Below are positions 1-64,000 of a stretch of DNA of 64,000 nucleotides, one piece after another; the first letter of the stretch is position 1, and each line of letters begins with the position of its first letter. Source of the DNA: Salvia splendens. Taxonomy: Eukaryota; Streptophyta; Magnoliopsida; Lamiales; Lamiaceae. The position numbers and the translations under genes are program-made. The stretch is from positions 10,516,729 to 10,580,728 of the forward strand of contig NC_056038.1 of assembly GCF_004379255.2 (NCBI RefSeq). Direction: 5' to 3'. The notes under the pieces are model-generated. The model was not told where the DNA came from. It did no database searches and saw only the letters and a program-made list of their open reading frames with translations.

Positions 1-591
1 GAAAGACACCTGGGGCTGAAAATGGAGATTTTGATAGAGAGGAGTGTAGAGTGTAGCATTATAGGAAGTTGATGGTTGTGCCATGAAAATATGGGAAGAT
101 CCAAATCACAACGAATATGTTCTGTAGATATTTTGTTTTTCTTACCAGTGTGCAATAACCCATGCATTGCTGGATTAAACTGTTATGGATTTGAACCGAA
201 GACCCACCCGTACTATTCCTATATCATACGGAAAAAAACGTAGTAGTTAGTTCTTGAAGAATAAGATGCGACAAAATATATAGCTTGTTCCCTATGAGGC
301 AAGACATGCATTGATTTGGTTGTTGGTCGCACTTTTTGGTCCATGTGAGACATGGAGAAAAGGCAGACTTAATTATTCTACTTATCATTAATAAAACTTC
401 TCCTCACTAAACTTGTAACTGTTTGCCTAATTAATCAGCAATACCTGGCTGTTCTGATTTTTCTTATTCTTTTTTTCCTTTGTGGTCGTGAAGCACGTTA
501 AGGATTCCTCATATCTATTTGTTATCCTATGTTCTCAATTGCAAGCTAGAACCGTTCCTACTCTGCTATTTGTTTACTATGTTCTGGCCAG
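1..591 (+). other. Intron sequence of the RBBP5-like gene
   Basis: No coding exon is visible here. The first recognisable exon of the WD40 gene begins after the acceptor AG at 590-591, preceded by a T-rich tract (about 455-480). The sequence for the N-terminal residues expected in this family is absent, so the 5' exon or exons lie to the left of the window. The stretch is AT-rich and unremarkable. Confidence 0.6.
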
Positions 592-2739
592 CTGGGTGCT
601 CTGACGGAAGTTGTATCATATGGGACTTTGAAACCAGAGTCATTGTTAAAGAATTCAAAGATAAGGAATGCGTTGCCGCAATAACAAGTGTTTGTTGGTC
701 CAAGTATGGCCACCGCATACTGGTGTCAGCTGCAGATAAGACATTGATTCTTTGGGATGTTGTCAGAGGAGAGAGAATAGCTCGAACTGTCTTAAAACAA
801 ACGTCTTTGCAAGCTCGTTTGCATCCTGGTTCATCTACTCCGTCAACTTGCTTAGCTTGTCCTCTTTCATCGGCCCCCATGATCGTCGACTTACTCAAAG
901 AAACCACAATTGTGCTTCCTGTGTCATTATCTGATACAGGGAATGGTGCGACCCCTCCATTACGGAATAAATTTTCAGATGGATCTGCTCCCTTTACACC
1001 TACTGCTGCATGCTTCAACAAGTATGGCGATTTGGTATATGTAGGAAATTCCAATGGAGAGATACTGATAATTGATAGTACAAGCATTGCAATACGTGCT
1101 ATAGTTTCTGTCCCAGGCAGTGCAGTTATAAAGAATATTGTATTTGACAGAAGTGGACAATATCTTCTGACAAACTCAAATGATAGAATCATCAGAATCT
1201 ATGAAAACCTTTTGCCACTTAAAAGTGGGCTTGCTGCACTGGATAAAGCAAGCCATGAGCTTGCTGAGCAAGATCAGGAGGAAAAGCTAAAATCTGCAGG
1301 TTCAAGGTCCCTGGCTCTTTTCCGAGAGTTTCAGGATTCAATCACCAGAGTGCACTGGAAAGCACCATGCTTTAGTGGCAATGGGGAGTGGGTTATTGGA
1401 GGTTCTGCTAGCAAAGGAGAGCATAAGATCTATATATGGGACAGGGCTGGGCATCTGGTAAAAATTCTTGAGGGTCCAAAAGAAGCATTAGTAGATCTGA
1501 CATGGCATCCTATTAAACCTGTAGTTGTTTCTGTCTCCTTGACTGGCTTGGTTTATATCTGGGCAAAGGATTATACTGAGAACTGGAGTGCATTTGCTCC
1601 TGATTTTAAAGAGCTTGAGGAAAATGAGGAGTATGTGGAACGAGAAGATGAGTTTGACTTGGTGCCTGAAACAGAAAAAGTGAGTATTGCTTTGATTTCC
1701 ACTTTGTTTTTCTTTTGATTGTTTCCTAACTGAGGTATTAATATGTTATCAGGTGAAAGATTTAGGTATCAACGAAGATGAAGACATTGATATTTTAAAC
1801 GCTGAGGGAGATTCTGCCTTCAGTGATTCAGACATGTCGCAGGAAGAAATACGCTTCTTACCCCCTGATCCATGTCCTGATGTTCCAGAGATGGAAGATG
1901 GGCTTGTTGTAAATACTTCAAAGGAGGGGGAAATCAGTGAGACTGAATCACCTTTTTCCGAGGAGGCAGGGCAAAATGGTCATCTAACAAATCATGAATC
2001 CAGTCCCCTTGAAGGTAAGCTTTTGGGTTCCGTGTAAATTCAGTTGAATATGATTTGTTCTGTTCTGTCATCGAGATCATTATGAATGTTTCTGTGTTTA
2101 TATCAAATGTTAATACTTTTGTAATGGATATGTTAGTAATGATGGACATGTTTATATATACTCCCTCTGTCCACAAAAGTGAGTAAAATAGGAGAGAGAA
2201 AGAGAACAAGTGATGAGAAAGTTTCCATAAATAGAAATGAGACTGAGGGAGTGCTATATTACAGAACAGACTGTAGCAATATCAAGCAGAAGAGGCCTGA
2301 GGAAATTGTTCTTGTGCCAATAACCCTTTGGAGTTATGGAAAACCCTTTGTGGTTATGTGCTCCTTGTTAATACCACATTTATTTATATTTGGATTGTTC
2401 AGTTTTGAATGACTCTTCACAAGTAGAAAATGCAATTTGATAAAAGAAAACGGTAGAACTTCATAAAAATGATTTGAGTGAAAATTTAAAGGTCGCCTTC
2501 AGTTGCTTTTTTTTTTGTGTGTAATCATTGCAATGGAGTATTGATGCCTTTTCATTTATATCATGTATATCTAAGCCAATTGCAATATTATTCTTCCCCA
2601 CTTCCATTCAAGGGATTGCAATTATTTTGCAGAAGATACAGGAGGAATGCGCTTAAAAAGAAAGAGGATGCCTTCAGAGAAGTTTATGGATTTTGAAACA
2701 GAAGATATTAAGATGCCACCATCAAAGTCAAAACCATAA
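592..2739 (+). CDS. RBL: RBBP5-like WD40 protein, COMPASS subunit (3' part; 5' end outside the window)
   Basis: Exons read as 592-1679, 1753-2014 and 2633-2739, all with GT-AG junctions and consistent phase. The protein is a WD40 beta-propeller, with repeats such as GCSDGSCIIWDFETR and AGHLVKILEG, followed by the family signature NWSAFAPDFKELEENEEY and an acidic tail ending in a basic KRKRMPSEK motif. RBBP5 (RBL in Arabidopsis) is a core subunit of COMPASS-type H3K4 methyltransferase complexes in the nucleus. It bridges WDR5 and ASH2 and stimulates the SET enzyme. The missing part is the N-terminal exon containing the first blade. The second intron contains a short Stowaway-like MITE. The family assignment is strong from the linker motif. 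The symbol is by homology to the single Arabidopsis gene. Confidence 0.9.
2161..2251. mobile_element. Short Stowaway-like MITE in RBL intron
   Basis: The ends ctccctctgtcc and gagggag form the typical Stowaway (Tc1/mariner) terminal inverted repeat. The left flank is TA and the right flank is TG, a decayed TA target duplication. The element is only about 91 bp and lies wholly in the intron between 2014 and 2633. Confidence 0.6.
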
Positions 2740-4305
2740 TGTAATTTGCTTGGAGCTGTATGATGTCTTGTAGTTTGAAGTTTCTAGTTTTAGTATTTCT
2801 GAAGGGTGTTAATTTTCGTATCAGGATTTAAGATCTTGACCTGCACCACACCTTCAATTATTGTCTACTGCTTCCACATAAGGCTGGATGCTTCTTAAAT
2901 TTGAGAAAAAAACAGCAACACTTATATTTTGAAGCTATGTCTATCAGAATATACATCCAATGTGCTCCAATATATTACTATCTAATGCAGTTTCTTTTAT
3001 CTCTTTATTCTGATGTTCAAAGGAAGTTCCATTGTAGAAAGACAGTTCTTGTTGTGTTTAGATACACTTTGCTAGTTCCACTGCACTGATGCTTGGTGTG
3101 GTTCTTTAGTAGTATTGTTTTATTCCCTTTTTTCATACTTATGTTTTTCTGTTTCCTTTTATTTCTCTGGTTTCTTTCGGGTGAAAGAATTGGATGTGGA
3201 AAGATTATCAGTGCTTTTGGTTGTGATTTGATAATAACATTATTAATTTCTTTCCACAATTCTCATTTATCTTGTTTAGCTGTAGGAGGTTGACTCCATT
3301 TTAGTACAATGAGGTGACAGTATGAATACAAAATATTTACATTCGTTATTGCTAGAGGGGCCTTAGTACTATAAAGTCTCCAGATTGTTCACCATCTTCA
3401 GGTCTGTTAATCTTAATACTGAATTTCCTTCCTCGTTTCACAAATAGGTTGAACTGCACCTGTATTGGTGAATGACAAATGAAGGTTTGTATGCATCCAC
3501 GTTCCACATTATCGAACGCATTTGGTGATTCCGCCTTTCACTCCATATAAGTTCATTAGGAGTTATCGAGAATCTAGTTTTCTAATTGATTTATCAATAT
3601 TGGTAACTTTCCGGATTCATTTAATGACAGTTGAATGTGGAAGATGTTTGCATTACGAAATCAAACATCTGGTGCTTAGCTTTTTTGTGCAGTGTTAACA
3701 ATACTTATTAGAGGGTGTTTAGATAGATTTTTCCTAGTCTTAACTTGATCCAGAAGAAGAATATATTGTGGAATTAGATGTATGTGTCTGTGGAGTGAAC
3801 GGTGTGATTAAGGAATGTAGTGATGGATGAACATATAGGGCCATGGCAGTGTTTGTTGTCTTGACCTTCTAATTTATTGATCTTCATGGTTTTTCATTGA
3901 AGATATAATGCAAAAAGTACCTCTTTGTTGATTTTGATGGTTGTTGGAGTTTATGTATTTCTTACATATCTGCATTAACGGTAGAGTATGCTTGTAGATT
4001 TTGATTCATGTGCTGTTAAGACTTCCTGATACAGGCATTTGTGTATTTGATTTTCAGAAACTCCAGTTATTCTTACACCATGGAATCTCCAAGAGCACAC
4101 TAATAGGGTAAGTTTCCTTTTGATATGGTTGTGTAAAGAGCGTGCATCTATATTGATTGAGGTATGACCTGAATAAGGAAATTGATTTTTATTTCTTTTG
4201 CCATTTTTCTTTGGTATAATAGGTGGGTAACATAAAACAATGTGCCGTTTATCTGTCTGAGTTCCTCAAAATCTTGAGTTATATACAAACTGAGTCATAA
4301 AGAAT
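2740..4305. other. Convergent intergenic region between RBL and the RTM2-like gene
   Basis: This holds the 3' UTR of the + strand RBL gene and the 3' flank of the - strand RTM2-like gene. A stretch around 4058-4110 (acceptor-like ttttcag, then gggtaagt) could be a non-coding downstream exon. I see no supported coding region. Its short ORFs have no recognisable content. Confidence 0.5.
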
Positions 4306-5295
4306 CTAGTTTTTATCTTTTGCATATACGGAGTTGTAGGTGATATAAGCGGTGAGTGCCACAATAACAAGCATAGCCGCCCCCAGATTCACCAGCAATT
4401 GCCTTTCTTGATTGAGCCCTTTCACCTCCTTCTTGTGTTTCTGTTTTTTTGATGCTCCATATGATTCTCTGTTGTCTGTGTGTCTTTCAGAGATATCTGT
4501 GGCTTCGTTTTTCTCCAATTTCATTGTCTTGGCCTCAGGTAATTCAGAACTTCGCATGCTCTCCTTGTGTACCCTCTCTTTTGTTTTGTTGTCCAGTCTC
4601 TCTGATGCAACGTGCTTTTCTTTGGTTTCACTGCTATCGTTTTTCACATCATTCTTGGAAGTTATATTTCCAGTATTTATCATTGGAGTAAAGCTTCGGC
4701 CTCTTTGATCACCATCTCTATCATGTGCATCCCTGCCACTGCTTTCCTTTTTTTCGGTTTGGGAAACTATGTTTTCCAGATTCACATCTCTAACATCTGG
4801 AGTACTTTCCTTTTGAGGGGAGGATTGCTTTCCCGTAGGAAGAGCGCCTTCTTTACCAACTCTCTCTCTTGGGACTGTAATGCTAAGTATCCCTCCATGG
4901 AACTTGGCACGAGCCGAATTCATTTGACCATTTTCCGGGACTTGAAAGTCCTCCAGAAAGCGACTCCATTTGTTGCCACCTACAAGGCGTTCCCCGCGAA
5001 CCCTGATGGTGTTCCGGCCTTCCATGCTCACCTTGATCTGCTTCTTCATGAAACCTGCAAAACAAAAGGTGAATTCTTGAGCTTTCTCCGATTTTAGACG
5101 TTGTAATATGTAGCTGTATATATTGACAACTTGATTCTCTTACTCACCAGGAAGATAAATATTGAGAATATGAGATTCAGCATTTAGCTGCCATTCTGAC
5201 TCCGGCTTGATAATTTCATAGACTGACCGGACCACGCCTGGTCTTGTTCCCCGTCTAGAACCAGCAGCACCGCCACCTCTCGGACTCGTTGCCAT
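4306..5295 (-). CDS. Small heat-shock-like membrane protein, RTM2-like
   Basis: Two exons: complement(5148-5295) encodes the N-terminus starting MATSPRGGGAAG, and complement(4306-5054) completes a protein of about 298 residues. The junction is GT-AG and the phase fits (LPG/FMKKQIKV). Residues about 20-115 form an alpha-crystallin (Hsp20) domain with IYLPGFMKKQIKVSMEG, FLEDFQVPENG and GGILSITVPRE. A long charged, Lys/Glu-rich middle follows. The C-terminus has one hydrophobic helix (about residues 272-290, NLGAAMLVIVALTAYI). This arrangement is that of Arabidopsis RTM2, a phloem-located sHSP-like protein that restricts long-distance movement of potyviruses. Many plants have several RTM2-like paralogues of unknown role, so I give the family and not the function. 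The start codon is only 151 bp from the end of the giant palindrome, so the upstream promoter must lie within or across that element. Confidence 0.85.
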
Positions 5296-5381
5296 CTCTT
5301 CAATTAGTTTCTTCTTAATATGGTAGATCTATCTTGAACTCTATAACATCAACTGTGTGTGTGCGACTTCCTCATGCATGG

Positions 5382-5385
<4 letters not shown>

Positions 5386-5437
<52 letters not shown>

Positions 5438-5446
5438 ATATATAGA
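5386..5446. repeat. (AC)n-(TA)n microsatellite
   Basis: An uninterrupted AC dinucleotide run (about 5386-5422) passes into a TA run that abuts the palindrome. The element probably inserted into the TA-rich microsatellite, and similar TA tracts flank both related elements. Confidence 0.9.
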
Positions 5447-6174
5447 GTAGTGATATATGGCAAACAACCCTTAACCAAATAACTAGAGAACAAATAATAG
5501 CCACAAGATCAAAAAAATCAAGGGCTAATATTAATTTTCGAATTTAATGAGATTTTAGCTCCCTCAATCACAAATTTACTCCATAATAACAAGTCAGGGG
5601 TATTATTGTCATTGAACATCGAATTAAATCCAAAATCATGTTAGGTGCGTAAATTGAATTGATTTGAAAACCGCGTCGCGTCATCTTTCACACAGCGTTT
5701 CGTCTCTCTTTTCCTCTCTGTTTAGCATCGTAAAATCGCCGATTAAACCGCATTCGCTGTCGCCGTCGCCGATTAAACCGCATTCAAGTCGTCAACATCA
5801 TCTACTTTGTCTAACAAATGGATACAAATCTAAAGGATTTTTCGAAAAGTAAAATTCCTACTGATTAACAATCATTTCTAGGTTTTATTTTACATCTGAT
5901 TTAGATTTATATTTTTTGTAGCTTTTCAACGAGCGAAGAAAAATACAACCGGAAGTTCCGGTTCTATTCACTCAGGTTCGAACCGTGAGTCATTCCTACT
6001 ATTTATTGTGATTATGAAAACCGTAGTTTCTGTGTATTGTGATTATGAAAACCGTAGTTTCTGTGGTTATATTTATAGTTGTTTCACTGATGTTAAGTGA
6101 TTATGAAAATCGTATGGCCTCTGTATTATGTTTACATGGTTAGATTTATAGTTGTTTTGCAAATAAGAGTGAAG

Positions 6175-6570
6175 TGAAATCATAATAAGAGTGATGTGTT
6201 TTGTGAACAAGAGTGAAATGTTTCCTGAACAAGAGTGATGTGTTTTGTGAAAAAGAGTGAAGTGTTTTTTAAATAAGGTGATGTGTTTTGTGAACAAGAG
6301 TGAAGTGTTTTGTGAACAAGAGTGAAGTAAAATCAGAATAAGAGTGATGTGTTTTGTGAACAAGAGTGAAGTAAAATCAGAATAAGAGTGATGTGTTTTG
6401 TGAACAAGAGTGAAGTGTTTTCTGAACAAGAGTGAAGTGTTTTCTGAACAAGAGTGAAGTAAAATCAGAATAAGAGTGATGTGTTTTGTGAACAAGAGTG
6501 AAGTAAAATCAGAATAAGAGTGATGTGTTTTGTGAACAAGAGTGAAGTGTTTTTTGAACAAGAGTGATGT
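6175..6570. repeat. 44-bp tandem repeat array (left arm, outer)
   Basis: Period 44 bp, itself two related 22-bp halves that both begin aagagtga (aagagtgatgtgttttgtga and aagagtgaagtaaaatcaga). Several units are mixed or truncated. Confidence 0.85.
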
Positions 6571-6619
6571 GTCTTTGATTTTTTGCTATATTGATTTTTT
6601 TTCTCATATCCATGAAGCT

Positions 6620-8640
6620 GCTGCAGCCGAAAAAAGGTCTAAGATGCGTGAGGATAGACCGCAACAAATTGTTGCACCTACAACTGAAATAAGGACAAAA
6701 AATCAACAAGACATTCGAACAACAACTTCTCCCGAAATAAGGTCCAAAAAGAAACATGATATGCAGAAACCAGAGAGTGAGTTATTTAATTATTTATGTA
6801 TTGGGCATAGTCATTAATGTATAATTTTGAGCTATATTAAGTGTGTATTCATGAATTTGATCACTTTTCTAGTATGTCTTCCAGCCTCAAAGCGTGGGAG
6901 GTCACAATGCATCGATGAACCAGAAATGCCTGCCAGAAAGAAACATGCTAAAGCAAAGAGTGTTAAATCTATTACATGTAAAATCAGAAGACCTAAATTG
7001 GTCGTAAAGATAGGGGTGAAAGTTCTGGTTGATGTCATTGAGAAAATGAACTCCAAACAAAAAGCTGCTCTGGAAGAGATGAGTTTCGGACAGCTTGTGC
7101 ATTTGAAGATACGATGTATTCCTGCTGACATGGCATTTTCACTACTTGAAAATTTTAATCATGACAACTGCTCCAGAATAAAACTTGTTGATGATCAACC
7201 ATTACACATCACTGAGGAAGATGTGTATGCTACGTTGGGACTGCCAAGAGGAGAGTTGATGATTAAAAGAGAAAAAAAGCATGAAATGAATGATGTGATG
7301 AAGACCATTGTCAATGCTAAGAAGAACAAAGCAATAACCCCAGTTGATTTGCAAGAGCAGCTTGATAGTGATCTAGAAGGTGGTGAGTGGTTTAAGAAAA
7401 TATTTCTTATTCTGTTGGACAATGTTCTGATCTCACCAACTGCCAACGGAAAATGTCTTGGCCGTATCTTGGACGATATTGGCAACATTTCAAATGTGAG
7501 GCAGTACAATTGGTGCAACTACGTGTTGGATACGCTAATCACAGCACATGATAGCTGGAAACTCAAGAACAAATCCACCTCATTCACTGGACCAATCACT
7601 TTCCTCTTGGTGAGTTTTCTATTTTAACCACTCCTTTATAGTGAAGTAAAAACATGCTTAGAGTGAAGTAAAATCATATTTAGAGTGATGTTTTTCACGG
7701 TTAAGTAGTAAATGCATGGTTAGAGTGATGTGTTTTTTATACATGAGTGAAATCAGAATAAGAGTGATGTGTTTTGCGAGTGAAGTAAAATGTGAATAAG
7801 AGTGAAGTGTTTTGTGAACAAGAGTGAAGTAAAATCAGAACAAGAGTGAAGTGTTTTGTGAACAAGAGTGATGTGTTTTGTGAACAAGAGTGATGTGTTT
7901 TGTGAACAAGAGTGAAGTAAAATGAGAATAAGAGTGAAGTGTTTTGTGAACAAGAGTGAAGTAAAATGAGAATAAGAGTGAAGTGTTTTGTAAACAAGAG
8001 TGAAGTAAAATCAGAATAAGAGTGAAGTCCTAGTAATGCATTTTATTATTGATCTGTTTTTGCAGGCATGCTATGTAGATAGGGTTGTCTACAGAACAAG
8101 ACTGGTGGTTAGAAGATTCCCAAATGTCCGTAACTGGACAGAATCCATTCTTAAGGAGAGAAGACAGATGAAATTTGATAATGGAGGCACCATTGGAAGA
8201 GGAAGCATAGAAAGTATCATTGATCCTGTCTCCATTGAATCTTTATATGCCAACAAGGATTCAATAACTGTCACTACCTCTGTCCCTTCAACTGATGAAG
8301 CAACTTTACCTGATGAAGCCCCCCTTCAAGTGATCAAGTTCCTTCGTCTGATGAAATTAAAAGTTCAATTAGGGAGGCTGCAGATGCAATTAGTAAAATG
8401 ATGAGGTATATAAAGGTTGCTCCAGCAAATACCAATGACATCAATTGCTTCAAAGTTGCAGCTATAAATGCACTAAAGATGGTTGGTGTGGAGGTTGATC
8501 AAGGGGACCAAGCTGTGTCTAAGCCAATTGAAAACATGACACAAGCTATGGAAGAGGATCAAGAAGATGATCCAGAATGGATTCAGCTTATGGAAAAACT
8601 GATGGAAATACATGATGAAAAATGCAAATTAGTGAATGAA
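6620..8640 (+). pseudogene. Broken multi-exon transposon gene, left copy (N-terminal part of a MULE/Ulp1-associated protein)
   Basis: Exons visible: about 6620-6778 (basic, Lys/Arg-rich), 6885-7609 and from 8066, with good GT-AG signals. Exon 2 encodes KIRCIPADMAFSLLENF and then VYATLGLPRGE. It ends FTGPITFLL, joining in phase to ACYVDRVVYRTRLVVRRFP. This order, an 'L-K-C-IPADL ... NF', a 'V..VLGLP.G' and a 'W..YVLD' region, is what I recall of plant transposon-carried proteins that end in an Ulp1-type cysteine protease. The protease domain is not present. The copy is broken by a 6-C run near 8320 where the right arm has 7, causing a frameshift. A 44-bp repeat array fills the intron between 7609 and 8066. 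Identification of the protein class is tentative. Confidence 0.6.
7640..8030. repeat. 44-bp tandem repeat array in the intron of the left transposon gene
   Basis: The same 22+22-bp units as the outer array, preceded by a diverged lead-in (7640-7745). It lies entirely between the donor at 7610 and the acceptor at 8065. Confidence 0.85.
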
Positions 8641-8644
8641 GGCA

Positions 8645-8950
8645 CAACACACATCACTCTTACTGTCATTTTACTTCACTCTTGTTCACAAACGCATCAC
8701 TCTTACTGTCATTTTACTTCACTCTTGTTCACAAAACACATCACTCTTACTCTGATTTTACTTCACTCGTGTTCACAAAACACATCACTCTTATTCTGAT
8801 TTTGTTTAACTCTTGTTCACAAAACACAAAACACAAAATCAGAGTAAGAGTGATGTGTTTTGTGAACAAGAGTGAAGTAAAATGACAGTAAGAGTGATGC
8901 GTTTGTGAACAAGAGTGAAGTAAAATGACAGTAAGAGTGATGTGTGTTGT
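8645..8950. repeat. Central 44-bp repeat array spanning the palindrome axis
   Basis: Repeat units point inward from both sides and meet around 8760-8835, where the unmatched spacer is itself made of repeat fragments (aaaacacaaaacacaaaa). The axis of the palindrome therefore falls inside the repeat, which suggests that the repeat mediated the head-to-head joining. Confidence 0.8.
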
Positions 8951-8989
8951 GCCTTCATTCACTAATTTGCATTTTTCATCATGGATTTC

Positions 8990-10970
8990 CATCAGTTTTT
9001 CCATAAGCTGAATCCATTCTGGATCATCTCTTGATCATCTTCCATAGCTTGTGTCATGTTTTCAATTGGCTTAGACACAGCTTGGTCCCCTTGATCAACC
9101 TCCACACCAACCATCTTTAGTGCATTTATAGCTGCAACTTTGAAGCAATTGATGTCATTGGTATTTGCTGGAGCAACCTTTATATACATCATCATTTTAC
9201 TAATTGCATCTGCAGCCTCCCTAATTGAACTTTTAATTTCAACAGACGAAGGAACTTGATCACTTGAAGGGGGGGCTTCATCAGGTAAAGTTGCTTCATC
9301 AGTTGAAGGGACAGAGGTAGTGACAGTTATTGAATCCTTGTTGGCATATAAAGATTCAATGGAGACAGGATCAATGATACTTTCTATGCTTCCTCTTCCA
9401 ATGGTGCCTCCATTATCAAATTCCATCTGTCCTCTCTCCTTAAGAATGGATTCTGTCCAGTTACGGACAGTTGGGAATCTTCTAACCACCAGTCTTGTTC
9501 TGTAGACAACCCTATCTACATAGCATGCCTGCAAAAACAGATCAATAATAAAATGCATTACAAGGACTTCACTCTTATTCTGATTTTACTTCACTCTTAT
9601 TTACAAAACACTTCACTCTTATTCTCATTTTACTTCACTCTTGTTCACAAAACACTTCACTCTTATTCTCATTTTACTTCACTCTTGTTCACAAAACACA
9701 TCACTCTTGTTCACAAAACACTTCACTCTTGTTCTGATTTTACTTCACTCTTGTTCACAAAACACTTCACTCTTATTCACATTTTACTTCACTCGCAAAA
9801 CACATCACTCTTATTCTGATTTCACTCATGTATAAAAAACACATCACTCTAACCATGCATTTACTACTTAACCGTGAAAAACATCACTCTAAATATGATT
9901 TTACTTCACTCTAAGCATGTTTTTACTTCACTATAAATGAGTGGTTAAAATAGAAAACTCACCAAGAGGAAAGTGATTGGTCCAGTGAATGAGGTGGATT
10001 TGTTCTTGAGTTTCCAGCTATCATGTGCTGTGATTAGCGTGTCCAACACGTAGCTGCACCAATTGTACTGCCTCACATTTGAAATGTTGCCAATATCGTC
10101 CAAGATACGGCCAAGACATTTTCCGTTGGCAGTTGGTGAGATCAGAACATTGTCCAACTTAATAAGAAATATTTTCTAAAACCACTCACCACCTTCTAGA
10201 TCACTATCAAGCTGCTCTTGCAAATCAACTGGGGTTATTGCTTTGTTCTTCTTAGCATTTACAATGGTCTTCATCACATCATTCATTTCATGCTTCTTTT
10301 CTCTTTTAATCATCAACTCTCCTCTTGGCAGTCCCAACGTAGCATACACATCCTCCTCAGTGATGTGTAATGGTTGATCATCAACAAGTTTTATTCTGGA
10401 GCAGTTGTCATGATTAAAATTTTCCAGTAGTGAAAATTCCATGTCAGCAGGAATACATCGTATCTTCAAATGCACAAGCTGTTCGAAACCCATCTCTTCC
10501 AGAGCAGCTTTTTGTTTGGAGTTCATTTTCTCAATGGCATCAACCAGAACTTTCACCCCTACCTTTACGACCAATTTAGGTCTTCTGATTTTACATGTAA
10601 TAGATTTAACACTCTTTGCTTTAGCCTGTTTCTTTCTGGCAGGCATTTCTGGTTCATCGATGCATTGTGACCTCCCACGCTTTGAGGCTGGAAGACATAC
10701 AAGAAAAGTGATCAAATTCATGAATACACACTTAATATAGCTCAAAATTATACATTAATGACTATGCCCAATACATAAATAATTAAATAACTCACTCTCT
10801 GGTTTCTGCATATCATGTTTCTTTTTGGACCTTATTTCGGGAGAAGTTGTTGTTCGAAGGTCTTGTTGATTTTTTGTCCTTATTTCAGTTGTAGGTGCAG
10901 CAATTTGTTGCGGTCTATCCTCACGCATCTTAGACTTTTTTTCGGCTGCAACAGCTTCATGGATATGAGA
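8990..10970 (-). pseudogene. Broken multi-exon transposon gene, right copy
   Basis: Reverse-complement partner of the left copy with exons about 10965-10790, 10687-9963 and from 9528. Here the poly-C tract is 7 long and that reading frame stays open. However, a Lys codon has become TAG near 10176 (after GEWF), and a 1-base deletion near 9029-9034 shifts the frame after MTQAMEDDQE. The lesions differ from those of the left copy, so the two arms have mutated independently since duplication. Confidence 0.6.
9560..9935. repeat. 44-bp tandem repeat array in the intron of the right transposon gene
   Basis: Mirror of the 7640-8030 array, in the intron between 9963 and 9528 on the minus strand. Confidence 0.85.
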
Positions 10971-11004
10971 AAAAAAATCAATATAGCAAAAAATCAAAGA
11001 CACG

Positions 11005-11455
11005 TCACTCTTGTTCAAAAAACACTTCACTCTTGTTCACAAAACACATCACTCTTATTCTGATTTTACTTCACTCTTGTTCACAAAACACATCACTCTT
11101 ATTCTGATTTTACTTCACTCTTGTTCACAAAACACTTCACTCTTGTTCACAAAACACATCACTCTTATTCTGATTTTACTTCACTCTTGTTCAGAAAACA
11201 CTTCACTCTTGTTCACAAAACACATCACTCTTATTCTGATTTTACTTCACTCTTGTTCACAAAACATATCACTCTTATTCTGATTTTACTTCACTCTTGT
11301 TCAGAAAACACTTCACTCTTGTTCACAAAACACATCACCTTATTCAGAAAACACTTCACTCTTTTTCACAAAACACATCACTCTTGTTCAGGAAACATTT
11401 CACTCTTGTTCACAAAACACATCACTCTTATTATGATTTCACTTCACTCTTATTT
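11005..11455. repeat. 44-bp tandem repeat array (right arm, outer)
   Basis: Mirror of the 6175-6570 array, about one unit longer. The consensus on the + strand includes attttacttcactcttgttc and acaaaacacatcactctt. Confidence 0.85.
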
Positions 11456-12221
11456 GCAAAACAACTATAAATCTAACCATGTAAACATAATACAAAGGCC
11501 ATACGATTTTCATAATCACTTAACATCAGTGAAACAACTATAAATATAACCACAGAAACTACGGTTTTCATAATCACCTAACATCAGTGAAACAACTATA
11601 AATCTAAACACAGAAACTACGGTTTTCATAATCACAATACACAGAAACTACGGTTTTCATAATCACAATAAATAGTAGGAATGACTCACGGTTCGAACCT
11701 GAGTGAATAGAACCGGAACTTCCGGTTGTATTTTTCTTCGCTCGTTGAAAAGCTACAAAAAATACAAATCTAAATCAGATGTAAAATAAAACCTAGAAAT
11801 GATTGTTAATCAGTAGGAATTTTACTTTTCGAAAAATCCTTTAGAGTTGTATCCATTTGTTAGACAAAGTAGATGATGTTGACGACTTGAATGCGGTTTA
11901 ATCGGCGACAGCGAATGCAGTTTAATCGGCGATTTTACGATGCTAAACAGAGAGGAAAAGAAAGACGAAACGCTATGTGAAAGATGACGAGACGCGGTTT
12001 TCAAATCAATTCAATTTACGCACCTAAAATGATTTTGGATTTAATTCGATGTTCAATGACAATAATACCCCTGACTTGTTATTATGGAGTAAATTTGTGA
12101 TTGAGGGAGCTAAAATCTCATTAAATTCGAAAATTAATATTAGCCCTTGATTTTTTTGATCTTGTGGCTATTATTTGTTCTCTAGTTATTTGGTTAAGGG
12201 TTGTTTGCCATAGATCACTAC

Positions 12222-12233
12222 TATATATATATA

Positions 12234-12271
<38 letters not shown>
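12222..12271. repeat. (TA)n microsatellite between two elements
   Basis: An almost pure TA run with a tgtgtg interruption separates the palindrome from the next element. Both elements end in it, so both seem to have used the same type of TA-rich target. Confidence 0.85.
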
Positions 12272-12272
<1 letters not shown>

Positions 12273-12479
12273 GTTAGTGATCAAAATATAACTAATCTTA
12301 AGTGTATAATTAGAGAACAAATCGCAGCCACACAAATAAATGGAACAAATATTATTTATTTTAATAATATAAAATAGGTCTAGGGTATTTTTGTAAATTA
12401 CATTATGGAAAGTAACATAATTAAGGCGGCAATTGATATCCGAAATGGGCGGATTCGAAATCACCGGGGATTCTGCATC

Positions 12480-12641
12480 CTAGATTTTCCGGCGCTGATG
12501 TTGAGCTCGGTGACGCCGGCCATCAACGAGGAGGACAAGGAGATCGCGGACAAGAAATTCTACTTCCATCCGTCGCCGCGGACCGCGCCGCAGCTGCTGC
12601 CGCTGTTTCTGGTGACCTCGCCGTGGGTGTCTACTTCGTGA
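12480..12641 (+). pseudogene. Captured C-terminal fragment of a VQ-motif protein
   Basis: The frame reads INEEDKEIADKKFYFHPSPR and then LLPLFLVTSPWVS before a stop at 12639-12641. The HPSPR and LLPLFPVTSP boxes are the conserved C-terminal signature of the VQ4/13/31-type VQ proteins, cofactors of WRKY factors and substrates of MAP kinases. The VQ core itself is missing. GC content is far above the flanking DNA, consistent with capture of host coding sequence by a transposon. Confidence 0.7.
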
Positions 12642-12800
12642 TCGGTCGTCTCTCCTCTTGTGCAATTCATTTTTAATCTTCCGTATTTAGCCATAAATGG
12701 ATTAATTAACGAAAAATTTGGGGACAAAGCGAATGATTTTTTAACATTTTTTGTTTCGTTTTGCTTCTTGTTTGGCTTAATATATGATGGCCGGGTGCAG

Positions 12801-13058
12801 TGGCCAGACTCCCTAGGCCCGAAGCTGCCAAAATACTTCAACGCAGGAATGTTCGTGTTCGAGCCGAGCCTGCCGACGTACCACAATCTGCTGCAGACGC
12901 TGAAGGTGACGGAGGCGACGCCCTTCGCAGAGCAGGACTTCCTGAACATGTTCTTCCGCGACGTGTACCACCCCATCCCCAACAACTACAACCTGGTGCT
13001 GGCGATGCTGTGGCGCCACCCGGAGAACGTGCGGCTAGAGGAGGTCAAGGTGGTGCAC
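12801..13058 (+). pseudogene. Captured galactinol synthase fragment
   Basis: After an intron-like tract ending gtgcag, the frame reads WPDSLGPKLPKYFNAGMF, then EPSLPTYHNLLQTLKVTEAT, FAEQDFLNMFFRDVYHPIP and VLAMLWRHPENV, and breaks off after VKVVH. These are consecutive blocks of galactinol synthase (GT8 family, raffinose-oligosaccharide pathway, UDP-Gal plus myo-inositol), including the FNAGMFV and FAEQDFLN motifs. Neither the N-terminal part nor the C-terminal hydrophobic pentapeptide is present. An intron boundary is retained, so the capture was from genomic DNA. Confidence 0.85.
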
Positions 13059-13496
13059 CTCACTGTTGAGGTGGAATCCCGAGATAGTGGAATGGGGTGG
13101 AGTTGAGGTCACAGACGTATGTATTTGTTTGTGAAGTTGGTATTTGTAGAGGTGTTGGTGGAATTTAGGTCTGGAGTGATGTGATACGTAGTGTGTGTTA
13201 ACATTGCATCTCCAAAACATATGCAATTATGTCGGCTTAGGTGGATTGGAAATTTGGAATAGGCAAGGATGCCCTCCCTGTATTGGTTGATCCTTTTTAA
13301 AAGAGCTAAATCCCATCATCATGATTAAAGATGGAATAATCAATTAGGTTTCATGCATAAACTAACTAACAAAATTGATTAAAGGTGAGAGAGAATTTAG
13401 AGACATGGAAAAGATGATAAAATAAAACATGTAAGATCCTTTTAATTTATTTCATAGTTTCTACTTTCGAGGTACTTAACCATTTACATGTGGTGC

Positions 13497-14325
13497 ATGA
13501 TTTTACTTCACTCTTAGCATGATCTTACTTCACTGTTGTTAACAAAACACATCACTCTTAGCATTATCTTACTTCACTATTGTTTACAAAACACATCACT
13601 CTTAGCATTATCTTACTTCACTCTTGTTTAGAAAACGCATCACTCTTAGCATGATTTTACTTCACTCTTATTTACAAAACGCATCACTCTTAGCATGATT
13701 TTACTTCACTCTTGTTTACAAAACGCATCACTCTTAGCATGATTTTACTTCACTCTTGTTTAGAAAACGCATCACTCTTAGCATGATTTTACTTCACTCT
13801 TGTTTAGAAAACATATCACTCTTAGCATGATTTTACTTCACTCTTGTTTAGAAAATGCATCACTCTTAGCATGATTTTACTCCACTCTTGTTTAGAAAAC
13901 ACATCACTCTTAGCATGATTTTACTTCACTCTTGTTTACAAAACGCATCACTCTTAGCATGATTTTACTTCACTCTTGTTTAGAAAACGCATCACTCTTA
14001 GCATGATTTTACTTCACTCTTGTTTACAAAACGCATCACTCTTAGCATGATTTTACTTCACTCTTGTTTAGAAAACGCATCACTCTTAGCATGATTTTAC
14101 TTCACTCTTGTTTAGAAAACGCATCACTCTTAGCATGATTTTACTTCACTCTTGTTTAGAAAACGCATCACTCTTAGCATGATTTTACTTCACTCTTGTT
14201 TAGAAAACACATCACTCTTAGCATGATTTTACTCCACTCTTGTTTAGAAAACACATCACTCTTAGCATGATTTTACTTCACTCTTGTTTACAAAACGCAT
14301 CACTTTTAGCATGATTTTAAAATAT
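13497..14325. repeat. 44-bp tandem repeat array, about 19 units
   Basis: A very regular array with a unit of exactly 44 bp (successive cttagcatgatt starts at 13645 and 13689), made of cttagcatgattttacttca plus ctcttgtttagaaaacgcat plus cact. It is the same family as the palindrome arrays, differing mainly in agcatga for attctga and tttagaaaacg for ttcacaaaaca. Confidence 0.95.
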
Positions 14326-15088
14326 CACTTAGCATACTTGTATTTTTCCACATGTTAAGACGTTTCCTCGAATCTTCCAATATCAAAACATTTAAAATAA
14401 AAAACTATTCCATCTGTGATTAATATATTAATAATTATTCCTAATTAATCAAATTAACAAAGTAATAAACCGTATGCTAATCACCCTTCGTTGGTCGTCT
14501 CTCTCTCACACACACACAACACGCTATTCGTCTCCATTTTCAACTCTATTCAATGTGTAGCATTTCCATTTTCAGCAATTCAACATTCGTTTAAGGTATA
14601 AGCTTGAAGAGTTTCTGAGATTTTGATTTTTTTTCTGCGTGTTGACGATTTGGTGCTGCCTCATTCACATATCCCTGCCTCCGTCGACTCCATCGCGGAG
14701 CCCCCCTCCGCCGCGATGTTGTAGCTATTTGTTCCACAAAGCGGTGGATGTTGACGACTGGATACCGACGGCGACGACGGTGGCGATGGCTTGAATGCGG
14801 TTTAATCGGTGATGACGATGGCAAGCAGAGAAGAGGAGAAAAGAGAAGAAGACGTTGTTTTCAAATGAATTTAATTTTTCACACCTAACCTGATTTTGGA
14901 GTTAATTCAATTGGCTATGCAATGGCCATAATACCCCCTATATTGTTATTATAGAGTAAATTTGTGATTGAGGGAATTAATATCTTATTAAATTCGAAAA
15001 TTAATACTAGCCCTTGATTTTTTTGATCTTGTGACTATGATTTGTTCTCTAGTTATTTGGTTAAGTGGCATTTGCCCTAGATCACTAC

Positions 15089-16151
15089 TATATATATATG
15101 AGCTTTGTGGGTGTAGTTTCTTGATATGAATAAGAAACTATTGGTTGGCAATAGGTTTGCTTGTACAGTTTGCGTTGTTTGGATTTGGATTGGTTAAGAA
15201 GGAACTTCTTTTCCCCAAAAGATAATAACTAAACTAGAAAAAAGTGATTACTTTGACAAGGATGAAAACTAGTCATATTACTTGACCTTGTATCCCAAGT
15301 AAGATTATCCTGTATTTGATCATTTTCTTTTCCTTATTCTGTAAGAATTGTGATGACTTGTCACATTTACTAATTGCTTATCCATATTACACATGTACTA
15401 ATTCAAGTGAACATTGGATAGAAAGTGTGACTCGGATTGACTCATTCTGCTAAGAACATTAATTTAAATAAATTAGGCGGATTATGTGTTCAATTTGATA
15501 AAAAATTTTCCTTGGTATTCGAAGAAAGGAAAAAAGAAAATGATTATATCCACAGAAAGTCAAAGTAAAATTTGTTTGCCCAAGATATGCACTTTTTGTT
15601 CTTCATGCTGCAGTTGAAGACTTGTAGTTAGGCTGGAATAAATTTTGACATACCAGTTATGATCAAATTTGAATAGTACTATTTGTTTGGTCACTCGGTG
15701 TTTTTACAAATTTCTACTAATATTGTCAATTAATAAAAATCGTACAAATTAAATTAGACATCTCTATATTATTCTTTGAATTTTAGTTTGTATTCCCCTG
15801 TCTCACTACAAGTGAGGCGTTTCTTTCGACAGTTATTTTGAGATGATGATAATAAATAGTAGGTAGAGTGGAGAGAAAGTAAAATTAAAGAGAGAATAAT
15901 ATTTACTTTCTTTTTATTCTAACTATTTATTATTGTATCATTTTTGCAAAGCAACATCGGAATTGAAATGCCTCAATTGTAGTGAGACGAAGGGAGTAGC
16001 ATTGTTTAAAAATTTAACGATATAGGGGTGTCACGTTTATAGAGAAGTTAAATAGGTAGAGTCGTAGCATGATGGATGAGAGGTGGGCTTACCTCCCATG
16101 ATAATGATAAGCATTTCAATAAGGTGACCTTGCGTGGTGTATTTCGTATGA
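15089..16151. other. AT-rich intergenic stretch
   Basis: No gene is recognisable. The only structured part is the small MITE at about 15795-15997. The rest is AT-rich single-copy-looking sequence with short ORFs only. Confidence 0.5.
15795..15997. mobile_element. Stowaway-like MITE
   Basis: The left end cctgtctcactacaagtgag pairs with the right end, read in reverse as ccttcgtctcactacaattg, forming a TIR of about 25 bp. The right border continues gaagggagta as in Stowaway elements. It is about 200 bp long with no coding capacity. Confidence 0.6.
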
Positions 16152-16154
16152 TAA

Positions 16155-18201
16155 GAGCATCTCCAATGGTTGAGGACATCCAATAGCCCTCACATAGCCT
16201 TCCCACTGCTACATCATCAGCACTAAAATTCTCCTACCACATCATCTGGACATGCAATTGGACATCCAATAGCCCTCACATAGCCTTCCCATAGCCTATC
16301 CACATCACTAATAACAATTATATAATTTAATTTACAATCGTAGCAACATACATAATTTAATTTACGAGACAAATACGGGAAAATTGAATAATACTATTAA
16401 AATTTTAAAAAGTACAATAATTTAAAAAAAGTACATTAATTTAAAAAAAGTACAAAAATTAAAAAGTACAATAAAAAAATTACATAAAAAATCACTCCTC
16501 GCCGCCGTCGTCGCCTCCGTCCTCGCCCAGCCCTTCGTCGTCGTCGCCGCCGCCGCCGCCGTCGCCACCAACGCTGCGGCTACTCCCGCCGGTATCCCTC
16601 TGAAACCCCTCCAATTCTTCACGCATGCTCCGGAGCAATACGCGAAGATAAGCCTTCTCCTCGGGGTCCACCGCCGTCCGGAAGTCAGCTAACGTCTTCA
16701 CCATTTGAGCGCGCGTTTGTTGACGCGCGAAGAATTTGAGCTCCTCGGTGGACCTGCCGAGGGGGGATGCCGACTGGACCTCCTGGGACCTCGGGGTGCC
16801 CCCCCTCGCATCCCGTTGCGCCCGCCTTTGGCCAACCGGGCGAGGTCGGCGACCGAACGAACGAGGGGTCGGGACCTCCTGGGCCGTCTCGGGGAGGTCG
16901 TGGGAACCACCGCTGCTGCCGCTATACTCACCGGTATAGTTCAGTTTCTGCTTCTTCGGCCAGCCAGCGTCGACACCTGCCCGGAATTTCTCCGACTCGT
17001 TGAGCACAAGGTAGCAGTTCCAGTAGGTGAACTCAAAGTACTTCCCCTGCGGATCGGGGTAGGCTCTCTCTGCAATCCTCCTGCAGTCTCCTCTGTTTGG
17101 CCACTGATCTGCATACGGAGGGCGTTGGAGTACAAACCCGAAAATCGAGAGACGCCAGACCTGATGCGGTCCCAGCACTTCCTGCACTCCTCCTCGGTGC
17201 GCGGTCTCCCTTCAGGGCAAAATGCCATGTAGACTGCGGCTATCTTGGCCCACAAGTTGACGATCCTCTGGTTGTTCGAAACGAGAGGATCATCGCATAC
17301 ACTCACCCACGCCTTGGCCAGCGCAACGTTCTCCGCGTCCGTCCACTTCCTCCGGACCTGGCTATCCTCATCCGGCTGCGACGACTCGCCGACCTTCTTG
17401 GCCTTGCCCTTCTTCTTAGGGCCGCTCCGACCCTGCCCTACTCCCCGGCTTTGAATGGGAGTTTCCGGATCCTCGTTAATATCAAAACTCAACTCCTCTA
17501 AGGAAAAGGTCTCATACTGCGTGTACTGTGCATCCGTTGGGGTCGATGTGTGCGAAGAACCGGTGGAAAAATCAAAAGACGGCCGATAGACGTTTTCCAA
17601 ACCGGGCGTCCCCTGCGGCGGTTGCATCATCTGCTACGCCGGTGGCTGCATCCCGGGTGCCCACCCCGGCATCATCTGCATAGGGGGTTGCATCGGCGGT
17701 ACCCCCTGCCAAGCCGGCACACTTCCCGGCGGCCATCGGTGGCATCATCTGCTGCCACGGGTACATGTTGTAGTACCCGGTCATCGGAGGCCAACCACCT
17801 ACCACGGGAGCCGGGGGAGTCTGAGACACTCCCTCGGGTGTCGGGGGAGTCTGAGACCCGGTCGTCACTGGAGTACCTTCGTAGTTGTTCTCCATTTCTC
17901 GTTGTTGATCTTGTACAGAAATTAAGATAGAGAGAGTACTCGTTAAAACAAGCGGTGCGAATGAAAATGACGTCCAAAGCGCGTATATATAGTGTTTCGG
18001 AAAATTAAAAAAAAAATAAAAATCTGACGCCGATCCGGGGCCTACAATGGCGCCGTGAGGATCGGCGTCAGCCCAAGAATCGGCGTGGGCACGCCGATTT
18101 TGACGCCGATTTCGACGCCGTCGCTCGCAATGGTTCGGCGTCAGCACCGGCGTCCGCGAAAAATCGGCGTGCCGGTGCCGACGCCGCCATTGGAGATGCT
18201 C
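16155..18201. mobile_element. PIF/Harbinger element carrying only ORF1
   Basis: Terminal inverted repeat gagcatctccaatgg at the left and ccattggagatgctc at the right, flanked on both sides by the 3-bp duplication TAA (16152-16154 and 18202-18204). This is diagnostic of PIF/Harbinger. The only gene inside is a Myb/SANT-like ORF1 on the minus strand. No DDE transposase is present. The subterminal regions are GC-rich. Confidence 0.9.
16492..17895 (-). pseudogene. PIF/Harbinger ORF1 (Myb/SANT-like DNA-binding protein), frameshifted
   Basis: The start ATG at 17895-17893 opens a Pro/Met-rich N-terminus (MENNYEGTPVTTG). A shift of frame around 17640-17690 is needed to reach the conserved part: a basic KKKGKAKK stretch and the trihelix/SANT-like region KWTDAENVALAKAWVSVCDD, NLWAKIAAVY and RTEEECRKCWDRI. 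A second shift back around 17090 leads to the C-terminal part that includes YWNCYLVLNESEKF and EELKFFARQQ. In the superfamily ORF1 protein binds the element ends and helps bring the transposase into the nucleus. Two frameshifts make this copy non-functional unless the reading errs. Confidence 0.8.
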
Positions 18202-18204
18202 TAA

Positions 18205-18911
18205 GTATTTAGTACTATCTTCATCGACAAATCACTAATCAAAATATAAATTACCTCATAAGCTAATGGATCTATTTAAACACGTAATAGTCCTCAAATA
18301 ACTCAATCTCTAGTGCATTACATTACAAATCTACAATTCAATCGTCGGAGATTAGCCTTTCTTGGATTAAAAATTACTACCTCCGTCCCCCAAATATTGT
18401 CCCACTTTGACCCGGCACGGGTTTTAAGAAATGTAATGGAAAGTGAGTTGAAAAAGTTAGTGGATTGTGGATCCTACTTTTATATATTAGTTTTATAATA
18501 AAATGTGAGTAGAAATCAGTTAGTGAAATATGAGGTTCACTACAAAAAAATGGTAAAAAGTGAAATGGGACAAACTTTGAGGGACAGACGGAAATGGAAA
18601 AATGAGACAAACTTTCAGGGACAGAGGTAGTATATATTACGATATACTCCGTACAGTTTCATTATATATACATTGGCTTCAATTCGCTACAGTAATACTA
18701 CACAAAATATACTCCATAAAAATATATTCTGGCAAAATTAATCCTCCGATAAAAAAGGAACGACATGTATTCTTGCAGAAAAACAAAGACAATTTGTTAG
18801 TATTGAGAAACCAATACCCAGGTACAAGCATCGTCGTAGCTTAGCAGCAAAAAAATATTACTATAAAAAAAACTAGAGTAGTAACTTACTAGTAGTAGGG
18901 CAGCCGCGGGA
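18205..18911. other. Spacer between two PIF/Harbinger elements
   Basis: Contains the Stowaway MITE at 18377-18630. The rest is AT-rich with no gene visible. Confidence 0.6.
18377..18630. mobile_element. Stowaway MITE
   Basis: Ends ctacctccgtcc and ggacagaggtag, flanked by TA on both sides. The body contains the widespread gggttttaagaaatgtaatg and tatatattagttttat motifs shared with the MITE in the FLK intron. Confidence 0.85.
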
Positions 18912-19237
18912 TAAGAGCATCTCCAATGGCGGCGAGCGGACAGGCTAGTCGATTTCCGGCGCTGGCCGGTCCACTCGCCGAACCATTGGAACCGGCGAGC
19001 GCCATTTCGGCAAAAAAATCGGCGACCCGACGCCGATTTTCGGGGGCTGGCCGATCCGCTCGCCGGTCGGCTGGCCCCCATTGCAGGCTCCCGATCGGCG
19101 AGCGATCGGCCAGCTCAATTTTTTTTAATTTTTCGAAACACTATATATACGCGATTTGCACGTCATTTTCATTCGCACCACTTGTTTTAGCGAGTTTTCT
19201 CTCCATCTTAATTTTTGTACAAGAGCAACAACGTGAA

Positions 19238-21801
19238 ATGAGTAACGCGGCTGGTAGTAGTGGTGGTGATGTTGAGAAGTACGAACGACAAATGAACGAA
19301 GAGCAGTGATTGATCGGGATCACGTAGCTGCACATCAACGCCTATATGAAGACTACTTTGCGGAGGAGCCGCGGTTTGGAGCGCCTCTTTTCAGGCGGCG
19401 TTTTAGGATGCGTAGGGCAGTGTTTATGCGTATCTTTGATGCTTTGGAGCGGCGATATTTGTGTTTCCGGTTCAGGTACGATGCGGCTGGCAGACCCGGC
19501 CACACACCTATACAAAAGTGCACTGCGGCAATCAGACAGTTGGCCTACGGAGGCGCGACAGACATGTGGGACGATGATACACTTGGATTTTACATGGTTT
19601 TAGAGGGTGGTTTTGTATGAATTTGATCATATTTCATCTATTATTAGGCGTCTTTACATCTACTTCTGTATTATGTTCGTATATTGACCATTTTGTTAAG
19701 AATGTGTAGAAAAATGTGCAGCAGTCTTGGCTTGAGACAATTTTACTGAAGATTTTGAAGTCCAATCAACCCCCAATGCACATCATTCTCTTCGTCTTCG
19801 AAAGAGCTTCGCGTAGGTACCTCACACGCCCCAATAGGAGTTCGGATGAGAGAGATATGGCCATTTTACGAACACTGCGCTGTCCAGAAAATCTCACACG
19901 GCCAGGTGAATTATTACCCTGTAAATCCACCCGGCCGGGTGTCTCAAATGGAGCAGAATCTGGTCGAAAATCATCACCCGGCCGGGTGAATTTTACCCTT
20001 TATAATTCCACCCGGTCGGGTACGTTGTTTTGACGTATTTTTATGCCAAAGGAGAAGAAGCCTAGGGTTCATTCCACACCACACCTAACGCCTCCTACAC
20101 TCACACACCACCCCAAGCACACCTTTGAGAGAGAGAATTGAAGATTGAAGACTTCCAATCGGGAGATTGAAGTCACCTATCCATCGATTGATCTCACATG
20201 AGTCTTACTATCTTTACTTCATGTATTTTTTGAATTCATTTGTTTTGAACATGGTTTTCTCTATAAACATGAGTAGCTAAACATCTCTTGTAGAATTCTT
20301 GGTGATGATGCATTGATTTCATAGTTTTTATCCGATTGATTTTGTTCTTGCCTTGCTCTTGTAGTTATTTGATTATTCTTGGGTTTATTCCTTTCAATTG
20401 CTTGATCACCACTTGATTGTGTAGGATTAATTAGATTAATCGGGAGATGAAATAATTAATCCGGAAAGAAGAATAATTCACACCTTAATACAATAGAACT
20501 CGGGAGAGTTGAGGTTTTGAGTGAGGTCATTGACCTAATCGAGCTTTTGGGAGTTAGGAGTTTAGGATTAGAAGGGGACTTCGATCCTAGCACCTAATCT
20601 ACAGGTTTCTCACCTCGGGAGGGGGTTTAATCTATAATTGTGGTCGGCTTAGTAACTCTAGAGATACCAAAAGGTAAAGCGAATTGACTGGATAAGAGCT
20701 TGGAATTGTGCATCGGATCCTTGAGTTCTGCAATTTTCTCCATGTTATCTTTTCACATCCTTTTTACACCGTGTTTCCTTGTTCTTAATTGTTACTTGCT
20801 TACTATATGTTTTTATTAGTTGTTAGAACAAGCCAATCTTTTCTTGATTGTCTAGATAGTAGTTGATTTTTGTTCGTGGTAATTAAGTGATACAAAATTG
20901 TCTATGTGGGATACGATACTCTTGCTTACTAATTGTTACACTAGCCCCGTACACTTGCGGGTATTACTTGTGTTAAAATAAGTCGAGTCAGACGGGTACC
21001 TCCACATCGGTGAGACGACTGCCCTGGATTGTCTGAAGTATTTCTGTCAGGACGTCATTGAAATATTCCGTGATCAGTATCTTCGAAGCCATACCCCTGA
21101 AGAGTGTCAGGATCTGATGCAGATGCACGGGGAGAAGCATGGGTTCCCCGGGATGTTGGGCAGCATAGATTGTATGCATTGGGAGTGGAACAACTGCCCT
21201 GTTGGCTGTAAAGGGTTCTACACGACCGGCTACAAGGGAAAGAATCCCACGATGATCCTCGAGGCCGTAGCTGATTAACGGCTGTGGATTTGGCATGCAT
21301 ATTTTGGGGTAGCCGGGTTGAACAACGACCTCAACGTCCTCAACTCGTCGCCCCTTTTCAACGAGCAGTGCCAGGGTGTCGGTCCGGCCATCAGTTTTAT
21401 ACCCTAGATGGCCCGTCTTTGTGAAGAAGATCAGATGTGCATCAGATGAGAGGAAGACCTACTTTGCGGAACGGCAGGAGTCGGCGCGCAAGGACGTGGA
21501 GCGCGCATTTGGTGTGCTCCAGTCTCGATGGGAAGCAATTAGGGGTCCAACGCGTTTGTGGCATGTCGACTGCATTGCTGATATAATATACGTCTGTATT
21601 ATCCTGCACAACATGATTGTCGAATATGAAGTTGTACAACTGACTAGTTGGGCCAATGATGATGCTAATGAAGCCGGCCCAAGCCACGGCGTGGCCGCCC
21701 CCAACGTACGAGGGGGGTACCTCACGATGAAGTCGGCCGCCTCAAGGCACATGCCGACATGCGCCAAGTGGATGCTCATATTCGACTCCAAAATGATTTA
21801 A
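19238..21801 (+). pseudogene. PIF/Harbinger transposase (HARBI1/ALP1-like), broken
   Basis: Blocks in order: ATG at 19238 (MSNAAGSSGG), a frameshift near 19305, then HQRLYEDYFAEEPRFGAPLF and RRAVFMRIFDALERR. The LTR interrupts after ATDMWDD. The protein resumes at 20996 with YLHIGETTALDCLKYFCQDV, then HGFPGMLGSIDCMHWEW (first catalytic Asp region) and GYKGKNPTMILEAVAD. An in-frame TAA follows there, then GVAGLNNDLNVLNSSPLF. After another shift comes ERAFGVLQSRWEAIRGPTRL and IILHNMIVE, containing the third acidic residue. It is clearly a DDE transposase of this superfamily and clearly dead, with at least two frameshifts, one stop and one insertion. Confidence 0.88.
19575..20990. mobile_element. 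Solo LTR (1.4 kb) inside the transposase gene
   Basis: Begins TGATACACTTGG and ends GTCGAGTCA. It is flanked by GACGA (19570-19574) and GACGG (20991-20995), a 5-bp target duplication with one mismatch, and restores the codons GAC-GAG of the transposase when removed. No internal retrotransposon genes are present. It contains several cacccggccgggtg palindromes (about 19900-20020) and ends in the tagccccgtacacttgcggg motif typical of plant LTR 3' regions. Confidence 0.85.
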
Positions 21802-22086
21802 TTGAAGAGTTGTGGGCACGGAGGACTGCACGTCGTTAGATTTTTTTAATTAATGTAATTTTTTTTAATTAATGTACTTTTTTTAAATTTAAATATTATT
21901 ATTGAATTTTCCCGTATTTGTGTCGTAAATTTAATTCTGTATTTTGTGTGATTGTTAATTATTTGTTTTTTATAGTTTTGTTTATTATGACTAGCCTATT
22001 GCTAGTCCAGTTGCTTGTCCTGATGATGTGGCAGGAGGAGTTTGTGGCTAGCCTATGGCTGGTCTATTACCACTGGAGATGCTTAA

Positions 22087-22343
22087 AAGTGTCACATATA
22101 TATATCCAACAGTGCAAAAATACAAACAGCGATACAATAATTAAATACATGGTGGCACTGGTTTAACATGAATAAGTACGGTTCAAGTATTAGTAAAAAC
22201 AAAAACTAACATGCTCCACTGGTTTACCAGAATTCTAACGCCTACAAGTTTCATCTCTCTAATTTTTAACTTTCAAATCTATTAAAAAAGTATTTATTAA
22301 GGTTGCTAGTTTCAAAACTAGGGGATGTTTAGAAGTGACTAAC
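22087..22343. other. 3' flank of FLK
   Basis: Short AT-rich region after the PIF element containing the presumed 3' UTR of FLK. No separate gene. Confidence 0.5.
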
Positions 22344-25300
22344 TCAATAGCCGTAACTGGAGCTATAAACCGAGCCATAGCCCCCACTTTGCCCAGAAAG
22401 ATTGGGATTTGGAGGCTGAGATGTGTATACTGATCCATGAGCTGCATAAGAACTGTAATCGGCGGATGAAGCATGCTGAGCTTGAGCTTGAGCTTGGGCT
22501 TGGCCTGCAGCCGCTTCAGCCATAAAATTCTACCAAAAGATGTACATAGGAAATGAGTACTTATAATGGACTGTGAAAGTAATCAAGTTAAGAAAAGGAA
22601 AGATGTACTGCTGCAGACAGGAGAGTGGTGAAGTGGCAACTCTTCCCCACCAACAGATGACAGATGAGTAGCAGCAGGAAAATTAAGAAAATAAAAAAGA
22701 AACAACAAGAATTGTATAAAGTCATTGATTAGCTGCCGTAAAACATTGTTTAAAATTCTCGAGTAATAGAAACTTGAGACGATTACGACTTAATATATCA
22801 AAGTTCTCAGGAATCGTTCTGAATCAAATTATTAAGAAAGACATTAAAAAGTTGTGGCACAAGAAATGTCAGGGGATACAAAACATGTATGTGCAATGTA
22901 AAGCTAGAAAAACACACACAACGATTTCTGTAGGCAGACAAGAAATTAACACAAAATAAAGCAGTTATGTGGCTTAGATAATGAAAATACCTGAATCAGT
23001 TGCTGAGCAGTTTGGACTTGAGAAGTAGTTCCACTAATCTCAACGGTCATTTCTCCAGGAGCCCCCCTAGTTTCTTGTATAGTAACTGTGGCACCACTAA
23101 CCCGACGAATGTAGCTTATATTTGCACCTTGTGTACCAATTACAGCATCTGCATAAGATAACGGGATTTGCATTTGCTGTGTGACCTGCAAATTTATCAT
23201 TTCCATTAATGCCTTAGTAGGAAAGTAATGATTACGGTATGATGAATGATTATATATCTGGTTACAGGTTTGAATAATCAAAATATGATTGTTTCGAAAT
23301 TTTTCCACTCTGAATTGTTGTAGATATGAAATATGACTACATTTGTGGTTAGAACGATGAGAAGAATATTTAAGTGGCCAATTCCTGCGTAATGATAATG
23401 CATGGTTACAAACATGCCAGAGCTAATACTATTGAAATAAAAAAGAAATTGATTACTTTCAAACCTACCTTATGATGACTTTATCTCTGTATAATTGAGG
23501 CACTAAATAAAACCCTTTTTCATCAGTGTTTAAATGACTCGATTGGGAGTTAATACTGAAAACCAGTAACAAATAACACAATCAACTTCAGAATGGCAAG
23601 CACTTAATCAGCTCGCATGACAACTAATGGGGTACTCATGTCAAGAAGGTTCAGGACAATCAACATATATATGGACAGTTCAGATGGGAACTGAATTGTA
23701 ACAGAGGAAATAATTTTCCAGCGCCCACCAACAAGAGGCCAAGGATCACTACAGCCAGGGAATGGTCCCAATTTAAACAACTTTCTGCCTTTAAAGGCAC
23801 TGGTATTGATCTTTGATCAAGATTCTAGTTTCACTTCATTGACCAGATAGCTTTATGTTGGGAGAAAAAGATAACCTGAGTGATTACTGATGGAGCGGGC
23901 TGGCTGGATGAGGAATGCATTGGGCCTTCTCTTCCATAGGTAGATATACCTTGATGAGGTTGTTTTTCGGGAGGTGGCATGTCCGCAGGAGGGTAATAAT
24001 TATCAAACTGCCTAGGAGGAGGCATGAAACGGGGGCTAGCTCCGTATCCAGGACCTGAAGGTGCATTAGGTTGAAAAGATTGAGGCGGGGGACCCCAAGG
24101 CTGAGCTGGAGGCATGTGTTGTTCCACATGAGAACTGGGCATTTGCATCTGACAAAATGATCAGAAGGTAAGATCCAGAAATTATGTTCAAATGATAGAA
24201 ATTTCATTCCATATGGACTTTTAATAGAAGACATACTTGAATTTCAATTAACGGAATTATGCTGCGATCTACTAAAAATTTCCTCAAATGAGATGCAATC
24301 AACTCAATTGCCTTATGAACGCCTGCAGGCTCGCCAACTATCTCTACGATTCTGTCATCTTGGAGGGCAAAAACTGGCAGTTCTTCTGTGACAATTTTTC
24401 CAGCACTAAATATATGAGTAATTGATATAGGTATGGTGAATCTTAGAATATATTAACAGATAGTCAGAGATATCATAAACCATTACTCCCTCCGTTCGCC
24501 ATTAGGAGTCTCATTTATGGGCGGCATGGGTTTTAAGAAATGTTAAGAAAAGTGGGTGAAAAAAAGTTAGTGGAATAGGGGTCCCACTTGTATATATTAG
24601 TTTTAAATGAAATGTGAGTGGAATGAGTTAGTGAAAGGTGGAACCCTATTATCATTTATGGTAAAAGTGAACCGGGACTCCTATTCATGGACGGACTAAA
24701 ATGAAAAAACGGGACTCCTATTCGCGGACAGAGGGAGTATCTGATAAGCTTCTAATCAGTCTATATCCTTCAATAGATAAACAAGCACTGAAATCTTCCG
24801 AAATGTACTATCAGAGTAATACATCTATCTAAGCATAGACAAAAGTAGAAAAGATGATAAATCATAGAGTGCACTCTTATTTCCTCAAATGTAAAATGGC
24901 TGCTAGGTGTGGCAAACTTTGATCCACTTAGACTATACATAATAGCAAATTCTGGGAAATGGATATAAAAATGCACAGCATTTCACGAACCAGGTTATGG
25001 TTGTTTATGTCAAACGAGAAAATATCAAAATCACAGACAAAATAGATAGTCTGCAGACATGAAAATGCAACCAGTTCCCACATGCAATACAGAAGCCGTA
25101 ATCAGGTCACATATTACCAGCCATTCCGCAACCTTTTAAAAGATACTGTTTTGTTAATAGAAAACAACCAGTCATACTAGATTTTCATGTTTTTCGTGTT
25201 TACAAAAGGAACCATACATCAAAGCTAAAACCTACCTCACTTAACTCTTGGTACAGTTGAAAAAAGAAAAGCCTGCATAATTCATATGTACGAATAGACC

Positions 25301-28300
25301 AATATTAAAACTTTAATCTTTCCCAAGCTACTTACAGGTTCTTTTTATAGTAAAAAAATGCCTCTTATGACCAGTAAGAGCTAGATTACCATTTTGCAAC
25401 ATATTGGTATAACATAAGAGGAAAAGAATAAAATGGTAAGAGAAGAACTATCATGCATACAGTTCATATTCCAAATAAAACATGAGATGCGATTAACAAA
25501 GAGAAACACCTGCTCCAAGAACCCTAACCACACAAGTAGAGTCTTCTTGAATTGATTTGACAGTAGTGCCTTGTTTCCCAATTAAACTTCCTGCTTGAGC
25601 AGCTGGTACAAGAAGCCTTGTAGAGACCTTGCCTACTGCACCTGCGGGTGGATGAGTGGAATCATTGTCCAGCCCATCCACAACACGTTTGTGCACCCTG
25701 AGAAGACCATCTACAGCAGGAGGCAGAGGTGAATTAGGCTCTTCCTTTGCAGATACCATAACCTATCCCCAAAAAAGGTTGGCATCAGCATAGAGTTTGT
25801 ATTGTGAACTTCTGGCATAAACTGAAATTTACTCCAAGAACAATAAGAATGCATAAGCAACCTAAAAACCCTATTTAAGTAATACTTATATCACAATTAA
25901 CCATGAGAGAATGCTTCCAATAGTAACTGCAGGATATAGAGAGCAAACAAAGCAGAAACGATTAAACCACCATAATTTAAGCGTTGAATGGTCAATGCAA
26001 GATTTTATTTTGGTAGGAAGTGGAGATAATCTTATTATCAGAACCCTAAGGAGTCATCTGCATAGGTGGACAAAATTGGCAGGGACATTATAGTTGATAA
26101 CAATATCATTGACAGCTTAAGGAAGAATAATCATTTGACAGGTGAACTTGCTGAATGAACAGACAAGATGTGAAGTATGTTTGTAAATTTGTTTCAATTA
26201 ACTTGTTCAACTTAGGACAAGGATCAACCGTTCTGCTATTGAAGATACAAATTTACTAAATTATGAAAAAGATCGTGTGCTATTGAAGTGTATGCTTGTA
26301 ACTAGATTGAAGGCCGTTTCAGTATCCCATAGATAACATACTATCACCACACACCCATTTACGTTGTCAACACTTTAAAATTCTATCTTCTCTTTAGGGC
26401 CATGAGTCAAGAAGAACTTGCAAAGGAACTTGTTTAAAAATAGCTACCTCAAATAAAAAGCACCCTCAAAGGATTATCAACAACTATAGCCATGTGCTTA
26501 TGGATAATCCCAGTGCAGAATTCACACTTTATAGCTTCATCCTAATGAACTTTTAACATATTTGGAGTTCATTATCTAGTATTATGCACCTCATTCTGAG
26601 TACATCTACAAAGTGTCAAAGTCCATGCCAATGTAGTCATAGTGGCTTTTTGTGCCAGTACCACCTGATGAACACTCCCAGAGTGGAACTCTGCAACTAA
26701 AGCCTCGAAGTCACAGAATAGCACAAGCTTGTAATGTCAATTATTAATTGTTGCAAGGTCATGTCTCTGAACCAAGTCTCCCCAAAACATTTGCCTAAAA
26801 TTAGGGATCCAAGGCATTGATTCACTAGAGTCTAGCGACTAACATATGCAGCAAGCAATATCTAACAAAATTATTTTTAACTTTGTGCATTGTCATCAAA
26901 TATAATTCACATGTGCAGAATGCAGAAATCAGTTCAAGGGTATGTGGACCTGAGGTCTCAATAAGCTGAATGCAAAAGGTAATTAACATGAAACCAAAAA
27001 TATACGTAATTTCATATACATAGTGCTCATTACGAATGATGAATAAGGAAATGGCCTAACACAAAATATATCCATGCACACACATCTATAATAATAATGC
27101 AAGTTATTAGACTCTAACTCATATCATGCTGCAAGGCTCACGAATATCATATATCAAACAACACACTAAATAACTAATGCAATTGCAATATCCCCAACAG
27201 CTACGACGGAACTCAGTGAAAAAGTAAGAGGCGAACAAGTCTCTGACTACAAACCAGTGTTGTCAAAATGTCGTTCGGGTCGCCCGGGTCGCCTGGGTCG
27301 AGACCATCACCGCCCCAACATGGGTGGGTTGATCGAGATACAGGGTCGCCGCTGGGTCGGCTGGGTCGAGTGGGTCGAGTGAGTCGCTTGGGTCGCCCTA
27401 AACACATGCTATCTCTGATTTTCTCAAATCTCTCACATGTTTTCTGACTCTCTCAATCAAAATTCTCTATATATATGCATGCACCACATCAAACTTTTCA
27501 AACCTACTTTCTACACTTTAGAATTCGGCCTCTTCACTCCTAAACAAATAAACAATTCAAAGATCTGTTGTTGTCACCCTTCATATATTCCTTTGTTTTG
27601 ATATTTTCAGACAATGGTTTCAATTATTTATTGTGTTATAACTTATGAATTGTTTTGATATTTTGATCATTTCTATTTTCCATTTTATCTCTATTCACAT
27701 GAATTGCGTCTACATTTATATTATTTGATATATTATAAACATTAGAGCAATATATTTATTTTATTTAATATTAAAAGGCAAAAAAATTAACCTAGCTTTG
27801 TGGGTCTCTCAACCCCGTCGACTCGTCGACCCGCGACCCGAATTTTCACCCCATCGACTCGGTGCGCCCCGTGACCCTAACAACACTGCTACAAACCATC
27901 CAAGCTCTTGAAATCGTGAACTAATAATTTATAACACGTTATATCACAAAAAATAAACATCCAGAATAATTAAACATCATACACATAACAAGCATAAATA
28001 GACATTTCAGATCAATATGTTCAAACTCGTATTTTTTACTTACAGCTCTTTCTCTTGTTCCCGGAGGACCATCAAGGATCTTAATTCGAGCTTTTGTCTC
28101 TTCACATGTTCTCTTTATGTACTCTCCTTTACGACCAATTATACTACCAACCTTCTGCGCAGGCACCAACATTCTGAAAACGCTCTCTCCTGGCCATCCT
28201 GGCCATCTGTCACCACCTCCATCAACAGTTTCATTGGTAAGGTTCTTTTCTTCATCTGTGAGTAAGTTCTCTGGCATACTATCTTCTATCTCATGTTTGT

Positions 28301-28679
28301 CTTCCTCTCCGGGTACATGTGAAAACTCATGCACAAATTTTTGTTCATTGTTATGTTCAGCTTCAGGTTGATATTCTTGATCATTATCAGGCCGGTATCC
28401 AAGCTCATTCTCGGGTTGGTATTCATGCACATTCTGAGGCTGGTATTCATGATTCCCATCAGGCTGATACTCTTGTTCATTGTCAGGTTGGTATTCCTGT
28501 TCATTGTCAGGTTGGTATTCCTGTTCATTGCCAGGTTGGTATTCCTGTTCATTGCCAGGTTGGTATTCCTGTTCATTGCCGGGCTGGTATTCAAGTTCAT
28601 TTTCAATTCCGTTGTTAGGTTGATATTCATGTTCATGTTGTTCTTCAAGTCCGGTAGGATTCTGATCAATTTCCTCCAT
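22344..28679 (-). CDS. FLK: KH-domain RNA-binding protein FLK (flowering locus K homology)
   Basis: Six coding exons on the minus strand: 28679-28044, 25762-25510, 24385-24237, 24148-23876, 23185-22991 and 22529-22344, all GT-AG and in phase, about 563 residues. KH1 ([20 protein letters not shown]) follows the FLK/PEPPER signature [11 protein letters not shown]2 has [20 protein letters not shown], and KH3 has [24 protein letters not shown] loops are intact in all three. A Pro-rich linker ([27 protein letters not shown]) and the C-terminus ending SSSYGY match FLK better than PEPPER. FLK is a nuclear RNA-binding protein that promotes flowering by lowering expression of the repressor FLC. Its target in this species is unknown. 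The N-terminus is unusual in carrying 8-residue EYQPxNEQ repeats. A separate 5' UTR exon lies near 30.0-30.15 kb. Confidence 0.93.
24486..24737. mobile_element. Stowaway MITE in FLK intron
   Basis: Ends ctccctccgttcg and cggacagagggag with TA on each side. It lies in the intron between the exons at 24385 and 25510. The body shares gggttttaagaaatgttaag with the MITE at 18377-18630. Confidence 0.9.
27255..27888. mobile_element. Non-autonomous hAT element in FLK intron
   Basis: An exact 8-bp duplication, ctacaaac, flanks the element (27247-27254 and 27889-27896). The ends cagtgttgtcaaaa and ccctaacaacactg form a short hAT-type TIR. The subterminal regions are dense in gggtcg/cgaccc motifs (27275-27395 and 27815-27880), with an AT-rich middle. 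It is 634 bp and has no transposase. Confidence 0.9.
28345..28665 (-). repeat. 24-bp tandem repeats coding for FLK octapeptide
   Basis: About eleven copies of a 24-bp unit (ggttggtattcctgttcatt plus four bases, on the + strand) encode [16 protein letters not shown] and diverged versions. The central five are nearly identical and the outer ones are diverged, a pattern of recent expansion from the middle. Confidence 0.9.
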
Positions 28680-29985
28680 AAAATATCAGCTGAGCAATGT
28701 AAATTAAAATGGATGAGGTCAGCGTAATTATGTGCATAATATCAAACGTTAACAAAGCTCCATGCAACTTTATCATATATATTCCCAGTAGAAAATAGCG
28801 AATTGCCTATCCAAGAATCAAAATATTGCAACATAGAAAGGTAGAAGTGAGAGCATATCATGCGATTTGAAGGAATATAAGTCTATAAGAATGACTTGAT
28901 TTTTTTAGAGAAACAGCCAGAGAAAAACCATAAAATTTTAGGCTTACAATAACAAGAGTTTGTAATTTCCATCTAACAAAAAAACTAAGCATCACTAGAG
29001 AAAATAAGAGTGGCAACAATCTACCAATTTTAGGATGAACGCTCGTCTCTAAGACAATATGAAAGTACAACAAAAAAATCGAAGGGCATAATAACAGCAA
29101 AGTGCAGATAAATGTTCGTGCAACAAGCCAAAATTAAGAGAAATGAGAGGGGTTGCTATCTGGGAGTGGGAGTGGGAGTGGGAGGGTGCAAGTCTTCGTC
29201 AAATCTAAACTTGAAGTATCACATGGAGCAATTATAGCTTTAAACAACAGAGAAGTAAACTCTTTTGGAAATATACACGTCTTGCACACCAAAACTTCTA
29301 ATGACCGGGCTTCCAGGCCTCAAAGTGTAACCCATTCGACAAGTCTCTGTAGTGGTGTTAGATAACCCCCTAGAAAATGAATAACATGACTAAAAACCAC
29401 CGACCCCCATCCTCCCAAAGAACAGCTAAAATGGAATAATACCACAAAGTGTGTGTCTTTTATAGAAGAGACATTGAACTCCTTTAAGCGAAGGGTACTA
29501 TAGCATGAGTATTCCTTGGACGGATTTAACATCTATATCTATATCCATATGAAAGACAATTGCATCCATGTTTGGACATTTTCCCACCAAAGAGTCATCC
29601 AATGTGTATAATAGTACAGTACAGTTTGTCGAAAATGTACTCGAAGATGAAATCTGATTTCCAAAAAGGTGAAATTTGATTTCCAAGAATCAAATCAGCC
29701 TTGGCATCTGATTACATATTGGATAAACAGAAACTCTAATGCTTAAAACTAAATACTGAGATTTGGAGCTTATGTTTAGCCTCCAAGTTTGGCCCACTAC
29801 AAGTACGGATTCATCACTCCTAAGTTTCAGATATGCAATCACCTTTAGCTATGAGATACGTATTTCACAAAGGCAATCCTTGTTTGGAGAATAGTCTGTG
29901 ATGCGATGTGATAAATTTGGTCTGATTTGCTAATGGGGGAGGCGATTTCGCAAGATATCTAATTTGTGATGGGGAGTCAATTTAC

Positions 29986-30150
29986 CTGCTTTTGGCCGTT
30001 GGCTTTGGCAGCTTATGCGGAGTGCGGAGTCGCCGAGGCCAGAGGAGGCAGGGGGCGAGTGGAAATGCTGCGCCGCGCAGTAGCGCACTGAGACTGCTGC
30101 TTCGGAGTACACGGCAACAGAGAGATGGTGGAGCGGCGCTTAATGGACTA
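29986..30150 (-). other. 5' UTR exon of FLK
   Basis: Read on the minus strand, a GC-rich stretch ends ccaaaagcag/gtaaattg at 29986. A matching acceptor (gctcag) lies at 28690, ten bases before the FLK start codon. This implies a non-coding first exon and a 1.3-kb leader intron. The transcription start is not determined. A (gggagt)n run at 29161-29182 lies in the leader intron. Confidence 0.6.
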
Positions 30151-30960
30151 GGGTTCCAACCCTATACTGTTCCAAACTTGTCTAACTCTAATTTGCCCTA
30201 TTATTTTAATCAGTTGTCTATTACTACTACATTTTGTGCCCTTCGATATTTTCCAAGAGCATCGGCATTAGCGCGGAATTCCCCGCGAAATTCTCAAAAA
30301 CACCTCATGCCACGTCAAACGGACCCCACTGCACTGCCACGTTATAAGGACTTCTCACTGCACAGTGGCGGACATCCCCAATGACTTCCCGAAGGACTTC
30401 CCACGATTAAAAAAATTTAATGCAATAAACGGAAATTCCGCTCGGACGTCCGTGGGAGTCAACGCAATGGCGGACGTCCGCACCCCGTCGCGACGAAATT
30501 CCGCGGAACTACAGTGTCCTCAGTATTAGAGATGAGTGTTAGAGAAAGGAAAATAATTTTTTTCAAATGTCATCTTTCAATTTTACATGGGCTTGATTGC
30601 ATATTATGTTCCAACCTTTGGTTGTTTTATAAAATTATTAGATTCTACTTTTCAGACTTGAGGGCTGGTGCTTTTATGATTAATTGTATATCAATTCTTA
30701 TACCGAAGAAAATAACAAAAGATTCATCGACGAAATTGCTAAAATTTCCATAGTAATTGCTATACAAAATAGGTATATTGGAAAGAAAATAAAAGTTGAA
30801 TGGAGTATATAATTTTCAGAACGTCGCAATAATATTGTATATCTATTTCTTACTACTACTTCTAACATAGTAGGAATTTGAACGTCTATTTGACATAACT
30901 TTTAATTAGTTGTGCTTTTATGTTACTATGAATTGTTCCATTAATTTCATTTTTTATTTA
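30151..30960. other. Intergenic region upstream of FLK
   Basis: Holds the FLK promoter side and a GC-rich MITE-like patch at about 30257-30520 (starts gagcatcggcattagcgcgg, contains repeated ggacgtccg). Its right TIR I cannot identify. From 30676 begins a 135-bp tract that recurs at 34.56 kb. Confidence 0.45.
30676..30808. repeat. Direct duplicate copy 1 (partner at 34564-34697)
   Basis: Begins atgattaattgtatatcaat and ends gaatggagtata. It is nearly identical over about 133 bp to 34564-34697, in the same orientation, about 3.9 kb away. Confidence 0.85.
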
Positions 30961-31547
30961 GAGCATTCACAATGGGGCACCCGCCCGCCCTATATATAGG
31001 GCGCTCTATCCTATGTCACATCAGCATTTTATCTTCCACCCCATCCACCTACAGTGAGACGCCTTGTAGCCTGCGCTATAGTTTTAACTCCTATTTTGTA
31101 TTTGTTTTTTACTTTTTATGTTTGCAAATATATCAATTAGCAAAAATAAATATAAAAACACCACAAATTAAAGGCAAATCATATTGTCAGTGTTTATTTT
31201 TATTTTTTATATTTTATGTTTGCAAATATGTAAAATCGTCGAAATTCATTATTGAATTTAGAGAGAAATTGCGATGGGGAAGAGAGTAGAGTGAAAGGTG
31301 TAAAATGAAGTAAACAAAATTGGTGATATATGGAAGAAAATATAAAAAAAAGTAAAATGTGTTGCATCGTCCGGACCCCCTCAATGGGGCGGGGGATAGT
31401 CCGGAGGAAGCAAAAATTGCATGATCGTCCGCGGAGGATGGATAGGGCACGGAGGAAGAAAGTCGCATCGTCCGCCACTGCAGGTGGGCGGACGATAGGG
31501 CGGAGGATGCATCGGGCGGGCTATCCTCCGCCTCATTGTGGATGCTC
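30961..31547. mobile_element. PIF/Harbinger-type MITE
   Basis: Terminal repeats gagcattcacaatggggc and, at the right, cctcattgtggatgctc. The left flank is TTA and the right flank TGA (one mismatch). GC-rich ends rich in ggcggacgat surround an AT-rich centre. It has no coding sequence. The tract cagacttgagggctggtg occurs shortly before (30654) and directly after (31552) it. Confidence 0.75.
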
Positions 31548-32265
31548 TGACAGACTTGAGGGCTGGTGCGACAAAATTAAACATTCTTAGTGATTATAGT
31601 TGTAATTCAGTATTGGGCTTGCTTTTAAAGATAATCCCGTTTGAGTGTTCATTGGATTTCTTGCTGAATAGACACTTCATGTTAGGAGTATTGGACTTCT
31701 TGCTGAACAGAGACTTCAAGTTGGGATTATCTATAAATTATTGTAATTAGTTATGCGAATATTGTCACAAAGCAGATTAGAAAGAAAGAGAAGGAAATTA
31801 TTGTTCACGTAAAGCATGTCTACCAGCTAAAATAGTGTTTATTGGCAAAGGCTTGACTATCAAATTAGATCATAATTATAAGATGCGAAATGATTAAGAG
31901 TGGGGGCGTAAAGCTTCTTTCAGTCGATACCATTTTCTTCATAAAATTAAAGAATAGACAATTCTTTGAGTTGGCCCATTGAATCAGTCTAAGCATTAAT
32001 TTTCTTAATTATATGCCAATAAATAATCGATACATTATTTTATTACCTAACTAAATTCGGACCAAGATTTGGCATCAACACGTTACGCACCTCTCGTAAG
32101 TTCCAATATTTCATGAATAATTTAGTTGGTCGTATATTCATTAATAAAATAATTGAGTGGTGCACGACTCAGTTTTATCTATTTGTTTGGCATAACTATT
32201 GTCTATTGACGACGCAGATTGACCCACTATTTTTCTTCTTTCACATTTTATTCCACATTCTGTCT
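31548..32265. other. Intergenic, no gene seen
   Basis: AT-rich sequence. An imperfect tandem of about 45 bp (attggatttcttgctgaata and attggacttcttgctgaaca) lies at 31650-31730. Confidence 0.5.
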
Positions 32266-32268
32266 TAG

Positions 32269-33196
32269 AACATCTCCAATAGAAATAGCCCAGCTATAGC
32301 CCAGCCATAAACTCTTCCTACCACATCAGCAGCACTAAAAACTCCGCATGCCACATCATCAGGACAAGTAACTTTACAAGCAATAGCCTAGCCATAGCCT
32401 AGCCACAATAAACAAGATTATAAAAACACATAATTAACAATCACACAAAATACGGAATTAATTTTACAACACAGATACGGGAAAACTCAATAATAATATT
32501 GAAATTTAAAAAAGTACATTAATTCAAAAAAAAATCTAACGACGTGCAGTCCTCTGCGCCCACAACTCTCCAATTAAAACAAGTGGTGCGAATGAAAATG
32601 GCGTGCAAATTGTGTGGATATTTTAGTGTAATTGGGTTAACTTGATTGATCAATATGATCATAATGAGACATCAAATAAGTTGAAAGGGCGGAGTGTACA
32701 CTCATTTGAATTCGTTATGATTAGATGGGGGTTCGGGGGCAGCGCCCCCTGAGTAGCGGGGTCCAAGGGGCAGCGCCCCCGGTTGGGGTAGGTCAGCTTG
32801 GAAATTTTTTATTTCCATTAAAGCTGTTGTACAGAAACTTCATCCGGAAATGTAATTTCCGAAAGTTGAAGGACTAATTTGCAATAATTTGAAAACGAAG
32901 AGACGCGACTCTTCGTCTTCAGCCTCTTCTTATGATCGATTTCTGGTTCAAAGTTGAGATCGAAATATAGACATACAGATCGTGTATATATAGTGTTTCG
33001 AAAAAGAAAAAAAAATTGAGCTGGCCGATCGGGAGCCTGCAATGGCGGCCAGCCGATCAGAGAGCGCATCGCCCAGCGCCCGAAAATCGGCGTGCGCTCG
33101 CCGATTTGCCGCTCGTCGCCTGCAATGGTTCGGCGAGCGGACCGGCCAGCGCCGGGAATCGGCTAGCCGGTCCGCTAGCCGCCATCGTGGATGCTC
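32269..33196. mobile_element. PIF/Harbinger deletion derivative with an LTR insertion
   Basis: Flanked by TTA (32266-32268 and 33197-33199), with ends gaacatctccaata and ccatcgtggatgctc. The left interior (about 32460-32570) matches, in reverse, the 3' end of the transposase element at 21800-21930 (cgacgtgcagtcct). The right interior matches the 5' region of PIF elements (gtgtatatatagtgtttcg). It is therefore a PIF element with its genes deleted. An LTR-like block sits in between. Confidence 0.75.
32614..32985. mobile_element. LTR fragment (probable solo LTR, Copia-like)
   Basis: Comparison with 17945-18000 shows that the PIF promoter sequence is interrupted here. The insert runs from about tgtggatattttagtg to agacataca and contains gggggcagcgccccc and ggggtccaaggggcagcgcc, motifs common in plant Copia LTRs. 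The target duplication is not clean, so borders are within a few bases only. Confidence 0.55.
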
Positions 33197-33199
33197 TTA

Positions 33200-35780
33200 G
33201 GAATCCAAAGCATCAAATTGACTTTGTACGTATTATGCCAAATGTTACTTTTTTACAAATTTCATAATTATTTAGTTTAGACTTTTGTATTTTTCACTAT
33301 ATAAGTAATCCTACTACAGTAGATGCATATATAATGTAAAACTCCGTAAAAAAGTCAAAGTGAATTTGCAAAAATAGATTTAGATTCCACCAGAGTGTAA
33401 TTCAAGCATTTAATTAATCATTATTAAATTTTATTATATCGGGAATAATGTCCTTTAATTATATTAATATTATATTCAATAATTAATTGTATCCGCATTC
33501 CGTAAAGAACTTTAGAAAATATATAAACTAAAGAAGAATGTAAAGCACGCAACTTGCTTTATTTTAATCCAAGAACTACAATAGTAGTATAAATTGTTCA
33601 GTCTACGTATGTATAGCTCAATTTGCAATACACATGGATTTACTAGTACGATGATGTGATTGGAGTTCGAATAAATCCAACTATAGTCCATAATTGTTTT
33701 TATCTTAATCGAATCATGTCTTCTTTTTCTTTCGATCGATTCTTCAATGTAATTCGATAGACAAATTTCGAACGACTATGAAACCTAATTTACCTAACAT
33801 ACCCGTTGTAATAATTTGTTTTTAATGATTACAAATTATTAAAGATACTAAAAAGGAAGCGGAAAACACAATACACCTCCTTTGGTACATAAATTGGTGA
33901 TAGGATATTAAGGATTTGATAACTATGGCTGTATGTATCTATTGAATTAGAAAAGTTAAAAATGAATTTTCAAGCACCAATTAGTTTATTAGTTGTATAT
34001 GTTGAAATAAAAAAAATAGTTATTCGTTCAAATATATAATGAGAGATTATAACATTAAAAACGATTTAGACATTTGTTTTAAAGAAATTAAATATATGGT
34101 GGTAGATAACGATGGAGGTGAACTTTTCTATAAAAAAAAAGAAAGAAAAAGAATAGGGTAAATTCTAAACTCCCAAGTGATTACTTTTTAGTTACAGACT
34201 TTGTTTCACTTTATAAATCCTATCAATCTTAAAGCATGCTTATATATTAATGTGATTCATGAAGTTTGAACTTTTATTATTATAATCCAAAAACACCATT
34301 TCAACAAAATTTATCTACGATCTGTTTAATTCTTACAAGTTAATACATGTGTATGGTGCACATTAGTACAATCCAAAAGAAAATTAATTATAGATACATG
34401 AAGTTTGGACTTTTATCAATGTTATCAAAATATTTATTTTAACAATATAATTTTATCGAGTAGCTTACAAATTAATACATACGGTACACTTCCGACACTG
34501 ATAATATAATCCAAATGACTCTGAATCTATGTACGTGCATATTAGCACAATCTACACCGCAGTATGATTAATTGTATATCAATTCTTATACCGAAGAAAA
34601 TAACAAAAGATTCATCAACGAAATTGCTAAAATTTTCATCGTAATTGCTATACAAAATAGGCATATTGGAAAGAAAATAAAAGTTGAATGGAGTACATAT
34701 TTTTCATACGAAATTTTGTTTGATACTCATTTTGATACACAATTATAATTTGTTAACCTTTCGTAAAATTAATTCTCACATTGTAAAATAAACTTTATTA
34801 TTACAAAAATCTAGTCGGAAGTTACATCATATAACCAAGAGATGCCGAGAAAATCGAAAATGATGCAAACATTATAGATTGTTTGTATGGTTTACCTTTT
34901 TAGTGCTACTATATTTTTTGGTATGGAATCATCCAACTCTATCACTTTCTTTTACATATTATTGTGAAGACAAGATGTCAATTAAAAGAAAAGGTAATAA
35001 TAGTAGTAGTAGTAGTTAAAATCAGCCCACAAAAAGTAAAAGCCATAATCTACTTCACCTGCTGAGTTAATAATAATAGTAGAAGTATGACTTTAATTGA
35101 AGACGGGGCCCACTAAGTATTAAAAGTTGGAGTGCAAAAACCGGCCCTCTCTCAATTTCAAACACTCCCACCACTAATCAATTCAAATTCCTCTGCCTTT
35201 TTGACTTATCTGTTCTATTTCATTTTCAAAGACCTTTTTTTAATTTCATTTTCGTATATTAATTTAAGACATATTTATCGATAGCATTTATACAGTGGCA
35301 GAATTTCCCACCGGAAATTCAGGTGTTTTGCATTGTGTTGGACTATTGGTATAATCATGTAGCTCTAATTAATTTGTCAATTTCATATTTATATTTCACA
35401 TTTTTTAAAATTTTTTATTGGTGGAAGGATTTCGTCACATCAATTGAGCTATCATAATATCATTCGCCATGAACTTCTTTATATTTTGTAATTTTAAATA
35501 TTTTCAGAATTAAACATTGATAGAGCTTTTCCTTTCTAAATTCTCCTATTAGGCAGAGAATAAAACAATATCAAGGCACTTATTGAAAATTGAGTAATTA
35601 AGTACCACCACTATATTCTTGTCTTTTGCAAAAAAAGAAAATATTCCCCCAAAAAAATATAAAAAAGAGAAAATAAATAAAACAACAACGGCCCGACACC
35701 AGCGGTTACGAGATTCGAGTGGATTCGGAAAAACAAAATAAAAATAACAGAAAAATAATGATAAAAGGGAAAAGAAAATG
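33200..35780. other. Gene-poor AT-rich region
   Basis: No gene recognised. It contains the second copy of the 133-bp duplicate (34564-34697), a (tag)n run at about 34998-35015, and at its right end the promoter side of the WVD2-like gene. Confidence 0.5.
34564..34697. repeat. Direct duplicate copy 2 (partner at 30676-30808)
   Basis: Same orientation as copy 1, with only a few substitutions. Neither copy has visible TIRs or coding content. Confidence 0.85.
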
Positions 35781-35805
35781 GCAAGGTTGAAATATGCTGT
35801 TGGGA

Positions 35806-38053
35806 AAAATAGAAGAGAGAGAGAGCGCACAAAACCTCCGTTTGGTTCAGAAAGAGAGAGAGCAGTGGGTTCGGAGAGAGAGAGACCAGCGAGTTGCGCT
35901 CACGTTTGCTCGTCGCAGGCTGTGGTAGCGTTTGAGGCCGTGTTTTGTTACCCAATTTATTTGAAGATCTTGTCGCTCAGATCGAGAGCAGAAAGGAGGA
36001 GGAAAGAAAACCCCATTTGTGAGAAGTCTCTTTCGTTTCTAAGCAAATATTAGCTCTATTTGTTTGAGAATCATTTGTCTTGTAATATTTGGTTCGATCT
36101 GCATGTTGTATGTTAGTAATCTGGTGTTTCTGGCTGCTGCTTATTCCTCAGCTGCTTCCTTTTTTTAGGATTTAAGTGTTTCTATTTTATCTCTCACTGA
36201 ACTGTGTCAGTGAAATTTTTGTTAAGATTTAGGTATTTTTAGCTTTCTACCACATGATATATGCAATTTCCTTTCTTTTCATTTTTAATTTTTTTTATAG
36301 CTGAGCCTTTTTTTTTTCAAAAAGAATAATAAAGTGTTGATAATAGTTGAGGCTGGGAGTCGGGCAGCGATGATTTCTCGATTGATAGATGAGGGTATTG
36401 TTAACTGTGACGTTTGAATTTCATGGCAATTTAGCTTTTGAACTGATTGTTTTCGCCGATAAGGTTACGATGTGTGATAAATTTTCTGTTTCTGTTTCCA
36501 GATGCCTTTTCATTATTAGTATATTTTATTTGATGGTTTGGTGCTTCCAACTGATCCTCTTATCCACATTTTCAGTAATTCGCTGGGAATCTCGTATGGC
36601 CCCTTTAATACATTTCATTTTTTTCGTTTTTTTTTGTTATAGCCTTTTAATGTTTCGCTGAAAAGAGAAATTTCGGAATAAGGCTGACCTTTCAAAATTT
36701 GGGATTCAATTTGCTGACCTTTCAAAATATAGGATCGAGGCGCGCGAATTTTTCGAAATAAGGGTTTTTTCATTTGTCATCTTTTTTCTTCTTCTTTTTC
36801 TTATTAATTTCATCAAAAAATATATGAATGGACTAAACTATCCCAAGATTTAAAACCTCAATTTTAGCATATCTCTGATAATTTGAATCCCTAATTCTGA
36901 AACCCCAATTTCTCTCTAGCTTCGGTGGTTGGGGGTTGAAGATTTTACATTTTAACAAGCCTATTTTCGATATTTAAGCCCTTCTTTAATCGAATACTTT
37001 ATCCCAATAGACAAATTTATTTGTTTTTCCCCCAATTACAATATGAACCAAATTATCAGATATGGATGGTGGTTGGGTGGGACGGTGGTTTCGTAGTGGA
37101 AGTTTCAATTATCAGTATGCGAGCAGAATCATAATCGGGGTTTCAAATTTTTATGGGTAATTTGGTCTATCCATATATTTTGTGATGGAATTAATAAGAA
37201 AAAAAAGAAGAAAAAAGTGGAAAAATGAAAAAAACCCTTATTTCGAAAAATTCGCGCGCCTCAATCCCATATTTTGAAAAGTCAGCGAATTTAATCCCAA
37301 ATTTCAAAAGGTCAGCGAAATTAATCCCTTATTCCGAAATTTCTCCGCTGAAAAAGGCACATCATGTTTTATTTTAGATTGAACTTAAAGGGCAGTATTT
37401 ATTAGGCCGGTTCAGCAAAACAGTATTCTTTACTGTGTAGCGTTGAAAAGTTTGTCACTGTTTAACGTTGAAAATATTTCCACCGAACGAATTAATACAA
37501 GTAGTTGAAGGGAGATTCAAAAATGATTAGAACTGTTTCATTTCCTTTGAATCTCTGCGATGAAAAGAACTTGATGCCCTTTCTTAAATTTTTACTATTG
37601 ATTATAACTCTGAAAGCTTTAATTTGTTTCAACTTGAGCTATCACCAGCATAAAAACATTTATCCTGTATCAACAATTCTCTCTGAAACTATATACTTTT
37701 CCTCGCTTTTCAGCTTAAGCCATGCTTCCTTGAGAGTCTTGACCATCATTAGTTTGAACGGGAGTGTAGTTAGCTAGATGTAATTAAACTATGAGCAATT
37801 ATTGCCATTAGCTCTCACTTTGATGGAGCACATTGCAGTTCTTTCCATTCCTTCCCTTTTGTTTTCTTTTGCCAACTATGGTTGTTCAATATATTTTCCT
37901 GTGCATATTCCTTTCTAAATCTAAAGAGTTCTTTTTTCTTGGAGGGGTTTTCGGACGTCAGCCTGTCAGTCTTCTTATTCAGTTGTGATAGAAAAGTATC
38001 TGTAGAAAAATAGGTATTTAGTTGATACCTTGACTTTTTTTTAATGCAGGCAG
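35806..38053 (+). other. 5' leader region of the WVD2-like gene with a long leader intron
   Basis: A purine-rich leader with several (ga)n runs (35813-35880) continues to about 36018, where ccatttg/tgagaag offers a donor. The acceptor tttaatgcag ends at 38049, four bases before the start codon. The 2-kb leader intron contains the MULE MITE at 36665-37345. The transcription start and first donor are estimates. Confidence 0.5.
36665..37345. mobile_element. MULE-type MITE in the WVD2-like leader intron
   Basis: An exact 9-bp duplication, cgctgaaaa, flanks it (36656-36664 and 37346-37354). The ends gagaaatttcggaataag and its reverse complement start a TIR of about 120 bp that includes gaggcgcgcgaatttttcg. 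It is 681 bp and non-coding. The 9-bp duplication and long TIR identify the Mutator superfamily. Confidence 0.92.
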
Positions 38054-39977
38054 ATGGGGAGAGATGTTGTAGGTCTTCGTATTGATAAAAAGTCCAACAT
38101 GGTCAATGATAAATCAAATGGCACCATCTGTGTTGCTCCAAAAGCTGTACAAGAGAAATCTGGAAAAAATGATTATGAGATGAATGACAATGACACGAAT
38201 GCTAGAGTTCCGGACGACTACGATAAGAAACAAGATGTGCTGGGGTTGAAAAGCAACAATCACCAACCTGAGGAGAAGATTTTCAATGCTGAGGCTCAGA
38301 AGTCTCCTGAAAAAAAGTCAAACTCGCCAGCAAAACCTGCATCGGGGTCTACTCTTAATGGGATAACTGATGCAGATCCATTAGAGCCCCTAACTCCTAG
38401 TTTAGAGGATGATAAACAAAACTCGCATGTAAACCATTCTAATGGGTCTGAAAGCAATGATTCTGGTACAGAAATTTTGCCCAAGTCTCGTGATTCACAT
38501 TCTCCAGGATCAGCAAAGAAATTGCAGGTGAGTTATTTCCTCTAAACATCATGTCAGTTTTGTATCTCATCCCAGTCCTTTCTTTGGGCTTTGTCATATA
38601 ATACACTGTATTTTATAAACTCCATCCAAACCATTTTGATATGGAAGATGTCTATATTAAATCAAGTGAGTCAAGATTTTTGGCTTTGTGATTGGCATGC
38701 TACTCATTTTGTTATGGCTTGGAGTCTGTAGCAAGTATATATGGTTGGGCCGTGTTAGATATATGCTGTGTAAGTACAATATTGATATGGCTTAAGAGTC
38801 TGTAGCAAGTATATATGGTTTTGGCTTTGTGATTGACATGCTACTCATTTTGCTGATGAATGATGATGGCTGTTCCTGTTCCAGCCAATCGCACATTTGT
38901 CTTCAAGGAAGCTGCTGGCGCCTCATTGCAGAAATTATAACGATGAAGAAGATAATTGGTCCTTGGCTTCCTCGTATCCTCTAGCTGCGTCTTTCTCTGT
39001 GCTTGATCTCTTTTGCACTTCCCCACTCCCACTTTATTTTCCTTGCTGCCCCCCCCCTCCAGTTTAGTAGTACATCTGCTGTGCTCTTGGTCTCTTGTTT
39101 GTATGTTACTTCCTTAGTATTTGTAGTACTGCAACTTCTGTACGGATGAGAGTCACAGTTCCAGTTGCTCCAAGATTCAATTGTGGAAACCGTTTAGAGA
39201 GGCGTAAGGAGGTACTTTTCATGCAGAATGAAGTCCAATGTGCAGTGTTTTCGAATTCTTCACATTCTTATCATTTCTCCTGATCTTTCTTTCTTAGTTT
39301 TACACTAAGTTGGAAGAGAAGCACAAAGCGTTGGAGAAAGAAAAACATGACTATGAAGCTAGAACCAAGGTATTGCTTTGCTTGGTTTTCGTAATTACCA
39401 CCTCTTGCAACTTACCGATTTTGTCTGACCTCTATATTCCTTCTCTCCTTTCCTTCTTATTTGGGATTATTTCAAAATTTATATCTTAACCTACATCTCA
39501 ATATGCAGGAAGAAGAACAGGCAGCAATAAAGCAGCTTAGGAGGAACATGATGTACAAAGCAAATCCTGTCCCTAGCTTCTATCGTGAAGGTCCTCCACC
39601 AAAAGTCGAGCTAAAAAAGGTTTACGTTTTCCTATTATATGCAGCTTGGTCTACATAATCTGACTTATTCAAATGCATTCCAAGTACTCCTTATATATTA
39701 TGCCATGGTAAATCATTTATTTTCTTGCATGTTCGTATCATTTTGTACTAAATTTGTTTATATACAGCTGCCTGTCACCCGTGCCAAATCACCTAATCTA
39801 ACCAGGAGAAAGAGCTGCGGTGATGCAGTCAAATCGATTCCTGAGGACAAGGTATCTTATGGGCGAGCATCTCGTCACAGTGTAGGTGTCTATAGAGAAG
39901 GCAAAGCTTCTCCTCTTCTGAAAAAGGCCTCACCTATAACCCCTAAAAGTAAGGATCAAACTAATGCGTGGAAGTAA
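38054..39977 (+). CDS. WDL1: WAVE-DAMPENED2-like microtubule-associated protein (TPX2 domain)
   Basis: Exons 38054-38527, 38885-38973, 39127-39211, 39298-39369, 39509-39619 and 39768-39977, in phase, about 346 residues. The first exon codes for the MGRDVVGLRI start common in the family and a long acidic, disordered region (EPLTPSLEDD). A Ser-rich junction (DEEDNWSLASS) follows. The conserved TPX2/KLEEK domain (about residues 210-285) has RKEFYTKLEEKHKALEKEK, EEEQAAIKQLRRNMMYKANP and PVPSFYREGPPPKVELKKLP. WVD2/WDL proteins bind and bundle cortical microtubules and affect cell elongation and helical growth. The position between FLK and the FAD oxidoreductase parallels Arabidopsis WDL1 (At3g04630), on which the symbol rests. 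Intron 1 contains a tandem duplication of about 140-bp period (38682-38855). Confidence 0.9.
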
Positions 39978-41018
39978 AATGGATCTAACAAAGCCAAGAT
40001 TCCCACGAAACAATCAAAAGAGAAGAGTGAAAATTCTCGAGCAAAAGAGCAGGGGAATGCAGATATTGCAGTTCAATCTTGATGTTGATGTTTTACTGGT
40101 AGTTGTAGTTTTACCTTCGCCTGGAAAACTCTCTCGAGTTTCCATATGACTGTGCAAGGCAACTTTGTTACCTGCAGTGACTTGCCAAAGGTGATGTCTG
40201 AATTCTGAGTTGTATATTTTGTGTAATTTATAGCGTCCTGTGCTCTTACAAATAACACATTTTGCTTATTATCTGTATAACTTGTGGTTTTGCTGTAGGG
40301 TTATTGTCTTGCTTGAGTTATTACGTTATGCAGAATGTATTTGAACTAATTTTAGTTTCTGCTGAATGACATTTGTGTTGCAACAGAGCTTTTGATTAGT
40401 AGGACTTTTAGCCGTAAAAGAAAAGATTGGACCAAGTTACATCGTCTTATTTTTGTTGTCGGACCAAGTTACATCGTCTTATTTTTGTTGTCCACAGATT
40501 TAAGCGTAACAAGCAATTACCATTCTTCGCGGGTGGTTTGACACCTGACTTGTCACGTACTCCTAATTAATAATTACTTCATTTGTCCCTTAAAATTGAA
40601 AAGCATAAATTATTTCCTCTTTCACTATTTATGTCACTTAAAATTGAAAAGCATAAATTATTTCCTCTTTCACTATTTAGTTATGACATGAGTTTTAAGA
40701 AAGCTAAAGAAAAGTGAGTTGAATAAGTTAATGGACATGAGTAAGTGGATTAAATTTATAGTAAAAGTGAAAAACCTTCTTTCACTCTATCTCATCACTG
40801 ATAAATTTCAAAAATAAAAAAAATTAAAGTTGGCCTCACAATCTCGTCGAGCAAGAGGAGAAAACAGAGACCAATTTTATTGGTGCATGTTTATTTTTTC
40901 TAATATCCGCTTTATCTTTAATTTTATTAAAAAATACATAAAATTAATATTTTTATTCATACTAATAGGAGTATTATTCATTTCTCTATTTAATTAACTG
41001 TAATGATTTGCTATATAA
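39978..41018. other. 3' UTR and intergenic region after the WVD2-like gene
   Basis: The first part is the presumed 3' UTR. A 33-bp tandem duplication (ggaccaagttacatcgtctt) lies at about 40428-40493, and another of about 46 bp (cttaaaattgaaaagcataa) at 40588-40680, the latter within a decayed MITE-like stretch. No gene seen. Confidence 0.5.
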
Positions 41019-42220
41019 GAGCATCCACAGTGGGGCGAATGATGGCGCGGACGATGCAACGCGTTTTAATTTATTTTTTTTTAAATAAAAAAATTGTTAT
41101 ATATATACCCCAGCTTCACCATTCATTTGTAACTTTTCGGTTTACTTTTAAACTCTCAATTACGCTATAAAATGGATTCCGGTGGATACTCAAGTCCTAG
41201 TAGCCCCGATGTTTGGAGATGGCGCATGGTGGCCGGGTACCCAACCTGGCGAATATCGGTCGTTCGACGCCAACACGCAATACGATCCGGAGTTCAGTAC
41301 GGATTCGTACGATCTCTCCGACATGGAGCCGTCTCCAACTCGCCCTGCCGCCGCTTCCCGTCGCGCCGCCTCCAGAAAGAAGCGGACCAAGCACCGGGCG
41401 CACAAGTTGCCACCTCCGACAACTTGTGAAGAGTACACCCCCGCCCGTACAAACTACCAGCCGGGTGAAACCCTCGTCTTGGCGAGGTGTTGGGTGGATA
41501 TATCGGAGGACCCGATATTCGCGAACAACCAAAGGCAGCTCGCGTACTGGGAGCGCATCGCCGAGCGCTACAATGAGGCGAAGCCGCCGAGCGCGTACAA
41601 GGGCAAATGGGAGCAGCTCCGCAAGCACTGAGATCAGGTGAAGAAGCAAGTCAACCCTTTTGCGGCAGAGTACGAGAAGTGCTCGAGGGATCAGGGAAGC
41701 AGCAAGAGCTTGAGCGACGTGCGCGATAGAGCGCTGTTGTCGTACCAGTCCATGTACGACGACTTCAAGCATTTCAACATCTGGACGCTCTTGAGGGACA
41801 AACAGAAGTTACAAGGCGGGATTCTACACACCGGTACGGCGAAGAGGACGAAGACTACCGACACTGGTGGTTACACGACCAGCGAAAGCGGAACTCGTCC
41901 GGTGGACCTCAACCAGACGTGCACGGAGGAAGAGACTTCCGGCACACCGATGTCCTCCCGGCGGCGTCCCATAGGCGTCAAGGCTGTGAAGAACAAGGGG
42001 AAGACGAAGGCGACATCCTCCTCGCCCCCCGACCCCATTGCCGATCCCGACCCTGACCCCGACCCCGGCGACACTTGCCTACGCGGATTTGGCAACGACC
42101 TCGATGACACGGACGTTGTTGGATACGCAAAACGCCCTTATGAAGTGTACGGATCCGGCCAGAGCCGAATTCCTCCAGAGGTTGATCGATGAGTTGAGCC
42201 GGAAGTTGGGGCTTTTGTAG
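41019..42220. mobile_element. PIF/Harbinger fragment with ORF1; right end not found
   Basis: The left end gagcatccacagtgggg follows TAA (41016-41018), as in PIF/Harbinger. The matching right end (cactgtggatgctc) is not visible before the next gene at 42526, so the element is truncated or its end has decayed. 42221-42525 holds only AT-rich sequence and the short upstream region of the FAD gene. Confidence 0.65.
41182..42192 (+). pseudogene. PIF/Harbinger ORF1 (Myb/SANT-like), one nonsense codon
   Basis: One frame runs from ATG 41182 to 42192 apart from a TGA at 41629-41631, where relatives would have Trp (LRKH-stop-DQVKKQVNPF). Conserved parts: VLARCWVDISEDPIFANNQ, YWERIAERY and YKGKWEQLRKH, the SANT/trihelix region. 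A Pro/Asp repeat (DPDPDPDPGD) lies near the C-terminus. It resembles the ORF1 at 16.5-17.9 kb in plan but only weakly in sequence, so it belongs to another PIF family. Confidence 0.8.
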
Positions 42221-42525
42221 GATAGTCAATTTTTTTTTTATTTCTAACCCGTGTAATTTTTTTTATAATAAATGATTTTTTTGCCGTTCTTAGTTAATCG
42301 TTGTGTTTTTTCTAAGTTTACATTTATATATTTGAAAACATTTAAATTAATTAATAAAACAATAGTAAAATGCTTAGGGTGTCTCTTAAGGACCACTACA
42401 TGTGGAAAAGGAGGAGGATAAAACATTGTTGAAGCTCTAACCAAATTTAACCGCTACCTGCACCTGCCTGCCTTGTTAACGCAAAAGAAGAAAAGCCATT
42501 GATATTATCCTTTTCAGAGTAGGCA

Positions 42526-45500
42526 ATGACCTTACTATCTGGCTCCATCACTCTCACTCCTTTCCCCTCTTTCCTCTCTCCAAAATCCACCTCCCCAAGA
42601 ACCCTAATCTACTGCAACAATGATGATAAAAGCAAAGTGCCGCGGAGAAAGCCTATGAATAGCCCAAGAAGGAAACCTTCTTATGGCGCTTCCAGGCGTT
42701 CTGTTCTCAAGAAAAGCTTCACTCAGGAACAGGTCAACTTCACGGTTCCAATTTCGACCGACCCGGTGGTTGGAATTATTGGCGGTGGTATGTCTGGCGT
42801 TCTCTGTGCTCTCTATCTCCAGAAGAGAGGCATTAAGTCCACTGTTTTTGACACGGTTCGTTGCTACTTCTCCTTCAATTTGCAATTTTTTTTAGGCTTC
42901 TCATTTTTAGGGTTAGGAATTTTCTCAATTTCGATTTGGGGATGGAATGCTGTTCTAATGTGTAGTCATGAAATCAAGTTGCTGCTGCGGTTGGTGGTGG
43001 CATGTCGAAATTTGATTGCTTTCTGCAGGGAATTTATGTGCTTAACATGCTGGAACCGTTTTTACTTTGTTGCATAGCTTTCGACATGTTCCATTGATCA
43101 CATAAGAATTCATTTTTAAACATAGTCATTCAAAGATGCATTTGATAAACCTGTAGGATTATCTTTATCTCAACTGAGGAAGCAACTCTATGCTCTTATA
43201 GTCATAATATCAAATGTCTTGACAAGTTGGCCGAAATTGCATATAGTTCACCGACGGCCATGGTAGCAAAGTGACACAATGGTTTCGAGTTTTTTTCCGG
43301 ATATTTGGCATGAAAATTAACATTACCTTCATGTTGTAAACTCGCTATGCGCATATGAACAGATCTCTTTAGTCCCTGTAAATATGACGCATGGACATGT
43401 TTAATTGTATCCATGCTTTTCAAGAGAACATTCTATGACCTATTTAGATAGTATATGAGACACACAACAAAAACACCAAATTAGTTCTTTGATGTCATGC
43501 TAATCACCATTGTCTTGACTCTTGAATTATACATGTTAAGCAGCCATCTTCAGAATTACAGTTCAAAATCAGGGTTAAAAATCCTAGCCAATAACTCTTC
43601 TTAAAGTATACTTTGTGCATGATGTAATAAAAATTTCATGTACTTTTTCTAATTATGCTTATCATCATCAGGGAATTCATGGGTTAGGAGGAAGAATGGG
43701 AACCAGAATTGTTGGTCCTGAAGCCTTAACATTTGATCACGCTGCCCAGTTCTTCACAGTCAGTGATCCTAACTTTGCTGAAATGGTTGACCTGTGGTCT
43801 AAGAATGGTCTTGTTCGTCAATGGGATGGTGCAATTGGAGAGCTTCAGTCTGGAGGGAATTTCAATCCACTTCCTCCTTCACCTCCAAGATATATTGGTG
43901 TTAATGGGATGCGACCTCTTGCTGAATCCATAATTTCTGAGGTGCTTCTTCTTCTGGGTTTACATATCCTGCCAATAAGACTGCCTGTGCATCTGCTGTG
44001 TCGGCCTAAATGTTAGTAATACCGTGTCCATAAACTAATTACACTAGTCCTTTCCTTTTGTTTTCAAAATATATTTTATTGCTATCTTTTGGCCATTTGC
44101 ATGAAATATTTAGACTAATTATCATCATGGAACTTAGATTATCGTATTGAGAATACTGTTCTATTTCACCTTTAGATTGATAAGGAAGATCCTTATGATT
44201 TTCCAATTCCATTCAGGGGTTTTGATTATCTGATTTTTCATTCTCTTGAATAACTACATCTTTTTTACTCATTAAATCTTAGAACAGCTATTTAAAAAGA
44301 TTCTAGAAGTTGCCTGAAATAGTAGTAACATGATTTACATGGTCTTTTGTACATACTATAGGTGTCACCTGATATTATTCTGTTGACTGTTCTATTAAAA
44401 TTGAGCAACATTATCACTGCTTTGAGCTTCTTCTCTGTCATCCTTTGCTAATAAATACTAAAGGAGTAAAGGTCTGTTAACCTTTTAGTTTTTCCTGTCA
44501 TGTAATGTAACGTTTTTCATTTTTATTCATAACTGGTTTACATTTATGAAAATGAATGTTGCAGACATCTATGATGAATGTGGTGCGTCCTTGCTGGGTT
44601 AGTAAAATGGAGCCTTATAATGGAAAATGGTACTTGAGTGAAAATGGGAAGCCTTGCGGACACTTTGATGTAATTGTAATTGCACATAATGGTGAGTATT
44701 TTAGACTATTTAATTATTTCATGTATTACCGGTGAGACTTTGATTTAGGGTTTAGGGTTACTGGAAGCCATTTGTTTAAAAAGTGATCCACTTTTCTCTG
44801 CATATGGGCTTTACCCCCCTGACCTCATTAAAATCAAGTTGGTGCTCGTTATTTTCTTTGCCAGTTTGTACCTTGGATACTGAATGCCAGTGCAATGCTT
44901 AATCAGTTGTATAGTATACTTCATTACTTCTTATTGGTGTTTGTATCTTACTGTATATGGAACCAGGAAAATGTGCAAATCGATTGCTTGCTTCATCTGG
45001 GTTACCACTAATTGCTAGGCAAATGAAGGTACTTTAATACTGACCTCAAATGGCTTTTTCATTTTCCTCGTTTTGCTAACACCCCATTGTGTACAGAGAC
45101 TTGATTTGAGTTCTATATGGGCCCTTCTGGCAGCATTTGAGGATCCTCTTCCTGTCCCTTCCACTGCATCAGGAATCCCTCTTGAAGGAGCCTTTGTTGA
45201 AGGAATTGATTCTCTCTCATGGATGGCAAATAATACAACTAAACTTTTTGGCTCCCAAACTAGTAGGCCTCACTGTTGGACCTTTTTCAGCACAGCAGCT
45301 TTCGGAAAGCAGAATAAAGTTCCTCAGGTTAGCTAATAACTACAGGTGTCCTGCTCGACAGTTGCCAAAATGAATATGTTTTTCTGAACATCAAGTTTTC
45401 TGATTGAGTGTGTAATAGCAGACTTATTTAAGTCAAAACAAAATTAACAACAAAGCCCAAGTTTGAAAGTTTTTGAGGCTTTATTATTACCAACTTCTGA

Positions 45501-47143
45501 CAGCACTGTGCCATAGACCAGTTGTCTGACTTCTTGTGTGGAAAACCTATCCTTGTGAAGCATCTGAATAATGAGTTTATTTAGAAGCAAACCATATATG
45601 AATGTCATCATGATGACTTCAACCTCAAATTGTTTTAGGTAACTGTTGAATTTGAAATGCAAAATTTATGAATGCGCACCTGTTGTCCAATTGACTATCC
45701 CCTTCACTATGGTTAATATTTGTAAAGCCATTCAGTAGAGGAAGATCGATGGATACTAGGTTTCATGGAAAGTTAGTCTCACTCCATACAGTAGTGAATA
45801 TCAATATGCATTTTATTGAGCTGAAAATTAGTTCACATGTATTAAGCTAAATAAACTTTCTAAAATGATACATTTTCTCACCAGGAAAGTATTCCTTCCA
45901 GTACAGCTGAAAAGGTTAAGAAAGCCATGCTTGAAGGTGTCCAGCTTGCCTTAGGACTGCCCGAAAACTCACTTAAAAGTCCTTTCTACAGCCGACTGCA
46001 ATTATGGTATGTTATAATACATTTACTCATGTGTATGCATTTAAGTCCATGGATCTTTGCTCGAGTCTCGTGCCATTTTCCACCACTTCAATACATGCAC
46101 AGAGTGTAAAGGAGCCTGAGATTGTAGAAGTAGTTTCTATCAATCGTTGCTGGTTAGAGTAGCTTGAATCAAATGTTTGAAACTTAACAGGGGTGCAGCG
46201 CTTCCCACGAATTCACCGGGCATTCCATGCATCTTTGATCCTCGTGGAAGAGCAGGCATATGTGGTGATTGGCTATTGGGGTCAAGCTTAGAAGCTGCAG
46301 CATTAAGTGGCATGGCTCTTGCTAATCATGCAAGTCTTTTACTTCTTCCTCTCTTTCTCATCATGATTTTCTGGCTTTCTACTCACAGTTTAGCATAATA
46401 CCCTAAATTTTTGCTCTACACTTCAAATATCATGACTTTTGTTTCGGTTATTTTTTCATCATTTGGTTATTGAAGATTGATATACTTGCTTTTTTAACCA
46501 CGTGAACATGGTTTCTAGTTTATTTATATAATATATTTAAATCATTACTACTTAAACTTGACACTCAAGGGATGGGTAATTATCTAAAGTGGGAGGATGT
46601 ATAAATTTGATATGTTTCCTTTGCTTATTTCATTCGTTTATAGCATTATGCTGGGTGTTTTCCAACTGAAGACAACTAAACATATGTATTTAGATATTGA
46701 CTTCTATTTTATTAGGGGGCAACATGAGGAATTAAGATACCTAAATGTGTGAGTATAAGCTATCTTCTCTTTGATTACTATCCTTGGCTCTTTGTAAACG
46801 AAGACAGTTAAAAATATCTATTCAGATATGGCTAGGATATTGTCTTATGTGACAAAATGAAGTTTATTAGGCGACCTCAATGTGTGAATATTTAGGGTCT
46901 TGCATAATATTCTTAGTGTTTCACGTTTATTGTATGTAATATTTCATGTATTGCTCCAACTCAGTTACAGTTTTAATGCAGATTGCTGACTACTGCCAAA
47001 GTGGTGGAACAAGCCCAGATGAGTTTGCTTTAGGTTTGCACGACGAATTTCAACCTCTCAAAGGACATGATATAGGGCAGTTTCCTGGATTGAGTTCTGA
47101 GAAACAAATAAACAAGGCCAATGAATTGCAACTTACAACATAA
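42526..47143 (+). CDS. Plastid FAD/NAD(P)-binding oxidoreductase (renalase/amine-oxidase-like)
   Basis: Eight exons: 42526-42855, 43672-43941, 44565-44691, 44967-45028, 45097-45327, 45885-46006, 46191-46329 and 46982-47143, phases consistent, about 480 residues. Residues 1-55 are Ser/Pro/Arg-rich like a chloroplast transit peptide. Residues 85-110 form the dinucleotide-binding fold VGIIGGGMSGVLCALYLQKR ending in an acidic residue. The GIHGLGGRMGTR and FDHAAQFF motifs follow as in renalase-like flavoproteins. The C-terminal FAD motif is GICGDWLLGSSLEAAALSG. The substrate is unknown. The intron after exon 7 begins GC (CAT/GCAAGT at 46330) and ends AG, a GC-AG intron. The neighbour order FLK, WDL1, this gene matches Arabidopsis At3g04610-At3g04650. 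Confidence 0.9.
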
Positions 47144-48819
47144 AAATCTGCATCTACCAACGAAGAATCATTTGGAAATATACTTGAGTAAGTACTATTT
47201 TGTTTCCTATGGATGCTTGTAGTTAATAATCTGGTCAATTAATCAAATAATTCTTTCCAATTTCACAGGGACAAAAGTGGTTTGCAACAGTGACATCAGA
47301 GGACCATCTCCCCTCCCAAGGAACATGTTTACAAGGTGCGCCGTTTTCTTCACTTGTGACCATACATTCTTTAAAGGGTTTATCACATTGTGTCTCCAAC
47401 ATTCAAGCGTTTTCGAAAGAATTTTCCCCAATTTAAGTTTCCTTTTCAAAACCCCCCAACGTTGCTGCAATTTTTTCCCACTTGACATAAACTAGCGACA
47501 TAACGATGAGAGCTCGCCAAATGCATAAGTCGACGATAGTTTAATTGAGGTGATTTATTTTTTGGGTAATATGTTTTGTGGCCCAACTGTCAATTTTTTT
47601 TTCTCAAATATCCCCAGCAAAGGGGACATAAAAAGCAAGCTTTTCCCAAAGCTTGGAGTTGTTTAGAAGGGAACACTTGAAAGTTGGGAACACAAAACAT
47701 AATTAACCCATTAATTTATAATATGAATATGGTGAGCCAACAATACTCATTGTTCCGTTGATTTATGTAAAGAGGCACATAAATCAAACTTTACGCAAAT
47801 TGGCAACGTAAAACATGATAATCCTTCTTGATATAATCTATTGCAATAATTAAGAGGTCATCATCCTGGTGCTTTTGCAACCACAGGCAGTGAAATATAT
47901 TCCAACTGTTATTGTGTCTGAAAAGAGTAATTACATAAATTTGTGCAGACATTTTGAGGGCAGGTTGAAAGAGAGCGGTATTTGAAGTGGAGTAGTGAAA
48001 TACTGATGGTGTAAATGAGATTATATATACCATTATCATTGTTGATGGCCTTTGTGTGCAATTTTTCATATCTCTGTAATTTTGTTATAATTTTTTTCTG
48101 GTTTAATACTTTAGTCTCTATAGGAATGAGTCTCCAACTGGATGGAATTTTTTGTCCTAGAGTTTGGTGTACCACCATTTTATTAGTTTCACTATTTATT
48201 TCTCCCTTCATCTAGGATTACAAGTTTTACTTTTTTCAGTATTAGATTTAAGAAATGTGAGTTGAGCAAAATATTGAGATGCCGGTCAAAATTTTAAGAA
48301 TATTATTTTAATCTTTCCATTATTTAAAGTTGCCTGAATGATAAATATTTCTTTAAAGAATAGTAACTGGACCGAATAAATTATTGGATATATTGAATAA
48401 TCGACTGGTTTAACTGATTGTTAATTTTGAGAGAACCCTTAAAAAAAATACTCTAGCAGTTTGTTAAGACGCTTTCCTTCCTTTCAACCAATAGGTTAAA
48501 AGTTCGAGTCATCATAAAATATATGGGTAAACATTGTTGATCATCTTAATATTAATTTGTAAATCACACAAGTTTTTATTAAAAAAAAGATAAATAACCA
48601 AAATTTCATGAACTATGGTCATAACTTTGACATTAAAAATAATTAAATATATCAATTTTGACATTTTTTTTCAATTGTTCCATAATCTATGATTTGGAGA
48701 AAATTATGTATACTTTTTAGCAAGCAAAAATTATCATGCAAACAAAATATTCGATTATTTATGAAGTCAAAATAATTTCTTAAAACTCATTTGGTAAAAA
48801 AATGACAATATACATTATA
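47144..48819. other. 3' UTR and intergenic region after the FAD gene
   Basis: A likely 3' UTR intron lies at about 47188-47268 (donor gagtaagt, acceptor ttcacag). The rest is AT-rich without a recognisable gene. A SINE lies near its right end. Confidence 0.5.
48450..48580 (+). mobile_element. tRNA-derived SINE
   Basis: An A-box-like tagcagtttgttaagacgct is followed 45 bp later by a B-box-like agttcgagtc. Then comes a short AT-rich tail. The direct repeat ttaaaaaaaa on both sides is a possible target duplication. Confidence 0.6.
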
Positions 48820-49582
48820 CTCCCTCCGTCCCAGTTTAAGAGTCACATTTTGCCATTTAAGTTCATCTCAGTTTAAGAGTCACATTTTGTCATTTAAGTC
48901 CATCACAGTTTAAGAGTCACATTTAGAATCTACCATATTTGGACATAAAATTTAGAGTGAACTGCATAAAATAACCCTGACCTTTTCAAAAGTTTCACTC
49001 CAGACCTCTGACTAAAAAAAATATCGCCACATGCCTCTGACCTAAACCATAATCACAAATGAGATATTTGTAGCCATTTTTCGGACTAAAAGGCCCTTAT
49101 GCCTTGAAGGGCATTTCAGTCAATTTCAGTCAATTTGCAGGCCTACTCTGCCGTCATGGTCACTTTTCCAGACAATAGGCTGCAAAAGTGACAACTCAAA
49201 TGTGATTTTCCACATACTGCGGTGTTCATTATAGTTTGAATGAATTTATCTTGTTCACTTCTCCCACTTTATTTCTCTCACTTCATTTCATTCTCTCACA
49301 TTAGGTCGACATTCAGTTTCTTCGTCGTTTTTGGTTGTTTGGCTGGGTCGAGGTTTGTAATTTCCTCTACATTTTAAGGATATGAAATTATGTTATATTC
49401 TCTGACCTCAATTCATTCATCCCCCATTTTATTTCGTCTGATGCGTGTTCGGCTTATGTCAGTTCATTTTCAATTTAAGGGTTATGTGTGTTCGGCTTTG
49501 GGGTGCAATTTTTTGTGGAAAGTAATTTCATAAATAATGACATTTTGTTTGGGTTTGAATTTCCAATTCAGGTGGCTATTGA

Positions 49583-50053
49583 ATGTCGTCTTCAAGTTCG
49601 CAGTCGTTCGGCTCAAGTTGGAATTGGGAATGGCCTCGTCCACCTGTTGTTCTCTGTAGTCACGATGTCGCGGCTGAGCTTGTGACGTCAAGGACGACGG
49701 CCAATCCTGGCCGCCGTTACTATCGGTGTCCATTCTGGAAGGACGATGATTGTCGTTTCTTCCGTTGGTTTGATGCGGGTCTATCGCCAAGCCAAGACTC
49801 TTACTTTCAACGAATCAAGCTCGAACGAGACAGGTTTGAAGAACAGCTCCGATGCAAGAGTGTTGCTCATGGTGAGCTTGAAGACAAACTCCGGTTGAAA
49901 AGTGACGAATGTGAAGATCTGAAGGGAAAATTGAGCTTGAAGACCGAGGAGTGTGCAGGTCTTCATTTAGAAATTTTTAGAACCAAAAAAACGCCCCGAA
50001 TGCTGAAAATTGTAATATTGTTTTTATGCTTTGTAATTATTTTTCTAATGTGA
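49583..50053 (+). CDS. GRF zinc finger / coiled-coil / membrane-anchor protein of the MULE
   Basis: Single-exon frame of 156 residues preceded by an acceptor-like ttccaattcag (49571), so a leader intron is likely. Residues 18-64 form a GRF-type zinc finger with ligands Cys25, His27, Cys49 and Cys57 around PGRRYYRC and CRFFRWFD. Residues 72-130 are a heptad-like charged coiled coil with internal repeats (LEDKLRLKSDEC, LKGKLSLKTEEC). Residues 140-156 are hydrophobic (MLKIVILFLCFVIIFLM), ending in a tail-anchor-like helix. GRF fingers in animals and yeast bind single-stranded or branched DNA (for example in APE2 and TOP3A). By position this could be the element's second gene, comparable in place to mudrB of maize MuDR, but there is no sequence resemblance that I can claim. 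It might also be a captured host gene. Confidence 0.75.
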   Translation: MSSSSSQSFGSSWNWEWPRPPVVLCSHDVAAELVTSRTTANPGRRYYRCPFWKDDDCRFFRWFDAGLSPSQDSYFQRIKLERDRFEEQLRCKSVAHGELEDKLRLKSDECEDLKGKLSLKTEECAGLHLEIFRTKKTPRMLKIVILFLCFVIIFLM

Positions 50054-50625
50054 TGGCAACACTTTTTTCTTCCAATATGATGGGAATTTTGGTTCTAAAC
50101 ATTTGAATTTCTAATGTAAGTATATCCCAACAATAAGTTTCACACAGTCGAATGGGGTTCCCGCCTAGGTAGATACTAAACATTTGAATTTGGTAGCTAA
50201 ACATTTCAAGTTTTAGTTATAGTTTTAGTTAATCACCAATGAAGTACGCATCTTATGATGAAATACCACAATGCGTACAACACTTTAGTTGAAATAACAC
50301 ACCACGTTGAAAACTTTCTCCGAAATACCACCATACGTACATAGTTGACATATGCAGTACAAGGGCCTTCTCCTTTAGCATATCCCCAAAAAAATCGGTC
50401 ATAATGTTGGATCCATAACATGCATAGCAAATACAAGTGCATTATGTGGATGATCTATAACAACCACCGTAGGTGAAATCTGAGTAATGTTTGACAAAAA
50501 AGCCTTGAAGATACCACATGCGTAGCAAATACAAGATACCAGATACCATTGTTTACAAAACACCGACAAAAACCAACACCATTTTCTCCCATTTTAAGGT
50601 TCCCAAACTAGACAAGATCGCGTAT

Positions 50626-53600
50626 TCAATCCCGATCCCCTCGACGGCCACAGCGCTGCGGTTGTGTCCTGGTCCGGCGTGTGCTAGGCCTTGGAACAGT
50701 CGTATTGGTCTACAACAAACAACAAACAGTTCAAATTGTCTTGATTTTAGGGTTCTAAAAGTGTAAGGTTGCTCTTGAATACTACTTGCAATGTTTATGA
50801 AATGAAAAGAGATCTAGACAAATACCTCCAGGTTGGACGCCGCAGGCCTGTCACCGCCGTCCGTCGTGGTTGGCGTATTGGTCTCACTGGGCTGTGAACT
50901 CTGGCCAACCTCGGTTCGGGCATCTACGCGGGGATCATTAGTGCATGTTCTTCGGTTATGCCCATCTTGTCCGCACCGACGACACCTGACTACATAGATT
51001 TGTCTCAGAGACTCTGATCCATTCGCATGTTGACGAACCTGGGGTTCTTCACGCCTCAGTTTCTTTGGCCGTCCACGTTGTCGCTTTGTCCTCGGGGGTG
51101 CCAGTTCAAATCCAACATCTGAAGACTTCGGCCAATTACCCATCCCATTGATTGGGTAGAGGACATTCTCGTACAGAAGCGTCATAGTGGACCGTAAATA
51201 GTAGCGGGATATATAGTCTGCTACATCCTTCCCATTCTTGTTGATTGTTGCGATGGCGTGAGTGCATGGGATCCCAGTCAGCTGCCATAATCTGCAAGAG
51301 CAAGTAAAGTCACGCATGTTGACTACATACTAACCTGACGGTCCCGACACTTGGTACGAAGCCTCTCCGTTCCAAGTTGATCTCCAAGAAGAAGCCCTCG
51401 TCAAATACTTATCCACTATCTCTTTGATAACGGGCGGCAGTGGGTGATCGTATGTGTTGATCCATTGGCCTCTAATCTGTATCCTCTCCATCTGACTTGT
51501 CCGGATCTCCTCCAGCATGGTCACAATGGCCAGCTCCCGAGCAATTGCTATCTTCGAATTAAAGGTTTCACATATATTGTTCAGGATTATATCACAACAA
51601 ACATGCGGCGAGAAAAAAGCCTTCACCCATTTTTCTTTAGGAGCAACACCGAGTAGGTATTGATGTGCCTGGGGATATATAATCCGCAGTGCATCCATTC
51701 GCTCCACATACTCTTCGGGGGTTGTACTCGACGCAAGCTCCCACAGCATCTCCTTAAAATTCTCCCCAATGAATCTCTTCTTGAAGTTGTTGTATATGTG
51801 CTGTACACAGAAGCGATGCTCACTTTGTGGGAAATCCTCGAGGATTGCTTTTGCAAGACCCTATCAAATGTGGCTTCCAGCAAATTAGTACAAGCCCTAG
51901 AAAATCGCTTTATCACACTCAAACTACTACTGCATAGGCCAAAATCACAACTATAATACTATTACTTTGAAATCACATTTGAAGTATACACGTTTTAATG
52001 AAATCACATTAGTCGTACCTTCTGCTGGTCAGACATGAATACAAATCTTGGGGCATTCTCGTGTATTTGGAGGTCATCTGCCAGATAGGTGAGGAACCAT
52101 TTCCACTGTTCGTAGCTCTCAGCCTCCGTCACAGCCCACGCAATAGGCCACCAACCGTTATTTGGATCAATTCCCATAGCCGTCATAAGTTGCCCTCTGT
52201 ACATGCCTCGCAAGAAACAGGCATCCAAGAATATAATTGGACGACAAAAACGCATCCAACCTTTTTTCAGCGGTCCAAGACAACAATAAAATCTCAAGAA
52301 TCGCGGGCCCACAACTTCAGGATCCCTGAAGTTCTCGTAGTGTATATGCACACTAGAGTCAGCGTGTGTCCGTTCCAATTCTGCTTTGTAGTCAAATAGT
52401 CTCCGATACTGTAGTCCTGCCTTGCCAAAAATGCCTTCCAGTGCACTATCTCTTGCGCGGTACGCCTTCATCCTGCCAACTTTGAGTCCGAATTCCTCAT
52501 CAACACACTGCCGTATAGCCGCCAACGGGATGTGGGGATTTGCCTTGATTTTCTCCATGTATCGCTCGGCTAGCCACTTGGACGTCAGCCATCGCTGATC
52601 CAACACTTGAGAGCATGTGTGAGCATGGTCTCTCTGCATATTCACTACCACAAAATCAGTATTGTTGTGGGCTTCGATCTTCGTTGCATAAACATACCAC
52701 TCACATGACTTTCCCTTACAAATGGCACGAAGCCTTTTGCCATCATTCTTCGCTACGTGTACAGGTCGTCTGGTCATTATCGCGTACTGGCGAATGACCT
52801 GATAGAAATAATCTCTATCCTTAAAGAAATCACCGGGCTTCCAATTTGGAACCTCATTTGTCAGCTTGAAGGGGGTGTACTTGATACCTTTTTTACGCAA
52901 GCCTTCCAAGTCCTCTAGATCTTGGATATCTTGTAGCTCATCTACTGCATCTGGCTCGTATAGGGGGTTTGTATATGACAAGTTCCCTTTCTCAACAACA
53001 GGGGAGAACTTTCGCTTTTTCCTAGACCCTCCGCTGCCTTCACCAGACTGCTGGGCAGAGCCGTGTGCTTCGGTGTGTGGCTCTGCACTTCCTTGTTGTT
53101 GCTGACATAACGACTCGTAGTATGAAGTAAACATTTGTTCATCACGACACATGTTGGCCAAAGAGATAAAATGGTCAACCTCATCAGCATCATCATCGTC
53201 ATTAATTCCCTCGTTATGAAGATGACATCCATCAGGAACATAATCGAACAACGGACAATACACATCGGGTACATCTCCTGCCGCGTGTATGGGTTCTGCA
53301 CAAGCCTCATCTGGAGCTTGAGCTGGAGCTGGGTCTGGAACTGGATCTGGAGCTGAAGCTGGAGCTGACTCTTGCAATTGGGTGTCGGTGTCAGCGGCGG
53401 CCATGAACAATTCATGGGTAATGTCCTCAATGATTGGCATGAAATCATTGTCTACCCGTATGTCTGGCTGTGGCTGACTACCACGGTCCAAAACTGGTCG
53501 GTACACATCTTCATTTGCAAATGATCCTGGCCCGACCGAATCTGGTTGGTGTACTACAGATTCAGCCTCAGTCGTCGGTCCAGCGACATCGACAGTCGGA

Positions 53601-54956
53601 TTGGAAGGGTCAGCAGGTGGAGATCTAACTACATCCTCAGTCTCAGTCGTCGGTTCAGCGACGTCGACAATCGGATTGGAATGGTCAGTAGGTGGAGATC
53701 TAACTACATCCTGCAAAGTGCATTATCACAAATGCAGGACTAAATTACAAACGACAATAAAAATCACAAACGAGGTACTAAATCATTATGTAAATCACAC
53801 ATGTCAATACCTCTTGTACGTGTGCATGAGAGTCTCCACCTCCAACTTCTGCTTCTCCGACAGAGCCAACTAGACATATTTTTTCTGCAACAAATTCCAT
53901 GTCGTGTATTGATACTTCTCCAACCTCATAAACCGGTGCTTCAGGGGATACAGCTTCAAATGCTTTCGCCAAATTTTGCCTGGCTACCTCGTCGGCCATC
54001 TTTCTCTGAGCACGATCATCTTCTAAACTTTTCGTCAGATATTCCTCAAACTCAACATCCCTAGCATACCAGCAAATCATTAAAGGCTCATGCCGTTGCC
54101 CTTGAAACTGAGACCGTTGCCTCCTCTTCGGTATAGGCTTTTGCCTTTGCACATTCGGTGTGGCTTCCTCAATCTCTTCAATGATGACTCCGGGGGGTTT
54201 ACAAGCCCTTAAATTAAGAAGCTCTTGCGCCTCATCCTTCATTTTTTTCAGTATGGCTTGAGCCCGGGTTATCTCCACAACGTAGATGTGAACTAACTTT
54301 GTCGTTGTAGACGCCACTTTGAGGAAATCCTGCAGATGTGTTTCCTCGACAATGGGCAACAACGGGCCTCCGATTAAAACCCCTGTGCACTCATGACTGT
54401 ACTTCGGATCGCAGTAATAGAACTCACATATAATCTTCCTATCATACTTCAGCTTTAGTACCATGCTCGAGAGGTCTATAAGCTGGAATTTTTCTATGTT
54501 ACAGAGATCGAAGTACGTCAATTGCCCACCAACATACTTTTTCGCATCGTTCATACTGAAGAATGAACCTCCATGATGGAAAGCAATTGAAAATCTTCCA
54601 GGTGCATCCCTTATTAAGGCGGACAATAAGCGCACAGAACAAATCACTCAAAAATAAATACACAACGAAAATACATTTGTGGAGCCTGAATAACAAAATC
54701 AGTATCCGGATGAGCAAAAATATATTCACACAAAATCGATTTTGTAAGAGTAAATCACAACCAGAGTATTAAAAGTTCACTTACTGTATTCATCCTCTGG
54801 GACGAAAAACTCCAGGTCAGGATCTCGGATATCCCAGGTTTCTTCTTCCACATCTATGACCACTGGTGGTGGTCGGCGGTATGGTGGCGGTGGCGGGGGG
54901 GTGGGTTTGCTTCGACGGCGTGACGACGATTCACCGTGCTTCCGTTTAGGCGCCAT
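50626..54956 (-). pseudogene. MURA-type MULE transposase gene with one in-frame stop
   Basis: Exons on the minus strand: 54956-54785, 54646-53811, 53710-52019, 51860-50826 and 50709-50626, GT-AG and in phase, about 1,272 codons. Order: basic Pro-rich N-terminus (MAPKRKHGESSS); a PB1-like N-terminal domain (FHHGGSFF, YVGGQLTYFDL); an acidic, repetitive linker with two near-copies around DVVRSPPTD/DVVRSPPAD; a MuDR DNA-binding region (residues about 600-700). The MULE DDE domain has Asp in IIFLDACFLRGMYRG, Asp in FVFMSDQQKGLAKAIL, CVQHIYNNFKKRF and ETFNSKI. Then follow a SWIM zinc finger, CSCRLWQLTGIPCTHA, and a CCHC knuckle, CRRCGQDGHNRRTC. A TAG at 51332-51330 lies in frame between GPSG and YVVNMRDF and would remove the SWIM finger. 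Exon 2's acceptor is the least certain. A 4-codon upstream ORF overlaps the start codon. Confidence 0.88.
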
Positions 54957-55643
54957 TCATGCAAGATAGTTTTCACAGCGGGGAGAGTGCAGATACAATG
55001 AAGATGAAAACAATGTTGAGAATTGTTGGGTTTCACAATGGTTATAATTTTAGGCGGGAGTGGGAAAACTTGCTATTTTGTTAGACTTTTAGGCGGGTAG
55101 ACGATGGAAGGCCGAAAAAATGGTACGTGAAATTTTTGAAACTTATTTCATAATTTACACAGGGTGTCCTGAATACGTGGCCGCCATCGTGTGGAATGGT
55201 CGTTTGAACTGCCGCTGTAGCACCATCATTACTGAGACACATCTGACGTGCGGCCCGTCAAATCAGGCAGTGTGGCAGGTGGGATACAGGGCCGCCAATG
55301 CAGACCCATGGTGATATGACAATAAAGCCCTTTTAGGGCTGAAGGGCATTTTGGTCCGAAAAACCTTATTTGTGATTATGGTTTAGGTCAGAGGCATGTG
55401 GCGATATTTTTTTTAGTCAGAGGTCTGGAGTGAAACTTTTGAAAAGGTCAGGGTTATTTTATGCAGTTCACTCTAAAATTTAAGCTCATTGTTGATGAAA
55501 TTTATACTCAAATGCTATTACTTTCATAAAAATAAAATAAAATAAAATCATAAACACACAAAAAGTCAAAAGGGTCTCACTTTCCACTACCCTACTTCAA
55601 TTATTACACACTCCAACAATCACTACCTCTCTTCATTTATTAT

Positions 55644-57366
55644 GAGTAAAAATTCCATGCTCATTCCATACCAAGTGGCATGATTATGTGGTATACCTTA
55701 CCACTAATTTATTGACAAATGGAAGTAAAAAAGGTCCCACATGCCACATAAATTTAACTCCAATATAGTAAGGTAACGACGTGGCAATTCTTTCATTTAT
55801 GGAAGGTTATTAGATATGGAATGACTATAGACATGATACTCCAATATATCCCTTATTATATAAAAATATTTTTATGTGTATTGCATTTTCATTCGGTCTG
55901 TGTATTGCATTTTCATTCGGTCTTATCACGCAACAGAGAAGAAATCATCTCCAATTCTCCATCCCTTTTGAATTCCATGGGTAAGTTTTCCTCCATTATC
56001 TTTATATGATGTATGTATGTGTTGTTTGACTACATAGATAGTGGAATATGTTATTATATCCATTTTGTAATATGTTTTTGAAAATACACATTCTTGATTT
56101 TACAATTGACGTTCTTCTATTACTAATAATTTCATTTTGATTGAATAATGATAAGATAGTGAATCCTTAATTTGAATTTATTAACATATAGTAGTATTTT
56201 TTAATTGCGTGAATTTATTGAATACAGATTTTCACATGAATCCAAGCCACCAAACCATGGTATGCATGTCTAAAAGTTATGCATATTAGCTTATCTATAT
56301 ATATATATTATATCTATATGAATATATCATATTTGAGTTCTTTGTTGCTGTACAAATTTGTAGGGTCTGTCATCTAATATGATGTCGATTCAGCATGCTC
56401 ATGCACAACCTTTCTCATATACTTCATTATTGACTCAGGTATATTTCACACTCAAAAGATGATATATTACCTTATTTTCTTATGTGTTTCATTTGTAACT
56501 AGATATACATTATTTTTGCTTTGTAGGGTTACCAAGGTGTTCCAAGTGTACCTCAAATCATGTTTCCGAGTGACTGCCCCCCTTGATTTTATCTCAAGTT
56601 GAGAAAAGTACTTTGGATTGGTGAAATTTATTTTAGGTATCGTTGCTAGAATGTGAAGAAATACTTTTGAAGAGATTTTTGTGATACTTTAAATTTGAAT
56701 AAGGAGTAGTATTTTTTTTTCTTTTGTTTATGAAAGTGGGAGACATATTATGTACTAGTTACCGACTAAGTTTCATAAGATTATACTTTTCGGTGATCTT
56801 CAAGTTATTCTATTTGAAATCATACTATTTTATTTTTAGTTTTTGATTTTCTTGTTTATAAAATTTCTTAATATTTTACTTGCTAATAATTGAAAACTGT
56901 ATAATTTATTATGCTAAGCTATAGTCATAAATTTTATTTCTATATATAAATATAAAACAAAGACAAATATTCTTACTATCAAATCCTAAAATAGCACTAC
57001 TATCAAACAATTATAACATGAAAGTTATGTATACTAGTATGATTACTTTTTTTTTTTTTATAAAATATTACTATTATATTGAAGTATATTTTACGCCAAT
57101 TCTAGGAAATTATAAGAGAGATACTGAAGTATCAAATTTATAATTTTTATATAATAAGGGAGATATTGGAGTATCATGTCTATAGTCATTCCATATCTAA
57201 TAACCTTCCATAAATGAAAGAATTGCCACGTCGTTACCTTACTATATTGGAGTTAAATTTATGTGGCATGTGGGACCTTTTTTACTTCCATTTGTCAATA
57301 AATTAATGGTGAGGTATACCACATAATCATGCCACTTGGTATGGAATGAGCATGGAATTTTTACTC
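55644..57366. mobile_element. Non-autonomous MULE (1.7 kb) containing a small spliced gene
   Basis: Exact 9-bp duplication atttattat (55635-55643 and 57367-57375). The ends gagtaaaaattccatgctca and its reverse complement begin a TIR of over 200 bp, containing aagtggcatgattatgtggt. It inserted into the same Stowaway MITE as the 6.5-kb MULE, 161 bp from it, but belongs to another TIR family. The interior holds the four-exon small gene. Confidence 0.93.
55977..56586 (+). CDS. Small four-exon gene inside the MULE (about 56 residues), function unknown
   Basis: Exons 55977-55980, 56228-56259, 56364-56438 and 56527-56586. Every junction has a good donor (gtaagt, gtatgc, gtatat) and a T-rich acceptor (ttgaatacag, aatttgtag, gctttgtag), and lengths sum to 57 codons with no internal stop. 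The product would be Met/Gln/Ser/His-rich: MDFHMNPSHQTMGLSSNMM, then HAHAQPFSYTSLLTQ, GYQGVPSVPQIMF and PSDCPP. I recognise no domain. It could be a shrunken copy of a host gene (low-complexity tails of plant transcription factors look like this) or an element gene. The start could also lie in an upstream exon, since the first exon has only four coding bases. Confidence 0.5.
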
Positions 57367-57437
57367 ATTTATTATACACTCTAATTTCTTAAAACTCATA
57401 ACTAAATCTTACTCTTAAACTTTTGACCGAGGAAGTA

Positions 57438-57500
57438 GTATATATATGCGCGTAAAGTGGTTTGGTAGATGAGCAAACTTTCTCTCTCTCTTTCTCGCAC
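57438..57500 (+). promoter_or_regulatory. Core promoter of the small basic-protein gene
   Basis: A TATA box, gtatatatatgc (about 57439-57449), is followed 30 bp later by a pyrimidine patch, ctttctctctctctttctcg (57477-57497), the usual plant TATA plus Y-patch layout. Transcription would start around 57475. The outer MITE ends at 57435, directly upstream of the TATA box. Confidence 0.6.
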
Positions 57501-57546
57501 AGGCGCACACAGGAAAATTTGGTCCATCTATCTTGATCGCCATTCA

Positions 57547-57927
57547 ATGAGAATGCGAGACCGTAAACCCGCCCCAGATTGCTCTGTTTCATCATCATCG
57601 TCTTCATCGATCACCGCCGCCCATTCCTTTGCTTCTTCCCAAGGCTCCTCCAACTCTTGTCAATCTCATCCGCCTCCCATGGCGGTATTACCGCGCTGCC
57701 GCGGCCTCGATTTGCTCGTCAAAGCGATCCACCAAGTAGATGCTGGATCGGTTGTCGGCGTGCCTTACATCCAGCGCCGCGTCTCCATCAGGAGGAGGAG
57801 GAGGACCGGTAGGATTGAATTCGACGCCTTCGTCTTCGGCAGGAAAGGGGGCGGGATTAAGAAGACAGTTAGCAGCAATAAGAAGGCGGCCAAGGGGAAG
57901 ATGAGATCTGATGAAATAGGCTTGTGA
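57547..57927 (+). CDS. Small basic Ser-rich plant protein, unidentified
   Basis: Intronless frame of 126 residues if started at the ATG at 57547. An in-frame ATG at 57469 lies only about 20 bp after the TATA box and is less likely. It starts MRMRDRKPAPDCSVSS, has a Ser-rich stretch (residues 14-40), a probable conserved core MAVLPRCRGLDLLVKAIHQV and SVVGVPYIQRRV, an Arg cluster, IRRRRRTGRIEFDAF, and a Lys-rich end. The GC-rich, well-ordered codon use and the promoter in front support a real gene. The basic clusters suggest a nuclear or nucleic-acid-associated protein, but I do not recognise the family. Confidence 0.65.
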   Translation: MRMRDRKPAPDCSVSSSSSSSITAAHSFASSQGSSNSCQSHPPPMAVLPRCRGLDLLVKAIHQVDAGSVVGVPYIQRRVSIRRRRRTGRIEFDAFVFGRKGGGIKKTVSSNKKAAKGKMRSDEIGL

Positions 57928-59882
57928 GTTTTATGGATTGTCAGAAGATCTCAATTTTTTTTATGAAATAGGCGCAATTCAATCTCTCTCTCTCCGTGTC
58001 TCCTTTTTCTTCTTCTATAAAAATCAATTTTGGGGGTTGAGTTTAGTCAGATCTTATTCGTTTAGGTACTACTCCACATGATTATAATTTTTTTTTTCAA
58101 TACGAGTACAATTTATACATGATTTTGGGTCTCTATATTCGATTCAGTTCCTGATTTTATTCAGAGCTTATATGATGCTCTTGGATCTCTGCTTTCATAT
58201 TGGAATTCAGAGTTGCAAGTTCTGATCTGTTTTAGCAGTTTGATTCATAGTTGGAGTTATGGTTGTGTAATGTAAGTTCTGTGAATTGTCTAATTCGCTA
58301 TGAATCTGATGGTGTATGAAACATCAAAATGAAATTATTTTGGTCTGACTGCTATGCTAGCTATGCTATGCTATGCTATGCTATGCTATGCACATCATGT
58401 TAACTTTTATTTCAGAGCAGTAAATTTTCGTGTTCATGTAATGTTTTTGACTTTTTTCATTTTTATTTTTTCCCCTTGAGAGATGTTGCAGTCCCATCCC
58501 AAATGTTTTTTTTTCTTACTGGTAATATGTTGATCACTTGCAGAAAAGTCTGTTTGCAATGGTTAGATGTACATTTCTAATCATTTCCACCAAACTAAAA
58601 TTCATTTTAGTAGGAGTATTATATGTCACCTCAAAAGATAATTTTACTACAATTATTTATACTAAATTTAAATTTTACACCACTTTTTAGTACTCTATGC
58701 TCAATAACTTTTTTTTTTTTTCAGATTATTGGGTCTGGAGGACAAAACTATCAACACATTTAGTGCACACAAAAATACAACAACATTTATAAAAATTGTA
58801 AACTTCTTAAGATACTTTTACCTACATCTTCAGCATCTACATATTTTGCAGTACAAATATCAGCATTTTCATTATCTTCGACTCTGCCGCAACAACTATT
58901 ATCATTTTCTAGAGTAGCAAGGGCACTCGAAGCATCACCTTAGTCGAATTGGGTTTCTGTTTTACTATCTCACTTTCATCACCCGATTCTTTGACAATAA
59001 CTTTCGATGAGCCAATTCTAAATTTTGTCTTGATTGACTTGGGCGGTGATAAATGTTGGGACGACGAAAGAATGGGTGGAGATGGAACTTAAAAAGTCGG
59101 TTGTGTGAAACCGAGTGGAAAGGTGTGGAATGAAGATTGAAGTAGAAATCCACAAGTACAATAAAAACCTTAAAACTAAGATTTTTTTAATAAAAACTGC
59201 AATCCATCGGGCTGACCCGCAACTTGTTTAACTCGCCAAACCTGATGGGCCAACTCATTTAGCCCGTTTGTATATGGGTTGCGAAGTTAAAACCCTAACC
59301 GCTAATTTTTTTTCGAGTTATCCAGATTGACCCACGGGTTAGATTGACATCCCTAGTTAAAAGTGAGGATTTATTTGCCCTAAAGTACCTTGGTTCCACA
59401 AAACCTAATCAATGAGTACCAAATAACAGCAAAAGAAAATTATTATAAGTTGCGTTACGAAATTTAAATCCGCTGCTATGGAGAGAAGCACAAAAATATT
59501 ATTCCTCACATCTTATTATTTTAATATTTTATTTATGAATAAAATAATAGGATGCGAGGAACAACATCCTTTATTGTGCGCAAGGGATCCTATCCAAATC
59601 AATTACACTACACACACACATAAACCAGAGGGAGAGGGAGACAGACCTGATGCTGCGGAGCTGAAGCATTAGCTCCATTGATCATAGGTTTCTGAGTTTC
59701 CTGTAAAGTCATCTGATTTATCCAAAAAATGTTCTTTTATTGATTATTCCCATAAATGGTTTGACTCAGTTTATTTAATTTTTTCAGCTTTGTTGATTAA
59801 GATTAAGAAAGAAAGAAAGAGTAGAGAGCAATAATTTAGGTGATTTCCCTTTTTTTCTTTCAGTTGAGACTTGAGAGAGTAA
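57928..59882. other. Intergenic region between the small gene and VPS36
   Basis: Contains the 3' UTR of the small gene, an (atgct)n pentanucleotide run at about 58350-58391, a possible decayed coding remnant on the minus strand (58890-59160; FRIGSSKVIVKESGDESEI), and a GC-richer patch with gggctgacccgc and gacccacgggtta at 59205-59345 that resembles a decayed hAT-type MITE. The VPS36 leader begins before 59882. Confidence 0.45.
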
Positions 59883-62800
59883 ATGGCCGGAGCGTTCCTC
59901 CCGTCGGCGGAGTTGACGGCAAGCGGCCGCCCCGTGTTAAAACCCGGTGAAATAGAGTGCTCTCTTCTCTCCACCGTAGACCTCCTCTCGGAAGACACGC
60001 CCTCCTTCCCTCAGCTCAAGTCTGGCGTCGTCATCCTCACCACCCTCCGCCTCCTATGGATCCCTCCCGAAAACACCTCCTACGCTAACACTTGTTGCTT
60101 CATCCCTCTCTCCTCCGTCCAAAACATACTCTCCGCCAAGAAATCGATCAAATCCATGTTCCAAAGCCCCAGGATTCGCTTCCCGGTCGCCGCCACTCCG
60201 CAGGGGGTCGTGGCCGAGAACGGCGGCTCTAGGTCATTGATTATAACCTTGGTTGTGAGAGGGAAGACCGATCCGGATTCGTTTTTGGGGAAATTTTGGG
60301 ATGCTTGGAGAGGGAGGGCGTGGGTGGCCACCGGGTCAGGTTTGAGGGAAGGGGAAGGGTCAAGTTCTGGGTCGGGCTCGCTGGCGGTGCGAATGCCGGT
60401 GGTTGGGCTGGCGGGGATACTGAGGAAGGAGCAGGAGATGTGGGAGAGTACTGATAAGAGCTTGCAGGATGCTTTTCAGGATTTGAATGCTCTAATGGTC
60501 TGTAAGTGTGCTTATGCAAATCTTCTGCTTGATGTTTGAGATAACCATATGTTTTATTGGCTACATAATTGCAACATATTTCACACTTATTGCCGTTTGA
60601 AGTTTGGGTTTAATTAATGATGATGGAGTTGGTTGATCCCTTTATAATGATATCAGCACTAATGCAAAATTTTATACTATTGTTTTTTAAGAAACATAAA
60701 CATTAGTGATAACTTGATTAACAGTACTGTCCAAATTAAGTGCACATGGGAAATGATATCTCCAACAACCTCATTGTTCGATAAGTGAGTTTTGTTAATT
60801 CCATTATCACGTGATATTAGTTAGAAACCAATTTTGCATGTGAATAGCACAAAAACATGTCTTGGCAGTATATGTTTGTTAATTTTGTTTAACATCTAGT
60901 CTTCGAAGATAGTTGACTTGTGGAAGCTACTCGAGATCTTAGTCTCAAGGGCCAATGTTTATGGAGTCTGGATGTATAAACCAGACCAATTAGATGGTCC
61001 AAAAGAGTGTTATCTTCTTCTGACAATATAATGATCCACTTTTGTTCCCTTATAAAGTTTTCTGTGGCTATGTTGAAAGAAAACTGAGCGAAATGAACAA
61101 AATGGAATGTTGTGGAAAATGATATGAAAAACATGGTTCTTTCATAGATGATGGTCCAATTTTCTTGCCTTACAGGTTTTTTTGTGTCTATGTTTAAAAC
61201 AGAGCAAGGCACAAGAGATGGTGACGCTAGCTGAGAAAATGAGATCAAAGCTTCTCTCTGGGTCAAATAATCAAGCTAGTGGGGCTGAGGATGAGGAGAT
61301 GGGTACTAAGGAGATGCAAGATTGGTTGTTGAGTGTTGGTATTGTATCTCCTGTTACAAAGGAGTCAGCTGGTGCTCTGTATCATCAACAACTTTCTCGT
61401 CAGGTGTGTTCTGCAGTTAGTTCTGTTATTTACAAGACCTCAAAATGGCAATTACATACTGATTAATGTGTTTAATAGTCACTTACAGAAATTGGAATTC
61501 ATGGAGGATTCTTTTTCGTTCTTTGTTGAAATATTAAATATCTAAAAGTTAAAATCTGCTTCACTGTCTGATACTTCGTTTTTTTAATTACAACTCACAG
61601 TCACAAACCCGAGGTGACTTGAACCTCTGACCCATTGGTTGGAGGGAAGCATCTTACCAACTGAGCTCCACTTCTTCGTCGTCAATTTCTTGCTTCTTGA
61701 CATATAAATTTAGAAAAAAAACTTGGTAACCGGTTTCTTGGCATATCACGTGCTGTTATTTTTTTGTAGTAACTGAAAGTCATACTCATAGCTAACTTTC
61801 CAATCTACTATAATTTATGTGAGCCTTTTAAGGTTAACAATGTAACTTAAGTAATACTATTTAAGTTGGTGTTCAATTGTTGGATATGAAAACTCTATTG
61901 ATTTGTTCTCTTATTTCTAATATTGTTTTTCTTCTCCCACACTGATTACTTCCTTTTTCTGGGGGTTAAAATTATTGTTGAAAGAACTTGATGAAATGAC
62001 ATTATATACCGGAGACAATCATAAAGGCATTCCTATAAGGCTTATATACCAGTTTCTTGCCGATGACCTTTTACATGAAATATATGCATGACGAAATTAT
62101 GTTTGTGGTTGAGTATATATACTAACTAAGGGCTGAAGAGAGTATGTCAATATATGACAATATTAGCTCTTGAGTTTGGTACATTGTGATGAGATGTAGC
62201 AAGACTTCCCCTGCTTTGCAAGAAAAACTGTTTTAAGATTACCAGATCATGCTGGTAATATGTTGTACCTAGTACCTACTGTTAAAACCTTCTTTGGAAA
62301 AAGAAAGAAAGAACTACAAGCATTCTATACCCTTACTGAAACTTGTCGAGTTGTCCCTAGTCTACCTTACCACGGAATGACACTTTTCTCCTGATTCCCT
62401 CACCCCCAAACTACTTTCTATATTCTTATACTCTGTGCTTTGCAAATTGCAACTTTCTGAACCTGTGTTGTCAAACTGAATTATCTAAATCCTTATGACT
62501 CTGCATCATGGAAGAAGGCAATTGAGATTATTGTCTAAGACTGTGATAGGAAAAAGTAAATAACTACCTTTTTTTTTGTTATTTTCACAAAGAACCATTT
62601 ATAGTACATTTTCATCTATTTCTAGAGTTATACTGGCAATAATGTTAAAAACTGCCCTCACATTCTATTTGTGTTTGGCCGTCTGAGTTGAAATTGTCGA
62701 TCAATGCTTGTCGCACACATGTGAAAGATCCAATTAAATTTATGTAAAGCTATTAGTGTTTGAATATTTTTTGGCATAGCTTTGTATTTTGTTTAAGCTC

Positions 62801-63762
62801 TTTCTGCACTTTAGGCTTCTCTTGCATCTGATGAATTTTTTTTCCATGTGACGTTTTTTTATATCTGATGCCGCCCTACTGATTGTCTACTGGTATCATG
62901 ACAATATATTTTATTTGTTCTTATTCTCTTGTTGCATGATTTCAGATGATCTTGATACATAATGTTTAAAGCTAAGTGGGATATCTGTTCGGTATCTGTA
63001 TTTTGATTTTTGTTTTTTCTGTAATTATTTACATGTCAGCTGTGCATGGTTTCAACCTTAATCAGTCAAGGAAAATGATTGATGTAAATATAAACTGGAT
63101 AGAGTTTCTTCTTAGCAGTTTTTTTCTTGGTTCATAAAAATGTCTTTTGTTTAATGTAATACAATGGTGCCGGTGGTGGCACCTGTGTTCTGCAGCGGTG
63201 CAACTTTCCCCATATGTAGCATCGTAGATCCTGGTCACTAAGGATATTCTCTTGTTAGTTGGCAGATTTCATCAAGATACCATTAGAGAGAGCTGGAGGA
63301 ATGATTAATATGATAGATGTCTATTGCCTGTTCAACCGAGCCCGGGGCACAGGTGATACTTAGTTTTCTTATTTCTTCACGGCTGTTAATAATTTAGGTT
63401 GAAGCTTATTACTGAGATATAATTTGTCTGCATGTCTTTTGCTGAATGTATAATATGGCTTGCATTTTGTATTTTCACAGAGTTGATATCTCCTGATGAT
63501 CTACTGCGAGCATGCTCTCTCTGGGAAAAGTTTGATGTGTGCGTGTCTTTTAGTTTTAAAGTTTTAACCCATTCTTTTGCAACAACGAAAGATAATTAAT
63601 AGACGTGTTATATAATTACAGTGCTCTAAGCCTCTTGTTGACATTGTTTCCCTCTGCTAATTGATGATTCCAATCTTATCTCGTCTGAACAGGCCAGTTA
63701 TGCTTCGTAAATTTGACAGTGGCGTCATGGTGATCCAGAGTAAAAGTCACAGTGATGAAGAG
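59883..63762 (+). CDS. VPS36: VPS36, ESCRT-II subunit (5' part; runs out of the window)
   Basis: Exons visible: 59883-60497, 61203-61403, 63259-63352, 63481-63538 and 63693-63762, with the gene continuing to the right. The N-terminus ([19 protein letters not shown], then [13 protein letters not shown] and [14 protein letters not shown]) is the GLUE/PH-like domain that binds phosphoinositide and ubiquitin. The winged-helix region has [40 protein letters not shown] and [22 protein letters not shown] (VPS22, VPS25, VPS36) sorts ubiquitinated membrane proteins into multivesicular bodies. The exon 1 donor is GTCTGT, with a stronger-looking GTAAGT four bases downstream that would create an immediate stop. 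A SINE lies in intron 2. Confidence 0.93.
61580..61674 (-). mobile_element. tRNA-derived SINE in VPS36 intron 2
   Basis: On the minus strand the sequence begins gtggagctcagttggtaaga (A box) and reaches aggttcaagtc (B box) about 35 bp later, then ends in an AT-rich tail, taattaaaaaaa. It looks like a tRNA gene but lacks a matching acceptor stem and a proper anticodon arm. It lies between exons 61403 and 63259, antisense to the gene. Confidence 0.65.
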
Positions 63763-64000
63763 GTAATTTCCCTTTCAGACGTTTGATTATGGATATTATT
63801 TCTTTTCAATTTTTCATCCTATCATCTCACATGACAAATTATAGTTTCTTTGCACTTCATGACCGAAGTTTATTTCTCATCCCTTATCTATTTGGGGACA
63901 TATCTGGTTATTGAGTGAAAGTAGTTGAACGAGGCATGCCTTGTTGAATAAGTGTGGAAGCAAATATATTTTGATGCCCTCACTAACTATCTGTATTACT

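Follow-up and report, generated by a model that had tools for sequence, protein, structure and literature searches.

Mu killer (Muk) of maize is a well-known case in which a rearranged transposon silences the family it came from. Long inverted repeats around a short loop are also a feature of foldback elements. The published account of Muk describes an internally deleted and partly duplicated Mutator-like element (MULE) with one terminus present twice and two inverted part-copies of the adjacent gene, the transposase gene mudrA, amounting to ~1.3 kb of inverted gene sequence, and it describes Muk as a dominant silencing locus (PMC3440606). Skibbe et al. report that silencing Muk plants produce short antisense RNAs that start at an internal promoter, a finding they contrast with a read-through hairpin model, and that the centre of the Muk locus resisted sequencing (PMC3440606). 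A different interplay between MULEs and silencing is described for VANDAL21/Hiun and the VANC anti-silencing proteins of Arabidopsis: an accessory gene with a DUF1985 domain goes together with a short motif, YAGTATTAY, in one-orientation tandem arrays that lie in the accessory-gene introns and other non-coding parts (PMC5735166, PMC10398659).

In a 64,000-nucleotide stretch of Salvia splendens DNA (hereafter the window) we analysed a large palindrome, which is an assembled natural case of Mu killer-like architecture in another plant lineage. Self-alignment, TA repeats excluded, placed the arms at 5438-8759 (arm 1, + strand) and 8835-12230 (arm 2, − strand), separated by an array-like axis of 75 nt (8760-8834). 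The near-perfect palindrome noticed in the first-pass annotation is thus present where it was reported, with a loop of 75 rather than 70 nt. When some of the TA repeat was included, local alignment of the arms (5417-8759 versus 8835-12244; 3,446 columns) gave 3,261 matches, 46 substitutions and 139 gap columns, the gaps forming seven indel events of 58, 44, 22, 7, 6, 1 and 1 nt. The aligned bases of the two arms are 98.6% identical, and exact inverted runs reach 259 nt, where the longest in 20 dinucleotide shuffles are 12-18 nt.

Arm 1 consists of the gene-side half of a MULE, that is, one terminus and a DUF1985-like gene running 5' to 3' toward the axis, and arm 2 is an inverted copy of it. 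Both outer ends are therefore the gene-side terminus; the other end type, visible in a neighbouring element and in the genomic copies L023 and L026, is absent from both arms, as is the transposase. This corrects the earlier description of two whole elements with their ends included. The parallel with Mu killer that had been drawn from it holds for the architecture: the same terminus occurs twice and faces outward, one half is duplicated in inverted orientation, and the rest, including the other end, is deleted. The two loci differ in what was duplicated, because the palindrome has ~3.3 kb of accessory gene and arrays in place of transposase sequence, which in the parental copies lies beyond the junction. 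They also differ in that Muk acts as a dominant silencing locus, whereas the palindrome is a putative one.

The gene carried by each arm has five exons and lacks its last codons. The gene-side terminus and the 5' region of the gene occupy 5438-5817 in arm 1 (+), with a putative inward-facing promoter and followed by an ATG at 5818, and 11857-12230 in arm 2 (−). In our gene model, exon 1 (5818-5848 on the + strand in arm 1; 11856-11826 in arm 2) has a GT donor in both arms, and both AG and GT are present in both arms at exon 2 (5922-5984; 11752-11690) and exon 3 (6618-6776; 10954-10796). Exon 4 (6885-7609; 10687-9963) has a weak DUF1985 match in arm 1 and a stop at codon 255 in arm 2. Exon 5 spans 8066-8649 in arm 1, where it ends about a dozen codons short of the stop present in copy L012, and starts at 9528 in arm 2; arm 1 has one C fewer in a poly-C tract and arm 2 one A fewer farther on. 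The splice sites are thus preserved in both arms of a gene truncated at its 3' end.

The DUF1985 similarity is weak throughout: in the arms it was found in one of seven pieces (E 0.0038; 17.7 bits, below the Pfam cut-off of 35.1) and was absent from the pieces of arm 2, which are split by the stop codon. Further weak matches were obtained for two of six proteins (P0001, E 0.02; P0002, E 0.025), for one of eight proteins in another scan (P0009, E 0.0039) and for one of nine pieces of a parental copy (exon 4 of L020, E 0.0035), and the Pfam scan gave none for P0015. No DUF287 match appeared at E up to 1 in the arm pieces and proteins scanned, and no MULE domain in the seven arm pieces. Sequence searches with the accessory protein, the last of which scored only 8,000 candidates, gave no link to VANC. 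They recovered one protein family, whose named members are all from Salvia (S. splendens and S. divinorum) and which also holds six ENA proteins and a single FAR1/MULE fusion model. Among solved structures no relative was found (best E 0.87). We also considered a Kaonashi-type ULP relative: by eye, a Ulp1/C48 domain seemed likely in those parental exons that lie past the junction, but they gave no Pfam match, whether scanned piecewise or joined.

Tandem arrays lie in introns 2 and 4. Intron 2 (5985-6617, +) holds array 1, with 18 copies of AAGAGTGA, and intron 4 (7610-8065, +) holds array 2, with 12 copies of the same unit; the counterparts of these arrays in arm 2 lie at 10995-11463 and 9566-9932, both on the − strand. 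A third array forms the axis, with a left half (8650-8828, −) in the orientation opposite to that of arrays 1 and 2 and a right half (8835-8950, +). The joint had been proposed to be head-to-head within a 44-bp repeat array; the axis does lie within a 22/44-bp array, but the two genes converge on it, which makes the joint one between 3' ends. The motif TCACTCTT is almost confined to such arrays, in that 104 of its 105 occurrences in the window fall inside the arrays of the palindrome or the neighbouring element and none in the gene-model exons. Clusters of at least three motifs were found in all 20 family copies that we fetched; reversed clusters were also present in 15 of these 20, mostly in the transposase half, the arrays of the accessory gene being forward.

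By analogy, the accessory gene and its arrays appear to resemble the VANC anti-silencers and their targets, as both systems combine an accessory gene, here with only a weak DUF1985 match, with a short motif arrayed in one orientation in the introns of that gene and in other non-coding parts of the element. The Salvia family differs in the missing DUF287 match, in a DUF1985 score below cut-off and in its motif, TCACTCTT not being the YAGTATTAY given in PMC5735166 and PMC10398659.

Of the 34 near-full-length genomic matches to the query 5447-6447, 32 lie outside the window, and 20 of these 32 end copies made up the family sample. MULE transposase sequence lies beyond the gene in 16 of the 20, and 27 of 39 copies of exon 5 are followed, 2.4-4.7 kb downstream, by a transposase copy in the opposite orientation. 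Judged by the MULE transposase domain PF10551 in the parents (E 2.3e-19 in L012; 8e-21 in L020) and a FAR1 domain in copy L026 (E 4.7e-16), the family belongs to the Mutator-like elements. Target site duplications of MULEs are 8-11 bp long, and since the ends of the palindrome sit inside a TA/CA microsatellite, such a duplication is indistinguishable there.

The palindrome had also been suggested to be a transposable foldback unit, moving as a whole by its two outward termini. TA repeats at both of its outer termini, which recur at the ends of L023 and at the left end of L026, would fit this. However, all 39 other best-scored genomic matches end at the junction (query 247-250), so that no foldback family, for which several palindromic copies at different sites would be expected, was found; moreover, an inverted copy of the gene was present in none of the 20 sampled copies within the fetched stretch, and no inverted pairs within 15 kb occurred among 39 exon-5 or 40 transposase matches. 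Mobility of the whole unit is thus most improbable, and the best reading is a one-off derivative, in which the accessory-gene half of a MULE was duplicated in inverted orientation at a single locus.

The palindrome is real, and the structure looks single-copy. A missed-adapter read or misjoined copies could have been suspected, as the PacBio mean read length of 7.4 kb given for the published S. splendens assembly (PMC8408255) is close to the size of the palindrome. Comparison with 18 other copies showed 11 and 14 private substitutions in the two arms, 25 together, and the homeologous chromosome has an empty site at which the palindrome's outer flanks are contiguous, only four bases apart. These two findings make an assembly artefact very unlikely, and a simply folded read would not yield the inverted array at the axis.

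The axis array appears to be an inverted copy of a parental array located ~3 kb farther on, as its left half is matched best, at 97.7% over 177 bp, by that array in reverse complement. This inversion relative to the best parental match speaks against an origin in which the parent simply folded at one of its arrays. We infer that, during repair or copying of the element, the strand traversing the gene was joined to the complement of the downstream array and that it then folded back, which would give X - rc(Y) - Y - rc(X). For array 3, a less likely alternative is a plain deletion that reached a reversed array in the transposase half; its best same-orientation match is lower, at 92.2% (copy L028). 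We disfavour independent insertion of two elements tail to tail, because the junction was seen in none of the other best-scored matches and the arms are sisters in the tree, with modest support (FastTree 0.825; IQ-TREE bootstrap 72). Three derived sites are common to the arms and absent from the seven subfamily A copies compared. As parents, empty site and junction are all readable, it can be studied how and when such a locus arose.

Divergence between the arms was 1.75% over the regions used for the subfamily B comparison, about equal to the median distance among five core subfamily A copies (1.96%), and nothing therefore suggests that the hairpin has been kept perfect. Subfamily B is younger (median pairwise distance 0.97%) and, from these distances, its amplification seems to postdate the split of the arms, so that silencing, if any, was incomplete or missed subfamily B. 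We considered escape of subfamily B, since its copies have 61-96 of 360 21-mers in common with arm 1 at the 5' end compared with 86-254 in L009-L017, and set it aside because this is only a correlation that older divergence may explain.

The chance seems to us about even that this one-off MULE derivative makes a hairpin RNA whose siRNAs act in trans on the family. Each of the 20 sampled family copies has many 21-mers in common with the predicted hairpin. The two inward-facing 5' regions, as putative promoters, would drive transcription that crosses the axis because the truncated gene has lost its own 3' end; since each arm has such a region facing the axis, the read-through from either side invoked in the first-pass annotation is not required. 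The RNA could then fold into a duplex of up to ~3.3 kb and be diced, and the siRNAs may act by post-transcriptional gene silencing (PTGS) of the accessory gene and by RNA-directed methylation at the 5' ends and in the intronic arrays. Such action would be Mu killer-like, with a VANC-resembling gene and its arrays as the target instead of the transposase. Nearly as likely, and only a little short of an even chance, is that the same duplication is an inert relic, silent from the start, for instance by methylation in cis, and without effect in trans. Coding decay in both arms (in exons 1-4, 15 differences that change an amino acid, including one stop, compared with 5 silent ones), the single-base indels in exon 5 and the apparently later amplification of subfamily B point to a relic, but decay of coding capacity is irrelevant to a hairpin, the splice sites and 5' region are preserved, and the exact inverted runs are still long. 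An effect in cis alone appears very improbable. The insertion lies in the upstream region of a host gene with an HSP20 domain (exon 4306-5139, −), which we take to be RTM2-like, and the left arm starts ~140 bp from its putative start codon, as read by eye; the homeologue is uninterrupted. Any change in expression of this gene would be compatible with action in trans.

If the arms are diced, the locus would link two halves of the conflict between transposon and host, hairpin-triggered silencing and transposon-encoded anti-silencing that uses tandem target arrays. It also suggests that a VANC-like arrangement may exist outside Arabidopsis, which can be tested. We regard as rather unlikely the stronger proposal of a natural silencer of the anti-silencer, in which the hairpin was born from the MULE's own anti-silencing gene and the putative target arrays of its protein. 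If true, one RNA would remove the counter-defence of the transposon and mark the protected regions for methylation; with the element's arrays in both orientations, the counter-defence repeats would themselves favour the origin of such hairpins.

Silencing of the neighbouring element through shared repeats, also proposed earlier, looks weak and was discarded as the main effect, because that element has only 23 21-mers in common with the hairpin (14 terminal and 9 in introns). The neighbour (12272-15100) is a non-autonomous element of the same family in which both ends are present. It has a 44-bp array of 18.5 units and has captured a Glyco_transf_8 fragment, presumably galactinol-synthase-like.

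The inverted repeat is real and well above chance: uninterrupted inverted identity extends over as much as 259 nt, compared with 12–18 nt in 20 dinucleotide-preserving shuffles. Local alignment of 5417–8759 with 8835–12244, a stretch that takes in some TA repeat, gave 3,446 columns, 3,261 of them matching and 46 of them substitutions, with 7 indel events, which confirms the near-perfect palindrome claimed in the first-pass annotation. Without the TA repeats, arm 1 spans 5438–8759 and arm 2 spans 8835–12230; the claimed short loop between them is also present, at 75 nt instead of 70. Counted per tenth of the arm from the outer end inward, the substitutions were 7, 2, 5, 5, 5, 7, 6, 2, 5 and 2, and no clear zone of recent homogenisation was found in this spread. 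We regard the structure of the palindrome as established and its origin as well constrained.

Both arms contain a five-exon gene with GT-AG introns, and the boundaries in arm 2 correspond to those in arm 1, where the gene model places the exons at 5818–5848, 5922–5984, 6618–6776, 6885–7609 and 8066–8649. The last exon is cut at its 3′ side at 8649; in the family copy L012, the reading runs about a dozen codons farther and then reaches a stop. By eye, the arm translation resembles protein P0005 at its start and P0006–P0008 near its end, and those close protein relatives that carry a species name belong to Salvia splendens (P0001, at 90% identity). One of seven arm pieces, exon 4 of arm 1, matched DUF1985 weakly (E 0.0038; 17.7 bits vs a cut-off of 35.1), and no match was found in the pieces of arm 2, which a stop splits. 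Overlapping profile positions were matched in P0001 and P0002 (two of six proteins scanned), in P0009 (one of eight proteins) and in the genomic copy L020 (one of nine pieces); several proteins lacking the match are missing the relevant region.

The genome (805,914,871 bases, 1,162 contigs) was searched for family members; the tetraploid S. splendens assembly described in PMC8408255 totals 807 Mb, has 22 pseudochromosomes, and its longest scaffold measures 47.13 Mb. The outer end gave 94 matches among the 40 best-scored of 2,451 candidates, 34 of them near full length including both window arms, and 20 of the 32 near-full-length copies outside the arms were fetched. MULE transposase sequence lies beyond the gene on the opposite strand in 16 of these 20 (PF10551, E 2.3e-19 in L012 and 8e-21 in L020; FAR1 domain in L026, E 4.7e-16) and was not found within the fetched stretches of L009, L013, L023 and L027. 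A transposase copy was likewise present 2.4–4.7 kb downstream, on the opposite strand, in 27 of the 39 exon-5 copies outside the window. The 40 best transposase matches are 94–100% identical to the L012 query, suggesting recent activity of the family. The second terminus, reached in two stretches, is 79–81% identical to the arm's end over ~80 bp with TA repeats counted; L026, with transposase, measures ~8.6 kb, and L023, without detected transposase, ~8.4 kb. Because the L012 stretch stops after ~8.9 kb with the other end not yet reached, some members are longer than these two. The palindrome carries the gene-side end twice, and the earlier description of each arm as a whole element, ends included, was not borne out, since the transposase and the other terminus are missing.

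In L027 (G000:C17:13394900–13404800), exon 5 plus array is repeated head to tail within one family copy, with a period of ~1.14–1.18 kb; five repeats are complete, and a sixth runs off the fetched stretch. P0014, a public S. splendens gene model named FAR1-RELATED SEQUENCE 5-like, opens with residues that match the accessory gene's exon 5, and the remainder is MULE transposase. Because the 16 sampled transposase copies run on the opposite strand and are mostly only ~60–67% identical to its transposase part, this fusion must either derive from a locus with another arrangement or reflect an error in the gene model.

The junction at the axis appears to be unique. With the gene end plus axis array (8400–8830) as a query, 41 matches were obtained from the 40 best of 1,200 candidates scored, and both window arms alone crossed the junction; the other 39 of 39 ended at query 247–250 (window 8646–8649), among best-scored candidates, where a copy sharing the junction would outscore one ending there. 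This genome search for further palindromic copies speaks against the suggested transposable foldback unit. In the 20 fetched stretches, neither the exons nor the 374-bp end probe turned up in inverted copy, and among the 39 exon-5 and 40 transposase matches, again best-scored candidates, no inverted pair was found within 15 kb. The axis array (8650–8828) finds its best match, in reverse complement, in a parental array that sits ~3 kb past the gene end (177 bp, 97.7%; L012 and L010); in the same orientation the highest identity is 92.2% (L028). Because of this inverse match, we read the layout as X – rc(Y) – Y – rc(X), which could have arisen by a template switch from the gene into the complementary strand of the parental array, followed by fold-back synthesis. 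Trees of the end, exon 3–4 and exon 5 segments for the arms and 18 copies (L016 and L017 were dropped, a segment being missing) placed the arms as sisters with modest support (FastTree 0.825, IQ-TREE bootstrap 72). The arms share three derived sites absent from the seven subfamily A copies L009–L015 and have 11 and 14 private substitutions. For a probable single-event origin, the shared junction is a stronger argument than the tree.

The arms diverge by 1.75% in the tree segments, and the median divergence is 1.96% for subfamily A (five core copies, L009–L012 and L014, with the more diverged L013 and L015 excluded) and 0.97% for subfamily B (ten copies, L018–L027). We infer that the palindrome formed at about the time subfamily A spread and that subfamily B spread later. 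The window lies on chromosome C7 at 10,516,729–10,580,728. The homeologous region on chromosome C8 matches window 4156–5393 (88%) and 15089–15792 (86%) only four bases apart, so both the palindrome and the related non-autonomous element next to it are absent there. Compared with the nongenic divergence of the homeologue flanks (6.74%, 638 sites), the arm divergence would make the palindrome about one-fifth to one-quarter as old as the homeologue split, if a clock is assumed. By eye, an HSP20-domain gene has its putative start codon ~140 bp from the beginning of the left arm. The younger subfamily B differs from the arms by 10–14% at the 5′ end and by 4–5% in exons 3–4; it may have escaped silencing directed at the end, or its non-coding sequence may simply have changed faster.

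In each arm the family's own 5′ region faces the axis and the normal 3′ end of the gene is gone, and transcription from either side would run over the axis into the antisense arm; the resulting RNA could fold, before splicing, into a duplex of up to ~3.3 kb. All 20 sampled copies have 21-mers in common with arm 1 (terminus, 46–254 of 360; introns, 192–720 of 847; exons, 20–994 of 1,462; axis array, 29–111 of 134). The transposase half of four copies shares 17–192 intron and 1–32 axis-array 21-mers but no exon 21-mers with arm 1, so direct silencing would hit the accessory gene and the non-coding arrays and not the transposase coding sequence. For the neighbouring element the shared 21-mers number 14 from the terminus and 9 from the introns, and none were found elsewhere in the window outside the palindrome and this neighbour. 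Judged from sequence, silencing by a hairpin is a live hypothesis with about an even chance of being right, its main rival being that the locus is an inert relic. The gene is broken in both arms, by a stop at codon 255 and one base fewer in exon 5 in arm 2, and by a poly-C tract one C shorter in arm 1. The arms differ in exons 1–4 by 15 amino-acid-changing differences (including the stop) and 5 silent ones, a ratio that we read as absence of selection.

Mu killer has the same architecture as the palindrome, but it duplicates mudrA whereas the palindrome duplicates an accessory gene. In PMC3440606, Mu killer is described as a MuDR that has lost internal sequence and is partly duplicated, with the mudrA-side end twice and an inverted mudrA duplication; its centre resisted sequencing. 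The paper reports short antisense transcripts in plants silenced by it, which those authors oppose to a read-through hairpin model. VANC of Arabidopsis VANDAL is, in PMC5735166, likewise an accessory gene adjoining the transposase, and the arm gene resembles it in its weak DUF1985 similarity and in the short-motif arrays of its introns. AAGAGTGA occurs 18 times in intron 2 and 12 times in intron 4, with zero copies in gene-model exons or the 5′ region. TCACTCTT has 105 sites on both strands of the 64-kb window (palindrome arrays, 72; neighbour, 32; elsewhere, 1), whose spacer letters are more variable than the core, six columns being conserved by construction through anchoring on TCACTC. Forward clusters of at least three motifs were present in 20 of 20 fetched copies, with reverse clusters too in 15. 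Because DUF287 was not found in domain scans of the arm gene and its protein relatives, we speak of a resemblance and do not assign the gene as VANC. In Arabidopsis, PMC10398659 attributes opposing effects on non-coding element regions to VANC and RNA-directed methylation. A literature search of titles and abstract openings found no report of a comparable locus.

The neighbour (12272–15100) is a non-autonomous family member that has both ends and carries a captured Glyco_transf_8 fragment. Its 1-kb query gave one other full-length match (98%; G000:C5:31298859–31299859) and 268-bp matches on C2 (96%) and C1 (95%), which may be host sources. Farther along, a different MULE at 52004–53719 has a MuDR-type transposase ORF with PF10551 and PF03108, and a 226-nt inverted repeat (55642–55867 and 57143–57368; 99% complementary, 1,275 nt between arms) resembles the two termini of a young non-autonomous element.
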